Below, piece after piece: positions 1 to 64,000 of a DNA stretch of 64,000 bases. Position numbers and translations under genes: made by a program. The notes under the pieces are model-generated. The model did not search any database. It was given only the letters and a program-made list of their open reading frames with translations, and had not been told where the DNA came from. Source of the DNA: Gammaproteobacteria bacterium (lineage in GTDB: Bacteria > Pseudomonadota > Gammaproteobacteria > Pseudomonadales > JAUIET01); assembly GCA_030431775.1 (NCBI GenBank), contig JAUIHW010000004.1:124001-188000 (forward strand), written 5' to 3'. How positions within the stretch are numbered: position 1 is the first letter of the stretch; the number at the start of each line of letters is the position of its first letter.

Positions 1-864
1 ATAAACCGCTTCAAAGCGGCGACAATGTCGCGGCACTAAAATCAGTAGCGCGCGTGAGTCCAGCAAAAGTACCCGCCGATGGGCTTCCAGAATGATGTTC
101 TCTTCACCTTTGTGAGTACTTGCCGCAATCCAGATACGGCGAGGCCCGTTCACCTGCCAGCTGGTCTTCAGCTTGACCGCTCGCTGTTTCAAAACATCGT
201 CCAACACACAGTCAAACTTGATGCTGCCTCCAATTCGCAGCTTGTCCGGTTCCAGACCGAGCTCCAGGAAGCGCTTGCCGGCTTCCTCACTCTGCGCCGC
301 AACAACGCTGAGCTTAGCCAGCATTGGTTCGATCAGGTCGGGAATTTTCGCATAGCCCTTCGCAGACTTCGCAGATAATCGAGCATTCACGAGAGCACAG
401 GGAATATTCTGAATTGCGCATTGGCGAATCATGTTCGGCCAAAGCTCGGTTTCAACGATCACACACATGCGCGGCTGTAGCCGGCTCACAAAACGCCGCA
501 TGGCGCCTGGCAGGTCATAGGGCAAATAGACATGATGGACGCTGTCACCGAAGCTACGTCTTACCTGCTCTGAACCGCCGGGCGTCATCGTGGTAATCAG
601 AATCTCCTCACCGGGGTAACGCTTTCTCAAGCCGGAAACCAGCGGCACTGTGGCAACGGTTTCACCCACTGACACCGCATGAATCCAGATACAGTTGCGG
701 GGAATCGTGTAGTCGCAGATGGCCAGTCGTTCTGCCCAGCGACGCCGATAGGCGGGTTCGAGCCGGCTTTTGACAAGCTGCCTAAGCAGCACCAGAGGGG
801 TAAGCAATAAGATTAGGATATTATAGAAAGTGCGGCTCAATGCGGCTCGATTGACAGCTTTCAC
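1..864 (-). CDS. waaA: 3-deoxy-D-manno-octulosonic acid (Kdo) transferase, 3' end missing
   Basis: WaaA transfers Kdo from CMP-Kdo to lipid IVA at the inner membrane, the first step of LPS core assembly. The reading frame is open from a GTG at 864 to the left edge (288 codons; E. coli WaaA has about 425), so the C-terminus lies outside the window. The N-terminus has a hydrophobic helix (about residues 10-28) followed by the family hallmark segment with YRRRWAERL. Further on are WIHAVSVGE, a GGSEQ-like segment, VETELWPN and VNARLSAKS, all typical of KdtA. The GTG overlaps the TAG stop of the upstream HDOD gene (TAGTG), which suggests translational coupling. A TTG at 840 is an alternative start. 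Confidence 0.93.
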   Translation of the reverse strand, partial: MKAVNRAALSRTFYNILILLLTPLVLLRQLVKSRLEPAYRRRWAERLAICDYTIPRNCIWIHAVSVGETVATVPLVSGLRKRYPGEEILITTMTPGGSEQVRRSFGDSVHHVYLPYDLPGAMRRFVSRLQPRMCVIVETELWPNMIRQCAIQNIPCALVNARLSAKSAKGYAKIPDLIEPMLAKLSVVAAQSEEAGKRFLELGLEPDKLRIGGSIKFDCVLDDVLKQRAVKLKTSWQVNGPRRIWIAASTHKGEENIILEAHRRVLLLDSRALLILVPRHCRRFEAVY

Positions 865-1718
865 TAGTTCAGGGCCCATGCAGCGTCAGAGGCGGTACCG
901 GACAGCTCAACCGTTCCAATCCCGCCGGATTCCGGGTTCATTCCCAACCTGGCATAGGCTTTAACCGTCTCGTGATCGACCTGGCCTAGCGGGTGTTCCG
1001 TGCCGGAGAAGTTTTCAAGGATGGCGACCGACACAATGTCCGCATAGTCGGCGTTTTCGACATCGCGATCGAAAGTCAGATATTGCTCACAGACATCAAT
1101 CAATGTCTGCTCAAACCCCCAGGCGCGAAGCACGCGACCGCCAATCTGTGGGTGCAGCTGCTCAATCGCCCGGTCGACCAATTCGAGGTCATTGGCGAGC
1201 CAGGGGTGTTCTTCTGCAAAGGCGAGAACCGGTAAAACACCAATTCGATGAATCAGTCCTGCCAGCAGACCAACCGATGCATCCAGATGGCCGTTAAACT
1301 TGCAAAAGGCCTGACACAAACCAGCTATCTCAGCGCTGAGCGCCCAGGTATCCTTCAAACGGCTGTTAATTTCCTGATGATCGGAGCTGAACATCTGTGC
1401 CATCGCGACACCCACCGCCAGATTGCTGGTGTATTTGACCCCCATATTGGTCACGGCGGTGCGCAAATCCGACACTCCGCTTTCATTGTTGCGCATGGCA
1501 GGGCTGTTAGCCACCTTGAGGATTCGGGCGCTCACCGACGCGTCGCTGGAAATACAGCGCACCAGGTCATCAATTGTACAATCGGGGTTGGCCGCGACCT
1601 GCTTTACCTGCAGGGCAACCTCGGGCAATGTTGGCAGAGAAATCAATTCAGCCGCTATTGCTTCGTTAATTGATTGCTCTACGCGAGAGAGACTCAAATC
1701 CATTGAATGCAGCGCCAT
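864..1718 (-). CDS. HDOD domain signalling protein
   Basis: HDOD domains are catalytically inactive relatives of HD phosphohydrolases and act in signalling and regulation. The diagnostic LPTLPEVALQV segment is followed by the S-D-ASVSARILKVANS segment and a TAVTNMG helix. The protein is about 284 aa and almost wholly HDOD, with no GGDEF, EAL or receiver domain. I prefer the ATG at 1718 because AAGGA lies 7 bases upstream; a longer frame opens at a TTG at 1769 without a visible ribosome site. It is the upstream partner of waaA, with stop and start overlapping, and is divergent from pyk. Its target cannot be inferred. Confidence 0.85.
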   Translation of the reverse strand: MALHSMDLSLSRVEQSINEAIAAELISLPTLPEVALQVKQVAANPDCTIDDLVRCISSDASVSARILKVANSPAMRNNESGVSDLRTAVTNMGVKYTSNLAVGVAMAQMFSSDHQEINSRLKDTWALSAEIAGLCQAFCKFNGHLDASVGLLAGLIHRIGVLPVLAFAEEHPWLANDLELVDRAIEQLHPQIGGRVLRAWGFEQTLIDVCEQYLTFDRDVENADYADIVSVAILENFSGTEHPLGQVDHETVKAYARLGMNPESGGIGTVELSGTASDAAWALN

Positions 1719-1919
1719 CTCGTAGTCCTTTATTGCTACAAGTAAAGCCAATTTTTGATCGCTGCGCAAGCTGAAGCAGCTTATTGTAAAAATAATGCGC
1801 CCGGTACTGGCAGCGCTTGCGCAAAAATCACACCCCTCGAGCCTTCATTTGACCGCGGGCTTGGAGTATCGTCGAAGCAAACCGACGCGGTATCACCATC
1901 AATCCACCAGGAGACCAAC

Positions 1920-3359
1920 TTGCACCACAGACGCACCAAAATTGTCGCCACACTAGGCCCTGCCACTGATCAGGCTGGCGTGCTGGAAGAGTTGCTTTTG
2001 GGTGGCGTCAATGTGTTTCGCCTGAACTTTTCCCATGGCCGTTCACAGGACCAGGTTGACCGGGCTCGCCGAATCCGTGAGCTGAGCGCCGAGCACAATA
2101 AATGTGTTGCTATTCTGGCTGACCTACAGGGCCCTAAAATTCGTATTCTCGGCTTCACGGACAACAGTATCGAATTGGCGGCGGGTGATACGTTCACCTT
2201 AAATCCGCAGCTTGAGGACAATCTCGGCAACCAGCAGCAGGTCGGCATCGACTACAAGGAATTACCCGATTATTGTGGGCCCGGCGACCTGCTGTTGCTG
2301 GATGATGGCCGGATCCGATTGAGGATTACTGAGGTTAGCCAGCAGGGACTGGTGCACTGTGAAGTAGTGCTGGGAGGCGTGCTGTCCAGCAAAAAAGGCA
2401 TTAACCGCCTGGGTGGAGGCCTTGCCGCACCCGCGTTAACCAGCAAAGATTTTGAGGACATAAAAACCGCAGCCGCCATTGGTGCCGATTACCTGGCCGT
2501 TTCTTTCCCTTCCTCGCCGGACGAAATTAACCAGGCACGTGAAGCGATGCTCGCAGAAGGCAGCCAGGCAGGCATCGTGGCAAAAATCGAGCGCGCCGAA
2601 GCCGTGGCCGATGAAGAGCTGCTGGACCAGATCATTATCGCGGCCGATGCTGTGATGGTTGCTCGCGGTGATCTCGGAGTGGAAATTGGTGATCCTCAGC
2701 TTATCGGCATCCAGAAATATCTGATCGCCCGGGCCCGAAAACTCAATCGTTGCGTTATTACTGCGACCCAGATGATGGAGTCGATGATTGATAGCCCTTT
2801 GCCCACCCGTGCTGAGGTATTTGACGTGGCAAATGCCGTTCTGGACGGTACTGACGCGGTCATGTTGTCAGCAGAAACGGCCGTTGGCCGCTATCCGCTA
2901 GCCGCGGTGAGAACGATGGGGGAAACCTGTCTGGGTGCTGAGAAGCACCCATCCATCCGTCGCTCAAACTATCGACTGGAGCGAGACTTCCAGCGCGTTG
3001 ACGAAGTGATCGCGATGAGTACCATGTACGCAGCGAATCACCTGCAAGGGGTGTCCGCTGTTATTTGTCTGACCGAGTCCGGCTCAACCCCCTTGTGGAT
3101 GTCGCGCCTGAGCTCCGGCTTACCCATTTATGCCTTCAGTCGACACGCCGCTACGCGCCAGCGAGTGTGTCTTTACCGCGGGGTCACCGCCATTCCATTT
3201 GACCCGAGCCAGTACCCGGCTGACGACCTGAACGATGCGGCCTTGGATGAATTGCGCGTCCGCGAGCTTGTCAAACCGGGTGACTACGTGCTGCTTACCA
3301 AAGGCAGTGTCGCCGGTGTGCTGGGCGGCACTGACTCTCTGAAGATATTGCGTGCCTGA
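1920..3359 (+). CDS. pyk: Pyruvate kinase
   Basis: Pyruvate kinase converts phosphoenolpyruvate and ADP to pyruvate and ATP, the last step of glycolysis. The start is a TTG at 1920 with AGGAG at 1909-1913, which gives 479 aa, the normal size, and begins just before RRTKIVATLGPA. The frame is open upstream to 1755, but that stretch has no family similarity. Visible motifs are FRLNFSHG, the catalytic lysine segment VAKIER, the metal and PEP loop MVARGDLGVEI and ATQMMESMI. The C-terminal domain carries LTESGSTP as the allosteric region. It is divergent from the HDOD gene. Its stop lies five bases from the convergent acyl-CoA dehydrogenase, with no clear terminator between. Confidence 0.97.
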   Translation: MHHRRTKIVATLGPATDQAGVLEELLLGGVNVFRLNFSHGRSQDQVDRARRIRELSAEHNKCVAILADLQGPKIRILGFTDNSIELAAGDTFTLNPQLEDNLGNQQQVGIDYKELPDYCGPGDLLLLDDGRIRLRITEVSQQGLVHCEVVLGGVLSSKKGINRLGGGLAAPALTSKDFEDIKTAAAIGADYLAVSFPSSPDEINQAREAMLAEGSQAGIVAKIERAEAVADEELLDQIIIAADAVMVARGDLGVEIGDPQLIGIQKYLIARARKLNRCVITATQMMESMIDSPLPTRAEVFDVANAVLDGTDAVMLSAETAVGRYPLAAVRTMGETCLGAEKHPSIRRSNYRLERDFQRVDEVIAMSTMYAANHLQGVSAVICLTESGSTPLWMSRLSSGLPIYAFSRHAATRQRVCLYRGVTAIPFDPSQYPADDLNDAALDELRVRELVKPGDYVLLTKGSVAGVLGGTDSLKILRA

Positions 3360-3364
3360 CTGTT

Positions 3365-4516
3365 TTATTGTCGAACTTGCGCCTTGAATTGCGCAGCAAT
3401 GTCGCTACCCAGTTGCTGTGTGTATGGCGCGCCACTGCCATATTGCAGCTCTAACTGCTTGGCCCACAAACAGTAGCGCCAGAGCGGATAGTCCCGATCA
3501 ACCCCCATGCCGCCATGCAGGTGCTGTGCCGCATGACTCACACGATGGCCGACATCGGCGGCCCAGATTTTGGCGATCTTGCAGGCCTCTTCGGCCTCGG
3601 CCGGGTCACAAGACTGCACTGCAAACACCGCACGCTGAGCAATTAAACGCAGACATTCGACATCAATAAAACAGTCTGCTGCGCGTTGGCCGACAGCCTG
3701 AAAAGTAGCAATCTTTACCCCGAACTGCTCACGCTCCGAGGTGTAGCTTGCGGTCATACGCAACATGACTTCGCACACCCCCAGCATCTGAGCCACAGTA
3801 GCCGCCAGCGCGCGATTTTGCAGAGTTTGTAGCGCCTGTTCGGCGCCAAGCCCGTGTGCCAGACAATAGTGTTTTGCTACACGCAGCCCGGTGCAGGTCA
3901 GTAAACTCTGATTTTCGCCGGTAGTTGCGGTTTGCGCCTGAGCTTGCAGGCCGGAATGTGCGCTACCAGGCGACGGCAACATCAGCAATGCCGGTCCGTC
4001 CGATGTCTGAGCGACAACAAGAATCGAACTGGCCTGCTCCGCAAAGGGTACAAAGGACTGCTGGCCATCAACCACCCAGTCGTTCTCTTCAAGGCGCGCT
4101 GTCAGAGTAGGCGTATTTCGCAGCGAATAGGCGTTACTCTGCGCCAGTCCTGCGCTTAACAGTATTTCGCCACTCGCTACGCCGGGCAACAATTCGGCTT
4201 TTAGTTCAGCCGAGCCAAACGCATGCACAGCGCCAGCGGCCAATACCAGGGCCGGAATCACCGGTAGTGGGGCGACCGTGCGCCCAACCTCTTCAATGAG
4301 CAGGCACAGAGACTCGAAATCGAAGGCCATACCACCGTACTCTTCATCGATTTCTATACCCAGCAAACCAGCCGCTGCGAGCTCTTTCCACAAGCCTTCG
4401 TGGAAGCGAACGCCCTGATCAAACTCGCGCAGCTGCTCATTACTGCAATAGTCTTCAAGAATCTTGCGTGCCAATTGACGCAACTGCTCCTGATCTTCTG
4501 AATAGGCAAAATTCAT
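3365..4516 (-). CDS. Acyl-CoA dehydrogenase, short (beta-type) subunit
   Basis: An acyl-CoA dehydrogenase family flavoprotein of 383 aa. The ATG at 4516 is preceded by GGGAG and begins the usual N-terminal helix (MNFAYSEDQEQLR). It has the middle beta-domain, a REQFGVKIATFQAVGQRAAD helix and HLHGGMGVDRDYPLWRY. It lacks the C-terminal catalytic or FAD-clasping loop (EGT-x-E-x-Q) found in homotetrameric members. Short members like this usually pair with a longer ACAD in an alpha2beta2 heterotetramer, as for the mycobacterial steroid enzymes ChsE1-ChsE2. The longer partner is the gene immediately upstream, 28 bases away. A sterol, bile-acid or other bulky acyl-CoA substrate is plausible but not shown. 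Confidence 0.88.
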   Translation of the reverse strand: MNFAYSEDQEQLRQLARKILEDYCSNEQLREFDQGVRFHEGLWKELAAAGLLGIEIDEEYGGMAFDFESLCLLIEEVGRTVAPLPVIPALVLAAGAVHAFGSAELKAELLPGVASGEILLSAGLAQSNAYSLRNTPTLTARLEENDWVVDGQQSFVPFAEQASSILVVAQTSDGPALLMLPSPGSAHSGLQAQAQTATTGENQSLLTCTGLRVAKHYCLAHGLGAEQALQTLQNRALAATVAQMLGVCEVMLRMTASYTSEREQFGVKIATFQAVGQRAADCFIDVECLRLIAQRAVFAVQSCDPAEAEEACKIAKIWAADVGHRVSHAAQHLHGGMGVDRDYPLWRYCLWAKQLELQYGSGAPYTQQLGSDIAAQFKAQVRQ

Positions 4517-4544
4517 CGCACCACTCCCATATTTGCAGCGCCCA

Positions 4545-5729
4545 TCACAAGCGCCCTCTTGGCATCCATAAACCGGCCCCGGCAATGATTTCGCGTTGTA
4601 CCTCGTTGGTACCGCCACCAAAGGTCAGTATTGAACCGGTTCTGTATCGATGTTCGAGCTTGCCCAATAAGGCTTCACCAGCCGAACCGCTGCGAAGCAG
4701 CGCCGTCTGCCCAACGATTTCCATCAACAGCCGGTAGTTTTCAAGAAAGAATTCCGTACCGTAGACTTTGGCAACCGACGCATCCGCCATGTCCAGCGTT
4801 CCCATATCCATCGCCCAGGCCTGCTTCCAACAGAGAAGTTTTAAAGCATCCAGGCCAACTTTCACCTTAGCGAGATTATGCTGCACCCAGGGGAGGTCGA
4901 TCACCATACCACCCTCGTTAGCCGCTGTTTCCGCAGCCCAACGCGCCGTTTGCAAATACAGCTCTTCGGCATGCCCATGGGTGACCAGAGATAAACGCTC
5001 TCTATTAAGCTGGCCGGTGATCAGCTTCCACCCCTTATTAACCTCTCCTACTCGCCATTCATCCGGCAATCGAATGTCCTCATAGTAGGTTGCATTGGTC
5101 CGGACGCTGCCGAGGGTCCAGATCGGTGACATAGAAAAGCCGTCAATATCCGTTGGCACTACAAACATCGTAATACCTTTGTGCTTGGGTGCGTCAGGGT
5201 CGGTCCGCGCGGCCAGCCAGATATAATCTGAGTAGTCAGCGAGACTGGTCCAGATTTTTTGGCCATTGATAATCCAGTCATCACCATCTCGTTCTGCCCG
5301 GGTTTTCAACGCACCCAGGTCAGTACCTGCGCTGGGTTCGGAATAGCCAATGGCAACCACTACCTCGCCCGCCAGAATTCCCTTCACGACCTTCTCTCTA
5401 ACCGTGTCTGATGCATACTCGGCCATGACCGGGCCACAAGCTTCCGTGGTCAGAAAGGGATAAGGAAAACCGGTTCGAACAATTTCTTCGGTGAAGATAT
5501 ATTGATCAACTGCAGAGGCCTCCTGACCACCCAGCTCCTTCGGCCAGCTCATTGAGATGAAACCGTCTTCCCCCAACTTGCGCAATGCCTTGCGAAATTC
5601 CGGACCACCGCCCTCCTCGGCTCCGGCAGCTGCCAATTCAGCGGTTAATTCTGGCGTGAATAACTCCGCGAGATAATCACGAACTTTCTGTTGTAAGGCC
5701 TGTTGGGCCGGACTGAGTGCGATATCCAA
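4545..5729 (-). CDS. Acyl-CoA dehydrogenase, long (alpha-type) subunit
   Basis: A 394-residue acyl-CoA dehydrogenase, probably the alpha partner of the gene that follows it. I chose the TTG at 5729 because GGGGAC lies just upstream and the family N-terminus (LSPAQQALQQKVRDYL) begins there; the frame is open to 5780. The FAD and substrate signatures AIGYSEPSAGTDLGALKTRA and INGQKIWTSLA are intact. In the C-terminal loop the usual catalytic EGT is replaced by GGGTNEVQ, so the canonical base is Gly. A Glu in LNRERLSL sits where isovaleryl-CoA dehydrogenase keeps its alternative base. Together the pair looks like a two-gene operon for a branched or polycyclic acyl-CoA. Confidence 0.9.
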   Translation of the reverse strand: MDIALSPAQQALQQKVRDYLAELFTPELTAELAAAGAEEGGGPEFRKALRKLGEDGFISMSWPKELGGQEASAVDQYIFTEEIVRTGFPYPFLTTEACGPVMAEYASDTVREKVVKGILAGEVVVAIGYSEPSAGTDLGALKTRAERDGDDWIINGQKIWTSLADYSDYIWLAARTDPDAPKHKGITMFVVPTDIDGFSMSPIWTLGSVRTNATYYEDIRLPDEWRVGEVNKGWKLITGQLNRERLSLVTHGHAEELYLQTARWAAETAANEGGMVIDLPWVQHNLAKVKVGLDALKLLCWKQAWAMDMGTLDMADASVAKVYGTEFFLENYRLLMEIVGQTALLRSGSAGEALLGKLEHRYRTGSILTFGGGTNEVQREIIAGAGLWMPRGRL

Positions 5730-5850
5730 AATAGTCCCCGCTATGCTCCGACAAGCGAAGCAACAAAAACGACTGGTCAATAAATGATAATTGTGCCAAA
5801 ACCAGTATAGAGAATCGGCAATTTATCCAATAATTACACATCGCTAAGTA

Positions 5851-5879
5851 TTTAAATCACCAGAGCATGGTTGCATAAT
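5851..5879 (+). promoter_or_regulatory. Candidate sigma70 promoter of the lipoprotein gene
   Basis: TTTAAA at 5851-5856 and CATAAT at 5874-5879 are 17 bases apart, within the AT-rich divergent region between the acyl-CoA dehydrogenase and the lipoprotein. A transcript would start near 5886 and carry a leader of about 55 bases to the AGGAG at 5930-5934. The hexamers match the consensus only partly, so this is a prediction. Confidence 0.42.
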
Positions 5880-5941
5880 AGCTAGAGCTCAATGACTTGA
5901 TCGCTGGGCCAAGCTTAAGACAAAGACCTAGGAGTTTCCTA

Positions 5942-6217
5942 ATGACTAAATTTGGTTCGACTAAAACAGGGCTGGCTGCGGCAAGCCTGAGCCTTCTACT
6001 ACTCGGTGGCTGTGCGACTCAGGATACTGAGCGCCTGGATGCAATAGAAGCGTCAATTAGCCGTGCGCAGTCTGCGGCTGATGCTGCAATGTCTGCAGCA
6101 CGCTCTGCTCAATCTGACGCATCGGCCGCGCAAACCGCTGCTAATGCTGCGCAGGATGCTGCCAACAATGCAGTAACCACTGCCCAGCGTATGACTGAGA
6201 GCTGCTGCCGTAAGTAA
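5942..6217 (+). CDS. Lpp/OprI-like alanine-rich outer-membrane lipoprotein
   Basis: A 91-aa protein with a lipoprotein signal peptide and lipobox LLGGC, so Cys24 would be lipidated. A long alanine-rich helix with heptad spacing follows and should form a trimeric coiled coil as in Lpp and OprI. Such proteins tether the outer membrane to peptidoglycan through a C-terminal Lys. Here the C-terminus is SCCRK: the terminal Lys is kept and is preceded by two cysteines, which is unusual. The ATG at 5942 has AGGAG 7 bases upstream; an in-frame start at 5897 lacks a signal. A strong terminator follows, as expected for an abundant short mRNA. The convergent neighbour is an L,D-transpeptidase, the enzyme class that makes this linkage. 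Confidence 0.87.
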   Translation: MTKFGSTKTGLAAASLSLLLLGGCATQDTERLDAIEASISRAQSAADAAMSAARSAQSDASAAQTAANAAQDAANNAVTTAQRMTESCCRK

Positions 6218-6307
6218 AAACGGCAGGATTGCCCTGTAGCGTTTTTGCAGGGCTCTGACCCTCGCCTTGTGCCCTGCTTATCGCTTGGGCACACACAGCG
6301 CCAGAGA

Positions 6308-6339
6308 AACCCACACTGACAGTTAGCGTGGGTTTTTTT
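6308..6339 (+). terminator. Rho-independent terminator after the lipoprotein gene
   Basis: AACCCAC at 6308-6314 pairs with GTGGGTT at 6328-6334, with two extra internal pairs, and is followed by a run of seven T (6333-6339). It lies about 90 bases beyond the lipoprotein stop. It may also act, less well, for the convergent transpeptidase. Confidence 0.85.
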
Positions 6340-6354
6340 GGTGCACTATTTTTC

Positions 6355-7329
6355 CTAAATTTGACCGTCGCGACTGCTGAGCTCAGTGGTCTCGGTTTGT
6401 TCTGGCGGACTGGTCAGTTCAATAGGAGGCGTAATAGGAATTGGCAATCCGTGGTGGCGACGAGCACTGGTTTCTGCAAGGTCCCAGTTTATCGCTATGT
6501 TATGGCCTTCGTGGGCTCGAATAATTTCTCCGACCATAGAAGTCAGGTTTAATCCCGTTTCCTGGAATTCCTCGTTAAGAGGACGGTGGGCCTCCAGAAA
6601 CAGCCGGCCTTTCGACCAACCGGCTTTATAGGGCATCTTGATGATGCGCACCTTGATACCCACCGGTCCAAGCTCATACAGTTCTTTGATATCCTGTGGA
6701 TAAAGCCGAATGCAACCGTGACTGACCCGCATACCCACACCAAGAGGCTTGTTGGTTCCGTGCAGCAAATAACCCGGCATATCCAACTTCAGCTTGTAAT
6801 TGCCCAGGGGATTGTCCGGGCCAGGCTTTACGACTGTCCCCAGCTCGATACCCTCCTGTGCATACTCATCGCGAATCGACTGCGGCGGATACCAGTTGGG
6901 GTTTTCAATCGCCGATACAATGCGTGCCTGCCCTACCGGCGTATCCCAACCCTCTCGGCCAATTCCAATCGCATAGGTAATCACCTGATTACTGTTCGGC
7001 GGATAATAGTAGAGGCGCATCTCTGCGAGATTAAGAACCATGCCGGTCCGTTCGCCCGGCGGCAAAATAAACCGGGTTGGTACATGCACTATCGCGCCCT
7101 CCCCGGGTAACCAGGGATTCAGATCCGGATTCGCGGCAGTAATTTCCCGATAACCAATGCCGTGCGCCATTGCAATAGCGGGCAAGGTGTCTTCATGTTT
7201 GGCCACCACCTGAACCATTTCACCAACAACCGAATCACCGTTTTCCGGCAGTTCAAAGGTCAGCGCAAATAAATGCAGCGGGCAAAACAGCGCCAGACTA
7301 CTTAGCAACCTTGAAAGGAATATGCTCAA
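6355..7329 (-). CDS. L,D-transpeptidase (YkuD/ErfK family) with LysM-like domain
   Basis: A 324-aa periplasmic enzyme. A signal peptide (residues 1 to about 23) is followed by a LysM-like segment (about 40-88) that would bind glycan, then the YkuD domain (about 95-240). The active site is complete: HGTNKPLGVG with His190 and SHGCIRLYPQD with His204 and catalytic Cys206. E. coli relatives (ErfK, YbiS, YcfS) attach Braun lipoprotein to meso-diaminopimelate or make 3-3 cross-links. The gene converges on a Lpp-like lipoprotein, which makes a lipoprotein-anchoring role likely. The C-terminal 80 residues are Pro- and Glu-rich and probably flexible. Confidence 0.92.
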   Translation of the reverse strand: MSIFLSRLLSSLALFCPLHLFALTFELPENGDSVVGEMVQVVAKHEDTLPAIAMAHGIGYREITAANPDLNPWLPGEGAIVHVPTRFILPPGERTGMVLNLAEMRLYYYPPNSNQVITYAIGIGREGWDTPVGQARIVSAIENPNWYPPQSIRDEYAQEGIELGTVVKPGPDNPLGNYKLKLDMPGYLLHGTNKPLGVGMRVSHGCIRLYPQDIKELYELGPVGIKVRIIKMPYKAGWSKGRLFLEAHRPLNEEFQETGLNLTSMVGEIIRAHEGHNIAINWDLAETSARRHHGLPIPITPPIELTSPPEQTETTELSSRDGQI

Positions 7330-7410
7330 CAGAATATCCGTTCATTCATGTAAGCACGCATCATAGCGATGCTCCCGAGCGCAGCCAATCAGGAAATTTG
7401 TGTATAAATA

Positions 7411-10239
7411 TCAGGCAAGCGGAGCGCTCAACGAGTCTGCGGGGTCAAAGCCCGCATCAAGTTCGTCACGATCAAGCGCACCGTCCTGGTCCCTGTCCAC
7501 TCCCATTCGCTGCCCTTGCCCGGGTGGCACACAGGTGAATGTCAGTGCGTTGCCGTCGCGACGCGCCACTGACATCAGCTGCGCCAGGCTTCGGGGCGTT
7601 TCTTCGGCTCGATCAGTCTGAAAGCTTCCGTCTTCCAGCCGAACGGCGCCGCGCCTCTCTCCATCGATACGTCCCTTGACGATCAAATCGCATTCTTGTC
7701 GGGGGCTGGTGACACCGGCCCTGTCGACCAATAGCTGCACGCGTTGTTCCAGCGCAGCATCTTCGCCTAACTCAGCCGACACGGTGACTTGCTGACCCAC
7801 GACCGGGGCCATTTCCGAATCCATTGCGAATACAAAATCGATCACTTTTTGGCGTGCTTCATCGCTGCTGAATACGAAACCAGCGCCACTGCCGGAGGTA
7901 TCCCCTTGCATGGCATTACCGGCAAAAAAAGTGGTCAATGTGTCAATCGAGCCATCATGGAGAAAACCAAAGCCACGAATCTGCGGCCCCATAAACGGTC
8001 GACCATCGGCAGCAAAGTTAGTACTGCCAAACATCCCTACCTTTTGATAAACGTTGCGCAAGTGCGGCACTTTGAAGTCCTCGGCGACATTGCTGCCTTC
8101 CACACTCATCAATCCACCGGTGCCAAATTTGCCTGCTGCCGGATCAACCTCGTGGCAGCGATTGCAGACCAGTACTCCACCACCGGTAGTGCCAACATTG
8201 AAGAAAATATCTTCGCCTTCGGCCAACGCACCTGTGAGCCTGTTATCCAGCGGGCGAATCGGGCTGGGCGGGTAAAGTATTTGCAGGGCAAACTGAGCAA
8301 ACGCGTCCATGTCTTGTTCACTAAGTTCTTGATCACGGCCCAGCAAACCAACAAACGCGGCGTTAAATTCTTCAAAGGCCTGCTCTTCCAAGGTTTCATC
8401 ACTATCTCGGTTCTGGCCGGTGCGATCACCGCGCCAATGCATGGGGCCATTACCGGCCAAACCACGAAGAGATTGCGTGATCATTGGCCCCTTCATGGGG
8501 TGAAAAAAGCGAATCGAATTGCCGTTATCAACCACGTATTCTCGAGGGTTGCTGTGAATTTCGCCTTCAGGCTCTCCAAGGTCCCAGGCAATATGGTCCA
8601 TGTCACCGAAAATATGGCAGCTCGCGCAGGAAGAATCACCGCGACTGGAGCTTAATTCTGCGTCGTATAAAAACGGTCGCCCACGAAGCACGCTATCCGG
8701 CTCCGGGTTAAACAAGCCAATATGCGCTGTCTCCTCGAGTGAATCCAGGTCAATGACTGACAGACTGTTGTCAAAACGGGTAAGCACGTACGCGCGGTTG
8801 CGCAACTCATCCAGAACCACTCCAGAAGGTCCTCCGCCACTCAAGCGAACCTGTTGTTCTGCGGCGGGAGTGAAACTGTCGTTTCGTAACTCGGCCGTGT
8901 CGTACACCAGTAGTTTTGCAGAACCAAAAGCTGTAGCGAATAAACGCTCGCCTTCGCTATCAAGCACCATGTCGGTCACTTGCGCGACGCTCAATTGCCG
9001 TTCGGTTTCGTTACCCAGGGCCTGACCATAACTTTGAATGTGTTTGTTTAGATGCCTCGGCAATACACTCTCACCGTCTATCACAGTGATGCGCGTCCGG
9101 GCAAAATTGCCGCGAACCGTAGTGCCCATTTCCCCAGCACCTTCAAAGCGCACAATATTGCGCGCTTCGCTGTTGCTGACGAACAGCTGCCCGTTCTGGG
9201 GGTGGCTGACCATGTTAAACAGCGTTGTGCCCACACCAGACAATGCGTTCAGCTCAACAGGAACCTCTGCCATGGCATCAATTACAAAAACATCGTTGTC
9301 CGGAAGCTCAAAACGAATACGCTCATCCCAAACTTTCCCAGGTGCTCCGCTGCCTGGATCACCGCTGTCGAGCCAGTTGGTACCGTCATACTGCACAATG
9401 AGCCCTGTGCTTGGTGCCGGGTCCCCTGCGGCACTGGCAAGCGGCGGTGCTTTTTCAAGCCCACCGCTTGCGCGGTCTGCGAACAGCGTTGTGGTTCTAT
9501 TTCCCGAATTGAATACCGCTGCATAAACCAAGGCGCCATCCGGACTGACTGCCAGACCTCGGGTGGTATCACCAAACATATTCACTATGTGCTCCGGAGT
9601 ACCTCCCAAGGCTGCACCAAGATTCTGCGCATCAAAAACCCAGACGTCAGCACGACCGACACCGGCTGTCTTGAGCTGAGGATCAAACGGTGCGTTTTGC
9701 CCGCGGTGTGCTGCGGAGATGAATGCACGATTAAGCCCCGGGCCGGCGAAGACCACATCCCGTGGCTCGTCACCTACCAGCAAGGTTCTCCGGGTAATCG
9801 CAGGGGTCGCCGAAACATCGACAATGCTTACACTGTCTGACAGGTGATTGACTACCCACACGTCGCCGCTGGCCGGATGCACAGCAACCGCCACCGGCTC
9901 CATGCCCACGGCTACCGATTGTTCCAGCGTGACCCCCTCCGCATTCAAAGAATATATTTCTAAGCGGCCATCGGGCGTATTCACAACGTACAGTTCAGCA
10001 CGATCAGTTGACAGGGCAAGTGGGCGAACCTGACCGGATTCAAACACCGGAAAGCCTGAGTTCGCCGGTTCGGGTTCCGGCTCGGGTTCTGGCTCGGGTT
10101 CTGGCTCGGGTTCAGGCTGTTGTGCGCCGGGGACAACCGGGCTTACAGGGCTGGTTTCAGAGCCCGCGCCCCCTCCTGAGCTGCAGCTCATGACCGCAAG
10201 CATGCAGCCCAACAGCGCTATTTTATGAGACCCAGACAT
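7411..10239 (-). CDS. Large beta-propeller / di-haem cytochrome lipoprotein
   Basis: A 942-residue exported protein. The ATG at 10239 has GTGGG upstream and leads a lipoprotein signal (VMSCSS). After a Glu-Pro repeat linker (about residues 45-60) come YVTN-type beta-propeller blades (for example VAVHPASGDVWVVN), then a bacterial di-haem peroxidase-like region. That region has two haem-attachment motifs, CASCH (538-542) and CNRCH (692-696), and segments such as MKGPMITQSLRGLAGNGPMHWRGDR. The extreme C-terminus has an EF-hand-like calcium loop (DRDQDGALDRDEL). It probably acts in the periplasm or on the cell surface as a c-type electron-transfer or peroxidase-like enzyme; the substrate is unknown. 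It stands alone, in the same direction as the transpeptidase. Confidence 0.87.
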   Translation of the reverse strand: MSGSHKIALLGCMLAVMSCSSGGGAGSETSPVSPVVPGAQQPEPEPEPEPEPEPEPEPANSGFPVFESGQVRPLALSTDRAELYVVNTPDGRLEIYSLNAEGVTLEQSVAVGMEPVAVAVHPASGDVWVVNHLSDSVSIVDVSATPAITRRTLLVGDEPRDVVFAGPGLNRAFISAAHRGQNAPFDPQLKTAGVGRADVWVFDAQNLGAALGGTPEHIVNMFGDTTRGLAVSPDGALVYAAVFNSGNRTTTLFADRASGGLEKAPPLASAAGDPAPSTGLIVQYDGTNWLDSGDPGSGAPGKVWDERIRFELPDNDVFVIDAMAEVPVELNALSGVGTTLFNMVSHPQNGQLFVSNSEARNIVRFEGAGEMGTTVRGNFARTRITVIDGESVLPRHLNKHIQSYGQALGNETERQLSVAQVTDMVLDSEGERLFATAFGSAKLLVYDTAELRNDSFTPAAEQQVRLSGGGPSGVVLDELRNRAYVLTRFDNSLSVIDLDSLEETAHIGLFNPEPDSVLRGRPFLYDAELSSSRGDSSCASCHIFGDMDHIAWDLGEPEGEIHSNPREYVVDNGNSIRFFHPMKGPMITQSLRGLAGNGPMHWRGDRTGQNRDSDETLEEQAFEEFNAAFVGLLGRDQELSEQDMDAFAQFALQILYPPSPIRPLDNRLTGALAEGEDIFFNVGTTGGGVLVCNRCHEVDPAAGKFGTGGLMSVEGSNVAEDFKVPHLRNVYQKVGMFGSTNFAADGRPFMGPQIRGFGFLHDGSIDTLTTFFAGNAMQGDTSGSGAGFVFSSDEARQKVIDFVFAMDSEMAPVVGQQVTVSAELGEDAALEQRVQLLVDRAGVTSPRQECDLIVKGRIDGERRGAVRLEDGSFQTDRAEETPRSLAQLMSVARRDGNALTFTCVPPGQGQRMGVDRDQDGALDRDELDAGFDPADSLSAPLA
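10065..10112 (-). repeat. Four 12-bp tandem units encoding Glu-Pro repeats
   Basis: Four consecutive 12-bp units close to CTGGCTCGGGTT (10065, 10077, 10089, 10101) encode the Glu-Pro stretch of the cytochrome lipoprotein on the complementary strand. The last two units are identical, so copy number may vary by slippage. The encoded rod would hold the catalytic domains away from the membrane anchor. Confidence 0.85.
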
Positions 10240-10376
10240 CGCTTTCCCACCACTTCTCAATCAGATAGCAATATCGTATACCGCGGTTGATGCCTTTTTG
10301 TAAAGTGATCAACGGGTGAACCAATCAGATTAAAAACCGTGGCGGTTAGTTGCAAAATGTCAATAAAGAGCTTGCT

Positions 10377-10647
10377 CTAGGGCAGCTCTGAAAAATACCC
10401 AATGCCTCTGCGCAACCTGTAGCGTGGCGTGGCTAGGCGCGTGCCGCAGGCCAAGGCTGGTTGTCCTTGGCAAGGCGCGCAACGAAGTCACGGCACGCTA
10501 CAGGCCGCGCCCTTCGGGGCTTCCAGGCGAACCCAGCCTTTTCGTTGCAAGTTCTCGACTTACCACCAGTAAGCCTTCCAACTCGCGCCTCAACTCTGGA
10601 TTCGCCTGCAAGCCAGAGGTATCGGGTATTTGTCAGAGCTGCCCTAG
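10377..10647. mobile_element. Palindromic MITE-like element with 31-bp terminal inverted repeats
   Basis: The gap 10240-10740 has no gene but holds this 271-bp structure. The left end after CTAG (10377-10380) reads GGGCAGCTCTGA and continues for 31 bases. The right end, reverse complemented, matches it at 28 of 31 positions and is also bounded by CTAG (10644-10647). The duplicated CTAG would fit the 4-bp target duplications of IS5-group elements. Inner inverted repeats include CTGTAGCGTG paired with CACGCTACAG, and GGCGAA paired with TTCGCC. No transposase is encoded. I infer a non-autonomous element. It lies about 35 bp upstream of the likely promoter of the RND operon. The remainder of the gap, 10240-10376, shows nothing recognisable. 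Confidence 0.68.
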
Positions 10648-10682
10648 ACAAATCGTCACCAAAAACAAGTAATTCGCTGGTG

Positions 10683-10730
10683 TAGAATATGCGCCCTTTT
10701 GCAGTAAAGCGAAACTTCGGCTTTAGCCGA
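10683..10730 (+). promoter_or_regulatory. Possible -10 box and 5' leader hairpin of the RND operon
   Basis: TAGAAT at 10683-10688 resembles a -10 hexamer; no good -35 box is seen 17 bases upstream. Between it and the adaptor ATG at 10741 is a perfect inverted repeat, TCGGCT-TT-AGCCGA (10717-10730). The adaptor start has no clear Shine-Dalgarno sequence, so this hairpin just upstream of the start codon could be an operator or an RNA structure that affects translation. Confidence 0.35.
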
Positions 10731-10740
10731 TAGTCCCAGT

Positions 10741-11955
10741 ATGTCCTTGAACAGCAAACTAGAGCAGCTTGGCGTCCGGCCGCAGCTGGCGCTTCCCGGC
10801 ATTGTATTGGCCGGCACAATATTGCTTGTCTGGATTATGATGAATACTGGTAAACAGGTGGATATCCACCCTCCAGAGAAAATTGCAACACCGATCGATG
10901 CCTACCTGGCATTCCGCCAGAAAATAAGCTTCAAAGTCCACTCCCAGGGGACTATCAAACCGCGCACGGAAAGCGTCCTGGTTAGCCAGGTTGATGGTGT
11001 GGTCAGCTGGGTCGCACCAGATCTGGTTGCGGGCGGCCATTTCAAACAAGGCGACTCTTTGCTCACGCTGGATGACGCCGATTACCAAACCAGCCGAATA
11101 CGCAGCGAAGCCGCAGTCACGCGGCTCGAGGCGGAGTTAGCTAATCGCGAATCGGAACTGCAGAGAATACGCAATCTGCATACACGGAAACTGGCCAGTC
11201 AGGCACAACTCGAAAACGCCGAGCGCGATTATGCCGTGGCGAAAGCAAACCTTGCCGAAGCCCGTGCCAATCTGGAACAGGCGATCAGAAACATCGCCAG
11301 AACCCAAATCAGCGCCCCCTACACCGGCAGGGTTCAGGAAAAGTATGTTGATCATGGCCAATTTGTCACGCGCGGAAGTCAGATCGCCGCCATTTACGCT
11401 ACTGACTTTCTGGAAGTCCGCCTCCCTCTGGCGGATACCGAGCTTGAATTCATGGAAATATCCAAGCTGGTCGCCGGCAGCACAAGCCGCCCTGAAGTTA
11501 TCCTCAGCGGTCGGTATGCGGGCAAGAAAACTCACTGGAAGGGGGTCATCGACCGTCTCGAAGCCAGTATCGATACCCGCAGCAGAATGGTCTATGCGGT
11601 GGCCCGAATTTTGTCGACCGACCAGGATCCACCCATTGGCTTATTCGTTACGGCTGAGGTCAGCGGGCGTGAGCAGGAGGGAGTGTTCATCGTGCCCAGA
11701 ATTGCGCTGCGTGATGAGCAACATGTATTAGTGGTGAATGCAGAGAAGGTGCTCGAATCCCGCGAGGTGGAGGTGCTGAGAATCCAGGAAGAAAGCATCG
11801 TCATTAGCGACGGGCTGCAAGACGGCGATGTAGTCAGCCTTTCCCGCAGTCCGACGCTTTCACCGGGCTCACCCGTAACAGCCCATGTTCTCAATGCCCA
11901 ACCGGGCTTGCAACTGGAAGCCCAGGCCACGGATCAAAAACAGGGCGCTCTGTAG
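10741..11955 (+). CDS. RND efflux periplasmic adaptor (membrane fusion protein)
   Basis: A 404-aa HlyD/AcrA-type adaptor that links an inner-membrane RND pump to an outer-membrane channel. It has one N-terminal membrane anchor (about residues 16-36) and no lipobox. A lipoyl half-motif near VDGVVSWVAPDLVAGG is followed by a coiled-coil hairpin (about 117-175, heptads of Leu, Ala and Glu) and a second lipoyl half, ISAPYTGRVQEKYVDHGQFV. Beta-barrel and membrane-proximal domains follow. Its TAG stop overlaps the GTG of the permease. No outer-membrane factor gene is present, so the pump must borrow a TolC-like channel. Substrate unknown. Confidence 0.93.
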   Translation: MSLNSKLEQLGVRPQLALPGIVLAGTILLVWIMMNTGKQVDIHPPEKIATPIDAYLAFRQKISFKVHSQGTIKPRTESVLVSQVDGVVSWVAPDLVAGGHFKQGDSLLTLDDADYQTSRIRSEAAVTRLEAELANRESELQRIRNLHTRKLASQAQLENAERDYAVAKANLAEARANLEQAIRNIARTQISAPYTGRVQEKYVDHGQFVTRGSQIAAIYATDFLEVRLPLADTELEFMEISKLVAGSTSRPEVILSGRYAGKKTHWKGVIDRLEASIDTRSRMVYAVARILSTDQDPPIGLFVTAEVSGREQEGVFIVPRIALRDEQHVLVVNAEKVLESREVEVLRIQEESIVISDGLQDGDVVSLSRSPTLSPGSPVTAHVLNAQPGLQLEAQATDQKQGAL

Positions 11956-14900
11956 TGAAAGCGGTCATCAGCTGGTTTGTCGACAACCCAGTAGCCGCCA
12001 ATCTATTGATGTGGATTCTGGTTGTCGGCGGGCTGGTATCGCTACCTTCCATTCTGGTCGAAGAGTTCCCGCCATTTGAGACAGACACCATACAGATACA
12101 AGTGCCCTACCCCGGAGCCGCGCCGGACGAGGTAGAAAGCGGGGTTTGCAAGCGTCTCGAAGAAGCTGTGGATGGCCTTGAAGGTATTGAGAAAATTGAC
12201 ACAAACGCCTACGAAGGTCAGTGCGTTGTTCATCTGGAGGTCGCGCAGGGTGCCTCCATGGCCACCGTCACCCGCGATGTGGAGGCGCAAATCAATGCGA
12301 TAACCACCTTACCTGTTGACGCCGAGCGACCGATAGTCACTGAGCTGCAGATGCGCTCAACGGTCATCAATGTAGCGTTATCCGGTGACATAGACGCCAA
12401 AACGATGAAAGAGCTGGGCGAACAAATTCGCGATGAAATGGCGAGCCTGCCGGAAGTATCGCAAGTTGATCTGATGTTCACCAAGGACTATGAGATTTCA
12501 GTGGAAGTGTCGGAGGCCGACCTGGAACGCTACGGCTTGACCCTCGCTCAGGTAGGGCGCGCTATCGAGCAGGACTCCCGCGATATTGCAGGCGGCAGCC
12601 TGCGCACCCAAAGTGGTGAAATTCTGGTTCGAAGCCTCGGCCAGGCATACACTGGCAAGGATCTGGAGGACGTTGCTGTCAAATCATTAGGCCCAGACGG
12701 TGTGGTCCGGCTGAAGGATATCGCGACGATACGCGATGGCTTTGTCGTATCGGACCAGAGCTTTGAAGTGGATGACGTTCCTGCGGTCATGCTCAAGGTA
12801 TCGCGCACTGGTGATGGCAACTTACTGCGGATCGCGCGCCATGTGCGGAATTATATCCAGCACAAACAAGTCGAATTACCGCACGGTGTCGATTTCAAGG
12901 TCTGGAAAGACGAGTCCGAGGATTTAATCGATCGACTCCGGGTATTGGGTCGCAATGCAGGCGGTGGCCTGCTGCTGGTTTTGCTGATATTAGCGCTGTT
13001 CCTGCAGCCGCGAGTCGCGTTCTGGGTGGCTATCGGGCTGCCAGTTGCCATGATCGGCACGCTGCTGTTATTCCCAAACTTTGATATTTCCATCAGCACA
13101 GTATCGATCATGGCTTTTATTCTGGTGCTCGGCATTCTGGTGGATGACGCCATCGTGGTGGGTGAACGGGTGCACGCCTACGAGGAACGCGGCTATTCCT
13201 TGCGCGACTCTGCCGTGCTGGGCACACAGGAAGTATCCACCCCGGTCATTTTTGGCGTTCTGACAACTATGGCCGCGTTCATGCCACTGGTGCTTTCCGG
13301 TTCTGGAATGAGCACCTTTACCAAGGCACTCGGCGGTACCGCTATGGTGGCGTTGGTGATGAGTATTGTGGAAAGCCAGATGATACTGCCTGCCCACCTG
13401 TCCCACCGTCGGCATGAAGCATCAGGGGACCGCCCCGCGGGGAGCTGGACCCGTTTTCAGTCGCGCATGGAAAAAGGCATGCACCGACTCTCTAAAGCGC
13501 ATTACCAACCAGCGCTAAAAATCGCTTTGCAATGGCGCTACCTGACCGTGTCGATCGCGATCGCCTTGATCAGTATTACCTTTACCCTGTTTGCCAGCGG
13601 GCGCATGGTATTCCAGTTTTTCCCGGCGATTGAAGCCGACCAGGTTTATGCGACTCTGGTATTGCCACCAGGCACGCCTGCTGAAATACTGCAACGCGAA
13701 GCCAGCAAACTGGAGCGGGCCGCGCACCAGTTACGCGCAGAGCTGGATGCAAACAACTCGCCGAATGAAGCGTCCAATATCAGCCGGATTCTGACTGCTA
13801 TCGGGGGGCGTGTGCAGCGCGGCTCGATCGATATGCCCAATAACGCAGGTTCTGCGAATTATGTTGAGCTGGTACTGGAGCTACTGCCCTACGACCAACG
13901 AGATTCGATACTGCCGTCAGAGATTGCCAGGCGTTGGCGAGAGCTGACCGAGCCCATTCCCGATATTATTGCTCTGACCTACACAGCGAACTTCATGAGC
14001 CTGGGCGACCCAATTGACATTCGCTTGCGTGGCAGAGACATCTCTGATCTGCAACAGGCTGCCGAACTGGTTAAGCAGGACCTGCGTGCATTCGACGGTG
14101 TATCGGATATTGTCGACAGCTTTCGCTCAGGAAAACAGGAGGTAAAACTGCGGCTCAGAGATGAAGCCAGACATCTTGGGCTGAGCATGCAAGACCTTGG
14201 CAGCCAGGTCCGCCATGCTTTTTATGGCGCGGAAGCGCAACGGGTGCAACGCGGACGGGAAGACATACGAATAATGGTTCGCCACCCGCTGGAAGAAAGA
14301 CGCTCGCTGGACAATCTGCAGAACATGCATATTCGTACCGAAGACGGCCAGCAGGTTGCCCTTGGCAATGTCGCTGAGCTCGAACTGGGACGCGGATTTT
14401 CGTCGATCAAACGCCTGGACCGCCAGCGAATCATTTCTGTCACTGCGGATGTGGACCGGAATATCGTGGAGCCTGAACGCATTTTGCAGGCCATGCTTGA
14501 GAAGACCAAGCCGGCTATTGAGGCGCGCTTTCCGTCCGTCGAGTATTCACTGGGCGGTGAGGCGGAGGAAAGCGCCGCCTCTGTCCAGGAGCTCACCCAA
14601 TTAACATTAATCGCATTGCTGCTCATTTACGCCTTGCTCGCCATTCCATTGCAATCCTACATCCAACCCCTGATCATCATGAGTGTTATACCGTTTGGCG
14701 CTGTGGGAGCAATCGTCGGGCATTTCCTGTTAGGCCGGCCGTTAGTGTTCTTTTCGATGCTCGGCATTGTCGCCTTGGCCGGTGTAGTGATTAATGGCAG
14801 CCTGGTTCTGGTTGATACCATTAACCGCTTGCGACGGCAGGGCGTGGAAATACAACAAGCCGTTGTACAAGCAAGCCTGGAACGATTTCGCCCCATCGTG

Positions 14901-15095
14901 CTGACATCATTGACAACTTTTGTCGGGCTGGCACCATTGATCGCTAATGAGAACCCAACCACCAGTATGATCACCCCAATGGCAGTGTCGTTGTCATTCG
15001 GCGTTATTTTTGCTGTATTCATCACCTTGTTTCTGGTACCCAGTCTCTATTTAATACTGGCCGAAGCCAAGGATGATGAACCGGGCAGTGCCTGA
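11955..15095 (+). CDS. RND family efflux permease
   Basis: A 1046-residue inner-membrane RND transporter of the AcrB/MdtB/MexF kind. It shows the duplicated architecture of the family: TM1 at the N-terminus, a large periplasmic loop, TM2-6, then a second half with a periplasmic loop and TM8-12. The proton-relay motif in TM4 is GILVDDAIVVGERV with the paired aspartates. The start is a GTG that shares one base with the adaptor stop (TAGTG), which indicates coupled translation. The sequence resembles the multidrug and uncharacterised efflux subgroup of marine gammaproteobacteria rather than metal exporters; the substrate cannot be told from sequence. Confidence 0.95.
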   Translation: MKAVISWFVDNPVAANLLMWILVVGGLVSLPSILVEEFPPFETDTIQIQVPYPGAAPDEVESGVCKRLEEAVDGLEGIEKIDTNAYEGQCVVHLEVAQGASMATVTRDVEAQINAITTLPVDAERPIVTELQMRSTVINVALSGDIDAKTMKELGEQIRDEMASLPEVSQVDLMFTKDYEISVEVSEADLERYGLTLAQVGRAIEQDSRDIAGGSLRTQSGEILVRSLGQAYTGKDLEDVAVKSLGPDGVVRLKDIATIRDGFVVSDQSFEVDDVPAVMLKVSRTGDGNLLRIARHVRNYIQHKQVELPHGVDFKVWKDESEDLIDRLRVLGRNAGGGLLLVLLILALFLQPRVAFWVAIGLPVAMIGTLLLFPNFDISISTVSIMAFILVLGILVDDAIVVGERVHAYEERGYSLRDSAVLGTQEVSTPVIFGVLTTMAAFMPLVLSGSGMSTFTKALGGTAMVALVMSIVESQMILPAHLSHRRHEASGDRPAGSWTRFQSRMEKGMHRLSKAHYQPALKIALQWRYLTVSIAIALISITFTLFASGRMVFQFFPAIEADQVYATLVLPPGTPAEILQREASKLERAAHQLRAELDANNSPNEASNISRILTAIGGRVQRGSIDMPNNAGSANYVELVLELLPYDQRDSILPSEIARRWRELTEPIPDIIALTYTANFMSLGDPIDIRLRGRDISDLQQAAELVKQDLRAFDGVSDIVDSFRSGKQEVKLRLRDEARHLGLSMQDLGSQVRHAFYGAEAQRVQRGREDIRIMVRHPLEERRSLDNLQNMHIRTEDGQQVALGNVAELELGRGFSSIKRLDRQRIISVTADVDRNIVEPERILQAMLEKTKPAIEARFPSVEYSLGGEAEESAASVQELTQLTLIALLLIYALLAIPLQSYIQPLIIMSVIPFGAVGAIVGHFLLGRPLVFFSMLGIVALAGVVINGSLVLVDTINRLRRQGVEIQQAVVQASLERFRPIVLTSLTTFVGLAPLIANENPTTSMITPMAVSLSFGVIFAVFITLFLVPSLYLILAEAKDDEPGSA

Positions 15096-15142
15096 GTACC
15101 GCGAAGACACCGTAGGCAATTAGCCAACAAAGAGGAAACACC

Positions 15143-16381
15143 TTGCGAACCCTACTTATATTGCTGGCAGTTTTGCTCGTCTCCAGCGCCTGCGCTGCGC
15201 GACCGGCTAGTGAGAGCTCTCCGCGGGAACTCAGGCAATACCCGCTTCAATACACCTTCACGCCGCGGCCGGATCAAGGGGTTATCGCAGTACGTGTGCG
15301 AATTGAAAACAGCGAATTACTCAAATCCATATCTTTCCGCTACCACAAGGATCGACACCAGAACTTCAGCGCCGATGGCCTGGTCAAGCGCTACAAAAGC
15401 ACGGTGCGCTGGGAGCCGGCGCAACCTTCCGATACCCTGACATTTACCGCGAAGGTTAACCATAAGCGCAGCGATGACAGCTTCGATGCATTGATGACTG
15501 ACGACTGGGCTATTTTCAGAGGCGACGATATTGTGCCCAGCGCCCGAGTGCGGAGTCTCGCGGGCGCTGAAGCCGTGGCCCAACTCGAGTTCAAACTACC
15601 CGGAGACTGGAGCAGCGCCTACACGGGCTGGAAAAGCGATACAAACGGCGTTTTTCAGATTGATAATCCGCAACGGCGCTTCGACCGGCCCACCGGCTGG
15701 ATGATTGCGGGCCGGCTGGGCGCCCGGCGCGACTTTTTGGAAGATGGCACCGAGTTGGTGATTGCCGCCCCCCGCGGCAGCGAACTTGAGCGCATGAACG
15801 CTTTGGCGCTGATCAACGCGATCTGGTCAGAGGCAAAATCGGCTTTTCAACAGCTGCCAGCCAAAATTCTGATCGTTGGCGCCGGTGATCCAATGTGGCG
15901 CGGTGGCCTGTCGTCACCCAATTCCTTTTATCTGCATGAAGATCGCCCGTTAATCAGCGAAAATGGTACCAGCACACTGCTGCATGAGCTGACCCATGTC
16001 ATGACCCGGGTACGCGACTATCGGGAATCAGACTGGATCAGTGAAGGTTTTGCCGAATTTTATTCCTTTGAACTGCTGCGGCGAGCCGGCGCCATGAACA
16101 GCAGCCGATTCGACCGGGTACTGCAGAGTCTTGAGCGCTGGAGCGATGACGTAATTACCCTGCGCGGCAATAACTCCAGCGGGGCACGAACAGCCAGGGC
16201 TGTTTTACTCGTTCACGCGCTAGACCAGGAATTGCGCCAGGAGTCGGCCGGGAAGCTGAGCATCGACGATGTCACCCGGGCGATGATGCAACGCAAAAAA
16301 GTATCAACCGAAGACCTGGAAAACATTGTCGAGGAATTGCTGGGTAAGCCTGCCAAGACGCTGGATACGCCCCTGCTTTGA
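15143..16381 (+). CDS. Exported HExxH metallopeptidase-like protein
   Basis: A 412-aa protein starting at a TTG (15143) with AGAGG about 9 bases upstream. The N-terminus is a signal peptide ending near SSAC, a weak lipobox. Residues 281-285 are HELTH, a zinc-binding HExxH, and WISEGFAEF follows with Glu301 as the likely third ligand. This is the gluzincin arrangement of M1 and M61 peptidases, though with a shorter spacing. The N-terminal half is beta-rich and resembles the substrate-domain layout of those families. It lies 47 bp after the RND permease in the same direction, so it may share that transcript. Proteolytic activity and target are inferred only. Confidence 0.68.
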   Translation: MRTLLILLAVLLVSSACAARPASESSPRELRQYPLQYTFTPRPDQGVIAVRVRIENSELLKSISFRYHKDRHQNFSADGLVKRYKSTVRWEPAQPSDTLTFTAKVNHKRSDDSFDALMTDDWAIFRGDDIVPSARVRSLAGAEAVAQLEFKLPGDWSSAYTGWKSDTNGVFQIDNPQRRFDRPTGWMIAGRLGARRDFLEDGTELVIAAPRGSELERMNALALINAIWSEAKSAFQQLPAKILIVGAGDPMWRGGLSSPNSFYLHEDRPLISENGTSTLLHELTHVMTRVRDYRESDWISEGFAEFYSFELLRRAGAMNSSRFDRVLQSLERWSDDVITLRGNNSSGARTARAVLLVHALDQELRQESAGKLSIDDVTRAMMQRKKVSTEDLENIVEELLGKPAKTLDTPLL

Positions 16382-16529
16382 GCGCGGTTGCCGCCTTATC
16401 ACAGACTCATTCGATTCAAAAAGTAACACAATCTACCACGCTGATTCGGCCAGCTCTCCTACCCTATATTTTTTATTAGTTATCCAAGCTAATTCTCTGT
16501 AAATAATATAAATTCATAAAAATTATCCG

Positions 16530-16599
16530 ACAAGCGGTCAAGCACCGCTTGTGCTGCCGGCATTTTGTGTTACTCTTTCGATTGTTACTTTATGTAACA
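16530..16599 (+). promoter_or_regulatory. Hairpin and repeated TGTTAC boxes upstream of a small exported protein
   Basis: This AT-rich leader holds a perfect 9-bp stem, ACAAGCGGT (16530-16538) with ACCGCTTGT (16544-16552). Next comes TGTTAC at 16568-16573 and 16583-16588, and its inverted copy GTAACA at 16594-16599, forming a palindrome with a 5-base spacer. A further GTAACA lies at 16423-16428. The direct and inverted spacing suggests a transcription-factor operator just before the ATG at 16632. No regulator gene is adjacent. Confidence 0.4.
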
Positions 16600-16631
16600 T
16601 TATTGGCCTTACTTTTTTATTGGAGCACATC

Positions 16632-16880
16632 ATGAAAACGCGCGTTACCGCCGCTTTTCTTTTCGCTGTGACAGCCAGCCTTGCTGGCGCCGAGGAAGCA
16701 CCTCCTGTAACAGACCCGGCAATGCCGACAGATCAGGTGTTACACAAGCCCACCAGCCTTGACCACCAGACTGACAAATTGGCCCAGCACCGCTTGGAAC
16801 TCATCAATCGAGAATTGGCAGAAAAAATGCTTAAGAAGACCGGCAAGCAAAAACTGCTAACCGTTTCATCGACTGAATAG
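16632..16880 (+). CDS. Small exported protein of unknown function
   Basis: An 82-aa protein with a clean signal peptide (MKTRVTAAFLFAVTASLAGA), giving a mature part of about 60 residues that is charged and helical near its C-terminus. I chose the ATG at 16632 because GGAG lies 7 bases upstream; the frame extends to 16551 but that part overlaps a strong hairpin. I recognise no family. It is preceded by a leader with candidate operator boxes and followed by a membrane-protein gene, so it may be a regulated periplasmic protein. Function not assigned. Confidence 0.55.
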   Translation: MKTRVTAAFLFAVTASLAGAEEAPPVTDPAMPTDQVLHKPTSLDHQTDKLAQHRLELINRELAEKMLKKTGKQKLLTVSSTE

Positions 16881-16933
16881 CATGCACTATTACCGACTGT
16901 TCTTTTCGTGAGGAGACAGGGGCGAGTAGTATA

Positions 16934-17692
16934 GTGGCGACTAGTGGCGACCAGCCGAAGAAAACTGCCTCTATGACTGCCAACCACTCTGACAATCTCG
17001 CCTCGCAGATCGACAGTCGCAGAATCGAGCTGCTGTTTCGGCACGCCAAGGTCAGTTGCGCCGGGAACAACGTTGCGGCGTTGCTGGCCCTGCTGATTCT
17101 GCTTCCGCAAATCAGTGCTGCGCTGTTGGTGCCCTGGGTTTTGGCGATAGCCGCTTGCATGGCTCAACGTTGCCGCTTGGCGGCATTATTTGGAAAACGC
17201 AATCGGTACAGCAGCCCAATTGCCTGGCACCAATGCTTTGATCGCAACGTCGCGATCAACGGCGGTTTATGGGGCGCTCTGGGGGCGCTGGCTGGAAGCA
17301 CAACATCACTCGAGCTCAGCGCCTGGTTCAGCATGCTGGTTGGTGCCATGCTCGCCGGCAGCGCTATCGCCTACAGTGCAAGTCGCTGGACTTTCTGGTA
17401 TTACGCAATACCCGCCGTCAGCCCTCTGGTGGCCTCGCTGGCCTTGGCTGGCACTGCTGACCACTGGCTACTCGCCACCTCACTGAGTTGCTGGTCACTG
17501 CTGATTTGGTCGTTTACCCGCCAATTCGGTCAGCACTATCGCAAAAGCTGGCGTTATGAGTTTGAGAACATTGCACTCCTTCAGGAGTTGCATTGGCAAC
17601 AAGAGCGCGCCCGCCAGCTGAAAGACGAGCTGCAGCTGAAGTCTTCGCTCATTGAGCAGCTCAGACAGCGCAACTCATTCGAACACTGCTAA
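16934..17692 (+). CDS. Integral membrane protein with C-terminal coiled coil
   Basis: A protein of up to 252 aa with about six hydrophobic helices: two near 45-80, two near 112-150 and two near 155-190. A charged helical tail (about 200-250) follows, rich in Gln, Glu, Leu and Arg, that reads like a coiled coil. This is the layout of the membrane sensor half of diguanylate cyclases or histidine kinases, but no GGDEF, HisKA or other output domain follows before the stop. The start is uncertain: GTG at 16934 or ATG at 16973, neither with a good ribosome site. It may be a partner subunit or a remnant of a larger sensor. Confidence 0.6.
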   Translation: MATSGDQPKKTASMTANHSDNLASQIDSRRIELLFRHAKVSCAGNNVAALLALLILLPQISAALLVPWVLAIAACMAQRCRLAALFGKRNRYSSPIAWHQCFDRNVAINGGLWGALGALAGSTTSLELSAWFSMLVGAMLAGSAIAYSASRWTFWYYAIPAVSPLVASLALAGTADHWLLATSLSCWSLLIWSFTRQFGQHYRKSWRYEFENIALLQELHWQQERARQLKDELQLKSSLIEQLRQRNSFEHC

Positions 17693-17745
17693 CGCTGTTT
17701 GAACAATCCGGATATCAGCGTTCCACCCAGCTTATAATCGCCCGC

Positions 17746-19629
17746 ATGCGCCAATTCCGTGGGCTTCTCGTCAGCCTCTCAATACTCGGTGCCGGGCTTA
17801 TTGCGACCTACGCGACATTACCGGTCTGGTTACCCGGTCTAGTAAATCGCATCGCGGCGCCGGACTTGCAGATTGACCGGGTCAGCATGCAGCACCCATC
17901 CTGGCAACGCTGGGTGGTCAGCGAGCTTGAGCTCCGTTATGCACCTTCGCAAGCCTCAGCCGCCAATGACACGCAAGCGACCTTAAGCCGCTTCCTGCCA
18001 AGCCGTTTGCTGAGCAAGCTGGGCACCTATCAGGTCACTATTGAAAGACTTCGCCTGCATGGCCCGGACTGGTACCTTGAGGGGCAAGCTGCCCTGCAAG
18101 ACCAGTCACTCGAACTCAACGGTCAGGCAACATTGGGCGGACGACCCGTCACGATGAGCGCGCGCGTGCGCAGTGACGATCTCGCCCACCTGCGACTACG
18201 ACATGACCAGCCCGCTATGGAGGTCACCCTGAGCGCACAGCTCAGCGCCACAAGCAAGCCGCAAGAGCAACTGCGCGCCAGATTCAGGGTGCACGGCAAG
18301 CTGCCAACCTGGCAAGCCGCCGGTCGACAGCTCAATAACGCCCACGCACAGATGACTGGCGTCGCCCGCCTGATTGGTCAGCAGGTAGTACTCACGATCG
18401 ATCAGAGCAGCCACCTGACAGCCGAGCAGCTGACCGTCGACCAGCTATCAGTAGCCAATGCGCGCTTAAGCCTGCGCGCACCGATTGAAGCAGTGTATTC
18501 CGGCGGCACCTTGCGGTCTGGGCCGCTGCGACTTACCAGCAATAATTTCACTGTCGAACACCCGCAGATCGAACTCCCCAGGATGCGGCTGACCGGAACG
18601 CTGAACAGAGACAATGGTGTGGTGAAAGGAAGCATACACCTGGCCACACGATCCCCCGAGCTGTCCGAACAAATCACGCTTTCTGCGCCGTTCACCTACC
18701 AGATTGCGCAAAATACAGCTTGGGGCCAACTCTTTTCGTCAACCGTCGCGCTGTCAGAAAAACACCGTTTTCTACCAGCGCTGCTGCCCGGCTGGCCACT
18801 CCCCGCTGATCTTAGCGGTGGCAAATTGCAGCTCAATGGGCCGTTTTCATGGAACGCCGGCGACTACCAGGCGGACCTGTTGCTGAAGCTGGACGACGTC
18901 GCAGGTTTTTATCAGGACATGCTGTTCGAACAATGCACTGCGGAAATTGGTATTCATCTCAGTCCCGGCCGCTATGCAGCGGCGAGCCGACAGGTCTCGG
19001 TCGGTCAGCTTGATATTGGTTTTCCGCTGGAGTCATTGCAAGCCGGCGTCGAGATCGACGCACAACAATTGCGTGTTTACAATGCCAGGGCTCAGACCCT
19101 TGGCGGCGTGCTAATGGCTCGAGAATTCCACAGCACCTTGCCAGACCTCGCGTTGCAAACATCAATCAGGGTCGAAGGCGTTCAACTGGGGCAGCTGCTG
19201 GAACTGGAGAATGCCATAGAGGGCAGTGGCACATTGGATGGAGAGCTGCCGATCCATCTGGGCGACAATGGCCTCAGCGTGCAGGCCGGAAAGCTCCGCG
19301 CCCGGCCACCAGGAGGTACTATCCGCTACCTTGGGCAGCTCCCACAAAACGAGCTGACCGACAATCCGCAATTGCAGTTGGCACTTGATGCGCTGCGAAA
19401 TTTCCACTACAAAATACTCGACATCACCGCTGACTATGAGGAAAATGGCTCGCTTACCTTGGCGGCCAGACTGGAAGGAAGAAACCCGGATATGGCAGAA
19501 AGCCGCCCGGTGCACTTCAACCTGAAGGTCAGGGAAAACGTACTGGCCCTGCTTAAGAGCCTTAAATTAAGCCGCCAGCTCAGTGAACAACTGGAGCGCA
19601 GAATTCTGGAACGGTATCAGTCAAAATGA
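17746..19629 (+). CDS. ydbH: YdbH-like intermembrane lipid-transport protein
   Basis: A 627-aa protein with an N-terminal membrane anchor (about residues 5-28) and a long series of beta-strands with no cysteine-rich or enzymatic motifs, as in AsmA-like proteins. Its identity rests on context as much as sequence: ynbE and ydbL follow directly, as in E. coli ydbH-ynbE-ydbL. In E. coli, YdbH acts with TamB and YhdP to move phospholipids to the outer membrane, and YnbE joins it to the outer membrane. This copy is shorter than E. coli YdbH (about 880 aa), so the bridge may have fewer repeat strands. The stop overlaps the ynbE start (ATGA). Confidence 0.85.
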   Translation: MRQFRGLLVSLSILGAGLIATYATLPVWLPGLVNRIAAPDLQIDRVSMQHPSWQRWVVSELELRYAPSQASAANDTQATLSRFLPSRLLSKLGTYQVTIERLRLHGPDWYLEGQAALQDQSLELNGQATLGGRPVTMSARVRSDDLAHLRLRHDQPAMEVTLSAQLSATSKPQEQLRARFRVHGKLPTWQAAGRQLNNAHAQMTGVARLIGQQVVLTIDQSSHLTAEQLTVDQLSVANARLSLRAPIEAVYSGGTLRSGPLRLTSNNFTVEHPQIELPRMRLTGTLNRDNGVVKGSIHLATRSPELSEQITLSAPFTYQIAQNTAWGQLFSSTVALSEKHRFLPALLPGWPLPADLSGGKLQLNGPFSWNAGDYQADLLLKLDDVAGFYQDMLFEQCTAEIGIHLSPGRYAAASRQVSVGQLDIGFPLESLQAGVEIDAQQLRVYNARAQTLGGVLMAREFHSTLPDLALQTSIRVEGVQLGQLLELENAIEGSGTLDGELPIHLGDNGLSVQAGKLRARPPGGTIRYLGQLPQNELTDNPQLQLALDALRNFHYKILDITADYEENGSLTLAARLEGRNPDMAESRPVHFNLKVRENVLALLKSLKLSRQLSEQLERRILERYQSK

Positions 19630-19838
19630 AAGGGAAACCTCCAATTATCACGCCCGGACATGCTGCGGCTATGCTGCTTGCGGTCAGTTGTCTGGCTGGG
19701 TGCGGATCGCCGACGGTGAAAGTCGCTGCGGACGAGCCTATTACCATCAACTTAAACGTTAACATCCAGCACGAGGTCCGCGTTCGGGTGGAAGACGACC
19801 TCGAGAGCGTGCTGGCGGATGACGGGGGCCTTTTCTGA
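19626..19838 (+). CDS. ynbE: YnbE-like outer-membrane lipoprotein
   Basis: A 70-aa lipoprotein with lipobox LAGC (Cys about 26). The conserved core reads ADEPITINLNVNIQHEVRVRV, which is the YnbE signature, and an acidic tail ends the protein. In E. coli, YnbE multimers cap the C-terminal end of YdbH at the outer membrane. It overlaps ydbH by four bases and ydbL by one, so all three are translationally coupled. Confidence 0.88.
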   Translation: MKGKPPIITPGHAAAMLLAVSCLAGCGSPTVKVAADEPITINLNVNIQHEVRVRVEDDLESVLADDGGLF

Positions 19839-20161
19839 TGATTTGTCGAGCCGTTTTTCTTAGCCTAGGCCTGTTGCTCAGTATGGCGTCCTCTGCGCTG
19901 GATCTGCAAAGCGCCAAACAGCAGGGCCTGGTTGGTGAGCAGCGCAATGGTTTGCTGGGCGCGGTGAAGCCCGCCAGTAAGGAGGTCAGCCGTCTTTTGG
20001 ATACCATCAATAGTCAGCGCATGCAGGCTTATCGCCGTATCGCCAGCAAGAATGGTACTGACCTGGAAGTCGTGCAAATCTTGGCCGGTAAAAAAGCGAT
20101 CGAAAAAACTGCGAGCGGCCTCTATATCAAGCCTGACAACCGCTGGCTCAAAGCGCCCTGA
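19838..20161 (+). CDS. ydbL: YdbL-like periplasmic protein (DUF1318)
   Basis: A 107-aa protein with a signal peptide (about 1-20) and the DUF1318 pattern: AKQQGLVGEQRNGLLG, then SKEV, INSQRMQAYRRIASKNG and a final GLYIKPDNRW. YdbL is reported to prevent improper YdbH-YnbE multimerisation in E. coli. The gene shares one base with ynbE (TGATG) and closes the operon. No terminator is visible after it. Confidence 0.9.
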   Translation: MICRAVFLSLGLLLSMASSALDLQSAKQQGLVGEQRNGLLGAVKPASKEVSRLLDTINSQRMQAYRRIASKNGTDLEVVQILAGKKAIEKTASGLYIKPDNRWLKAP

Positions 20162-20237
20162 TACTCCACTGACCCCAAGTCGCCGCATTGCTCATCAACT
20201 GTACAGCTAGAAATTTTATAAAGTAATCCTTGTTAGC

Positions 20238-20274
20238 TACTGTTAAATATGAAATTATTTAAGACATAACAGTA
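20238..20274 (+). promoter_or_regulatory. Inverted repeat upstream of the HTH gene
   Basis: TACTGTTA (20238-20245) and TAACAGTA (20267-20274) form a perfect 8-bp inverted repeat with a 21-base AT-rich spacer, ending 26 bases before the ATG of a small HTH protein. The position suits an autoregulatory operator overlapping a promoter. Inference from symmetry only. Confidence 0.4.
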
Positions 20275-20300
20275 AACGAATCGGGACTGGCGAAAACACC

Positions 20301-20948
20301 ATGGCAAGACTGCGGTTTCAAGTCTGGCTGGACATCCGGGATATGCGGGCGGAAGATCTGGCTCACCGGGTGGGCGTTTCCAACCAGGCGGTACACCGCT
20401 GGCTGCGCCACGGCATTCCCCGTACCCGGATCAAGGATGTTGCCACGGCGCTGAGCATCGAACCCAGTGAGTTATACCGCTTCGTTGACACCGATATCGC
20501 CTCTGAACTGATCGACTATGCCCAAGACATAGACCTCAAGAGTGGCGGTAAAAAGGCACAGCGCCCACGCGTGGATACCACTGCGGCGAATGGCCCTGAG
20601 GCGACGACCGACGAACCCCCTGCCGAACCGGCGGCGCATACTGTCGAAACACACACCAGCGACAACGTATTTGCGGACCGGCGAAAAACTGTTGATCGAC
20701 GACGGCGGCAGTCGCTGGCGCCGGGCACGCCCAGTCGGCGCCAGGTTCTGGACCGTCGTGATACCAGCTACCGCAACCGCACGCTGGAATGGTGGCTAAA
20801 GGTCGATTACCTGGATGGTCAGTTTGACGAACAGTCGGTTGCCCAACACGAGTCCTTTGACCCGATTGCCGATGATTATGAGTCACTCACCCTGGTCGAG
20901 GCCACCAAAGACCTGGATGCCCAGCTCACGGGCACTGACTCGGATTAG
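20301..20948 (+). CDS. HTH DNA-binding protein with acidic tail
   Basis: A 215-aa protein. Residues 1 to about 60 form a Cro/XRE-like helix-turn-helix (AEDLAHRVGVSNQAVHRWLRHGIPRTRIKD..., quoted only in part as AEDLAHRVGVSNQAVHRW). A Pro/Ala/Thr-rich linker follows, then two Arg-rich patches (DRRKTVDRRRR and RRQVLDRRD), and an acidic C-terminal region with WWLKVDYLDG. I do not recognise the C-terminal half. The ATG at 20301 has no strong ribosome site. A perfect inverted repeat lies just upstream, which suggests self-regulation. Likely a transcription regulator of unknown targets. Confidence 0.7.
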   Translation: MARLRFQVWLDIRDMRAEDLAHRVGVSNQAVHRWLRHGIPRTRIKDVATALSIEPSELYRFVDTDIASELIDYAQDIDLKSGGKKAQRPRVDTTAANGPEATTDEPPAEPAAHTVETHTSDNVFADRRKTVDRRRRQSLAPGTPSRRQVLDRRDTSYRNRTLEWWLKVDYLDGQFDEQSVAQHESFDPIADDYESLTLVEATKDLDAQLTGTDSD

Positions 20949-21034
20949 GACTGGACAAGCGGGCAGGTATTTAGCACACTCCGCGCACAATAAGTTAACG
21001 GTCACACGGTGATCTGTCGTGTGTTGTATTTACC

Positions 21035-22237
21035 ATGTCAGTGGACAACATTTTAACCGGGGTAAGAGTTCTTGATGTCGGCAGCTGGGTCGCAGCTCCT
21101 GCGGCCGCAACGGCCATGGCCGATTTCGGCGCCGATGTCATCAAGGTGGAGCCTCCTGGCGGCGATCCGTTTCGAAGTTTTATGGGCTTACCGGGCTTTC
21201 CGGTAACCGAGGACAACTACCCCTGGCTTTTGGTATCGCGGAACAAGCGCAGCATAGTTCTGGACCTGAAAAGCGATGAAGGCTATGAGGCACTTTGTCG
21301 ACTGGTGGAAACAGCCGATGTATTCCTGTCCAATTATCCGCCCAAGGTATTGGCCAAACTTAAAATACGATACGCTGATTTAGCGCCATTGAATGACCAG
21401 CTGGTCTACGCTCAAATCAGTGGCTATGGCGAGGAAGGGCCGGATGCGAATCTGCCGGCCTTCGATCGAAGCGCCTGGTGGGCGCGCTCTGGAATGATGG
21501 ATATCGTTCGCTCTGGCGGCGCACCACCCTCAGCAGGCGCACCCGCCTGGGGCGATTACTCTACCTCAACGTCGGTATTCGGCGGCATCATGATGGCACT
21601 GTATCGGCGTGAGAAGACGGGTCGAGGCAGCCGGGTATCAACGTCTCTCCTGGCCAACGGCGTGTGGGCTAATGCCATGATGCTGCAAGCCGTACTGTGC
21701 GGCGCAAAGACCGAGTACGAGCCGGCCCGAGATCAGCACCCACTGCCATTGGGCGTCCCTTACGAATGTCAGGACGGTCGTTGGTTTTACCCTTGGATAT
21801 TTGATGTGCAAGGTCAGTGGGTTTATTTTCTAACCGCCATAGGGTGTTCTGACATGCTCGATGACGAGCGCTTCGCCAGCGCTGAAGCTTGCCACCGCCA
21901 TCCTCAGGACACGATTCGTGCACTTGATGAAATTTTCGCAAGCAAGCCTTGGGCGCAATGGCAGAATATTTTTGACACTTATGACATACAATATATGGCT
22001 GTGGCGTCACCGGAAGATACGCTCGCCGATCCGCAGCTGACGGAAAACCGCATGCTGCTTGAGTTCAGCAGTGACCGCTTTCGCTCGAACACCACGATCA
22101 ACAGCCCGCTACAGGTCGAAGGGGTGAGTAAGACGGCCCCTCGCCCGGCGCCAGAAATAGGCCAGGATACCCGTGATGTACTGGCTGAGGCGGGCTTCAG
22201 CAACGAGGAGATCCAGACCTTGACCAAGGACCTCTGA
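21035..22237 (+). CDS. CaiB/BaiF family (class III) CoA-transferase
   Basis: A 400-aa class III CoA-transferase, which moves CoA between a donor acyl-CoA and a free acid. The N-terminal LTGVRVLDVGSWVAAPAA segment and GADVIKVEPPGGD are family hallmarks, and the catalytic aspartate is probably Asp144 in PAFDRSAWWARSG. A hydrolase and an LLM flavoenzyme follow at 28 and 26 bp spacing in what looks like one operon. In catabolic settings such an enzyme activates a carboxylic acid without spending ATP. The substrate is not identified, although steroid and terpenoid acids would fit other genes in this window. Confidence 0.92.
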   Translation: MSVDNILTGVRVLDVGSWVAAPAAATAMADFGADVIKVEPPGGDPFRSFMGLPGFPVTEDNYPWLLVSRNKRSIVLDLKSDEGYEALCRLVETADVFLSNYPPKVLAKLKIRYADLAPLNDQLVYAQISGYGEEGPDANLPAFDRSAWWARSGMMDIVRSGGAPPSAGAPAWGDYSTSTSVFGGIMMALYRREKTGRGSRVSTSLLANGVWANAMMLQAVLCGAKTEYEPARDQHPLPLGVPYECQDGRWFYPWIFDVQGQWVYFLTAIGCSDMLDDERFASAEACHRHPQDTIRALDEIFASKPWAQWQNIFDTYDIQYMAVASPEDTLADPQLTENRMLLEFSSDRFRSNTTINSPLQVEGVSKTAPRPAPEIGQDTRDVLAEAGFSNEEIQTLTKDL

Positions 22238-22265
22238 GTAAAACCAACCGGAGCACCCGCAGCTG

Positions 22266-23120
22266 ATGACCGATTACAGTTTTGATTCAACCGCCAACAC
22301 GCTGAAAACCGCGAACGGCACAATTCACTACAATGAAGCCGGCAATGGCCCAGCACTGCTCTTGCTGCATGGCTCTGGGCCGGGAGTAACCGGATGGGAG
22401 AACTTTTCCGCCACACTGGCGAACTTTGCTGAAAACTTTCGCTGCATTGTTCCGGACTTTCCGGGCTACGGACGAAGCGACACAGTCGACGGCAACCCGG
22501 TACAGGTCTGCGTGGAAGCGGCCATTGCGCTGCTTGACGGGCTGGAAATTGAGCAGGCACACATCATTGGCAATTCGCTGGGTGGCATGGTGGGGGCAGC
22601 AGTTGCCGCCTACCACCCAACGAGAGTAAATCGTCTGGTGTCTATTGGCGGTCTTGGCTTAAACCTGTTCTCCAGTTTCCCGCCTGAGGGCCTGGTCAGA
22701 CTGAGTCAGTTTGCCGAGGAGCCCAATCGGGAAAATATCGTGAGCTGGCTGCAATCCATGGTGTTTGACCGCAGTCTGATTACCGAAGAGTTGATTGAAC
22801 GGCGACTGCGCCAGGCCACTGAAGCAAAAACGCTGGAAACCACCCGACAGTTATACTCTCGAGCGGCGCTGGACGGAATGCAGGCGATGTTTTCGGGCCC
22901 CGACGCCAGCCAACGAATCGCCCACCTCAGCTCCATACAGGCCCCCACCCTATTAACCTGGGGTCGAGAAGACCGAGTGACCCCATTGGACATGGCGCTT
23001 GTACCGATGAAACTGATTCCAAATTGTGAACTGCATGTGTTTCCCAACTGCGGCCATTGGGCAATGATTGAACGCAAAACCGAGTTTGAAAGTGCTGTCC
23101 AGGCTTTTTTGACCCGCTGA
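22266..23120 (+). CDS. Alpha/beta hydrolase, meta-cleavage-product hydrolase-like
   Basis: A 284-aa alpha/beta hydrolase. The oxyanion segment LLLHGSGPGVTGWENF and the nucleophile elbow GNSLGG (Ser104) match C-C bond hydrolases such as BphD, MhpC and HsaD. Asp236 (GREDRVTP) and His264 (NCGHWAMIE) complete the triad. HsaD performs this reaction on the ring-opened product of steroid ring A/B degradation, so the assignment would fit the steroid theme, but no extradiol dioxygenase is in the window. CCGGAG precedes the ATG. It is the middle gene of an apparent three-gene operon. Confidence 0.85.
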   Translation: MTDYSFDSTANTLKTANGTIHYNEAGNGPALLLLHGSGPGVTGWENFSATLANFAENFRCIVPDFPGYGRSDTVDGNPVQVCVEAAIALLDGLEIEQAHIIGNSLGGMVGAAVAAYHPTRVNRLVSIGGLGLNLFSSFPPEGLVRLSQFAEEPNRENIVSWLQSMVFDRSLITEELIERRLRQATEAKTLETTRQLYSRAALDGMQAMFSGPDASQRIAHLSSIQAPTLLTWGREDRVTPLDMALVPMKLIPNCELHVFPNCGHWAMIERKTEFESAVQAFLTR

Positions 23121-23146
23121 GCCAAACGATTAAACCGGAGATCACC

Positions 23147-24013
23147 ATGAGATATCATCTGCAAATCGGTATGTGCGAAGCCGCCCATTACCTGCCTATG
23201 GTTCAGGCCGCTGAGGCGGCAGGCTACGACGGAATCACCATTCCAGACAGCATTTGCTACCCCCAAGAGGCCAGCTCAAAATACCCCTACAATGCCGACG
23301 GAAGTCGCGAGTTTCTTGAAACCGTGCCCTTTATTGAGTCATTGATTGCCGTCACAGCCATGGCTGCGGTGACCGAAAAAGTGCGCTTTGCCACCTTCGT
23401 CTACAAGCTGGCAGTTCGCCAGGTTGCGGGGGTTGCCAAACAGGTTCAAAGCATTCAGGCGCTGAGTAATAACCGCTTTGACTTTGGCATTGGGATCAGC
23501 CCCTGGGAAGAAGATTTTGCGGTGATGCAAACGCCCTGGGAGAAACGCGGAAAACGCTTTGATGAGCAAATAGACATTCTGCGTGGCTTGGAAAGCGGAG
23601 AGTACTTCGGCTATCAGGGTGAGATCATTCAGATGCCGGCCAACAAAATGCGCCCTGTCCCGAGCAAGCCGACCCCGCTTCTGATCGGCGGACATACCGG
23701 GCCTGCACTGAAACGCGCGGCCCGCGTTGGCGATGGCTGGATGTGTGCTGGTCTGCCAACGCCCGAATTGCAGCAACACATTGAACAACTGCAAGGCTAC
23801 CGCAAGGAATACGGTACCGATGACCGCGAATTTCGCATTTATACAGGTAGCGAGGAAGGCTTCAGCAAGGAAGGTATCGAACGCCTGGAAGGGCTGGGCG
23901 TGACTGATCTGATTGTGGGCTTTCGCAACATCTACAATATGGAACCGGATCAACCGCTGGAAGATAAAATCCAGATGCTGGAAGGCTATGCCAAGCAGTT
24001 TATTACTCGCTGA
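23147..24013 (+). CDS. LLM-class flavin-dependent oxidoreductase
   Basis: A 288-aa luciferase-like TIM-barrel oxidoreductase, using FMN or F420. The early AAEAAGYDGITIPDS segment, FATFVYKLAVRQ strand and FDFGIGISPWEEDF motif are typical. P-TPLLIGGHTGPALKRAARVGDGWM marks the flavin-binding region (quoted in part as LLIGGHTGPALKRAA). GGAG precedes the ATG. It ends the CoA-transferase and hydrolase operon and overlaps the convergent pqiC by 11 bases. Related enzymes oxidise or reduce bulky alicyclic substrates; the precise reaction here is unknown. Confidence 0.88.
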   Translation: MRYHLQIGMCEAAHYLPMVQAAEAAGYDGITIPDSICYPQEASSKYPYNADGSREFLETVPFIESLIAVTAMAAVTEKVRFATFVYKLAVRQVAGVAKQVQSIQALSNNRFDFGIGISPWEEDFAVMQTPWEKRGKRFDEQIDILRGLESGEYFGYQGEIIQMPANKMRPVPSKPTPLLIGGHTGPALKRAARVGDGWMCAGLPTPELQQHIEQLQGYRKEYGTDDREFRIYTGSEEGFSKEGIERLEGLGVTDLIVGFRNIYNMEPDQPLEDKIQMLEGYAKQFITR

Positions 24014-24614
24014 GCGTTTTTTCCTGCAACACCGTGGAGAACTGACTGGCCAGCTCTCCGGTAAAGTCGGCTAACAACTGATTCATCGCGTCGACGTAGG
24101 CCATATAGCTACGACCATTGGCCGACCGGACAAAGCGGCTGCGATTCATCAGCAGTTTATCGCGGCCACGATCCTCCGTTAAGGTCCACATCACCTCGAG
24201 CACCACTTCCCCTCCCAGCTCGCCGCTGAAGCGCTCTACTTCAAAGCGGAATTGATATTGCGGTCGCTGGCGTGTATCCCAGGGCTCAGGGTAAACCGCG
24301 TCCACCCCCAGCCGGCGCGCCAGCAAACTGGCACTGGTGCGGGTAAACATTTCATCAAAGTCACCCGCCCACAAATCGAAATCCGCTATGACCAAGCCAC
24401 TGTCACCACGCTCGCTGACCAGACCCGGCCGATCCAGCTCCGAGGGCAAATGAACCGGCCCTATGCCAATGCTGATGCCCGCGGGCAATGCCGAATCTGT
24501 GGTCTTGACAGAAATGGCCGTCAGACGATAAAACTCACTGGGCTGCTGGCTGGCACAGGCCAGCAGGCTGCCCAGTAAGACGATCAGTACCAGTCTGGGT
24601 ATGGCAAGGTTCAT
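24003..24614 (-). CDS. pqiC: PqiC/YmbA-type ABC transport auxiliary lipoprotein
   Basis: A 203-aa outer-membrane lipoprotein with lipobox LLAC (Cys about 20). It carries the PqiC features: FYRLTAISV near the N-terminus, IGIGPVHLPSELDRP, a WAGDFDEMFTR segment and a conserved helical C-terminus. PqiC forms an octameric ring on the outer membrane and caps the PqiB tube. It overlaps pqiB by four bases (ATGA) and shares 11 bases with the convergent LLM gene. Confidence 0.93.
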   Translation of the reverse strand: MNLAIPRLVLIVLLGSLLACASQQPSEFYRLTAISVKTTDSALPAGISIGIGPVHLPSELDRPGLVSERGDSGLVIADFDLWAGDFDEMFTRTSASLLARRLGVDAVYPEPWDTRQRPQYQFRFEVERFSGELGGEVVLEVMWTLTEDRGRDKLLMNRSRFVRSANGRSYMAYVDAMNQLLADFTGELASQFSTVLQEKTLSE

Positions 24615-26227
24615 TTTGGCTTCTTCCCTCGTATCAGCGAATCCGGATAACGTTGCAAATCATCGGTTAAGGCCTCCAGCGATTTGGCCGCATCACCCAC
24701 GTCATCCAGCATCTCGGTCAGCCGATGCTGCAAGGTGGAATCCGGCGCGACGACACTGTCAATGGATTCGATTGTTGACTGCAATCCATCAATCGCCTGG
24801 TCCAATGACTTCGCTGAGCCGTTCAGCCCGTTGAGAAGCTCATCCACATCATCGACAATTTTCGCCCGATTGATTTCGCTCACCATATCAGCCACACCCT
24901 TCAGACTGTTATTGAGGTTGTCACCGATGGATTCGAAGGGCAGCTCAGCAATTTTCTGTGCGATATCGGTTATCCGGCGGGCTATCTGCGAGTACTGACT
25001 ATCCGAGGTCGGCAGAAGCAGGTATTCTCCATGATGGTCCAGTGACTCAGGCCCACCAGCAGCCGCTTCTGCCAGTGAAGGGACCAGATCAACGTAGAGC
25101 GCCCCGGTCAGATAGCTGCGCGTTTTTAACTGGGCCCGCATACCCTCGGCGACCAGTGACGCGAACAAATCGTTCAGCTCGGCCAGCGTGGGTGCATCAT
25201 CCGGATCGATACGTTCCGGCTGGATGGACACAACCACGTCTATTTCCCGGTTATTGGATATTCCCGCTTCCAGACCAACATGTTCAACCTTGCCAACCTG
25301 TATTCCACGAAACTCTACCGGCGCTCCGACACTTAACCCCCTAACAGAGGAATTAAATTTCATCAGATAGGGGTAGGAATACGTGAGTGCACCTTCGGCT
25401 ACTGCTTCGCGGTCATCAAATAGGTGAAATTCCGCTCCCGGCTTCGCTATGTCGTGTTGCCTATCAATATCCGGTGGTGTGCTGAACGCCAGGCCACCGG
25501 CAATCACAGAGGACAGCGAATCGACCTGAGCGACAAGCCCATCCGACCCGAACTCAAAACCAAAACCACTGACATTCCAAAAGGTAGTGTTGGTTCGAAT
25601 CAGTTGATCGTAGGGTGAATTGATAAAAATCCTGATCTCAACTCGACCGATTTCAGGCAGCAGGCGATATCGGGTTACTTCCCCCACCGGCACCTGGCGG
25701 TGGAAAACAGGGGAACCAATATCGAGCGAAGCCAGTTCTTCGGAGAGCAATACATATTGGGTGCCCTGCTCATACGAACGCACCGGTGGCGGCTCAGTAA
25801 GGCCTTCGAAGCGGCGTTGACGAGCTCCGGGATCACCTGGATCCATTTCGATGTAAACTCCCGAGAGTAGCGTATCCAAACCGCTGACACCGCCCAGGGA
25901 TATTCTTGGCGAAACCACCCAGAATCGGCTGTTCTCAGAGAGCAAGGGTTCCACCTGCGGATCCATTTCGACAAATACGGTCACTTTCTCAAAGTTGGAG
26001 CTCAGCTTGGTGTCAACGACCTGACCGACGATTACATCACGAAAGCGTACCTGAGTCTGTCCTACGCGAATGCCCGCGGCACCGTCCAGCACAATTTGAA
26101 TCTCAGGCCCGCGTTCCTGCCAGGCGCGCAGCGCAAGCCAGCCGGCAATTAACAGCGCAAGAAGCGGAATAATCCAGATCGGCGATACCGTGCCAACTCG
26201 GCTGAGATGGGGGTGATTATCGTTCAA
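24611..26227 (-). CDS. pqiB: PqiB, MCE-domain intermembrane transport protein
   Basis: A 538-aa protein with one N-terminal membrane helix (about residues 15-32). Three MCE domains follow: beginning near residue 40 (GIRVGQTQVRFRDVIVG), near 160 (SLDIGSPVFHRQVPVGEV) and near 285 (LSVGAPVEFRGIQVGKV). A C-terminal helical needle with heptads comes after about 430. In E. coli, PqiB rings and needle form a hydrophobic tube across the periplasm for lipid traffic. Length matches the E. coli protein (546). It overlaps pqiA by four bases. Confidence 0.96.
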   Translation of the reverse strand: MNDNHPHLSRVGTVSPIWIIPLLALLIAGWLALRAWQERGPEIQIVLDGAAGIRVGQTQVRFRDVIVGQVVDTKLSSNFEKVTVFVEMDPQVEPLLSENSRFWVVSPRISLGGVSGLDTLLSGVYIEMDPGDPGARQRRFEGLTEPPPVRSYEQGTQYVLLSEELASLDIGSPVFHRQVPVGEVTRYRLLPEIGRVEIRIFINSPYDQLIRTNTTFWNVSGFGFEFGSDGLVAQVDSLSSVIAGGLAFSTPPDIDRQHDIAKPGAEFHLFDDREAVAEGALTYSYPYLMKFNSSVRGLSVGAPVEFRGIQVGKVEHVGLEAGISNNREIDVVVSIQPERIDPDDAPTLAELNDLFASLVAEGMRAQLKTRSYLTGALYVDLVPSLAEAAAGGPESLDHHGEYLLLPTSDSQYSQIARRITDIAQKIAELPFESIGDNLNNSLKGVADMVSEINRAKIVDDVDELLNGLNGSAKSLDQAIDGLQSTIESIDSVVAPDSTLQHRLTEMLDDVGDAAKSLEALTDDLQRYPDSLIRGKKPK

Positions 26228-27549
26228 GCAACCTCCGAAGATGCAGCATACGACTCTTTACTGGACGCATAGGCGTCCCAGATGAGTTTGGAATCAAAAG
26301 TTTCCGCTGCCAACATGGTGAGCACAACAACACCTGCAAAACACAGCAAAGCAGCACCGGGCTCGACATTGGCGAGCAAACCAAATTGCACAAGCGCGAC
26401 CAAAATACTGACAACAAACACATCGATCATTGACCAGCGACCAACAAACTCGGTCACCCGGAACATAATCGCTAGCTGCCGAGGTTCCCGGGTTCCGAGG
26501 TGGCTAACCGACAGGAGTAGATAGGCCATCACAATGAGCTTGGCCAATGGAATGACGATACTTGCAATAAAAATCAGCAGCGCAATGGGCAGGTCGCCGG
26601 CTTCAGCAAGGTGCAAGACACCAGAAAAAATCGTGTCTTCAACCGTATATCCCAGGTTGGTGGTGCGCATTATTGGCAGAATATTCGAGGGAATATACAG
26701 CAGCGCTGCAGCGATCAATAATGCCCAGGTTTTTTGCACGCTGCTTGGCCAGCGCCGGTGCACAGAGGTCCCGCAACGTGGGCACTGGGAGTCCAATTCA
26801 AGCAGACTGTCTCCGATTAATGCATCACAACAGCGACAGGCATTCAGATGCTCCCCAAGATCATTGGCATAATAATTGTCGGGGTCCAACCAGTCCCAGA
26901 TCTCCTCTCGATCAAGAAACAAATGACAGCTTATTAAAACCAGCACCAGTCCGAGGAATGCATATAACCCAGGCCCAGGTATCAGCAATGCCATACCAGC
27001 CAGTTTGATACTGGATACCAGCACTCCGATCAAAAATATCTCCAACATGCTCCAGGGGCGGGAAATATGCAGCAAATGCAAGACCTGACCGAGGAACGGG
27101 GCACGCACACCGGCGTAACGAAAGATCAACAAGTAAGCCAGCCCCATTAGCTCTAACAGCGGAAACAAAAATATTGTGATAAACACTAATGCCGCCAAAA
27201 TAAACTCTTCTCGCCCCAACAGCGCCTGAACACCACTGATCAGATTGCTGCTTTGTATCTGGCCAGCCTGCTCAAGCCCCAGGAATGGAAAACTGTTGGC
27301 CACCACAAATAGAACCAGACCGGTTGCCGTGAGAGCAGCCACTTTGGATTCCCAGTTACGATGTCTGGTCATGATCACGTTGCCACAGTGGACACACTCG
27401 AGTTGCTCCCCTGCGGCTACGTCAGGCAAGTTATACACATGCCCGCAGTCGTGGCAGGCAATCAGTTCTTTGTGGGTACGGATCACTCGGTTGAACCCGG
27501 TTTTATCATCATTAAAGCATAGCACGCAGAACAGCCGGGTTCTGCCCAC
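26224..27549 (-). CDS. pqiA: PqiA, inner-membrane partner of PqiB
   Basis: A protein of up to 441 aa with two PqiA domains of four membrane helices each. Each is preceded by a zinc-ribbon pair: CHDCGHVY with CVHCGN, and CRCCDAL with CPRCGTSVHRR. PqiA supplies the membrane base of the PqiABC lipid path. The true start is uncertain: a GTG at 27549 opens the frame, but family alignment suggests translation may begin at a later GTG (27483), just before the first zinc ribbon. No clear ribosome site distinguishes them. It is divergent from the D-amino acid operon. Confidence 0.9.
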   Translation of the reverse strand: MGRTRLFCVLCFNDDKTGFNRVIRTHKELIACHDCGHVYNLPDVAAGEQLECVHCGNVIMTRHRNWESKVAALTATGLVLFVVANSFPFLGLEQAGQIQSSNLISGVQALLGREEFILAALVFITIFLFPLLELMGLAYLLIFRYAGVRAPFLGQVLHLLHISRPWSMLEIFLIGVLVSSIKLAGMALLIPGPGLYAFLGLVLVLISCHLFLDREEIWDWLDPDNYYANDLGEHLNACRCCDALIGDSLLELDSQCPRCGTSVHRRWPSSVQKTWALLIAAALLYIPSNILPIMRTTNLGYTVEDTIFSGVLHLAEAGDLPIALLIFIASIVIPLAKLIVMAYLLLSVSHLGTREPRQLAIMFRVTEFVGRWSMIDVFVVSILVALVQFGLLANVEPGAALLCFAGVVVLTMLAAETFDSKLIWDAYASSKESYAASSEVA

Positions 27550-27586
27550 TTATTAGCCAATCGGGCTTGTGCATAAGCGACAAACA

Positions 27587-28387
27587 ATGAACAATACCAC
27601 CATGGAAATAGTGGAATCTGAAAGAATACGGCGACTGATCCGCAGAGGTGAATGGTCCCAAGCAACCTCCGGAGCAGCACCTGGCTACGTGCAATGCAAC
27701 CTCGCAATCTTGCAGTCCGACTGGGCTGCGGAGTTTCTCCGTTTTTGTCAGTTGAACCCCAAGCCCTGCCCATTAATTGCAATGTCAGAATCACCCGGTG
27801 ACTACCTGCTACCGACGCTTGGTAAAGATATCGACATCCGCTTTGATGTTCCGCGTTACCGGATCTGGCGAGATGGAGAATTGGTAGAGGAATGCGAACA
27901 AATTGATACGTTATGGTCCAACGACATGGTCGCTTTTCTGCTTGGCTGTTCATTTTCCTTTGAAGAAGCGTTGCTGGCAGACGGCCTTGAGATTCGCAAT
28001 ATCACTGAAGCATGTAACGTGCCCATGTACCGCACCAATATGCGCTGTGCAAAAGCTGGCCGGCTGGAGGCCGACATGGTTGTGAGCATGCGACCAATGA
28101 AAGCTGAACATGCCATTCGGGCTATTCAAATATGTACTCGCTTTCCGTCTGTACACGGAGCGCCCGTGCATCTTGGGGACCCGGCACTTATCGGTATTGC
28201 TGATATCAATCGTCCCGACTATGGCGACCGGGTGACGATACGGGCAGACGAATTACCAGTGTTTTGGGCCTGCGGTGTCACACCACAAGTAGCGATAGAG
28301 CGGGCTCGACCTGCTCTCAGCATCACCCACAGTCCGGGCTATATGTTGATATCCGACTTGCTGAACTCCAATCTGGCGGTGCTTTAA
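27587..28387 (+). CDS. DUF1445 (YcsI-like) protein, D-glutamate cyclase N-half homologue
   Basis: A 266-aa member of the UPF0317/DUF1445 family, annotated elsewhere as putative hydro-lyase and called YcsI in Bacillus subtilis. Family features are [52 protein letters not shown] and VVSMRPM. Near the end is [13 protein letters not shown]. In mitochondria this family is the N-terminal part of DGLUCY, a D-glutamate cyclase (D-glutamate to 5-oxo-D-proline). The C-terminal family of DGLUCY is encoded two genes downstream. The next gene starts three bases after this stop. ATG at 27587 or 27602; neither has a strong ribosome site. Confidence 0.88.
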
Positions 28388-28390
28388 ATC

Positions 28391-29116
28391 ATGAGATTGA
28401 ATTGCGATTTGGGTGAAAGCTATGGCAGCTGGCGCATGGGCATGGACGACCAGGTCATGCCGCACATTGATCAGGCAAACATCGCCTGCGGTTTTCATGC
28501 CGGCGACCCAGTCACAAAAATCAGAACCATCCAACTCGCAACTTCCCATGGTGTGGAAATCGGCGCTCACCCTTCTTACCCTGACCTGGTTGGCTTTGGA
28601 CGCCGTTCGATGCACTGCTCAAAGGAAGAGATTATTGCGCTGATTCAATATCAGGTGGCCGCATTGGACGGCTTATGTCGCACATACGGTGCAGAACTGA
28701 GTTATGTGAAACCACACGGAGCTTTGTACAACGACATGATGCGTGATGTTTCCGTACGCCGCGCCATTATGCAGGCCATAGGTCACTATGCCGCACCACT
28801 CAAGCTGATGCTACTGGCTACTCAAGAGTCAGATAAGCACGCCGAAGAAGCGGCCGAGTTCGGGCTTGAGCTACTCTATGAAGGGTTTGCCGACCGTTTG
28901 TACACCGACGCTGGAGCACTGCAAGCACGCAGTGAACCGAACGCCGTTCACGATGAGCATAAAACCATCGAGCAGGCAGTACAGATAGCAAGCAGCGGCA
29001 AAGTCACTACCGCCAGTGGAAATACCCTGGCCTTGCGCATTGACAGCCTCTGTGTGCACGGAGACAACCCGCATGCCGTTGAGGTGGTGCAAAAAATTCG
29101 CCAGAAACTGCAATGA
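28391..29116 (+). CDS. pxpA: 5-oxoprolinase subunit A (LamB/YcsF family)
   Basis: A 241-aa YcsF-family protein, the usual length. It shows the signature NCDLGESYG, ANIACGFHAGDP, EIGAHPSYPDLVGFGRR, and VKPHGALYND. With PxpB and PxpC, PxpA forms the ATP-dependent 5-oxoprolinase that opens 5-oxo-L-proline to L-glutamate. No pxpB or pxpC gene lies in the window. Here PxpA sits between the two halves of a putative D-glutamate cyclase; its stop overlaps the next start (ATGA). The role is therefore probably in 5-oxoproline handling, but whether it can act without PxpBC is unknown. Confidence 0.93.
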   Translation: MRLNCDLGESYGSWRMGMDDQVMPHIDQANIACGFHAGDPVTKIRTIQLATSHGVEIGAHPSYPDLVGFGRRSMHCSKEEIIALIQYQVAALDGLCRTYGAELSYVKPHGALYNDMMRDVSVRRAIMQAIGHYAAPLKLMLLATQESDKHAEEAAEFGLELLYEGFADRLYTDAGALQARSEPNAVHDEHKTIEQAVQIASSGKVTTASGNTLALRIDSLCVHGDNPHAVEVVQKIRQKLQ

Positions 29117-29976
29117 TCAGTGCCACCGACCTAGCGCTCAGCGGGCGCATCGAAGACCGGCTTGTCCGACGAAACCCACGCGGTATGCAGTATGTTCAGG
29201 CCGCGTTGGCACAGGGCTATTGTTTACGTGGCGCAGCGCTGATTTACCAGAACAAAGACCGAGTGTTGATAGGTACCGGCTTTCCGGTTGCCGGCAGCTT
29301 CGAAACCGATGGCCCAGTGGGTGCTATCGCACTTTATCAGGCACTTGAATCACTGGGCGGCAAACCAGCAATCGCCTGTGGATCACCGCTTTTTGAAGTG
29401 CTGCAACCTCACTATCGCTCACAGCGTCTGAAACTGCAAAAAGATGGTGCACAGCCCGCCGAGCGCAGTCGTGAGGCACAGGAAATTCTAGAGCGACAGC
29501 AGCCTACGGCTATTGTCTCCATTGAAAGGCCGGGCCTGTCGGCCAGTGGGCATTACTTCAATATGTTCAGCCAGGATATCAGTGACCACTGCGCCTGTTT
29601 CGACGAATGTTTTCGCCAGGCAAGCTGCCCAACCATCGCCATTGGCGATGGCGGCAATGAGATTGGTATGGGTAATGTACGCGATACGATTGCCAAACTT
29701 GATATTGAAGCATCGGCCACGCATTGCGATGAACTGCTGGTCGCAGATGTGTCAAATTGGGCCGCTTATGCCATCATCGCATTCTGGCAAAAGTGGTCTG
29801 GCAAACCATTGCTCGAACAGATTAATGTCCTTGATATCATGGAGTTTTTATCATCCAATGGCAGCGTGGATGGCACCACGGGAAAGAACACGCTGACCGA
29901 AGACGGCCTGCCGCTTGAAGAGGGTTTATCTCTGCTGGTGGATCTGACAGAGCTAATAAGCGAGGCTACTACTTAA
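29113..29976 (+). CDS. DUF4392 protein, D-glutamate cyclase C-half homologue
   Basis: A 287-aa protein of the DUF4392 family, which corresponds to the C-terminal half of mitochondrial DGLUCY. It has LIGTGFPVAGSFETDGP, an IVSIERPG segment followed by HYFNM, and the strongly conserved IGDGGNEIGMGNV. DGLUCY converts D-glutamate to 5-oxo-D-proline. Its neighbours, PxpA upstream and a D-amino acid aminotransferase downstream, fit this. It overlaps pxpA by four bases and the aminotransferase by one (TAATG). Confidence 0.9.
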   Translation: MISATDLALSGRIEDRLVRRNPRGMQYVQAALAQGYCLRGAALIYQNKDRVLIGTGFPVAGSFETDGPVGAIALYQALESLGGKPAIACGSPLFEVLQPHYRSQRLKLQKDGAQPAERSREAQEILERQQPTAIVSIERPGLSASGHYFNMFSQDISDHCACFDECFRQASCPTIAIGDGGNEIGMGNVRDTIAKLDIEASATHCDELLVADVSNWAAYAIIAFWQKWSGKPLLEQINVLDIMEFLSSNGSVDGTTGKNTLTEDGLPLEEGLSLLVDLTELISEATT

Positions 29977-30833
29977 TGACTATTGCGTTTCTTAACGGCG
30001 ATTATCTCCCACTAGAAGAGGCGAGGATCTCGCCTATGGACCGAGGCTTCCTTTTCGGTGATGGTATTTATGAAGTAATCCCTTCTTATGGGGGACGATT
30101 GGTGGGTTTTGCTCCACATATTGAACGGATGCACGATGGGATGAACGCAATTGAAATCCTGTCACCGCACAGCAACCAGCAATGGCGCGAGATTTGTGAA
30201 ACGCTTGCCCAACGAAACGGTGCCGGAAACCTTGGTATCTATCTTCAGGTCAGCCGGGGAGCTGACACAAAACGTCATCATGCCTACCCGACAGGCATTA
30301 CACCCACCGTGTTTGGCTTCACTTTTGACATTCCAGCTGAGCCCACAGCAGACCGCTCTAGCGCCAAAACTCTCAAGGTTGCCAGCGGGGAGGATAAACG
30401 CTGGCAACGCTGCAACATCAAATCAGTTGCCTTGCTGGGAAATGTCATGCACTTTCAGCAGGGTGCCGCCGACGGTAAGGATGAAATTTTGTTGTATAAC
30501 AAAGCCCACAACGTCACTGAAGGCGCGGCTTGCAATGTATTCATCGTTAAAGACGGTACGGTTATTACACCACCGCTGGACCATCAAATTCTGCCAGGCA
30601 TCACGCGGCACATCGCGCTGGACATATTGCACAAGTACAGCGATATCCCGGTTGAGGAACGCAGCGTATCGATGGAAGAAGCACGCCATGCTGACGAAAT
30701 CTGGTTCTCAAGTTCAACCAAAGAACTGATTGCGGTTGTTGAATTGGATGGCTCTCCTGTAGGAGATGGCCGGCCCGGCCCCGTCTGGGAGCAGGCTCAG
30801 ACGCTGTTCACTGAGCACAAATACGATTATTAA
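29976..30833 (+). CDS. D-amino acid aminotransferase (class IV)
   Basis: A 285-aa fold-type IV PLP aminotransferase. MDRGFLFGDGIYEV, the lysine segment RCNIKSVALLGNV (PLP Lys149), VTEGAACNVFIVKDG and ILPGITRHI match Bacillus D-amino acid transaminase more closely than branched-chain or chorismate-lyase members. The expected reaction is D-alanine plus 2-oxoglutarate to pyruvate plus D-glutamate. That would feed D-glutamate to the cyclase-like genes just upstream in the operon, or consume it in reverse. Start and stop overlap both neighbours by one base. Confidence 0.92.
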   Translation: MTIAFLNGDYLPLEEARISPMDRGFLFGDGIYEVIPSYGGRLVGFAPHIERMHDGMNAIEILSPHSNQQWREICETLAQRNGAGNLGIYLQVSRGADTKRHHAYPTGITPTVFGFTFDIPAEPTADRSSAKTLKVASGEDKRWQRCNIKSVALLGNVMHFQQGAADGKDEILLYNKAHNVTEGAACNVFIVKDGTVITPPLDHQILPGITRHIALDILHKYSDIPVEERSVSMEEARHADEIWFSSSTKELIAVVELDGSPVGDGRPGPVWEQAQTLFTEHKYDY

Positions 30834-31912
30834 TGCGTCCTTGCAGAGCAGACATTTCCAGAAGCGCGCTGCTGGCTAACCTGGCTTTGGCACGCTCTCT
30901 CGCCGGTCAGGCCAAGCTCACAGCGGTCGTCAAGGCCAATGCCTACGGTCATGGCGCCAGCCTCTGTGCGCGGCTTCTGGCGCCGGCGAGCGACCTGCTG
31001 GCCGTTGCCAGCATTGATGAAGCGCTGGAGTTGCGTGCTTCGGGAATCGACAAGCCGGTACTGTTGTTGGAGGGGCACTTTGAGGAAAGTGAATTGCGTA
31101 TCGCAGTTGAACATAATTTCTGGTTGATGCTGCACAACGAACGGCAATTAGCCGAAGCTATCGCATTTAAGCCCGACAGCAAACTGTGCGTCTGGCTAAA
31201 AGTGGATACCGGAATGCACCGGCTAGGCCTGCCACCGGAACAAGTGTCTGATGCCGTCCGGGCATTGCGGGCCAGCAAGCATATTGATGAGGAAATCGTG
31301 CTTGCCAGTCACTTCGCCTGCGCTGACCAGTGCGATCAAGAGCCAGCGCTCGCGCAAGTCAAGCGCTTTGATGAGATCAATCAGGCACTGGCGCTTCCGG
31401 TCAGCCTGGCCAATTCCCCGGCATTGCTTAGTCTTACCGGGGTTGCACGGGACTGGGTTCGTCCGGGCATTATGCTGTACGGCAGTTCGCCGCTTGAGCA
31501 AGCCAATCGCCATAGCGAACAGCTACAGGCGGTCATGGGCTTACATTCCGAGGTCATCGCGCTGCGGGAAATACCGCCGGGTGACGGGGTAGGCTATGGG
31601 CTGGCATGGCGAGCCGACCGCCATTCCAAAATTGCAACGGTCGCCGCCGGCTACGGAGACGGTTACCCCAGGCACGCGCCCAATGGCACACCGGTTCACG
31701 TCGGCGGACAAGCAGCGACCTTGGTTGGCAGGGTATCCATGGACATGATTTGTGTGGACGTCACCGATTGTCCGCAGGTTGCACTGGGTACTCCAGTTGA
31801 ATTGTGGGGTACCCAGGTATCTGTTGATGAGGTCGCCCGGCAGTCCGGCACCATCGCTTATGAGCTGCTCACCCGCATGCCAGCCCGGGTACCCCGCCGC
31901 CTGGTCGACTAA
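30833..31912 (+). CDS. alr: Alanine racemase
   Basis: A 359-aa PLP-dependent racemase that interconverts L- and D-alanine. The lysine motif AVVKANAYGHG (Lys34) and the catalytic tyrosine segment GDGVGYGLAW (Tyr255) are in place, and GYGDGYPR and GRVSMDMI follow. The length is typical. Its ATG overlaps the aminotransferase stop (TAATG), making it the last gene of the D-amino acid operon. It could serve either peptidoglycan D-alanine supply or the catabolism of D-alanine. It overlaps a convergent gene by four bases. Confidence 0.96.
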   Translation: MRPCRADISRSALLANLALARSLAGQAKLTAVVKANAYGHGASLCARLLAPASDLLAVASIDEALELRASGIDKPVLLLEGHFEESELRIAVEHNFWLMLHNERQLAEAIAFKPDSKLCVWLKVDTGMHRLGLPPEQVSDAVRALRASKHIDEEIVLASHFACADQCDQEPALAQVKRFDEINQALALPVSLANSPALLSLTGVARDWVRPGIMLYGSSPLEQANRHSEQLQAVMGLHSEVIALREIPPGDGVGYGLAWRADRHSKIATVAAGYGDGYPRHAPNGTPVHVGGQAATLVGRVSMDMICVDVTDCPQVALGTPVELWGTQVSVDEVARQSGTIAYELLTRMPARVPRRLVD

Positions 31913-32547
31913 CGAACGCGAATTCGGGGCTCCGGTGCGCCTTTACGCATCGTCTTCAGAAACTCATCAAACGGCGCAGGCGCAGCGACTTCAGGGGCAT
32001 CATCCCCTGGCGGATTGTTCCAGAACTCTTTCCAGGAGGGCCATAAATCGTGGTATGCCCCTTCATAGGGTTCACGATCCGGCCAACGCATTTTTTGCTC
32101 TCCGACTGGCGGTTTATTCAGGTCGGTGGCGTACCAGTAACAAGGTAAACGCCGACGGAAATACCAACGCCCATCAATACGCTCATAATTATCCCAATAC
32201 AACATCTGCATGATAACCCACTCTATCGCGCCTTCTTCGGTGGGTGTTTCATGCTCGTTCTTTGAATACACAACTCCGTGTGCGTGATCAGGGTCGTCAA
32301 ATTCAATGACATGGTTCCCTACGTGGTGCGAGGTCCCGGTGAACTGCAGCCGCAGAGTATCGTCAAGCCAGCGCTTGAGGTGCTGACGACCGGTCAGCTC
32401 CCGGCTGACCCGAATATCCTCAGCAAACAAGTTGACATGAGCATCAAGGTCCCGCATATCGAGCGACAATGAGTATTTGGAGACCAATTGACGGATTTCA
32501 TCGATCGACTCCAAACGATCGACTCGCTGTTCTAGAGTGTTGGCCAT
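31909..32547 (-). CDS. SnoaL-like (NTF2-fold) protein
   Basis: A 212-aa protein of the SnoaL-like fold, which includes polyketide cyclases, steroid isomerases and bile-acid 7-alpha-dehydratases. The N-terminal IDEIRQLVSKYSLSLDMRD, FAEDIRV and DGRWYFRRR segments are characteristic. CCGGAG precedes the ATG at 32547; the longer frame lacks family similarity. The start lies two bases after the stop of a cytochrome c5 gene, so they form an operon. The 3-ketosteroid dehydrogenase gene lies beyond, divergent. A role in steroid ring chemistry is a guess from this context. Confidence 0.75.
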   Translation of the reverse strand: MANTLEQRVDRLESIDEIRQLVSKYSLSLDMRDLDAHVNLFAEDIRVSRELTGRQHLKRWLDDTLRLQFTGTSHHVGNHVIEFDDPDHAHGVVYSKNEHETPTEEGAIEWVIMQMLYWDNYERIDGRWYFRRRLPCYWYATDLNKPPVGEQKMRWPDREPYEGAYHDLWPSWKEFWNNPPGDDAPEVAAPAPFDEFLKTMRKGAPEPRIRVR

Positions 32548-32549
32548 GG

Positions 32550-33020
32550 TCACTCCGGCTTTGCTTGGGACATGTAGAGGATAAGATCGCGGTATTGTGC
32601 ATCGCTGCAGTCCGGACACAGCCCGCGCGGCGGCATCGCATTCAAGCCATTACGGGTGTTTTCCACCAGCACATCCATACCTTTGGATAAGCGCCCTGCC
32701 CAAGCACTTACATCATGCGACTTTGGCGCGCCCGCAGCGCCGCTCAGATGACAGGAAATACAGGCACGCCTGTAGATCGACAATATCTCCGCGCTTACCG
32801 CAGCCTGGCCAGCAGTTGGCTGCTCTGGCACTGCTGCGCTCTCAACATCCGGGGTATCCGCCGTGGTTGAGTCTACCGTTGCAGCAGCAGCTTCAGAATG
32901 GGAGGTGGCGGGTTCCGTATCATTTGCACAACCGGCGAAAATTAGCAGGCCAGCAATCAGCCCAGCCTTAGCCAGGCCACCCACTGCACACCTAAGTTGA
33001 TCAAATACCCAGTTAAACAT
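32550..33020 (-). CDS. Cytochrome c5-like lipoprotein
   Basis: A 156-aa membrane-anchored monohaem cytochrome c. GGAGG precedes the ATG at 33020. The lipobox LIFAGC follows a hydrophobic segment, then a long Ala/Thr/Glu linker, the haem motif CISCH and GMDVLVENTRNGLNAMPPRG with the axial Met. An extra CPDC pair near the C-terminus is a mark of cytochrome c5. It stands upstream of a SnoaL-like gene and divergent from the KstD-like flavoprotein, for which it could be an electron acceptor, but that link is only positional. Confidence 0.9.
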   Translation of the reverse strand: MFNWVFDQLRCAVGGLAKAGLIAGLLIFAGCANDTEPATSHSEAAAATVDSTTADTPDVESAAVPEQPTAGQAAVSAEILSIYRRACISCHLSGAAGAPKSHDVSAWAGRLSKGMDVLVENTRNGLNAMPPRGLCPDCSDAQYRDLILYMSQAKPE

Positions 33021-33160
33021 CAATTTCAGTCCTCCAAATGCGTTGCAATTCAAACCATTACAGTTCAGTAGCGAGCCTTTTCATTAGCCAGAGTACTATT
33101 GCCAATAGCAGCACCCTACAGTAACGTATGCGCCCGGCAATAGTAACATGACGGATAGAT

Positions 33161-34870
33161 ATGACGGATCAGGAAAAGTGGGATGAAGAAGTTGACGTCG
33201 TTGTCGTTGGCAGTGGCAATGGCGCTCTTACGGCCGCAGTAACAGCACATGACGGCGGCGCCCAAGTGCTGATTGTCGAAAAAGCCCCGCTGTTTGGTGG
33301 TACCAGTGCCAGCTCTGGTGGTGGGGTCTGGATTCCCAACAATCGCTATGCGAAAGCCGCTGGCGTGCAGGACTCTCCGCAAGACGCACGCGACTACCTG
33401 GAACATGTCAGTCCACCAGGGAAAATCCGTCCGGAACTGCTCGATGCTTATGTCGAGCGCGGACCCGAGATGATCGACTATCTTCATAACAATACCAATT
33501 GGGTGCGATATGTCAGTCTCGAACACTACCCGGATTACTTCCCGGAAGCACCTGGTGGTAAAACCGGGCACCGCTCAATGGAACCGGAAGTCATTCATGC
33601 TGACGAGTTGGGCGAAGCATTTGAGCGACTGGCTTCTGCTCACCCACAGACCCAAATGCCGGGTGGGGTCAGCTTTACTCAGGTAGAAGGTCAGATAGTC
33701 CTGGCCGCCCTGCCCGGTTGGATAAAACTCAGCGTAGGGCTGGTGCTGAAATACCTATTGGATTTTCCATTACGTTTCAAAACCCGACGCGATGGACGCC
33801 TCACAATGGGGCCTGCGGGTGTGGCAAGACTTTACCTCGCCTGCCGTGACCGCAATATCCCAATGTGGCTGGAATCGCCAATGCTGGACTTGGTCGAGCA
33901 GGACGGCCGAATCATCGGTTGTACGGTAAAACGGGATGGGCAGATTCGACGCATCAAAGCCAATAAGGGGGTTATCCTGGCTGCCGGCGGTTTTGAGCGC
34001 AACCAGTCCATGCGCGAACAATACCTGCCCAACCCGACTCAAACAGAGTGGAGTGCGGCGAACCTGTACAACACTGGCGACGCAATCAAGGCGGCGATTG
34101 ATAAGGGCGCGGCGACCCACCAAATGGATTGGGCGTGGTGGTTTACCACAGCAGTAATCCCCGGTAAAACCAAAGCACACATGAGCCAGGTGGAAAAAGG
34201 ACTGCCGGGTTGTATCACCGTAAATTCCAAAGGGCAGCGCTTCAGTAACGAGTCGCAAAACTACGTTACTTTTGTCAACGACATGCTGAGGGAGAGTCAA
34301 AACGGCAACCCCTGCATCCCTTGTTATATGATTTTCGATGCCGAGTTTCGTGCCAAACGCCCGATTGCAGCGGCCTTACTGCAATCGTCCATGATGCCAG
34401 ACTGGCTAGTACCGAAATCCTGGTGGACACCCAGTTTTCTAACCAAGGCGGATACTCTGGAAGAACTGGCAGAAAAGGTGGGCATTGACCGGGATGGTCT
34501 GCTGGAAACGCAGAAAAAATTCAATGAGTACGCACGTACCGGCAAGGATCTGGACTTTCAGCGCGGTGACTCCAACTATGACCGCTACTACGCAGACCCT
34601 GAATATCAACCTAACCCCTGCCTGGGCGCCATTCAGAAACCACCCTTCTATTGCGTGACTCTCTATGCGGGTGAAATGGGCACGGCGGGCGGCCTGGTCA
34701 TCAACTGTGATGGCCAAGTGGAACGGGAAGATGGCACTCCTATTGAGGGCCTATACGCGTGCGGAAATACCAGTACCGCTCTGTTGCCGAGCTACCCCGG
34801 TCCGGGCGCAACGCTGGGGCCTGCTATGGTCTTCGGCTACCTCGCCGGGAAACACATCAGCTCGCACTAA
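33161..34870 (+). CDS. 3-ketosteroid dehydrogenase-like FAD flavoprotein
   Basis: A 569-aa flavoprotein of the fumarate-reductase/KstD superfamily. The N-terminal dinucleotide fold is [15 protein letters not shown] (GxGxxG, about residues 17-22), [14 protein letters not shown] follows, and the C-terminal FAD clasp reads [12 protein letters not shown]. This clasp and the overall length match 3-ketosteroid delta-1- and delta-4-dehydrogenases, which introduce double bonds into steroid ring A. The catalytic tyrosines cannot be placed with certainty. No Shine-Dalgarno sequence is clear before the ATG. The neighbouring c5 cytochrome, SnoaL protein, SDR and the ltp2-chsH cluster support a steroid substrate. 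Confidence 0.87.
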
Positions 34871-35189
34871 TCCAGGCAGCCTTCAAACTGGTGGCAATCC
34901 TGTTGATGGCTTTGGCCAGCTCCAGGTCCCTGGCCGTTAGGCCATTGACGTCATGACTGACCAGTTCAATACGCACCTGGTTGTAAACGTTAAACCACTC
35001 GGGATGGTGGTTTGACTTTTCCGCATGCAACGCCACCTGGCTCATAAAGCCCCAGGCGCCGCTGAAGTCGGCGAAATGCAATTCACCGGCAAGCTTTCCG
35101 GACTCATTCAGAGCCCAGCTTGCGCCACCACTATTGAGTTCAACAATCGCTGCCCTGGTATCGGCAGCAGTCAGACACTGCCTGGTCAT
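34857..35189 (-). CDS. phhB: Pterin-4a-carbinolamine dehydratase
   Basis: A 110-aa PCD/DCoH-type dehydratase that regenerates tetrahydrobiopterin after aromatic amino acid hydroxylation. The signature [17 protein letters not shown] and the later [14 protein letters not shown] are complete. GGAGG precedes the ATG at 35189. No phenylalanine hydroxylase gene is adjacent, so its partner lies elsewhere or it has a second role. It overlaps the KstD-like gene by 14 bases at the 3' end and follows the SDR gene by about 30 bp. Confidence 0.93.
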
Positions 35190-35220
35190 ATTTACCTCCG
35201 GAGCGCACCGGCGCCCTTCT

Positions 35221-35988
35221 TCAAAGGTCAGGTAATCCGGCCATGCGTAAGCCGGCGCTCCAGCCGCCTTCAGCCTTGAATTCACTGCCAGAGCAATAGC
35301 TGGCCTCATCCGTTGCCAGAAAAAGGGTAACCTGGGCGACTTCCTGGGGCAATCCAACCCTGGGAATGGCCAGATCCTTGTAGGATTCATTGGCCTGTTC
35401 TACAGTCATGAAGTCTTTCCCGTGCATATCGGTGTAAATACCGCCTGGATGGACGGAATTGACCCTGATTCCGTACTTACCCATCTCCAGTGCAGCCACC
35501 TTGGTCATACCCCGCACGGCCCATTTGCTGCCGGCATAGGCAACTAATCCGTTTTTGGCCTGCAATCCATCGATCGACGAGATATTGATAATCGAACCGC
35601 CGCCGTTAGCCTTCATGCTGGGGAAAACTGCCTGCATTCCTAAAAAGGTGCCGAGTTGGTTGATGCTGACCACCCGCATAAACAGCTCCTCGGTGGTATC
35701 CATGATCGTCTGCGCTTCCATGATGGCAGCGTTGTTTACCAATACCTGGAGCGAGCCGAGATCATTCGCGGCCTGGACAGCCTGTTGCCACTGTGCCGCA
35801 TCTCTGACATCCAGGTTAACAAAAACAGCTTGTTCGCCAAGTTCGTCAGCCAACGCTTCGCCGGGCTGCTGCAGGATATCAGCAATCACCACCTTGGCGC
35901 CTTGCTCAACGAAGGCGCGAACGGTTTGCTCACCCATGCCTTTTGCGCCACCCGTTACGATAGCGGTTTTACCAGTGAGTCTGCCCAT
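35221..35988 (-). CDS. Short-chain dehydrogenase, 3alpha/20beta-hydroxysteroid dehydrogenase-like
   Basis: A 255-aa classical SDR. Cofactor loop TGGAKGMG (near residue 12), NNAAIMEA, the catalytic Ser in ISSIDGLQ and YAGSK (Tyr and Lys), and PGGIYTDM are intact. An Asp after the second strand (VIADI) favours NAD over NADP. The family includes hydroxysteroid dehydrogenases and many others; the steroid assignment rests on context. GGAG precedes the ATG at 35988. The pterin dehydratase gene follows. Confidence 0.85.
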
Positions 35989-36060
35989 CAACGATCTCCC
36001 TAAAAAAGTTTATTCTAGCCTGTTAGCTGTCTTTTCAAACGCTAAGTAACGCTTTGCTCA

Positions 36061-36066
36061 TATAAT
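36061..36066 (+). promoter_or_regulatory. Candidate -10 box for the metallophosphoesterase gene
   Basis: A perfect TATAAT lies 48 bases upstream of the ATG at 36115, in the AT-rich divergent gap with the SDR gene. I see no convincing -35 hexamer at 16-18 bases, so the promoter may depend on an activator. Confidence 0.4.
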
Positions 36067-36114
36067 ACCGGCTACAGAAACCATAAATGCTTATAGAAAA
36101 CTACTGACAAACCC

Positions 36115-37251
36115 ATGTATCTGCTGAAAAAATTCACCCTTGGCTTGCTGCTCGCGCTAGTGCTGCTGGCAGCGCTGCTAGTGATCAATCCGCAATTTGC
36201 CGACAACCACGATACGCCGTATTTGAATCTACAGCAGGAAAACGCCGGGCCACCGCCAGCGCACAGCGCGATACAACAGCGCATTATTCTTTACGGCGAC
36301 GCGGGCTCATCATCCTTGGATCCCTGGCAGGCGAGCATGCAAAAAATTGCCGATAGAGCCTCTCAGCTGCCAGGACGAACGGCAATTGTCGCGCTGGGGG
36401 ATAACATTTATTACCAAGGCTACCCCAATAAAGAGGAGGAGCACTCTGAATGGGATAAAGGCCAGCTGAAAAGCATCTCGCGCCTTGACGCCCAGCTGAA
36501 AATCGCCAGTGTCAGTCAGGCGCAGCTCTTTTTTGTACCTGGAAATCACGACTGGTATGCCGGGTCGCTGGATGGCATGCGTGAACACATCCGGCAATTC
36601 GCCAAAAATAATGGTTTGGCCGTGCAATTCAGACCCAAAATCGCGGATCAGCCAGAGGCCATTGACTCTGTTGACCTTGGCTCAGCAGCCATTGTTTTTG
36701 TTGATTCGTCTGCGCTGTTGGCAAGCGATGATAATGCGCTTAACAACGCGATGAATCAGCTGCGGGCCAACCTGGAACAACTACGCGAGCAATCGGCGCA
36801 CAAGCCTATTGTGATCGTTCAGCATCACCCTTTGGAGACAATGGGCCAGCACGGGGGCTACTTCAGTCATTTCGCGTACTGGTTTTTTATCCGTTTTCTC
36901 GACCTGTTTATGGATGTCACAGCTGAAGATACCGCGCACCCGAATTACCAACGGGTGATTCGCGCCTTTGAAACAACGCTACAGCCGTTTGAGAACATTA
37001 TTCACGCGGCTGGTCACGACCACAGCCTGCAGGTATTTCGACGCCCGCACAACCATGCGCCAGAGTATTTATTGGTCAGTGGGGCAGCGAATACCAGCAA
37101 GCTCAGTGGCGTCTGGCACAACGACAATACTCGTTTTGCTCTCTCTCAAGAGGGTTTTCTTGAGTTAAACATCACCGGCGAAGGAACCCACCTACAGGCC
37201 TTCGACATTCGCAATGACGACCCACTTACAGCTTTCTGGTTGAGTTTTTGA
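36115..37251 (+). CDS. Membrane-anchored calcineurin-like metallophosphoesterase
   Basis: A 378-aa protein with one N-terminal membrane anchor (about residues 7-25) and a periplasmic metallophosphoesterase domain. The metal-ligand motifs are complete: YGDAG (Asp62), LGDNIYY (Asp96, Asn97), PGNHDWY (Asn144, His145), the QHHP segment, and GHDHS. It belongs with exported acid phosphatase-like enzymes. The substrate is not known. It stands alone between the SDR operon and the convergent lipase. Confidence 0.9.
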   Translation: MYLLKKFTLGLLLALVLLAALLVINPQFADNHDTPYLNLQQENAGPPPAHSAIQQRIILYGDAGSSSLDPWQASMQKIADRASQLPGRTAIVALGDNIYYQGYPNKEEEHSEWDKGQLKSISRLDAQLKIASVSQAQLFFVPGNHDWYAGSLDGMREHIRQFAKNNGLAVQFRPKIADQPEAIDSVDLGSAAIVFVDSSALLASDDNALNNAMNQLRANLEQLREQSAHKPIVIVQHHPLETMGQHGGYFSHFAYWFFIRFLDLFMDVTAEDTAHPNYQRVIRAFETTLQPFENIIHAAGHDHSLQVFRRPHNHAPEYLLVSGAANTSKLSGVWHNDNTRFALSQEGFLELNITGEGTHLQAFDIRNDDPLTAFWLSF

Positions 37252-37271
37252 CATTTAAGCAGGACGCGGTG

Positions 37272-38102
37272 TCACGGGAGCCGGCTTAGGATCCAGTCAA
37301 CAACCTGCTGCTGGACTGTCGGACCTTCGGGTTCGTTGAAAATTTCATGATATAGGCCTTCCAGTATCTCCAGCTGCTTGTCGCTACTGGAAATCGCCGC
37401 GTACAAGCCACGTGCACCTTCTGGCGCAGCCATTGAATCCTCACCGCCATGCATAATCAGCATTGGCAAGCTTATCGTCGCTGCTTGCGAATTGGCCTGC
37501 TGCATACTTTTAAACAGCTCCCTTACCAGGCGCGCCGACACTTTCCCGTGATTCACCAAAGGGTCGCTTTCATACTCTCTCACGACGGCAAGGTCTCTAC
37601 TCACGCCGCTTGCATCCAGTTGCATCGCTCCCATGGTTGGCAGTAACCTGGACAATATTCTGATCACGGCCATTTGCACCGCACTGGGCTGCAGAGGGCT
37701 AGCCAGCGCCGGGCCTGACAAAATGGCACCCGCGTAGCGTTCCTGGGCCTGTTGCAGCACTCGAGTACTGATCAAGCCACCCATACTGTGGCCCAGCAGG
37801 AAGACCGGTTTACTGCCATTTCGGGTCGCAATTTCAGAGCGCAAGCTCAGTACAACCTGCTCAAAATCACTGAATGCGCGAATATGTGCTCTTTGCCCAG
37901 GCGACTTGCCATGGCCTGGCAGGTCAATGCCATGCATTTCAATGCCGGCATTATTTAATCGTTCGGCCAGAGCCTGGTAGCGAGCGCAATGTTCCCCCAA
38001 GCCATGCACCAGTTGCACAATTGCCCGGGGCTCACCGTCAACCGGCCAGCAATAGCTGGTAAGTTCTCCATAGGGCGCACACTCAAATTTTTGTTCCTGC
38101 AT
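37272..38102 (-). CDS. Monoacylglycerol lipase / lysophospholipase-like hydrolase
   Basis: A 276-aa alpha/beta hydrolase of the PldB/monoglyceride lipase type (Hydrolase_4). VHGLGEHCARY (oxyanion), the GHSMGG elbow (Ser106), and the later MLIMHGGEDSMA and LYHEIFNEP segments supply Ser, Asp and His. TAGGAG precedes the ATG at 38102, 19 bases after gpsA ends. It is the last gene of an apparent glycerolipid operon with HAD-PlsC, PlsB and GpsA, and may turn over lysophospholipids or monoacylglycerols there. Confidence 0.88.
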   Translation of the reverse strand: MQEQKFECAPYGELTSYCWPVDGEPRAIVQLVHGLGEHCARYQALAERLNNAGIEMHGIDLPGHGKSPGQRAHIRAFSDFEQVVLSLRSEIATRNGSKPVFLLGHSMGGLISTRVLQQAQERYAGAILSGPALASPLQPSAVQMAVIRILSRLLPTMGAMQLDASGVSRDLAVVREYESDPLVNHGKVSARLVRELFKSMQQANSQAATISLPMLIMHGGEDSMAAPEGARGLYAAISSSDKQLEILEGLYHEIFNEPEGPTVQQQVVDWILSRLP

Positions 38103-38121
38103 TTCCGCTCCTATGTATTGA

Positions 38122-39126
38122 TCAACCCGGGTCCGACTCGGCACCAGCCGTCACTTTCAATAAGCCCCGATAAGCGCGCAGGGCGTTCGACTCCCCTTGC
38201 AGTACTTTGTACACGTCGCTGGCGATAGGCATTTCTATGCCATGCTGATTGGCCAGGGCCATGACCGCCGGAGCGCTTTTGGCACCCTCGGCGACCATCA
38301 CCATCTGCTCAATGATCTCGCCCATGTTCCGTCCTTTACCCAGCTCAACCCCAACGTGGCGGTTTCGACTTTGCGGGCTGGTACAGGTTGCAATCATATC
38401 GCCCATACCCGCCAGGCCTGCAAAGGTTTCCGCTCGCCCACCCAGTGCAACACCAAGGCGGGTAGCCTCGGCCAAACCACGAGTAATCAGGGCTGAGCGG
38501 GTATTATCACCCGCCCCCAGCCCATCACCCATGCCAACAGCGATGGCGATAATATTTTTAAGAACTCCACCAAGCTCACAACCAATCACATCATCATTTG
38601 TGTACACACGAAACAGGCCACTGCTAAATAGCTGCTGTAGCTCACGCACAATAATCGCATCTTCCATGGCAATCACGCTGGCTGCGGCCATACCTGACAT
38701 TATTTCTCGCGCCAGATTGGGCCCGGATAACACACCCACCGGGTGGCCAGGTGCCTCTTGAGAAATGACTTCAGTCATACGCAGACGACTGTCAAGTTCC
38801 AGCCCTTTAGTGAGGCTTACAATGGGCACCCAGGGACGAACATGCCGAGCGACCTCCTGCATAACGGCCCGAAAATTATGCGAGGGAATTCCCATTACGA
38901 TTACATCAGCGTCGCCAACGGTCTTGGCCAAGTCTGTACTGGCGACCAGATTGTTTGGCAAGACCGCGCCTGGCAAGTATTTCTCATTGCTGTGCCGGTC
39001 ATTGATTTCGTTAACGGTGTTCGAGTCTCTGGCCCAGAGCGTTATTTGTGCGTTCCTGGCGACCAGCGAGGCAACTGTTGTGCCCCAGGAACCTCCGCCG
39101 AGCAGGGCAACTTTGAAGCGTTTCAT
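38122..39126 (-). CDS. gpsA: NAD(P)-dependent glycerol-3-phosphate dehydrogenase
   Basis: GpsA reduces dihydroxyacetone phosphate to sn-glycerol-3-phosphate, the backbone of phospholipids. The 334-aa sequence has LLGGGSWGTTVA at the N-terminus, KGLELDSRLRMTE, SGPNLAREI, the catalytic-lysine region GVLKNIIAIAVGM and GLAGMGDMIATCTS. It lies 40 bases after plsB and directly feeds the acyltransferase it follows. Confidence 0.97.
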   Translation of the reverse strand: MKRFKVALLGGGSWGTTVASLVARNAQITLWARDSNTVNEINDRHSNEKYLPGAVLPNNLVASTDLAKTVGDADVIVMGIPSHNFRAVMQEVARHVRPWVPIVSLTKGLELDSRLRMTEVISQEAPGHPVGVLSGPNLAREIMSGMAAASVIAMEDAIIVRELQQLFSSGLFRVYTNDDVIGCELGGVLKNIIAIAVGMGDGLGAGDNTRSALITRGLAEATRLGVALGGRAETFAGLAGMGDMIATCTSPQSRNRHVGVELGKGRNMGEIIEQMVMVAEGAKSAPAVMALANQHGIEMPIASDVYKVLQGESNALRAYRGLLKVTAGAESDPG

Positions 39127-39166
39127 TGTTATTCTCCTGACTTACATTTTATTGGCTGACTATTCC

Positions 39167-41500
39167 TCAATTGTGTACTCTGCGAGACAACGCCAACGCA
39201 CGCAGTCGGTCCAGTCGTACATGCAGGTCACGCAATTGCCTGGCAAACTGCTGACGCTGTGTCTTCAAATCCGCCCCACCGGATCCGGCCAACCGCCGAC
39301 TGTTCATCGTCTTGTAGGCATTCTCAAAGAGCAGTTTACCAATTGATGCTTCACTACTGATTCGACGCTGAAGATAAGCTTGCTTTGCGTACTTCAGGGC
39401 CTGATCAATGCATTGCTTCTGCTCTATAACCTCACCAGCGTCAAGCCCGGCAAACATATCCGCTACCACTGAGTATGATTCGACATAAGTCAACAGGCTG
39501 GCATGAGCTAACAGAGGAACCATGTCTTTGAGCAGCTCAAAAAGTTGCTGGGGATCATTGCTGAGCAGATCCTCCCAATCGCTGCGGTAGCGCGCAAGCT
39601 CCTTGCGAACCTCATCACGAAACTGTTCCGAAGGCTCGTAAAAAAACTCGAATTTGAACAGGTCACGCAAGGTCTCCACCTCGTCCCAAAACACATTACC
39701 GGCACTATCCCTGTCGGCCTCACTGGCTTTCAAAAGGGCCAGCTCGGCAATCGCTTTTGTCACAAAGAAATGGATCACTGTATTACGATAATAGCTGGCA
39801 ACCGGGTGTTGCTCTGGTGCAATCCCGTAGACAATATCCGGCCCCTGATCGTAGCGACTCACGATGCCTTCATTGATCATGATGCCAAGCAGGCCGTCCA
39901 TGTGATCGGCATAGTCGCGATTAAAATCTTTGGATATACGCAAGCCCCGCTGTTCTGCAAATGCCAGCAACTCTCTGAGATCCTGCACCACTTCGTGCTC
40001 GGTCAAGGCTCTCGGCGCTGCAGCCAGCAGGCTGGTAGTTACCAAGGAAGGGAACGTGATCGGTGTTACCCGATTGGCCTGAACGGCCACCTCAAATGCT
40101 ATTTTGGAGAGCGCCAGACGATCTTCCGGGTTGGGCGCCTGCTCGAGCACCACCGGTTCCCCAATATCCATATACACCTTGCCCATGGGCTTGGCGAGAC
40201 TTCTGAGGTAACCAACAAACCAGCTCAATGATTCAGGCCGCTTTTGCCGCCCGGTCTGTTCGGTGGCGTATTCTTCCACATCACGAATCAGATCATAGCT
40301 GATGGAGATGGGAATGATATGGATATTGCTGGCGCCGGTGGTATAACAGGCTTCCAATACGTATTTAAGCAAGCCGTAACGAGGAGGCATCAGCTTGCCA
40401 AGGCGCGACCGTGTCCCCTCAAAGGCCCAGTTCATTGGGAAGCGTTTCTCCATCAACAAACCGATGTAGTGTCGCAAGGTCAGCTTGTAGAGTTCGTTGT
40501 CCTGGAAACTGCGTCGAATGAAGATGCCACCCGCGCGACGCAGTAAAAAACCCAGTCCGGCAAAACCCATATTAGCGCCGGCAAATGTGTGCGGCATAGG
40601 GAAATCGTTGTCATACATGATCTTGGGAGCCACGGCACCATCGAGGTAGGTTTTGTGAGTCCACAACAGCATGGATGGATAGTTTCGCACGACCGCGCGC
40701 ATCTTCTCAATATCGTCAGGGTCTGCCACCAGCTTGTCTTCGTAGCCCAGCCCCAGTATAAAATTGTTGAACTTCGCGTAGAAATCCAACCAGAACGTAT
40801 TCGGCTGGGTTACCATTTCACGCATGTAGCCGCGCGCTTCTTCCAGCAATTCAGCTTCTGTTCGACCGCTTTTCGACGCCAGTTCCTGCACACTCTCACG
40901 ATAGGCGGGGCTGTTATACAACACTTCCGCGATGTGCCGGGGCACTTTATATCGCCCGCCTTGCAGACGCCTTTCCGCGATATCCAATGCCAAAGCGGCC
41001 TGTCGGGCAATGAAGGATGCCAAAGCTGCATCCCGCTCCGTTTCCGGCTTGACCTGTTGTAATTCAAAACGTTTCTGCAGAGCACTGAGTGATGCCGATT
41101 CGCCGGCAATCAAATACACCCGATGCGGCTTTTCCTCGACCAGACGACGCGCTTTGGCCCCCTTGGGCTGGCGAGGATCACCGGCCAACAAATCACGGAT
41201 GCGCGGGCCGGATTCCAGTGCTTTACGGGATGGTCGCCATACCACCCTCAACGGTACGACCTCCGCGTCAGCTTGCATATTAAGGAGTGGCAGTAGCGGG
41301 CTGTACTGTATGCCGGATCGGTCATCGCGTAAATTACTGCGCACCACGCGCGGCGGCGGCTGCCCTTCCGGGCGGTGGTGGTCCAACCACTGCGTCAACA
41401 GTGAGTGCTCGTACTCACTGCCAGTATCCAGAATAAAGGCCAGCTCACGGTCTGGCGACTCTGGCCAGGGGCTGCTGCGTTCCAGAACTTCCCGGCTCAT
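39167..41500 (-). CDS. plsB: Glycerol-3-phosphate acyltransferase (PlsB-like)
   Basis: A 777-aa protein related to PlsB, which acylates sn-glycerol-3-phosphate at position 1. The acyltransferase motif HX4D is THKTYLDG (His282, Asp287), followed by ANMGFAGLGFLLRRAGGIF, FEGTRSRLGKL, and IPISISYD. It differs from E. coli PlsB (HRSHMDY in the first motif), so it may be a divergent subgroup seen in lipid-accumulating bacteria. The start ATG is 3 bases after the stop of the HAD-PlsC gene, and gpsA follows; the cluster encodes the route from DHAP to phosphatidic acid. Confidence 0.9.
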   Translation of the reverse strand: MSREVLERSSPWPESPDRELAFILDTGSEYEHSLLTQWLDHHRPEGQPPPRVVRSNLRDDRSGIQYSPLLPLLNMQADAEVVPLRVVWRPSRKALESGPRIRDLLAGDPRQPKGAKARRLVEEKPHRVYLIAGESASLSALQKRFELQQVKPETERDAALASFIARQAALALDIAERRLQGGRYKVPRHIAEVLYNSPAYRESVQELASKSGRTEAELLEEARGYMREMVTQPNTFWLDFYAKFNNFILGLGYEDKLVADPDDIEKMRAVVRNYPSMLLWTHKTYLDGAVAPKIMYDNDFPMPHTFAGANMGFAGLGFLLRRAGGIFIRRSFQDNELYKLTLRHYIGLLMEKRFPMNWAFEGTRSRLGKLMPPRYGLLKYVLEACYTTGASNIHIIPISISYDLIRDVEEYATEQTGRQKRPESLSWFVGYLRSLAKPMGKVYMDIGEPVVLEQAPNPEDRLALSKIAFEVAVQANRVTPITFPSLVTTSLLAAAPRALTEHEVVQDLRELLAFAEQRGLRISKDFNRDYADHMDGLLGIMINEGIVSRYDQGPDIVYGIAPEQHPVASYYRNTVIHFFVTKAIAELALLKASEADRDSAGNVFWDEVETLRDLFKFEFFYEPSEQFRDEVRKELARYRSDWEDLLSNDPQQLFELLKDMVPLLAHASLLTYVESYSVVADMFAGLDAGEVIEQKQCIDQALKYAKQAYLQRRISSEASIGKLLFENAYKTMNSRRLAGSGGADLKTQRQQFARQLRDLHVRLDRLRALALSRRVHN

Positions 41501-41503
41501 GCG

Positions 41504-43237
41504 CTAGCCCTTCTTGGCCTTTGTAGCTTTCTTACGGCTTGCGGCTTTGGCTTTAGGTGCCGCTTTCCCGACAGTTTTTCTGTTGCTCTTACTGGAACTG
41601 TTAGCTTTGACTGCTTTGCTTTTTGCTTGGACTTTTGGTTTCTTTTTGGGGGTCGAATCGTCCGAGTCACCCGCCGCTTGGCGTTTCTTGCGTTTCGCGG
41701 GCTTTGGTCGCACCGCCCTGGTTGCCAGTTTGCTTTTCTTCCTTCCAGTCTTGGCTTTGGTTTTGGCTTTGGCTTTGGCTTCTGATGAAACAGCCTCAGC
41801 CTGCTCTTGCGCCTGTCCAAGAGCGGCCAGAAACAAGTTCCGAACTTCTCTTACATGGGCTGATAAATTCGCTGCATCCCAGTGGCTGGTATCCACCGCA
41901 GGCAGAACTTCAACCTTTACCGTTGCCGGTCGAAAAACAAAATCGCCCTTGGGTGCAACATCGCCAGCGTTGTGAATCACAATTGGAATAATTGGCACAC
42001 CGGCCTGCATCGCCAGGTGAAAGGCACCTTTTTTGAAGGGGTTCAAGCGAGGCGACACGGTTCGTGTGCCTTCAGGTGCAATAACGACACACTTTTGCTC
42101 GTTGCGTATTGCGTCAACCAAAGGCTGCATGGCTTCAATCGCGCTACTGGTATTTTCCCGATCAATCAGAACCACCCCGCCGGCTTCCATCACCTGCCCG
42201 ATCACCGGCATTTTGCGGATCTCCTTCTTGCCAACACCTGCTATGTCACGCCTCAGTAAGCGCGCGATAATGATGACATCAGCCTTGCTCTGATGATTAA
42301 AAATAAAGACTGCCGGCCGGTTTGACCACAAATTTTCTTCGCCCTTGACTTCAACCTCCAGGCCAATCAGGGCACTGGCGGTATCGGCAAACAAGGAAAA
42401 AGAAAAATTGCGCGCATCCCGCATGGACCCTGTCAACGCATAGACGGGGAGCCCGGCCAGGAAACTGGAGACCAGGCTACCTGTTGCGGCTACCGAGCGT
42501 GCGTATTGCGCGAAGCTGGGCGTGCCACGACTGCCAAAGCGTGTTCGGGGCCAGCGGTTGCGGCGGGCCAGGCGCTCCAGCTTGCTGCTGGGGTTCAACG
42601 CTCTGGGATAACCAACCCTTTCCAGAAGCAACTGATCATCGGTACTGTCTGAATAAAAGAAACTCTGGTCGAGGTCCGCGTCGAAACGCTCGGCAAGCTG
42701 CTCGGCCGCGAGCACTTTGCCTTCAGCAAAGCAGGTAGGACGAACTACGGCCCCGGTAAATAACCCATCTTCAACCTCGAGTTGCGTACACAGCACGTTT
42801 TCAACACCCAGGTCTCGGGCCGCAGGCTGAACCTGATAAGGTGTGGCCGATGAGATAATGGCGACCGTATGCCCTTTTTTGAGGTGTGCGTTCAGCAATG
42901 CTCTGGATTCCGGGTACACCAGACGAGCGATCTGTTTCTTATAGAGATCGTCGGCCATTTCCCAGTAAGACTGCTCACTAACGCCCTGCATTAATTGAGC
43001 GGTTACCGCCATCATCGCTGAAAATCCGGCCCGTCCCATACCAAAGGAAAGCATGGCATTCATGAGTTCCGCGAACTCTCTGGCGGTAAATTCACCGCGG
43101 CGTATCTGCTCGCGCACAAATACCGTGGCTGAATAGCCGGAAATGAGCGTGCCGTCAAAATCAAATATGGCAGCAACACCAGGGCCATCCGGCGCTTCGT
43201 TGATGCTTTCCAGCAATTGCTTTAGTGTCTGCTTCAT
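41504..43237 (-). CDS. HAD phosphatase / PlsC-type acyltransferase fusion
   Basis: A 577-aa fusion. The N-terminal HAD-IB domain has FDFDGTLISG (Asp26, Asp28) and ISSATPYQVQ, then FFYSDSTDD. The second domain is a 1-acylglycerol-3-phosphate acyltransferase with HX4D NHQSKAD (His315, Asp320) and PEGTRTVSPRLNPFKKG. Similar fusions exist in Mycobacterium. The last 85 residues are Lys- and Ala-rich and low in complexity, like histone H1 tails. Together it could acylate lysophosphatidate and also dephosphorylate a lipid intermediate. GGGG precedes the ATG at 43237. The gene leads an operon with plsB, gpsA and a lipase. Confidence 0.92.
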   Translation of the reverse strand: MKQTLKQLLESINEAPDGPGVAAIFDFDGTLISGYSATVFVREQIRRGEFTAREFAELMNAMLSFGMGRAGFSAMMAVTAQLMQGVSEQSYWEMADDLYKKQIARLVYPESRALLNAHLKKGHTVAIISSATPYQVQPAARDLGVENVLCTQLEVEDGLFTGAVVRPTCFAEGKVLAAEQLAERFDADLDQSFFYSDSTDDQLLLERVGYPRALNPSSKLERLARRNRWPRTRFGSRGTPSFAQYARSVAATGSLVSSFLAGLPVYALTGSMRDARNFSFSLFADTASALIGLEVEVKGEENLWSNRPAVFIFNHQSKADVIIIARLLRRDIAGVGKKEIRKMPVIGQVMEAGGVVLIDRENTSSAIEAMQPLVDAIRNEQKCVVIAPEGTRTVSPRLNPFKKGAFHLAMQAGVPIIPIVIHNAGDVAPKGDFVFRPATVKVEVLPAVDTSHWDAANLSAHVREVRNLFLAALGQAQEQAEAVSSEAKAKAKTKAKTGRKKSKLATRAVRPKPAKRKKRQAAGDSDDSTPKKKPKVQAKSKAVKANSSSKSNRKTVGKAAPKAKAASRKKATKAKKG

Positions 43238-43345
43238 ATCCCCACCACTGCGTGAAGGCTTTGGCGCAAGTCTACCACCCTCAGGCCAGCAGAACAGCTG
43301 CAATGCGGCGACCACGGCCGTTTATCAAAGCCGCTCTGGATAAAA

Positions 43346-43714
43346 CTATTCGCCGGGGATAAACTTCATGGAGATAGAGTTCACGCAGTGACGCTGGTTT
43401 TTATCAGTCAGGCGCTCACCTTCAAAGACGTGGCCAAGATGGCCATCGCAGTTCGCGCAAACAATTTCCACCCGTCGACCGTCTGCGTCGGGCTGACGTT
43501 TTACAGCACCTGGAAGCTCATCATCGAAACTTGGCCAGCCACAATGCGATGCAAATTTGTCAGCGGACCGGTAGAGCGGGGTTTCACACTGCTTGCAAAT
43601 ATAGGTTCCTGGCTCAAAAAAGTCATCGTACTCGCCACTGAAAGGCCTTTCAGTGCCTTTATGCAATATGACTTGTTGCTCATCAGGTGTAAGCGGATTG
43701 CGGGTACCCTTCAT
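43346..43714 (-). CDS. msrB: Peptide methionine (R)-S-oxide reductase
   Basis: A 122-aa MsrB that repairs R-sulfoxides of methionine. Zinc cysteines are CKQC (40, 43) and CANC (86, 89); [10 protein letters not shown] and the C-terminal catalytic cysteine in RHCVNSIS (Cys110) are present. AGGAG precedes the ATG at 43714. It is a single gene just after the acyl-CoA dehydrogenase pair with no MsrA partner in view. Confidence 0.97.
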
Positions 43715-43757
43715 CAAAAGCTCCTGTCTGCAGCCTGCCAATTATACCCTGCTACAA

Positions 43758-44960
43758 CTATTCCTGTGGCAGTTCCAGGGCTCGTTTGGCAATCAGATTT
43801 AACTGCACTTCGGAACTGCCACCGGCGATGGTGAAGGCCAGCGAGTTCATCCAGGTCGTCGGAAACTGGCTTTCCTCAGGAAAGTTTTCGGCGTCCCATC
43901 GACAGCCTTCAATACCCTGCAAATCCATGAACAACTCGGTGTTACGCTTTTGGTATTCGGTGCCCGCATATTTAAAAATTGTTGTCATACGCATATCAAT
44001 ATCGCCGGCCATTCCTTCTTCAAAAGCTCGTTGCTGAGTCAGGTCCAGCGATTTTTTACGCATCATTTGGTCGATAACACGTCGGCGTATTTCAACATCA
44101 GCGATTCGCCCTTGTTCATCGGTTCCAAATCGCTCCACAGCGTAATCCCGCAGACTCTTTGGGGGGGCTGGCATGGTGTCATCCATTGATGCCATCATCT
44201 TACGCTCATGTGCCAGCAGCGCTTTTGCAATAGTCCAACCCTGGCCCTCTTCGCCGACGAGGTTTTCTTTTGGTACTTTCACATTTTCCAGAAAGGTGTC
44301 ACAGAAATGTGCCTGACCGGTCAGCAAGGGTACCGGCCGCACACTCACTCCTGGGGTGTCCATCGGAAACAATACAAAGCTGATCCCCTGCTGCTTCGGG
44401 CCGCTGCTGTCGGTTCGGACCAGGCAGAACATCCAGTCGGCCTTGTCTCCGTCACTGGTCCAGCATTTTTGCCCGTTGACCAGGTAATGATCGCCCATGT
44501 CATCTGCTCGACAACGCAAACTGGCCAGGTCAGAACCGGCACCTGGTTCACTGTAACCCTGGCACCAACGAATGCGGCCGTGCACGATATCCGGTATGTG
44601 TTGCTGCTTTTGCTGCTCGTTGCCATACTCCAGCAACGCGGGTCCTAACATCCATAGGCCGTGTCCAATCAATGGGTCGCGACAGCCCAGCGCACGCATT
44701 TCCTGGCGTAGGATTTTAGTTTGCTGGGCGTCCAAGCCCCCGCCGCCGTATTTGGCTGGCCAATCAGGCGCAGTCCAACCGCGCTCGGCCATTCTCTGCA
44801 ACCAGAGGCGTTGCTCTGCGGACTGGAACTCAAATTGCGTTCCACCAAATACATTGTCGCTGCCATCTTTTCTTGGCGTTACACGCATGGCCGCAGGACA
44901 GTTCTCTTCCAGCCATTGGCGTGTTTCAGATCGAAATGTGTCGTAATCCTGTGCTGTCAT
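43758..44960 (-). CDS. Acyl-CoA dehydrogenase, long subunit (second pair)
   Basis: A 400-aa acyl-CoA dehydrogenase. CQGYSEPGAGSDLASLRCRA and VNGQKCWTSDGDKADWMF mark the FAD and substrate domain. In the C-terminal loop, IAGGSSEVQLNLIA has Gly where the usual catalytic Glu stands, as in the first pair; a Glu in LAHERKM may be the base. AAGGAA precedes the ATG at 44960. The short partner starts 12 bases upstream in the operon. Resembles FadE-type enzymes in steroid clusters. Confidence 0.9.
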   Translation of the reverse strand: MTAQDYDTFRSETRQWLEENCPAAMRVTPRKDGSDNVFGGTQFEFQSAEQRLWLQRMAERGWTAPDWPAKYGGGGLDAQQTKILRQEMRALGCRDPLIGHGLWMLGPALLEYGNEQQKQQHIPDIVHGRIRWCQGYSEPGAGSDLASLRCRADDMGDHYLVNGQKCWTSDGDKADWMFCLVRTDSSGPKQQGISFVLFPMDTPGVSVRPVPLLTGQAHFCDTFLENVKVPKENLVGEEGQGWTIAKALLAHERKMMASMDDTMPAPPKSLRDYAVERFGTDEQGRIADVEIRRRVIDQMMRKKSLDLTQQRAFEEGMAGDIDMRMTTIFKYAGTEYQKRNTELFMDLQGIEGCRWDAENFPEESQFPTTWMNSLAFTIAGGSSEVQLNLIAKRALELPQE

Positions 44961-44972
44961 CAAACCAGTTCC

Positions 44973-46094
44973 TTAGAAATCATGGCAGGAAGCAAAACGG
45001 TTGTTATGGTAACCGGTACTGCCGAAAAGATTTTGGCAAACCCGGCTGCGTTTTAAGTAAAGCCCGATATCAAGTTCGTCGGTCACTCCAATTCCACCAT
45101 GCATCTGCACGGACTCGGACGCCACCAGCCGGCAACATTCATTAGCAAGACTCTTCGCCATGCTGACCGCCGCTCGGCTGTCATCGCGCTGCTCATCCAA
45201 TGCTGACAGCGCATCCACCACCGCACTACGAGTCAACTGCAATTCTGTATAGAGTTTGGCAGCGCGATGCTGCAACGCCTGAAATGAACCTATTTTAGCT
45301 CCGAACTGTTCGCGTTCTCGAAGATATACCATGGTTCGCTCGAACAACTCTTCAGCAATACCCAGCATTTCCGCCGCTATTAATGCACTCCCTTTATCAA
45401 ACACAGCTCTACCAACCTCCACGGCATCACGATCACTGAGTAGCTCCTGTACCGGGCAATCCGTAAACACCAGGTCAGCATAACAGCGGCTATCGATCAT
45501 TCTTGCTTCTGTTCGCTGCACTCCATCGGCCGACGCCTCGACCAGCACCATGCGAAAAGACTCGGGCTCGCCCGAGTTGCTTGCCAGCACCAGGAATTTG
45601 TCGGCCAGCAGGCCATCCATTACCAGCCTCCGAGTGCCGTTCAGCCGGAGCCCGTTTGTACCGTCGGTCAAGCTTGCATCCGCCCGTTGCAAGTCCCCGA
45701 CAACGCCACCCTGGACAGCAGGCACCACCAGCAGTTCGCCCTGCACCATGCTCGGCAGAAGTTCCTGCTGCAGGGTCACTGAACCCATCTCCTGAATAAT
45801 CGATGCACTGATCACACAGCTGCTCAACAGCGGTGCTGGCGTGAGTTGGCGTCCCATCTGCTCAAACACTGCACCGAGTGCCAGATGCCCGAAACCCGAG
45901 CCTCCAAATTCCTCAGCCACGAGCAGTCCACTAAGACCGAGGTCGACCAGCGCTTGCCAGATTTCAGTCGAATGCACCCAGCCAGGCCCATTGTCGCGCA
46001 ATTCGCGAAAGTGCCCGACATTGGCGTTGTCACGCAGAAAAGCCTGAGTGGATTCACGCAGCATTCGCTGTTCTTCATTCAGAGCCAGCGGCAT
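44973..46094 (-). CDS. Acyl-CoA dehydrogenase, short subunit (second pair)
   Basis: A 373-aa acyl-CoA dehydrogenase with N-terminal LNEEQRMLRESTQAFL, REQFGAKIGSFQALQHRAAKL and VQMHGGIGVTDELDIGLYLKR, ending soon after without the C-terminal EGT loop. This is the beta-type partner pattern. AGGAG precedes the ATG at 46094. It is followed 12 bases on by the long subunit, which supports an alpha2beta2 enzyme. The upstream gap of 158 bases is shared with a divergent oxidoreductase gene and holds TTACG-TTAC-CGTAA, a short palindrome. Confidence 0.9.
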   Translation of the reverse strand: MPLALNEEQRMLRESTQAFLRDNANVGHFRELRDNGPGWVHSTEIWQALVDLGLSGLLVAEEFGGSGFGHLALGAVFEQMGRQLTPAPLLSSCVISASIIQEMGSVTLQQELLPSMVQGELLVVPAVQGGVVGDLQRADASLTDGTNGLRLNGTRRLVMDGLLADKFLVLASNSGEPESFRMVLVEASADGVQRTEARMIDSRCYADLVFTDCPVQELLSDRDAVEVGRAVFDKGSALIAAEMLGIAEELFERTMVYLREREQFGAKIGSFQALQHRAAKLYTELQLTRSAVVDALSALDEQRDDSRAAVSMAKSLANECCRLVASESVQMHGGIGVTDELDIGLYLKRSRVCQNLFGSTGYHNNRFASCHDF

Positions 46095-46252
46095 TCACAT
46101 ACTCCTGTTTTGGGATAGACGAATTATAGCGGGCGGAGCATCCCCTACAGTGTGTAAAAACCGTTATCCGAGCTTGCCTTACGTTACCGTAATTGCGCCT
46201 GAGCGTCGTTCGGGAACACTAAGCGATTCGATTCTACTGAAGGGGAAATGAC

Positions 46253-47158
46253 GTGAAGACGCTTATCATTGGCGGCACAGGCTTGGTTGGAGGCCATGCG
46301 GCGATCTTGCTCGGGCAGCAAGGACATGAAGTCACCTTGGCGGCCCGCTCAGCGCCTCAGTCACCCGCGTTGCAGGAGTTCCGCTTTCGAGCCATCGATT
46401 ATGTTGATACAACGCTGGAAAAGGCTGACCTCGAGGGTTTCGACGGCTTGGTGTTTGCTGCGGCCCAGGATGTACGGCAACTGCCACAGGATGGTTCGGA
46501 AAGCCCTGAACAATTTTACCAACGAGTCAATAACGAAGCTGTTCCACGGTTTTTCGCTGTTGCGCGCGATGCCGGTATTAGCCAAGCGGTTTACATTGGC
46601 AGTTTTTATCCGCAAATCGCCCCTCAGCAAATCGAGCGCGACCCGTATGTGTACTCACGCCATGTGACCGACCAGGCTGTACGAGCACTGGCCAGCGATC
46701 AGTTTAGCGTTTGCAGTATCAACGCACCGTTTATTCTTGGCAGCTTGCCCGGCCTTCAGGTACCTCATCTGGCTGCGCTTAAAGCCTACGTTAGTGGGCT
46801 GCTGCCGGACCTGCCATTATTTGCCCCGCAAGGCGGAACCAATCATATCAGCGCGCGCTCGGTCGCACAGGCAATTCACGGGGCACTGCAACATGGCGAA
46901 CCTGGTAAAGCCTATCTGGTGGGCGACGAAAACCTGACCTGGAAAGAGTATTTGGAACAGTGGGCCGCCGCCGCTGGGCACAGTCTTGACCTTGAGGTCA
47001 AGCCGGACGACCACCCGATGCTGCCTCATTCCATTATGTTCGCCGGCCCCAACGCCCTGGTCAGCTATGAACCCGATGCGGGAGAAACTGCATTGCTGGC
47101 TTACGATCGTCAGCAGATAGCAGCAGAGATCCAGCGCGTGGTCAACGACCTTCCCTGA
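46253..47158 (+). CDS. Atypical SDR / NAD-dependent epimerase-like protein
   Basis: A 301-aa Rossmann protein of the extended or atypical SDR group. The N-terminal LIIGGTGLVGGHAAILL is the dinucleotide-binding motif, and VYIGSF with YVYSRHVTDQAVRAL stand in the place of the usual catalytic Tyr-Lys helix. The start is a GTG at 46253 with AGGGGAAA about 5-10 bases upstream. Divergent from the acyl-CoA dehydrogenase pair and convergent with a SnoaL-like gene. Substrate unknown. Confidence 0.8.
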   Translation: MKTLIIGGTGLVGGHAAILLGQQGHEVTLAARSAPQSPALQEFRFRAIDYVDTTLEKADLEGFDGLVFAAAQDVRQLPQDGSESPEQFYQRVNNEAVPRFFAVARDAGISQAVYIGSFYPQIAPQQIERDPYVYSRHVTDQAVRALASDQFSVCSINAPFILGSLPGLQVPHLAALKAYVSGLLPDLPLFAPQGGTNHISARSVAQAIHGALQHGEPGKAYLVGDENLTWKEYLEQWAAAAGHSLDLEVKPDDHPMLPHSIMFAGPNALVSYEPDAGETALLAYDRQQIAAEIQRVVNDLP

Positions 47159-47161
47159 ACC

Positions 47162-47590
47162 CTAAGGCAGAATGACGACGCGTTCTTCACGCCAGTCAAT
47201 GCACAGCTCGCGGCGAACGAATAACCAACGACCAGCCAACTTGCACAGTGTGTCCTGGTAACGAATTGCCCACTCGTCAATCATTGCCTGGCCAGCAGCT
47301 CGGTCTGATAACAGGTGTGCCGCAGAGCCGTACACTTCACCCGTGGCATTTTCCCCAACAATCTCGAAGGAGCAGTTATAGACTCGGTGCTGAGTCGCTG
47401 AAAACATGCTGGCGAGCGTTTCAATCGTACGCTCGGCAATGCCCGGCTGCTCAATAGCAGGCAGTCCAGGAACAATGATTTCAGCGTTCTCGTGCAAACA
47501 GCTGGCCAGCAAGCCCGGGTCTCTGCGGTCACAGGCCTTGGCGTAGCGGTAGGCAAGCTGTTGGATGAGCTGGTGGTCATGGGTACTCAT
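47162..47590 (-). CDS. Small SnoaL-like protein
   Basis: A 142-aa NTF2-fold protein: LIQQLAYRYAKACDRRD then LASCLHENAEIIVPG and WLFVRRELCIDW resemble gamma-butyrobetaine or SnoaL_4-type domains. AGGAG precedes the ATG at 47590. The start lies only 17 bases from the divergent polB start, and the two ribosome sites overlap on opposite strands. Possible roles include isomerase or dehydratase in ring catabolism, but the active residues are not clear. Confidence 0.8.
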   Translation of the reverse strand: MSTHDHQLIQQLAYRYAKACDRRDPGLLASCLHENAEIIVPGLPAIEQPGIAERTIETLASMFSATQHRVYNCSFEIVGENATGEVYGSAAHLLSDRAAGQAMIDEWAIRYQDTLCKLAGRWLFVRRELCIDWREERVVILP

Positions 47591-47607
47591 GATATTCTCC
47601 TGGAGAC

Positions 47608-49953
47608 ATGCTTATTGACGATGTAACAACTGCGCAGGGCTTTCTGTTAAGCAGACACTGGCGTGACCTGGAACAAGGCATTGAGCTGCGTTACTGGGCA
47701 AGCAGCAGTTTGGGGCCACTGCTGATCCGCTTTACCAAACAACGCGCGGTGTGCTTCTGTCCGCGCGACCATCAGGTCAGCGACAGCAAACTGGCACAGC
47801 GCAAGCCGCTCACCCTTAGAGATCTGCGCGGACACCCCGTTGACGCATTGTATTTTGATTCACAGCGAGCGGTCCAGTCGCTGCAGCAAGGTGACTGCAA
47901 TCTCCTGGAGTCAGACATCAAGCATTGCGACCGATACCTGATGGAGCGGTTCATCAATGCGGGGTTTACCGCAACCGGGCAGCTAGCTCGGCACGGACGA
48001 TACTGCGAAATGGTCGACCCGAAACTTGAGGCTATCGAATTTGACCCAGAGCTGAGCTATGCCTCGCTGGATATAGAAACCAATGGCAACGATGGCTCGC
48101 TTTATTCAATCGCAATCAGCAGTGCGCAGACCTCAATCGTTTTCATGCTCGGTGAACAAACAGACAGTCAACACCCGGACTACAGCGTGCGCTATTTCCC
48201 GGTTGTCACCGATTTGTTGCGCGCATTTCTATCCTGGTTTCAGCAACTCGACCCGGACCTGATCATCGGTTGGAATGTCATTGGTTTCGACCTGGCTGTG
48301 CTGGAAAAGCAATGCCAGCGATTAAACATTCCTTTTCGTTTAGGGCGCAACAAGGAAGCAGCGACAGTATTGCCGCGTGATCAGCAAACCATGGGGCCTG
48401 CCCGAGCGCGGGTTCCAGGCCGCGCGGTACTGGATGGTATTGAATTACTCAGAGCCGGATTCTGGAGCTTTGAAAGCTTCTCTTTGGATAATGTGGCATC
48501 TGAGCTGCTGGGCAAACGGAAAACAATCACACTCAGCGGCCAGCAGAAGGTAGCGGAAATTAATCGCCAGTTTCGCGAAGACAAGGAGCGACTGGCAGCC
48601 TACAACCTACAGGACTGCCGTCTGGTGGCAGAAATATTTGGCCACGCCCGCTTGATCGCCTTCGCAAAGAAGCGCGCTGCCATGACTGGCCTGGACATCG
48701 ATCGCATGGGCGGCTCGGTGGCCACATTCGACAACCTGTATCTGCCCCGTTTGCACCGCCGCGGTTTTGTGGCCCCTAATATTCCGACCGACCGTTCCGG
48801 TGGCCTGGCAAGCCCCGGCGGCTACGTACTGGATTCAAAGCCCGGCCTCTATAACAATGTGCTGGTGCTGGATTTCAAGTCGCTTTATCCAAGCATTATC
48901 AGGACGTTTTTGATAGATCCTCTAGGACTGCATCTCGCGGAACTTGAACAGAAGGACGATTGTGGAAATGCGGCAATCAGCGGATATCGTGGAGCCCAAT
49001 TTGCTCGCGAGGCCGCTATATTACCGGAATTGATTGGCGCGCTCTGGCAGCAACGAGATGCTGCAAAATCTGCTGGCGACTCAGCGCTTTCGCAAGCCAT
49101 AAAGATCATCATGAACTCCTTTTACGGGGTACTGGGCACCGCGGCCTGCCGTTTTTACGATACCCGCCTGGCCTCAAGCATTACACTGCGTGGACACGAC
49201 ATCATCATGGAGAGCAAACGGCTATTGGAACAACAGGATGTGCAGGTTATCTACGGTGATACAGATTCATTGTTTGTGCTGTTGAACGACCAACAGGTAA
49301 CCGAAGCGCAGGCAAGCAGCAAGGGTCAAGAACTGGCAAGCTTGCTGAATCGCCACTGGCAACAAAAAGTGCGCACCGAGTTCCAGCTAAGCAGTTATCT
49401 CGAAATAGAATTTGAAACTCATTACCTGCGCTTTCTAATGCCGACTGTTCGTGGCCAAAGTACCGGCAGCAAGAAGCGCTACGCAGGACTGGTGCGCGAT
49501 GGCAGCCAGGCTGAGTTAAACGTGCAAATCAAGGGGCTTGAGGCAGCCCGCTCGGACTGGACTCCACTGGCCCGCGAGTTTCAGCGCGAGCTGTTCTGGC
49601 GAGTGTTCACAGATGGCGATTACCGGACCCTGGTTCAAGAAACTGCACACCGGCTACTGGCTGGCGAGCTCGACCATAAGCTGTTGTACCGAAAGCGCTT
49701 ACGTCGCCCACTGAGCGACTATCAGCGCAACATACCCCCACACGTGCAGGCCGCTCGAAAGCTTCCACAGGCGGGCCGCCACATTGAATACCTGATCACT
49801 GTGAACGGTCCAGAGCCAAGCGAAGCCAGGCAATCAGCGCCAGACTATAACCATTATCTCGAACGCCAGTTGGCCCCGGCGGCGGACACCATATTACATT
49901 TTCTGGGGTGTAGCTTTAACGAGCTGACCGCCAGCCAGCTCGCCATGTTCTGA
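47608..49953 (+). CDS. polB: DNA polymerase II (family B)
   Basis: A 781-aa replicative-type B-family polymerase close to E. coli Pol II (783 aa), which helps restart stalled forks and bypass lesions. It has the 3'-5' exonuclease motif SLDIETNG (Asp155, Glu157), WNVIGFDLAVLEKQC, polymerase motif A DFKSLYPSI (Asp422), KIIMNSFYGVLG and motif C YGDTDSLFV (549 onward). The N-terminal FLLSRHWRD aligns well with the E. coli start, so the ATG at 47608 is likely right. GGAG is very close to it. No LexA box is recognisable in the short divergent gap. Confidence 0.96.
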   Translation: MLIDDVTTAQGFLLSRHWRDLEQGIELRYWASSSLGPLLIRFTKQRAVCFCPRDHQVSDSKLAQRKPLTLRDLRGHPVDALYFDSQRAVQSLQQGDCNLLESDIKHCDRYLMERFINAGFTATGQLARHGRYCEMVDPKLEAIEFDPELSYASLDIETNGNDGSLYSIAISSAQTSIVFMLGEQTDSQHPDYSVRYFPVVTDLLRAFLSWFQQLDPDLIIGWNVIGFDLAVLEKQCQRLNIPFRLGRNKEAATVLPRDQQTMGPARARVPGRAVLDGIELLRAGFWSFESFSLDNVASELLGKRKTITLSGQQKVAEINRQFREDKERLAAYNLQDCRLVAEIFGHARLIAFAKKRAAMTGLDIDRMGGSVATFDNLYLPRLHRRGFVAPNIPTDRSGGLASPGGYVLDSKPGLYNNVLVLDFKSLYPSIIRTFLIDPLGLHLAELEQKDDCGNAAISGYRGAQFAREAAILPELIGALWQQRDAAKSAGDSALSQAIKIIMNSFYGVLGTAACRFYDTRLASSITLRGHDIIMESKRLLEQQDVQVIYGDTDSLFVLLNDQQVTEAQASSKGQELASLLNRHWQQKVRTEFQLSSYLEIEFETHYLRFLMPTVRGQSTGSKKRYAGLVRDGSQAELNVQIKGLEAARSDWTPLAREFQRELFWRVFTDGDYRTLVQETAHRLLAGELDHKLLYRKRLRRPLSDYQRNIPPHVQAARKLPQAGRHIEYLITVNGPEPSEARQSAPDYNHYLERQLAPAADTILHFLGCSFNELTASQLAMF

Positions 49954-49961
49954 GACAATGC

Positions 49962-50579
49962 TTACGCGGGGAGAATGCCACGCTCTCGAAGAGCCGCCAG
50001 CACCACGTTGACCTCTTCTTCCAGTGACATCTCTGCGCTATTTAAGACAATTTCCGGCTTCTCAGGTGCTTCATAAGGGTCGTCAATGCCGGTGAAGTTC
50101 TTGATCTCCCCGGCCCGCGCTTTCTTGTATAAGCCCTTCGGGTCGCGACTCTCAGCCACTTCCAGTGGAACATCCACAAAAATTTCAATAAAGTCCATAC
50201 CCGCCTCAGCATGCAGCGCGCGGACCTGATCACGATCAGCGCGATACGGGCTGACAAAACTGGAAAGCGTAATCACGCCAGTGTCGACAAACAGCTTAGC
50301 CACCTCCCCGATACGACGGATATTCTCCGCACGATCTTCTGCGGAAAAGCCCAGATTGCGATTAATCCCCAAGCGGACATTGTCACCGTCCAGCCGGTAG
50401 CAAAGTCGGCCCGCTTCATGCAACACGCCTTCGATGGCAACGGCTACTGTGCTTTTTCCACTGCCAGATAAGCCCGTAAACCACAAAGTGGCGCCGCGCT
50501 GGCCCAGTAATTCGTTGCGATGCTCACGAGTAATGTCGCCTTCGTGCCAATGAACGTTTGTGGCTTTCTGTTCGGTCAT
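49962..50579 (-). CDS. cysC: Adenylylsulfate (APS) kinase
   Basis: A 205-aa kinase that phosphorylates APS to PAPS in sulfate assimilation. The P-loop GLSGSGKST (36-44) and the [28 protein letters not shown] and [11 protein letters not shown] segments are present. GGAGAG precedes the ATG. It is convergent with polB and eight bases from its stop. No cysD, cysN or cysH gene lies nearby, so the kinase may serve sulfate-ester or sulfolipid formation as well. Confidence 0.97.
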
Positions 50580-50645
50580 AATCTCTCCAGGAGGTGTGTA
50601 TCAACGCGCCATTATAACATGAGCCGACCACCCGCTACGGCCGGC

Positions 50646-51491
50646 TCAGCCCGGCTGGAGATAGGATTCAACGGTCAGCAGACCCAGCTCCTTGGCAATC
50701 GCTGGCCCCCGCATCAGCTCATCTGGTTGCCACTCCGGTTTGGGCTCATTGTTCGCTAACCAGGACACAACAGCAGCAATGCTTTGTGGGGTGCAAGTTT
50801 TGAAACTGCCAAGAAAGGCCTCGTCAATACCTACTGAACGCATGACTTCGGTGATGACCGTACCGGGCTCAATATTGAATATCCTGAGACCCTTTTCAGG
50901 GTGCTCCACCCGCAACGCTCCGGCCAAACGCCCAAGCGCCGCCTTGGAAGACGGGTAGGCAAAGTTCCAGCCGCCCTTGTCGGGTGGCGCAGGTGGATTG
51001 TGGAGCGCTGTATGCGACAGCATATTGACGATGGTGCCACCGCCGCCCTCCAGCATGCCTGGAAGGAAAGCCTGCACCAGTGCCAAAGGTGTATAGACAT
51101 TGGCCTGATAAACCGCATCAAGGTGCTCAGGCGTCGTCTCAAGCACCGAAATAAGATTGGCCTCGCCCTGGTAGACCGCATTATTGAACAGCAGGTCAAC
51201 CCGGCCGAAATGGCGCAGGGCTGATTGAGCAGCACCGATAATACTTTCCCTATCGAGGATATCCGCTTTGAGGCAGAGCGCTTCCCGGCCAGCACGGCGC
51301 ACGGCTTGGGCGGTTGCCTGCAAACTGCCAGGCAATGCTTTGGCACCGCCAATGTAATTTTGCTGTTCGCCATCAGCCAGAGTACGGGCGGTTATTGCGA
51401 GATCATAGCCGGAAGTTGCCAGCGCGACTGCGGTTTCAGCCCCGATGCCGCGGCTAGCACCTGTTATAAAAGCAACTTTGTTTTCCGCCAT
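50646..51491 (-). CDS. Short-chain dehydrogenase/reductase
   Basis: A 281-aa SDR. TGASRGIG, NNAVYQGE, YPSSK and EPGTVITEVM are visible; the catalytic Ser lies in MLSHTALH. A 20-residue insertion after the second beta-strand is richer in Gly and Gln than in typical members. GGAG precedes the ATG at 51491. It is near cysC and the ltp2 cluster but lies in its own unit. Substrate unknown. Confidence 0.87.
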   Translation of the reverse strand: MAENKVAFITGASRGIGAETAVALATSGYDLAITARTLADGEQQNYIGGAKALPGSLQATAQAVRRAGREALCLKADILDRESIIGAAQSALRHFGRVDLLFNNAVYQGEANLISVLETTPEHLDAVYQANVYTPLALVQAFLPGMLEGGGGTIVNMLSHTALHNPPAPPDKGGWNFAYPSSKAALGRLAGALRVEHPEKGLRIFNIEPGTVITEVMRSVGIDEAFLGSFKTCTPQSIAAVVSWLANNEPKPEWQPDELMRGPAIAKELGLLTVESYLQPG

Positions 51492-51599
51492 TGCGGCTCT
51501 CCGACAACATTCACGACGGATGCTATCAGGCCAGGCGAACGGCTGACATTACAGGTGGTTTGGGTCTGCGGTTTGTAACGCGCCCGGGGTGTTAATGAT

Positions 51600-51941
51600 T
51601 CAGGCCATCTGGCCTGGCTTACTCACCCAACAGTCGCCGTTTTCCTGGCGAATGGGTTTGATTTTGGACGCCGATGAACGTCCGGCAGAAGACCGCAGCT
51701 TGAGATCATCCACGCCGAAAATGCAGAAAGGTGAGCTTTTAATCGAACGGTTCTTGCCTTCCTTATCGGCCTTCCCGTCGACCGGCGCAGCGTAGCTGGC
51801 GAAACTCAGCCCACAGGCAAGCAATAATACCAGCATTGCGATAACAACCTGACCGTTTGATGTACGGACTTGCTGGCGGCTCTCGGACTGGCGGCTCTCA
51901 GAGATGGACTCAAACACTTTGGAAGGGGGTTGTTTATGCAT
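51600..51941 (-). CDS. Hypothetical single-pass membrane or exported protein
   Basis: A 113-aa protein beginning at an ATG at 51941. The first 30 residues are polar with two SES-type repeats (SESRQSESRQ, from a direct DNA repeat), then a hydrophobic helix (about 34-52) ending near SYAAPVDG, which could be a signal anchor or signal peptide. The remainder is Lys- and Ser-rich. I recognise no family. The frame is open to 52103, but that part has no supporting signal. The adjacent gap 51942-52118 shows no other gene. Confidence 0.45.
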   Translation of the reverse strand: MHKQPPSKVFESISESRQSESRQQVRTSNGQVVIAMLVLLLACGLSFASYAAPVDGKADKEGKNRSIKSSPFCIFGVDDLKLRSSAGRSSASKIKPIRQENGDCWVSKPGQMA

Positions 51942-52118
51942 TGCAGGACGTTTCTCGTTTTGTGAACGGCTTCCTCTGCTTATTCCATGACGTTCTAGAG
52001 ATCGCTTCCCTCGCGACTCTTTACTTATATTAATGAGGTAATAATACCGAAAACAATACCGCTTGTCGCGACCCTCTCTGAAGAAAGCCATCGGGCGGTG
52101 CATTTTTCAGATTTTGGA

Positions 52119-52829
52119 CTACCGGTAGGTAATCAGCTGTTCACCGTTAATACGCCCCAGCACGTCCAGATAGGAATGGTCGTTGAAATAGGACAGCGAC
52201 ACTCTCTGACCACCATCGCGGTAGAACAGGCGGCTGACGGAGCAATTGATCACAGGCTCGTAGAAGCGGTAAGTGTGCTCGCCGTGCAAACCCAGGGCCT
52301 GCGCTACCAGGGTGGCAATTGTCCCGCCGGAGGTAAAGACCGCGACCGTCTTTCCGGCTCCCTGTTCTATCATCAGCTCATGCAGAGCGGCTCGCGCATT
52401 GGCTGAATAATCTTGCCAGCTTTGAATAGGAGCGTCATACACGCCAGAGACCCATGCATTAAAGACCGCCTCAATGATTTTTTGATAGGTTTTGCTGTCG
52501 CCCAGGCCACCTTCAACAAGCGCCTGAATATCGGGCCTTTGTGCCGCTATCTGGGGGGCTAGATGCGCGATCTGTTCTTCATTATTAATTTCATCGAAAC
52601 GAGAATCTATATTTAAATCAATTGTTTGAGACTGAAAGCTCAAAGCTATCTCAGCAGTTTTACGCTGTCTTTGCAAGCGGCCACTATAAGCTGCATCAAA
52701 CTGGATACTGCAGTCACGTAAATACTCACCAAGCACCTCGGCCTGGCGCTCGCCGCGTGCCGACAGGACATCGTAATTCTCGCTGCCAAACGACGCCTGA
52801 CCGTGGCGAATCAGGTAAATGCTCGCCAT
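52119..52829 (-). CDS. Histidine phosphatase (phosphoglycerate mutase-like)
   Basis: A 236-aa histidine-phosphatase superfamily protein. LIRHGQASFGSENYDVLS at the N-terminus carries the catalytic RHG, and TSGGTIATL near residue 160 stands where the second His motif usually lies. The start is four bases after the thiolase gene stop. Relatives with this layout sit in many steroid or acyl-CoA clusters, where their role is not known. The exact substrate cannot be named. Confidence 0.85.
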   Translation of the reverse strand: MASIYLIRHGQASFGSENYDVLSARGERQAEVLGEYLRDCSIQFDAAYSGRLQRQRKTAEIALSFQSQTIDLNIDSRFDEINNEEQIAHLAPQIAAQRPDIQALVEGGLGDSKTYQKIIEAVFNAWVSGVYDAPIQSWQDYSANARAALHELMIEQGAGKTVAVFTSGGTIATLVAQALGLHGEHTYRFYEPVINCSVSRLFYRDGGQRVSLSYFNDHSYLDVLGRINGEQLITYR

Positions 52830-52832
52830 GGC

Positions 52833-53999
52833 TTACAGTTTGCCGAGCAACGCGCCACCGGTAGGCACACCCACTCCTGATGTCACCAGCACATGATCAA
52901 CCGTTTTTGCTGGCTGATTGACGGAATCACCACGCACCAGTTTGGCCGCTTCCACTACCCCATTAACCCCATGTATGTAAGCTTCGCTCAGTTGCCCCCC
53001 ATGGGTGTTTGTTGGCAGGCGTCCATCCGGGCGAAACGCTCCGTCCAACACGAACTGAGGAGCCGTATAGGGTTCACAAAAGCCCCAGCTTTCCAGCTGC
53101 CAGAGCACGATCGGCGTAAAAGCATCATAGATAACGGCGGCATCGATATCCGCCGCGCTCAAGCCACTTTGCTGATACGCTTCGCGAGCAGCGATATCCA
53201 TGGATGGGATGGCTGCTATTTCTGGTCGATAGAAACTGGTCATGGATTCCATATTGGCCGCAGCGGCCTGTCCAACGCCTTTGATGGCGACCGGAGTGTG
53301 TCGTAAATCCCGGGCTCGCTCCGCAGTCGTAATGATGACCGCGCTGCCGCCATCACTCTCCTGGCAACAATCCAGCAGCTTCAGTGGTGAAACAATTTTC
53401 TTGGCCTGGTCGTAGTCCTCGCGAGAGAAAGGCTGCTCATAGAAAAAAGCCGCTGGGTTACGCACCGCATAGTCTCGTTGCGCCTGAGCGATTTCGAACA
53501 TTGCGTCCTGGCAGTCAGTAGTCAAGTGCATGTAGCGCTGCGAGTACATAGCAACCCAGCTTGCCGGCGTCATTAGGCCATACGGTGTATACCAACCCCA
53601 GTGGATGGCATCCGCCGTCAACAGTGGGCCGGACACCCCGGAACTGTAGCGATGGCCGGAGCGGCCATTCAGGGCGCGATAACACACCACGCATTCTGCC
53701 ATACCGCTGGCCACAGCCATGACCGCCTGGTGCACCAGGCCGGTAGCCGCGCCACCGCCATGCGGAACCCTCGAGTAAAACGTCAGGTCGCCAATGCCCA
53801 CCGCGCGCGCAAGCTCAATTTCATCGGTATTGTCCAGCGTGAACGTAGTCATGCCATCCACATCGGCAGGACTGAGCCCGGCGTCCTTCAGCGCATCACG
53901 GACCGCTTCGGCCGCCAGCTGCAATTCAGAGCGCCCGGAATTCTTGGAAAACTCGGTATTGGCTATGCCGACGATGGCTGATTTATCACAAATACTCAT
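52833..53999 (-). CDS. Ltp2-like thiolase-fold retro-aldolase
   Basis: A 388-aa thiolase-like protein of the SCP-x/Ltp2 group. AIVGIANTEFSKNSGRSE, RVPHGGGAATGLVHQ and AVIYDAFTPIVLWQLE with HGGQLSEAYIHG agree with Ltp2, where tyrosines in the latter two segments act. It lies directly before chsH1 and chsH2, the same order as mycobacterial ltp2-chsH1-chsH2. In that system Ltp2 with the DUF35 domain of ChsH2 cleaves 17-hydroxy-3-oxo-4-pregnene-20-carboxyl-CoA to androstenedione and propionyl-CoA. GGAG precedes the ATG. Confidence 0.88.
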   Translation of the reverse strand: MSICDKSAIVGIANTEFSKNSGRSELQLAAEAVRDALKDAGLSPADVDGMTTFTLDNTDEIELARAVGIGDLTFYSRVPHGGGAATGLVHQAVMAVASGMAECVVCYRALNGRSGHRYSSGVSGPLLTADAIHWGWYTPYGLMTPASWVAMYSQRYMHLTTDCQDAMFEIAQAQRDYAVRNPAAFFYEQPFSREDYDQAKKIVSPLKLLDCCQESDGGSAVIITTAERARDLRHTPVAIKGVGQAAAANMESMTSFYRPEIAAIPSMDIAAREAYQQSGLSAADIDAAVIYDAFTPIVLWQLESWGFCEPYTAPQFVLDGAFRPDGRLPTNTHGGQLSEAYIHGVNGVVEAAKLVRGDSVNQPAKTVDHVLVTSGVGVPTGGALLGKL

Positions 54000-54021
54000 T
54001 CCGATCTCCAGTTATCGTCGC

Positions 54022-54441
54022 TCATGGCAGCTGAATGCTGACAGAGCCTTCCATATGCATGCCCCAGATATTATTTTCCCCCAGCACTTTGACTGTAATG
54101 ACCTGTTGACTGTCGTCTTTGTCGGCGACCTCTCCGGTCACGGTCATAAGCATACCGGGCACATTAGGTGCCCCCAATTTGACCTTGAGCGCTTTCATCA
54201 CGGCTTCCGGGCCACTCCAGTCCGTGACAAAGCGTGCCATCAGCGCCTGGCTGGTCAGGATGTTCATAAACACGTCGGGCAAGCCCATCTCCTGGGCCAC
54301 TTTGGGCACATGGTGACACGGCTCAAAGTCGCGGGTTGCCAGAGCACCGCAACTGATTAAGGAGCTGGTGATTGCAATATCTTCTGCTGGCAGTTTGTCA
54401 CCGACCGTGACCTCTGAGAATCTGAGGGTGTTATAGCTCAT
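54022..54441 (-). CDS. MaoC-like hydratase subunit (ChsH1-like)
   Basis: A 139-aa hotdog-fold protein of the MaoC type. The segment ATRDFEPCHHVPKVAQEMG matches the hydratase-2 motif with catalytic Asp and His, and VTGEVADKDDSQQVITVKV forms the later strands. ChsH1 hydrates a steroid enoyl-CoA together with ChsH2. It overlaps chsH2 by four bases and is followed by the Ltp2-like gene after 22 bases. Confidence 0.9.
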   Translation of the reverse strand: MSYNTLRFSEVTVGDKLPAEDIAITSSLISCGALATRDFEPCHHVPKVAQEMGLPDVFMNILTSQALMARFVTDWSGPEAVMKALKVKLGAPNVPGMLMTVTGEVADKDDSQQVITVKVLGENNIWGMHMEGSVSIQLP

Positions 54442-55427
54442 GCTGAAACCTCCGCGGCGTCCACTGGATAAAACTGCGGCAGCATGGTTTTTTCATCCAC
54501 TTGTTCAACACGCCCCTTCACTTTAAGCCCGATGCGCACCTCAGCTGAGTCGATACCCACCACATTGGCCACCAGGCGGGTCCCCTCAGCGAGACTGATT
54601 ACCGCGACGATCAGAGGATACTGGTAGCCCGGAAATTTCGGATAATGCATTTCCACAAAGCTATAAATCTCTCCGTCCAGACTCGACTCTATACTGTCCC
54701 ACTCGGTAGACTGGCATTCCCCACACATCGGTCTCGGCGGATGGCGCAGAGTCTGGCAACTCTTACAGCGCTGGATCAATACACGGCCTTCATCACAGGC
54801 GTCCCACCACCAGGCGTTGTCCTGCCCTCTTGGGGCCTGGATGCGAGTGGGCAATTCGAGTTCGGTTGCACTCTCCGGTTTTTCCTGGGCCGGCACCTCA
54901 GGCGGTATAAACTTGAACACCCGGAAACGCTGGGTGCCAATCAATTCTCCGTCCTGGTTGCGAAACTTGGCCAGTGTTTGCAGAAAATAACCCAGGCCTC
55001 GCGCAGTGCTTTTCTGCTCGGAAATTTCTTCAATCACCGCATCTTCGTAAATAGCATCGCCCAACTTGGCTTCGGCGAAGTATTCCTGATCCACATTGGT
55101 TCCCAGAGAACCGGTAAAACCATGTGAATCAAAGTAGGCCACCAGGTCGGCCAGCCCATCCCCTGGTCGCCCGGTAGAAGCGACCGCATAGCCTTCCTGG
55201 TTCCAGACATACAGCATTGCCGGAGGGGCAATCAGATGACCACGGGCACTGGAGGCGGCCCAATCGGCATCGGTGTATGCCGGGTTACGATCTCCCATCA
55301 CCTCTGCCCATTGGCGAATCATGGCACCGTTCACAGTGTCATAGGAGCGCTTCGGCTCAGGATGCAAGGAGCGGCCTACAAACTGGTATAAGCCTTCTTC
55401 AAATGCTTGGCGTTGTTCCGGGGTCAT
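54438..55427 (-). CDS. MaoC-DUF35 fusion (ChsH2-like)
   Basis: A 329-aa fusion. Residues 1 to about 175 are a MaoC-like hydratase domain (GDRNPAYTDADWA, IAPPAMLYVW). Residues about 200-329 are the DUF35 OB-fold with an N-terminal zinc ribbon: CKSC (221, 224) and CGEC (235, 238). In Mycobacterium and Thermomonospora this is ChsH2, whose DUF35 part stabilises the aldolase Ltp2. The start ATG at 55427 follows AGGAACCTAGG; the frame extends to 55472 without family similarity. It is the first gene of chsH2-chsH1-ltp2-phosphatase. Confidence 0.9.
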   Translation of the reverse strand: MTPEQRQAFEEGLYQFVGRSLHPEPKRSYDTVNGAMIRQWAEVMGDRNPAYTDADWAASSARGHLIAPPAMLYVWNQEGYAVASTGRPGDGLADLVAYFDSHGFTGSLGTNVDQEYFAEAKLGDAIYEDAVIEEISEQKSTARGLGYFLQTLAKFRNQDGELIGTQRFRVFKFIPPEVPAQEKPESATELELPTRIQAPRGQDNAWWWDACDEGRVLIQRCKSCQTLRHPPRPMCGECQSTEWDSIESSLDGEIYSFVEMHYPKFPGYQYPLIVAVISLAEGTRLVANVVGIDSAEVRIGLKVKGRVEQVDEKTMLPQFYPVDAAEVSA

Positions 55428-55505
55428 ACCTAGGTTCCTAGCACATTGTCCACAGGGCAAATCAGCCGGCAAGGATAAAGCAGCAGCAGCGGAGTTTCCA
55501 TGACA

Positions 55506-57413
55506 TTACTGCAACGGCTGGCTGGCCAGCTGCAACGCTTGTTCGCGAAAGTCAATCCAGTCTGCATGCTTGCGCGACCATTGCGCGCGCTGCTGCCCCT
55601 GATCGATTGCCGCGCCCAATGCTACCGGGATAAGTTGCTCGAGTAAGGCATCCACTTTTTCCGCGTGCCCATTTTGCCGGGCCAGTGTAATCAGTTCAGC
55701 ATCCTGCAGACCACGCCGCCAGGCTTTGAGGCGCATGGAAGGCAATGGTCCGGGAACGGCCTCATAACCGATTTTAGGTAACTGCTTGCCAGGGTAGACC
55801 ATAACCCCGTTACCGTAGCGGTCATCGCCGAGCAGGTAGTTGGGCATTCGAAATGGTGCTTCATCCTGGCCCAGGTTGAGCGCCCACATGAAATGCCCAT
55901 CAAAGCGATAGCGCGCCGTGATCAAACCCCAGCTTCGCATTTCAATGCCCGATGCGTTGACACTGTGAATACCGACCGCCGGATGGCCGTCATGATAGAA
56001 CCAGATACGCTCACCGTATTGCTGCCGGGAAGCGAGAAAGTCCGGTGCTGCAGCACTTCCATTTGGCGCCCAGAAGCGGACTGTCCCCCGCAAATCAAGG
56101 CCAGGAATGTTCTGCCAGCGACGTGGGTCGGAGTGGCTGGTCCAGATTAGATCAATGGCCTGCCGGTCGGCCCCACGATCTATTGCAGCCTGCGCTTGAT
56201 GCATGGCGGTATGAGCACGCCGTACATAGTCATCCGAGTCATCACTCGACTGGGTCTCATCCGTTGGTCCGACAAGCTCATCGTAAATGTAGGCGAAATA
56301 GTCCGTATCCAGCCAACCCTGCTGCTCAACCTCCTGTTGAAAGCGGGCGGCCCGGCGCGCCAGTAAATCAAGCTCTTCGGGCGAGGGCATCTCAGTCAGG
56401 TGAAAATCAACGCCCTGTTCCCAGGGAGTGCGCCAAATAGCCACCGGCGTGTTCTCGCCAGTGCCTCGATAGCCATATTCTTTGCTGAACAAACTGCCAT
56501 CGAGTATCGGCCCGGCATAACGAATATAGGCCGGCCAATCCACGTCATGAATATCGTCCCAACGTTCCAGGAACACCATTCGATGGCGGTGAGCAAGCTG
56601 CTGGTAACAGTGAGCCATCGCAATCCATCGCGCGCTGTCTCGAGCCTTACCGACTCCTTCCAACGCATAACTGCGGTACAGCTCACCGACGGCTTCAATG
56701 CTGGGTCTGTCCGGCAATGTCGCCTCCAGCAAGCGCAACTCCAGAGGTATCTCCAGCGCGCTACCATCATCCAGTATCAGTTTGATTGTTGACTGGTAGT
56801 TGCCAATGGGCTGACCGCGAGGTATGAACAAATCAAACCACAGATTGGTATTGTGGCCAGCCGCAGCCAGAGTCACTTTGGGTAACAGGGTGGTTTGGCG
56901 ATCGAAGCAACCGGCTGTTGCAGGCACCAGAGCGTCCGGATAATGCCCAGGCCAAGGAAGAACTTCACTGTCCGCTCCATAAAGATGTCCACCTTTAAGT
57001 ACCGGGTGATACCAGGCTTTAAACCAATCAAAATAACTGGCTGGCAGCCTGTGCCTGGCAGATGTCAGCTCGGCAAGCTCAACTTCCAATTCAGCCGGTG
57101 CCAGCAAAGACCGACGCCGCACAATCAATTGAAAAGCCACTGTTTCATTGCGTGCCGCCGTAAGCACTAGGCGCCCACTGTCGGCCAGATTAAACCTTGG
57201 GTGCTCCAAGGTTGGCAGCTCCCTGTCACGCAGTTTTGCCATGTCACTTGCCGCGCAGACCGTGACGCCCTGGTGGCTAACACAAAAGTCAGCCAGCGAT
57301 CTTTCTTGCAGCCAGCGCTGCCCAATAGCAAAGACGATGACCAGTACTGAGCCCAGAAACAACACCCAGCTGCCCCCCTGCCTCCACTGTTGCGATGTAC
57401 TTGAGCTATTCAA
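55506..57413 (-). CDS. DUF4091 / GH123-like glycoside hydrolase candidate
   Basis: A 635-aa protein with an N-terminal membrane anchor (about residues 15-35). A beta-sandwich domain is followed by a TIM barrel; the C-terminal DUF4091 motif reads GPLPSMRLKAWRRGLQDAEL. An Asp-Glu pair in AYIYDELVG (378-379) is where GH123 enzymes hold stabiliser and acid/base. The family includes beta-N-acetylgalactosaminidases. Overlap of four bases with an upstream TonB-dependent receptor gene suggests uptake and cleavage of one glycan. No sugar transporter is nearby. Confidence 0.82.
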   Translation of the reverse strand: MNSSSTSQQWRQGGSWVLFLGSVLVIVFAIGQRWLQERSLADFCVSHQGVTVCAASDMAKLRDRELPTLEHPRFNLADSGRLVLTAARNETVAFQLIVRRRSLLAPAELEVELAELTSARHRLPASYFDWFKAWYHPVLKGGHLYGADSEVLPWPGHYPDALVPATAGCFDRQTTLLPKVTLAAAGHNTNLWFDLFIPRGQPIGNYQSTIKLILDDGSALEIPLELRLLEATLPDRPSIEAVGELYRSYALEGVGKARDSARWIAMAHCYQQLAHRHRMVFLERWDDIHDVDWPAYIRYAGPILDGSLFSKEYGYRGTGENTPVAIWRTPWEQGVDFHLTEMPSPEELDLLARRAARFQQEVEQQGWLDTDYFAYIYDELVGPTDETQSSDDSDDYVRRAHTAMHQAQAAIDRGADRQAIDLIWTSHSDPRRWQNIPGLDLRGTVRFWAPNGSAAAPDFLASRQQYGERIWFYHDGHPAVGIHSVNASGIEMRSWGLITARYRFDGHFMWALNLGQDEAPFRMPNYLLGDDRYGNGVMVYPGKQLPKIGYEAVPGPLPSMRLKAWRRGLQDAELITLARQNGHAEKVDALLEQLIPVALGAAIDQGQQRAQWSRKHADWIDFREQALQLASQPLQ

Positions 57414-59461
57414 AATCCCCCCTCAACCTGGAATTCGGCAACCGGCCCCCAACGCCGGAAGCGCTCTTCAACCCGACTGATGTCACCATCGCGCCTACCT
57501 GCATAAAAAGTACGCCGTAGATGGTCCTTGGTGTTAAACAGATTGCGCAACAAGAAACTAAATTTCATACCCTTAAACTGCTTCAACTCAACAAAGAAGC
57601 GGGTCTCGCCAAGAGTGTTGGCTCCAAATTGAACCTCATCGAGGCGGTAGGTATCCGACTTCACATCAAGACGATGATTCAAACCCCATGCCCATTGCGT
57701 ATTGGGAACATCATGTCTGAGTTCCGTGTAGAAAGAACTGATGTAATCGTCGTTGATTCGACGCTTTATACCGGTCAGAGGGTCGGCGAGTTCGCTTCGC
57801 TCCAGTGTGTACTGCAATTCCAGTTGCGCGCCATCCCAGCCAAAACGATGCAGATAAGTCGTGGATGTCCAAGACGCACCGTAACGCCTTGCAGAATCGA
57901 GGTTGCCAGCCGCTTCGCCGGCTCCTACTGGCACTCTGTCCACAATATCTTCAACATCGGCGAGCCATAACTGCAAAGACAGCTCTCCATAATCAAGAAA
58001 ACTTTGTTCAAGCTTCAGATCCAGCCACCAAGTTTGCGGCACCACCAGCTGCGGGTTGCCCGATGCGCTGTTCTGTGCGTCCAAATTTACTGAAGAAATG
58101 AAGTCAAAGAAGTCCAGTTGGCCAACTTCGCGTTCCAGTTTGACACTTACCTGGCGCTCTGGCGTAAACTCGTGACTGATCGTAAGAAACCCCTTGGGCC
58201 GGGTGAACTCACGACTCAAACCCGCCTCCCCGGTTTGCTCGAGTTGCGAGAATTCTGCGCCCAACAGCAACTGTAGGTGAGTGCTGGCCCCCAGCGGTCT
58301 GCTTAGACTGATACTGGCATCGAACCGACGTTCTTCGACCCGCGCGCTGGCATTGTTGAGCGGAATACGCTGCAACTCGCCGCCATCCTGACTGGTAAAA
58401 AAACGGGAGGTCGCATCGATAAAATTAAACGCCCCCTCAAACGCGAATTGCCAGTTATTCTCCCCCATTGCCCGGCTGAATTCGCCACGGATAATGGACT
58501 CCCCCGCATTGGAGTCGCGTTGAAAGACCTCGCGCTGCAATACCCGCTCACGATCGGACAGGATTACGATTTCCGAGCGTACCGGAAGCCGCTCAAAGCG
58601 TTGGTAGCCGATCAGTTTCAAGCGACCACCCAGGGCCGTATTGGTGTAATCCGCACTCAATTCGGCAAGCCAGGTATTCTCATCGGTATCCAGGTAACGC
58701 GTGCTGCTTGCACCGCTGACCGGTATTCGCAAAGAATCTTCGTCGGTATCCTCACGATCCTGTTGATAGGAAGCGCTAAAGTTGCCAATAGCGCCGGATT
58801 CCGGCGTCCAGCTCAATGCGAGCGAGCCACCAGGCCGTTCAAAGTTATAGCTGGCGTATTCGTCGCGAGTTTCACGCAGCACTCCATCAGGCCCTCTGAC
58901 CTCCTCCACGCCCCAGTGGCCGAAGCGGTCGGGCTTATTCTGCAGGTTGACCGTCCAGCCCAGCGCCCCCTGGCTACCACTTAAGGAGATATCGCCACGC
59001 CACCACACGGGGTCCATGCGACGCCGCTGGTGAGTTCTCCAGGACCAGGTACCCCGCGTTTCCGAATCGCTGATGATGACATCCGCGACATCCCCACTCA
59101 GCCCGGGTATACCCAGGCGGGCGCCATCACGAATCACTATCCGTAATACCGACTCAGCTGGCACCCGCGCGAGCATTTGCAGAGCACTGTCGCGTTTACC
59201 GGAGCTCCGCGCGCCGTTGATAAGAATATTACTGCTGGCTTGCCCGAGACCTCGCGAATCGGCCACTTCATCGGCCACAAATCCAGGAACGCGATCAAGC
59301 ATCTCCTTGGCCGTGCGGGGTGCAAATGGTGCGAAGAATTCGGCCGGGAAACTGCGCTCGCTTACTATCTGGCTTGGCTCAGTGGGCTCCGCAATCGCGA
59401 TACTGCCAAGCGACTGCTGGCCTAGCCATATGCACAGTATTTTCCGCGCCAGACCGCGCAT
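57410..59461 (-). CDS. TonB-dependent receptor
   Basis: A 683-aa outer-membrane receptor. A signal peptide (about 1-24) is followed by a plug domain with EMLDRVPGFVAD, then SSNILINGARSSGK and DVIISD, and a beta-barrel of alternating hydrophobic strands. The last residue is Phe (EGGF), as in most barrels. I see no clear TonB box. ATG at 59461 follows AAGGATC. The gene starts about 70 bases after the end of tRNA-Leu and is coupled to a DUF4091 gene, which suggests import of oligosaccharide or glycan fragments. Confidence 0.88.
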   Translation of the reverse strand: MRGLARKILCIWLGQQSLGSIAIAEPTEPSQIVSERSFPAEFFAPFAPRTAKEMLDRVPGFVADEVADSRGLGQASSNILINGARSSGKRDSALQMLARVPAESVLRIVIRDGARLGIPGLSGDVADVIISDSETRGTWSWRTHQRRRMDPVWWRGDISLSGSQGALGWTVNLQNKPDRFGHWGVEEVRGPDGVLRETRDEYASYNFERPGGSLALSWTPESGAIGNFSASYQQDREDTDEDSLRIPVSGASSTRYLDTDENTWLAELSADYTNTALGGRLKLIGYQRFERLPVRSEIVILSDRERVLQREVFQRDSNAGESIIRGEFSRAMGENNWQFAFEGAFNFIDATSRFFTSQDGGELQRIPLNNASARVEERRFDASISLSRPLGASTHLQLLLGAEFSQLEQTGEAGLSREFTRPKGFLTISHEFTPERQVSVKLEREVGQLDFFDFISSVNLDAQNSASGNPQLVVPQTWWLDLKLEQSFLDYGELSLQLWLADVEDIVDRVPVGAGEAAGNLDSARRYGASWTSTTYLHRFGWDGAQLELQYTLERSELADPLTGIKRRINDDYISSFYTELRHDVPNTQWAWGLNHRLDVKSDTYRLDEVQFGANTLGETRFFVELKQFKGMKFSFLLRNLFNTKDHLRRTFYAGRRDGDISRVEERFRRWGPVAEFQVEGGF

Positions 59462-59501
59462 GGTGATCCTTGTGATTGTGCAGGATAGCTTTCATGCCGC
59501 A

Positions 59502-59519
59502 CGCAAGCTGTCGCTTGCG
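59502..59519 (-). promoter_or_regulatory. Hairpin between tRNA-Leu and the TonB receptor gene
   Basis: CGCAAGC (59502-59508) and GCTTGCG (59513-59519) make a perfect 7-bp stem with a four-base loop, on either strand. It sits just after tRNA-Leu in the direction of transcription and is not followed by a T-run. It may be a processing site or a weak terminator that separates the tRNAs from the receptor gene. Confidence 0.4.
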
Positions 59520-59531
59520 CTCAGTCGGCAG

Positions 59532-59619
59532 TGGTGCCCGAGGCCGGAATCGAACCGGCACGGAGTTAACCTCCGAGGGATTTTAAGTCCCTTGCGTCTA
59601 CCAATTTCGCCACCCGGGC
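59532..59619 (-). tRNA. tRNA-Leu (TAA anticodon)
   Basis: The 88-nt sequence on the minus strand begins GCCCGGGTGGCG, has the long variable arm typical of class II, the anticodon loop CTTAAAA (anticodon TAA) and ends with encoded CCA. The T-arm GGTTCGATTCC is standard. It is the third tRNA of the Gly-Cys-Leu operon, as in E. coli glyW-cysT-leuZ. Confidence 0.97.
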
Positions 59620-59683
59620 ATGCATTTAAAGCATACACTGTTTGTTGTTGCTTCGCTGAAAACCCGGAGATTTACGGTTGAGA

Positions 59684-59757
59684 TGGAGGCGCGGGTCGGA
59701 ATCGAACCGGCGTATACGGAGTTGCAGTCCGCTGCATAACCACTCTGCCACCGCGCC
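59684..59757 (-). tRNA. tRNA-Cys (GCA anticodon)
   Basis: The 74-nt minus-strand sequence starts GGCGCGGTGGCAGAG, has anticodon loop CTGCAAC (anticodon GCA), T-arm GGTTCGATTCC, and ends in TCCA. Middle tRNA of the three-gene operon. Confidence 0.97.
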
Positions 59758-59790
59758 ATTTAAACTCTTGTCAGCAGGAAAGCAAACCCT

Positions 59791-59866
59791 TGGAGCGGGA
59801 AACCGGGTTCGAACCGGCGACCTCAACCTTGGCAAGGTTGCGCTCTACCAACTGAGCTATTCCCGC
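59791..59866 (-). tRNA. tRNA-Gly (GCC anticodon)
   Basis: The 76-nt minus-strand sequence starts GCGGGAATAGCTCAG, has anticodon loop TTGCCAA (anticodon GCC), T-arm GGTTCGAACCC and encoded CCA. First tRNA of the operon, about 120 bases from the predicted start site. Confidence 0.97.
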
Positions 59867-59993
59867 AAGCCTATGAAAACATAGCTTTTTGCAAAGTTTC
59901 CTGACGCATTATACGCCGAGAACGCTCAAGCTCGTCGCCATATCGACGGCCAACTAAACAGGGCTTTCAGACAAGCCGAGCTGAGCGGCGTGC

Positions 59994-60022
59994 ATTCTAT
60001 CGAGGTCCCCGTTTTTCGTCAA
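59994..60022 (-). promoter_or_regulatory. Sigma70 promoter of the tRNA operon
   Basis: On the minus strand, TTGACG (60022-60017) and TAGAAT (59999-59994) are exactly 17 bases apart and followed by a GC-rich discriminator (GCACGC). This pattern is typical of stable-RNA promoters under stringent control. It lies between nadC and tRNA-Gly and would give a leader of about 120 bases. A second TATAAT is at 59913-59908, 42 bases from the tRNA, but without a good -35 box. Confidence 0.7.
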
Positions 60023-60094
60023 TTGGGATAATCTCTCAATATCCCTTATTCTTTCCAACCCGGGTGGCAAGCCCAGGCCAGGCCCACCTGACGA

Positions 60095-60946
60095 TTATTC
60101 AAAGCGCATCGAGAGGTCAACGGCCCGACAGTCTTTGGTCAGCGCCCCTATCGAGATGTAATCCACGCCGGTTTGCGCAATCGGAAGAATTGTCTGCTCG
60201 TTGATGCCTCCGGATGCTTCCAGCCGGGCCCGCCCCTTGGCCCGCTCAACCGCAGTGCGCAAATCGGAGAGGCTGAAGTTATCCAGCATGATAATGTCAG
60301 CTTTCGCCTGCAGCGCCTGATCGAGCTCTTCCAGCGTTTCCACTTCGACCTCGATCGGTTTCCCCGGCGCCAGCTTTCTGGCTGCCTGTACAGTTGCCAT
60401 AATCGACCCACAGGCATTAATGTGGTTTTCCTTTATCAGAAACGCATCGTATAAGCCCATGCGATGGTTGAAGCAACCTCCGGTGGCAACGGCATACTTC
60501 TGCGCAAGCCGCAGGCCCGGTAGCGTTTTACGGGTGTCGAGCAGCTTCACGTCGGTGGACGCCACCAGTGAAGCATAGTGGCGTGACAGAGTCGCGGTAG
60601 CAGACAGGGTTTGCAGGAAGTTCAGGGCTGAGCGCTCGCCTGTCAGAAGCGCTCGGGAACAGCCTTCGAGTTCCACAATGCACTGGTTCTCTTCTACCTG
60701 CTGGCCCTCAGCAACCTTCCAGTCAATGTGTACCTGTGGGTCCAATCGACTGAATACTTCCTCGGCCCAGGGTAAACCGCAGATAGTGGCTGTTTGCCTG
60801 GAAATGATGCGTGCCCGCGAGGTGCTTGCCGCTGGAATCAGCTGTGCCGAAATATCGCCCGCGCCGACGTCTTCCTCCAGGGCTGCATCTACGTTATGAC
60901 GAACTGCTTCGTTCAGAGTATCTGGATCAACCATCGTGTTTACCAT
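60095..60946 (-). CDS. nadC: Quinolinate phosphoribosyltransferase (nicotinate-nucleotide pyrophosphorylase)
   Basis: A 283-aa NadC, which makes nicotinate mononucleotide from quinolinate and PRPP in NAD biosynthesis. [48 protein letters not shown], and the later [13 protein letters not shown] and [10 protein letters not shown] are all present. It lies between pgsA and the tRNA operon. In E. coli these are direct neighbours, so nadC appears as an insertion in a conserved block. The start at 60946 or an ATG at 60934 is possible. Confidence 0.97.
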
Positions 60947-61022
60947 CAGTGCTCGAAATATAATACGGAGGGCTTCGTTCTGAATCGGATAGGCCCTTAA
61001 GCAAAAAACTGACCAAATCGAC

Positions 61023-61577
61023 TTATTTCTTCAGGCGAAGGTCTGGGGCCGCCGCCTTAAGGTAGACAAACATCGACCACAGGGTCAAGACGGCCGCGGC
61101 GTAGATCAGTACGTAACCCAGATAGACCAGCTTGGGCATCAGATGCTGCCCTGCCGCCAGCAGTACGGCGATTGCCGTCATTTGAAAGCCGGTTTTAATC
61201 TTGCCCACATAGGAAACCGCAACACTGGTCCGCTTGCCAAGTTCTGCCATCCATTCGCGCAGCGCCGACACCAGTATTTCCCGGCAAATAATAATGCAAG
61301 CGGGTATGGCAAACCACGGACTTGCATGCAACTCCACCAGCAATACCAAGGCAACTGCGACCATCAGCTTATCGGCAACCGGGTCCATAAAGGCACCGAA
61401 AGGAGTGCTTTGATCGAGCTTACGGGCGAGATAACCGTCCAGCCAATCAGTAATGGCGGCCAACACAAACACGGCGGCTGTGACCTGATAGTGCCAGGGA
61501 AATGCCCAGTAGAAAGTAAGAACCAGCATAGGGATCATCAGCACCCGAAAAACGGTCAATGCATTGGGTATATTCAT
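61023..61577 (-). CDS. pgsA: CDP-diacylglycerol-glycerol-3-phosphate 3-phosphatidyltransferase
   Basis: A 184-aa inner-membrane enzyme that makes phosphatidylglycerol phosphate. The CDP-alcohol phosphotransferase motif is perfect: [13 protein letters not shown], then [10 protein letters not shown]. Several hydrophobic helices surround it. The ATG at 61577 fits the family N-terminus ([12 protein letters not shown]); the frame extends upstream to 61643 inside the end of uvrC but is not needed. It follows uvrC in the order of E. coli. Confidence 0.97.
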
Positions 61578-61635
61578 TCCAGCCGCAGTCCCCAGGCTAG
61601 TCGCGTTGCCAAACGTGACATTATGACCCAGAAGA

Positions 61636-63459
61636 CTAGTCACTGTGCAAGCTGTGGTAAATGTCAGTGGCGGTTTTTTTGCTGATTCCTGGCACTTTAC
61701 TCAAATCCTGGATACTGGCACGTTGTACTTCCTGAAGCCCGCCAAAATGGCGCAAGAGGGCCTGACGGCGCTTACTGCCTACCCCTTCAATCCCCTCAAG
61801 GACCGATACGTTACGTTTCTTGGAGCGCCTCGCCCGATGCCCGGCCACCGCAAAGCGATGGCTTTCATCGCGCACCTGCTGGATCAGGTGCAACGCTGGG
61901 GAGTCACCATTCAGTACCAGTTCCTCGCGGGTGCCGGCGCGAATGATTTGCTCCATACCGGCTTTTCTCGAAGGCCCTTTGGCCACAGCCAGCACGTTCA
62001 GATCATCAATTGCCAGCTCCCGCAACACTCTCTCCGCTTCGCTTAGCTGCCCTTTTCCGCCATCGATCAGCAGCACATCCGGTTTCTGGCCTTCCCCCTG
62101 CTGCAGGCGCTTGAATCGCCTGCGCAGCGCCTGTTCCATCGCTGCGTAGTCGTCACCCGCCTGCACACCATCGATGTTGAAGCGTCGATAGTCGGTTTTA
62201 CGAGCCCCGGAAAGGTCAAATACCACGCAGGATGCAACCGTCGCCTCACCGGATGAGTGGCTGATATCAAAGCACTCGATTCGTTGCGGTAGCTCGGTCA
62301 ACTGGAGCACGTCCTGCAAACTCTCAAAGCGGCTTGCGATACTTTGCCGATTGGCCAGCCTGGCCTCAAGATTCTGTTGTGCAGCGGTTGCGGCCAGTTG
62401 GACCCATTGCGCTCGATTGGCTCGAGCCCGGCAGACTATCGCCACTTTTCGCTTGCAGTAATCCGCAAGTGCCGATTCCAGCACATCCACGTCCGGCACT
62501 TCCTGATCCAGCAATATCTCTCTGGGCACTTCTTTGGCTACATCGCCCAGGTAATACTGGCTGACAAAGGAAAACAGCAGCTCCGCACTGCCCTCCTCCA
62601 GCTGCGGTTTGGGAAAATAGCTGCGGCTCCCAAGAATTCTTCCGGCCCTGACAAACAGCACATGCACACAGGCAGTACCAGACGCCTGTGCCGCGGCCAG
62701 CACGTCGATGTCGCCGCGCTTCCCTTCAATGCTTTGGGCATCCTGCATCCGACGCAGGTCGGTAATCTGATCACGAATTACTGCCGCTTGCTCAAACTCC
62801 AGTTCCTGCGACGCCTTATCCATTCGGTCGGCCAGTTCACCCAACAGCTTCTGATCTTCTCCCTGCAGAAACATCCGCGTATACCGTACGCTGTTTTGAT
62901 ACTCCTCGTCAGATACCTTGCCTACGCAGGGGGCCGTACAGCGGTCTATCTGGTATTGCAGACAAGGGCGGGTGCGATTGCGGTAATAGCTGTCCTTACA
63001 CTGGCGTACTCGAAACACCTTCTGCAGCAAATGCAGACTCTCGCGCACCGAACCGGCATTTGGGAACGGGCCGAAGTATTCACCCTTTTTTCGTTTACTG
63101 CCGCGGTGAAAAGCCAGGCGAGGATGTGAGTGGTCAGTTAGTAAAATATACGGGTAGGACTTGTCATCACGCAGCAGAATATTATAAGGCGGGCGGTGTG
63201 CCTTAATCAGATTCTGTTCCAGAATCAACGCTTCAGATTCGCTGTTGGTTACGGTGACCTGAATGCTGTGTATTTTCTGCACCAGGGCAACTGTTTTGCT
63301 GTTTAATCCACGGCTACGAAAATAGCTGGCAACCCGATTGCGCAGGTTTTTTGCCTTGCCGACATACAGCACTTCGTTACCAGCATCGAGCATCTGGTAG
63401 ACACCGGGTTTGCGGGTCAGGGTTTTCAGATATGTTTCGGCATCAAAACCGTTTTGCAC
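61636..63459 (-). CDS. uvrC: Excinuclease ABC subunit C
   Basis: A 607-aa UvrC that cuts DNA on both sides of a lesion. The N-terminal GIY-YIG domain shows KPGVYQMLDAGNEVLYVGKAKNLRNRV (quoted in part, GVYQMLDAGNEVLYVGKA). The UvrBC (UVR) motif lies near residues 200-240, the C-terminal endonuclease region includes ECFDISHSSGEATVAS, and helix-hairpin-helix motifs close the protein. The start is a GTG at 63459, 15 bases after the stop of the response regulator gene. Length equals the E. coli protein (610). Confidence 0.97.
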   Translation of the reverse strand: MQNGFDAETYLKTLTRKPGVYQMLDAGNEVLYVGKAKNLRNRVASYFRSRGLNSKTVALVQKIHSIQVTVTNSESEALILEQNLIKAHRPPYNILLRDDKSYPYILLTDHSHPRLAFHRGSKRKKGEYFGPFPNAGSVRESLHLLQKVFRVRQCKDSYYRNRTRPCLQYQIDRCTAPCVGKVSDEEYQNSVRYTRMFLQGEDQKLLGELADRMDKASQELEFEQAAVIRDQITDLRRMQDAQSIEGKRGDIDVLAAAQASGTACVHVLFVRAGRILGSRSYFPKPQLEEGSAELLFSFVSQYYLGDVAKEVPREILLDQEVPDVDVLESALADYCKRKVAIVCRARANRAQWVQLAATAAQQNLEARLANRQSIASRFESLQDVLQLTELPQRIECFDISHSSGEATVASCVVFDLSGARKTDYRRFNIDGVQAGDDYAAMEQALRRRFKRLQQGEGQKPDVLLIDGGKGQLSEAERVLRELAIDDLNVLAVAKGPSRKAGMEQIIRAGTREELVLNGDSPALHLIQQVRDESHRFAVAGHRARRSKKRNVSVLEGIEGVGSKRRQALLRHFGGLQEVQRASIQDLSKVPGISKKTATDIYHSLHSD

Positions 63460-63474
63460 CGCGCTAGTATCCTG

Positions 63475-64000
63475 CTATGCAAGCCCTTCTTCAATCAGAC
63501 CGTAGCGAACGGCCAGCAGGGCGAGCTCAACGTCACTATTGATGCCAAGCTTTTCGAACAGGCGATACCGATAGCTATTAACGGTTTTGGTGGAAATACT
63601 CAATTTCGTCGCAATATCACGAACTTTATCGCAGGACGAGATCATCAATGCAATCTGCAATTCACGTTCCGATAACTGGGTAAACGGTGACTCTTTGGTG
63701 TCTTGCGCATAGGGCCGTAATGCCATGTCCTGGGCCACTTCCGGGCTAATATATCGTTGCCCGCTGTTTACCTTGCGGATCGCATCAAGCATCTGCTCCG
63801 GATTTGCACCTTTCGTAATAAAGCCTTTCGCACCGGCTTGAATCAATTTGGCTGGGAAGGGGTCGTCGGTATAGGCAGTCAATGCAATGACTTTGATGTC
63901 CGGGTCGAAGGATACTATTTTTCGAGTAGCGGCCAAGCCGCCGATTCCAGGCATTCGCACATCCATCAACACAATTGAAGGGCGCAACTGCCTGCAGAGC
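63475..64000 (-). CDS. gacA: GacA/UvrY response regulator, 5' end missing
   Basis: A two-component response regulator of the GacA/UvrY type, whose partner kinase is GacS/BarA; it drives small regulatory RNAs that bind CsrA. The visible 174 residues start inside the receiver domain with VLMDVRMPGIGGLAATRK, the phosphorylated Asp in LMD, and KGFITKG. A LuxR-type HTH with LSERELQIALMI and SISTKTVNSYRYR closes the protein. It continues beyond the right edge. uvrC follows as in E. coli uvrY-uvrC. Confidence 0.96.
   Translation of the reverse strand, partial: LCRQLRPSIVLMDVRMPGIGGLAATRKIVSFDPDIKVIALTAYTDDPFPAKLIQAGAKGFITKGANPEQMLDAIRKVNSGQRYISPEVAQDMALRPYAQDTKESPFTQLSERELQIALMISSCDKVRDIATKLSISTKTVNSYRYRLFEKLGINSDVELALLAVRYGLIEEGLA

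Follow-up and report, generated by a model that had tools for sequence, protein, structure and literature searches.

Why should a bacterium keep an alanine racemase and a D-amino acid aminotransferase in one operon with relatives of the animal D-glutamate cyclase and a subunit of 5-oxoprolinase? The question is raised by five genes in the window (the whole stretch of 64,000 nucleotides that was analysed, from contig JAUIHW010000004.1 of the gammaproteobacterial assembly GCA_030431775.1):

27587..28387, + strand: DUF1445 protein, 266 aa (PF07286 "D-glutamate cyclase"; NCBIfam "putative hydro-lyase")
28391..29116, + strand: PxpA-type 5-oxoprolinase subunit (LamB/YcsF), 241 aa (PF03746)
29113..29976, + strand: DUF4392 protein, 287 aa (PF14336 GLUCM-like_C, the C-terminal half of animal D-glutamate cyclase)
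29976..30833, + strand: probable D-amino acid aminotransferase (Dat), class IV, 285 aa (PF01063)
30833..31912, + strand: alanine racemase (Alr), 359 aa (NCBIfam alr equivalog)

All five open reading frames run in frame from ATG to stop, and the junctions measure +3, -4, -1 and -1, in agreement with the first-pass annotation, which gave gaps of 3 bases or overlaps of 1-4 bases. The Pfam matches, in gene order, are PF07286 D-Glu_cyclase, formerly DUF1445 (E 4e-64), PF03746 LamB_YcsF (E 1.8e-92), PF14336 GLUCM-like_C, formerly DUF4392 (E 4e-63), PF01063 Aminotran_4 (E 6.4e-49), and the N (E 7e-63) and C (E 2.5e-43) domains of Ala_racemase. The reading we prefer, with a probability of roughly 50%, is that the operon is a D-glutamate supply-and-return system of bacteria that mostly have no glutamate racemase (MurI).

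The first and third genes belong to the families that form the two domains of DGLUCY (human C14orf159, mouse 9030617O03Rik), as had been claimed on Rosetta-stone grounds and as the available text of two reports bears out; there the animal enzyme is described as yielding 5-oxo-D-proline, and TON_0340, a DUF4392 protein of solved structure, as a Mn phosphatase (PMC5339696, PMC5132392). DGLUCY is a single chain, whereas DUF1445 and DUF4392 are separate genes here, and no open reading frame with both was seen in 80 named loci (the best 80 of at least 524 confirmed matches). Judged by sequence, the gene pair is a relative of DGLUCY and not the DGLUCY protein itself. The DUF1445 protein exceeds the NCBIfam NF003969 equivalog cut-off (400 bits vs 324), and its model (pLDDT 90.3) matches 2pif with Z 34.0. 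Beyond members of its family (2pif, 3db9), the fold search gave at E <= 0.001 only MJ0159 (3nek), at Z 9.8 and 4.2 A over 168 residues, which is too weak for assigning chemistry. The DUF4392 model (pLDDT 95.0) superposes on TON_0340 with Z 36.0 and 1.8 A over 255 residues. Its residues E64, D66, E138, D179, E183 and D264 align with the TON_0340 metal ligands E59, D61, E115, D157, E161 and D246, and all six are invariant across 19 sequences. Sequence and model together suggest that the DUF4392 protein is probably a metal-dependent catalytic subunit. Next in fold similarity come DHH phosphoesterases, RecJ among them (Z 11.7), a likeness of the model that is compatible with metal chemistry but no proof of it.

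Of the remaining three proteins, PxpA represents a single subunit of an ATP-dependent enzyme; the window protein passes two NCBIfam subfamily cut-offs (NF003816, 347.6 bits vs 213; NF003814, 296.9 vs 226) and has solved relatives in 2xu2, 1v6t, 2dfa and 1xw8. Alr is well over its equivalog cut-off (352.3 vs 168 bits) and is the only Ala_racemase_C (PF00842) match in the source genome. The aminotransferase is closest to the NCBIfam D-amino-acid transaminase models, although under their cut-offs (NF005209, 252.6 vs 320; TIGR01121, 226 vs 277.45), and its six best solved chains are all named D-amino acid or D-alanine aminotransferases. Residues that we take to be the PLP lysine and the R-x-H carboxylate trap align with those of Bacillus DAT, and the protein is probably a D-amino acid aminotransferase.

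The same neighbours recur in other genomes, which indicates that the arrangement in the window is not due to chance. The window holds one version of an operon whose full order elsewhere is DUF1445-PxpA-PxpB-PxpC-DUF4392-Dat-Alr. Of 38 loci from the same taxonomic order (40 DUF4392 matches without the window itself and the sub-cut-off G103), 29 hold all seven genes in this sequence, as do 23 of the 80 named loci, which, as the best 80 of at least 524 confirmed matches, lean to close relatives. Contig ends truncate two of the 38 loci (L061, L062). The 29 include L042, even though Alr runs off the end of its contig and PxpC is joined there to DUF4392 in one open reading frame. Several named loci apparently duplicate contigs already among the 38 (L107 is G003, L119 is G280, and others) and were kept. 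Junctions in the relatives are mostly overlaps or short gaps. Linkage also holds in rearranged loci, where a LysR gene lies between, pxpBC or DUF1445 is missing, or the cluster is split; DUF1445 is absent at the locus in the sister genome. A LysR-type gene occurs inside some operons. Among the matches listed, carriers include Halieaceae, SAR92-type Porticoccaceae, Oceanospirillales, Alteromonadales and Thiothrix-like bacteria, some of these group names being our own assumption from genus names. The gene order thus extends far beyond this genome: the 38 and 80 loci reject an operon confined to it, and the linkage of DUF1445/DUF4392 to Dat, Alr and 5-oxoprolinase genes proposed in the first-pass annotation is a recurring one. 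Searches of a library of open-access papers found no description of such an operon.

Recurrence of this kind could in principle reflect ancestry, alr and dat having come to lie beside a 5-oxoproline cluster without any common pathway. In the Dat tree a 48-row group (support 100/99) contains the window protein together with all operon Dats; since a strongly supported branch sets the operon Dats apart, common descent instead of repeated selection may account for the linkage. It survives many rearrangements, however, and spans several bacterial groups, and we consider co-location of this sort very unlikely.

Fusions bear on what the cyclase-type genes do. PxpC and DUF4392 are one uninterrupted open reading frame in three of the 80 named loci (L119, L163, L175; best 80 of at least 524 matches). 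In contrast to DGLUCY, the DUF4392 gene is linked here to PxpA, Dat and Alr, and in relatives also to PxpB and PxpC. It might be argued that Alr and Dat make D-glutamate, that PxpABC reopens spontaneously formed 5-oxoproline, and that DUF1445 and DUF4392 act otherwise, for example as a phosphatase or a 5-oxoproline racemase. The RecJ-like fold, the phosphatase assay of the solved DUF4392 protein in the available account and the occurrence of pxpABC-dat-alr without adjoining cyclase genes in G010, G051 and Neptunicella would all suit such a division. The joining of DUF1445 to DUF4392 in the animal cyclase, and of DUF4392 to PxpC in the three loci, argues instead for a shared substrate, and we regard this explanation as unlikely.

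How, then, is D-glutamate for peptidoglycan made? The source genome (G000, 98.3% complete) has no match to MurI (TIGR00067) at E <= 10, and same-genus G003 has none at E <= 0.001. Across 293 genomes of the order, MurI is over the curated cut-off in 9 of 39 genomes with DUF4392 vs 204 of 254 without it, which leaves 30 carriers and 50 non-carriers without MurI, that is, with no match over that cut-off (Fisher P 3.6e-12). The bias persists within families, being reached in 14 of 20,000 within-family shuffles. Among named DUF4392 genomes (from the best 80 of at least 524 matches), MurI is over cut-off in 13 of 50; the check covered 50 of the 80, the rest being mostly short MAG contigs and genomes already covered. 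In the order 17 MurI-less genomes, and among the named ones 23 of 37 (from the same best 80 of at least 524), have weak matches below cut-off (E 1e-30 to 5e-4) that may be other racemases or fragments; that of G176 covers only 40 residues (E 8.5e-15). The conserved cluster is found in many marine and related bacteria that seemingly have no usual D-glutamate enzyme.

Dat accompanies this absence. It is in the locus in all 30 MurI-less DUF4392 carriers of the order, the window included, and present in all 37 named DUF4392 genomes without MurI (from the best 80 of at least 524), in 31 within 6.5 kb of DUF4392 on either strand and in 6 elsewhere. In a DUF4392-poor set of 44 hand-picked genomes, Dat is present in 18 of 21 without MurI vs 4 of 23 with it, two of the latter 23 (G102, G228) carrying DUF4392; G039, G058 and G075 have neither MurI nor Dat. 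Dat was here, and for the copies elsewhere, defined by at least 34% identity, the next matches (24-30%) resembling other class IV aminotransferases. Dat follows MurI loss, then, also where DUF4392 is absent. Conversely, 12 of 13 named genomes with MurI (from the best 80 of at least 524) and, within the order, 7 of 9 keep Dat near DUF4392, which shows that MurI loss is no precondition for the operon, and the 50 MurI-less genomes of the order without DUF4392 indicate that the return branch is dispensable.

Most Gram-negatives use MurI, and in Chlamydia DapF acts as glutamate racemase, according to the available part of one account (PMC5885031), whereas D-amino acid aminotransferase is a stated alternative (PMC8788868). 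The route proposed here likewise has Dat in place of MurI; it differs from the known one in its setting, a Gram-negative with no MurI match where Dat stands beside the only Alr and genes of the D-glutamate cyclase type. Another gammaproteobacterial answer to the lack of MurI is the MurD2/MurL pathway of Xanthomonas, which epimerises UDP-bound L-glutamate and needs MurD2, in which Glu and Arg take the place of Asp182 and Lys348 of E. coli MurD. A single MurD passes the cut-off in the source genome, encoded between mraY and ftsW. Its Asp192, Lys360 and Lys329 correspond to E. coli Asp182, Lys348 and Lys319, so that all three tested D-Glu-linked residues are kept and the protein reads as canonical; on the MurD residues, MurD2/MurL is rejected as the D-glutamate route here.

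In the preferred supply-and-return reading, Alr would make D-alanine, from which Dat would transfer the amino group to 2-oxoglutarate, so that MurD would receive its D-glutamate from this pair in place of MurI. The DUF4392 and DUF1445 proteins, by extension from the animal enzyme, would cyclise surplus D-glutamate to 5-oxoproline, which 5-oxoprolinase (PxpABC in the full operon, PxpA only in the window locus) would reopen to glutamate with ATP spent. In place of a reversible racemase there would be a single route for entry and another for exit. Gene content makes it likely that Alr and Dat supply peptidoglycan D-glutamate in place of MurI, and a return of the surplus through 5-oxoproline is plausible by analogy; we infer the substrates and the direction of flow. 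The first-pass annotation had drawn a route from L-Ala through D-Ala and D-Glu to 5-oxo-D-proline and on to PxpA. The genes fit it as far as 5-oxo-D-proline. Since the source genome has no MurI match and a single Alr, however, peptidoglycan supply is a better reading of alr and dat than the opening steps of a dedicated 5-oxoproline route.

The same two observations bear on whether the operon degrades D-amino acids that are released in peptidoglycan turnover or present in the environment, with alr and dat catabolic. D-glutamate supports the growth of some bacteria, in the available part of one report (PMC6131576), and the LysR-type gene of some operons would suit such a role. An only alanine racemase should serve biosynthesis, however, and Dat is the likely source of D-glutamate where MurI has no match, which makes scavenging improbable.

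PxpA alone does not complete the route: it is present, as claimed for the last step, but as one subunit whose partners PxpB and PxpC belong to the operon elsewhere and are absent from the window operon. The one PxpB match in the source genome adjoins PxpC on another contig (C117), and no pxpA was seen near them in the 18 kb read. These proteins share 31.3-39.6% (PxpB) and 33.3-42.1% (PxpC) identity with their operon counterparts, which have medians of 58.6% and 54.0% among themselves. On these values it is doubtful that pxpBC merely moved away, although identity among the operon proteins falls as low as 38.4% and 31.1%, and the pair may yet be a divergent moved copy. The B. subtilis pxp operon and C. 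glutamicum pxpTABC likewise combine PxpA with PxpB and PxpC, and B. subtilis ycsI, beside pxpA (ycsF), is presumably a DUF1445 gene. The available accounts of these operons treat 5-oxo-L-proline use and a Mn importer, and their available parts do not name DUF4392, Dat or Alr.

As far as those sources go, PxpABC is known for 5-oxo-L-proline, whereas the animal cyclase gives 5-oxo-D-proline; the last step would require either a switch of enantiomer or a less strict specificity. If the cyclase and the 5-oxoprolinase acted on the same enantiomer, the pair would do nothing but consume ATP. The scheme would include a step turning the D form to the L form. The flow might also run the other way, DUF1445 or DUF4392 epimerising 5-oxo-L-proline and PxpABC opening the product to D-glutamate, which would make the cluster an ATP-driven replacement of MurI. 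MurL, a one-way ATP-driven L-to-D conversion in another system, is a precedent, and both the association of DUF4392 with MurI absence and the PxpC-DUF4392 fusion would be accommodated. Dat would then be superfluous, yet it is in 30 of 30 MurI-less DUF4392 genomes of the order and 37 of 37 named ones (from the best 80 of at least 524), and the animal relative, as partly documented, runs from D-glutamate to 5-oxo-D-proline. We know of no operon part that racemises 5-oxoproline, and this detour too seems improbable. A more far-reaching form of the preferred reading, which we advance tentatively and at less than even odds, is a module for D-glutamate homeostasis, widespread and so far undescribed, whose metal-dependent cyclase, coupled physically to an ATP-driven 5-oxoprolinase (through the PxpC fusion in some species), would act as a one-way enantiomer converter, with Alr and Dat replacing the essential glutamate racemase in many gammaproteobacteria.

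Glutamate racemase is pursued as a drug target. If the supply-and-return reading is true, a conserved operon standing in for MurI would change the picture of MurI as the usual Gram-negative source of D-glutamate and would help to predict which bacteria do not depend on it. The animal D-glutamate cyclase would then also gain partners in bacteria, and with them a testable scheme of how its two domains share the work.

The window carries five closely spaced genes, which the first-pass annotation had read as an operon linking D-alanine, D-glutamate and 5-oxoproline:

27587-31912, plus strand: five open reading frames, junctions of +3, -4, -1 and -1 bases

Reading of the frames and assignment by Pfam and NCBIfam bear out this arrangement and give the order DUF1445, the 5-oxoprolinase subunit PxpA, DUF4392, a class IV aminotransferase and alanine racemase (Alr). 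DUF1445 and DUF4392 are currently named 'D-Glu_cyclase' and 'GLUCM-like_C'. The aminotransferase is closest to D-amino-acid transaminases, yet scores under the NCBI cut-offs, and its naming as D-amino acid aminotransferase (Dat) therefore depends on its nearest relatives; each of the six top-scoring solved chains bears the name D-amino acid or D-alanine aminotransferase. Divergent from the operon, on the minus strand at 24611-27549, lie a pqiB-like gene (three MlaD domains) and a pqiA-like gene; the start codons of the two units are some 40 bases apart. Judged by eye, the sister genome of the same genus (G003, locus L052) has the same pqi-like genes at that place, facing pxpA instead.

The window's locus is a variant of a seven-gene operon. 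DUF4392 exceeds the Pfam cut-off in 39 of the 293 genomes of the window's order, and neighbourhoods were read up to about 10 kb on each side in 38 of these, the window being the 39th. The full set, DUF1445-PxpA-PxpB-PxpC-DUF4392-Dat-Alr, occurs in this order in 29 of the 38 loci; two others run into contig ends and seven are missing at least one gene. Junctions are overlaps or short gaps in most loci. Seven loci have a DUF4392-Dat spacing of 0.9-1.3 kb, occupied by a LysR-type gene in all four that were read (by eye; Pfam confirmed the one tested); in L057 a LysR-type gene lies between the two in opposite orientation. In the window's genus the locus is without PxpB and PxpC, and G003 has PxpA-DUF4392-Dat-Alr. 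A separate scan of named genomes gave 524 matches, the best 80 of which include Halieaceae, Porticoccaceae/SAR92, Oceanospirillaceae, Alteromonadaceae, Leucothrix and Thiothrix records. Among these best 80 loci, 23 have the seven genes in order, 23 the same order minus Alr, 13 a DUF1445-to-DUF4392 chain without Dat in it, and 21 are remaining variants or cut loci. A Pseudoalteromonas replicon has DUF1445 ('putative hydro-lyase'), PxpA, DUF4392 and aminotransferase class IV, the window's arrangement minus Alr. The linkage proposed from the window thus recurs in other genomes. Four Marinobacterium and Oceanobacter loci (L117, L125, L127, L151) have an alanine-racemase-like gene directly upstream of DUF1445, 31-34% identical to the Alr queries.

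In the animal D-glutamate cyclase, DUF1445 and DUF4392 share one chain (PMC5339696, PMC5132392), which agrees with the first-pass view of these families as its two parts. PxpC and DUF4392 form one uninterrupted frame of 590-607 aa, covering nearly the whole of both Pfam domains, in three of the best 80 named loci (of 524 matches), from MAGs labelled Porticoccaceae or Cellvibrionales:

L119, 8987-10807: uninterrupted PxpC-DUF4392 fusion
L163, 7496-9268: uninterrupted PxpC-DUF4392 fusion
L175, 9044-10813: uninterrupted PxpC-DUF4392 fusion

The fusion argues that the predicted cyclase and 5-oxoprolinase are coupled. The window's DUF4392 retains all six metal ligands of the solved protein TON_0340, which are invariant in 19 relatives, and its structure model superposes on TON_0340 over 255 residues (Z 36.0, 1.8 A). 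TON_0340 was reported to be a Mn-dependent phosphatase, which counts against simply carrying the cyclase name over to DUF4392. Agrobacterium (L241:7929-8996) and Alisedimentitalea (L242:7998-9011) plasmids carry a distant subfamily of DUF4392, with about 29% identity; because its neighbours are a threonine/serine dehydratase and a RidA gene, with beta-hydroxyaspartate (bhc) genes a few kb on, or aminotransferases, the superfamily probably acts on other substrates too. The one PxpB found in the window's genome adjoins its PxpC on another contig (C117; L072:7362-9019) and is distant from the operon PxpB/C; this pair has no pxpA beside it and adjoins an MBL-fold hydrolase-like gene (by eye).

The reading of the operon is altered by a further clue, an absent racemase. 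Glutamate racemase (MurI, TIGR00067) has no match in the window's genome (98.3% complete), even at E <= 10, and none in G003 at E <= 0.001; the only Ala_racemase_C gene found in the window's genome is the operon's alr. The single MurD over cut-off lies between mraY and ftsW and keeps all three E. coli residues tested, out of those tied to D-/L-Glu choice (PMC8788868). These residues rule out MurD2, the type of the MurD2/MurL pathway, and suggest that this MurD should use free D-glutamate.

Absence of MurI alongside DUF4392 is a pattern that extends beyond the window's genome. MurI is over cut-off in 9 of 39 DUF4392 genomes of the order versus 204 of the 254 without DUF4392, the remaining 50 of which have neither. 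The Fisher P of 3.6e-12 is inflated by relatedness of the genomes; the association persists when stratified by family (CMH chi-square 13.5, reached by 14 of 20,000 within-family shuffles). Dat is present in the locus in all 30 DUF4392 genomes of the order without MurI (window included). Across all "no-MurI" genomes of the order, 17 have weak sub-cut-off MurI matches. Among 50 named DUF4392 genomes tested (of the best 80 of 524), 13 have MurI over cut-off, 12 of which retain the operon Dat; the other 37, 23 with weak sub-cut-off matches, all have Dat, at most 6.5 kb from DUF4392 in 31 and elsewhere in 6. Such faint matches, of which the window's genome has none, may stem from other racemases or from fragments. 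They limit the pattern, as do the 12 MurI-carrying genomes that retain the operon Dat and the order's 50 genomes with neither MurI nor DUF4392. Among 44 genomes chosen by hand, most of which lack DUF4392, 18 of 21 without MurI carry Dat, versus 4 of 23 with it. In a tree with an arbitrary root, operon Dats fall inside one group of 48 rows (100/99 support) that also takes in 11 further close relatives, and Dats of other families without MurI belong to other groups. Three genomes (G039, G058, G075) have neither MurI over cut-off nor a Dat at >=34% identity. In two genomes of family f10 that have no MurI over cut-off and no DUF4392, a phosphoribosyltransferase-like gene (L236:7144-7725, L237:2023-2583; Pfam: L236 only) between pxpC and dat-alr occupies DUF4392's usual place.

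In the chemistry predicted for the operon, Alr and Dat would turn alanine and 2-oxoglutarate into D-glutamate for MurD, DUF1445/DUF4392 would convert surplus D-glutamate to 5-oxoproline, and 5-oxoprolinase would return this to glutamate, spending ATP. Cyclisation to 5-oxoproline is favoured and reopening of the ring requires ATP, so that with a single enantiomer as the substrate of both enzymes the net effect would be ATP consumption alone. Their pairing would make sense if the D form were turned into the L form between the two, and DUF1445 is a candidate for this conversion. The distribution leaves room for a repair role of pxpABC beside dat-alr, since in G010, G051 and Neptunicella pxpABC stays with dat-alr and the cyclase genes are not beside them.

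The open-access literature searched, mostly at abstract level, yielded no account of such an operon and none connecting it with the loss of MurI; a preprint (PMC11580864) includes the human cyclase in a table of proteins whose homologues in gut bacteria are split. The operon is real and conserved, and it is more interesting than the first-pass annotation stated, because it accompanies the lack of an essential enzyme of peptidoglycan synthesis.
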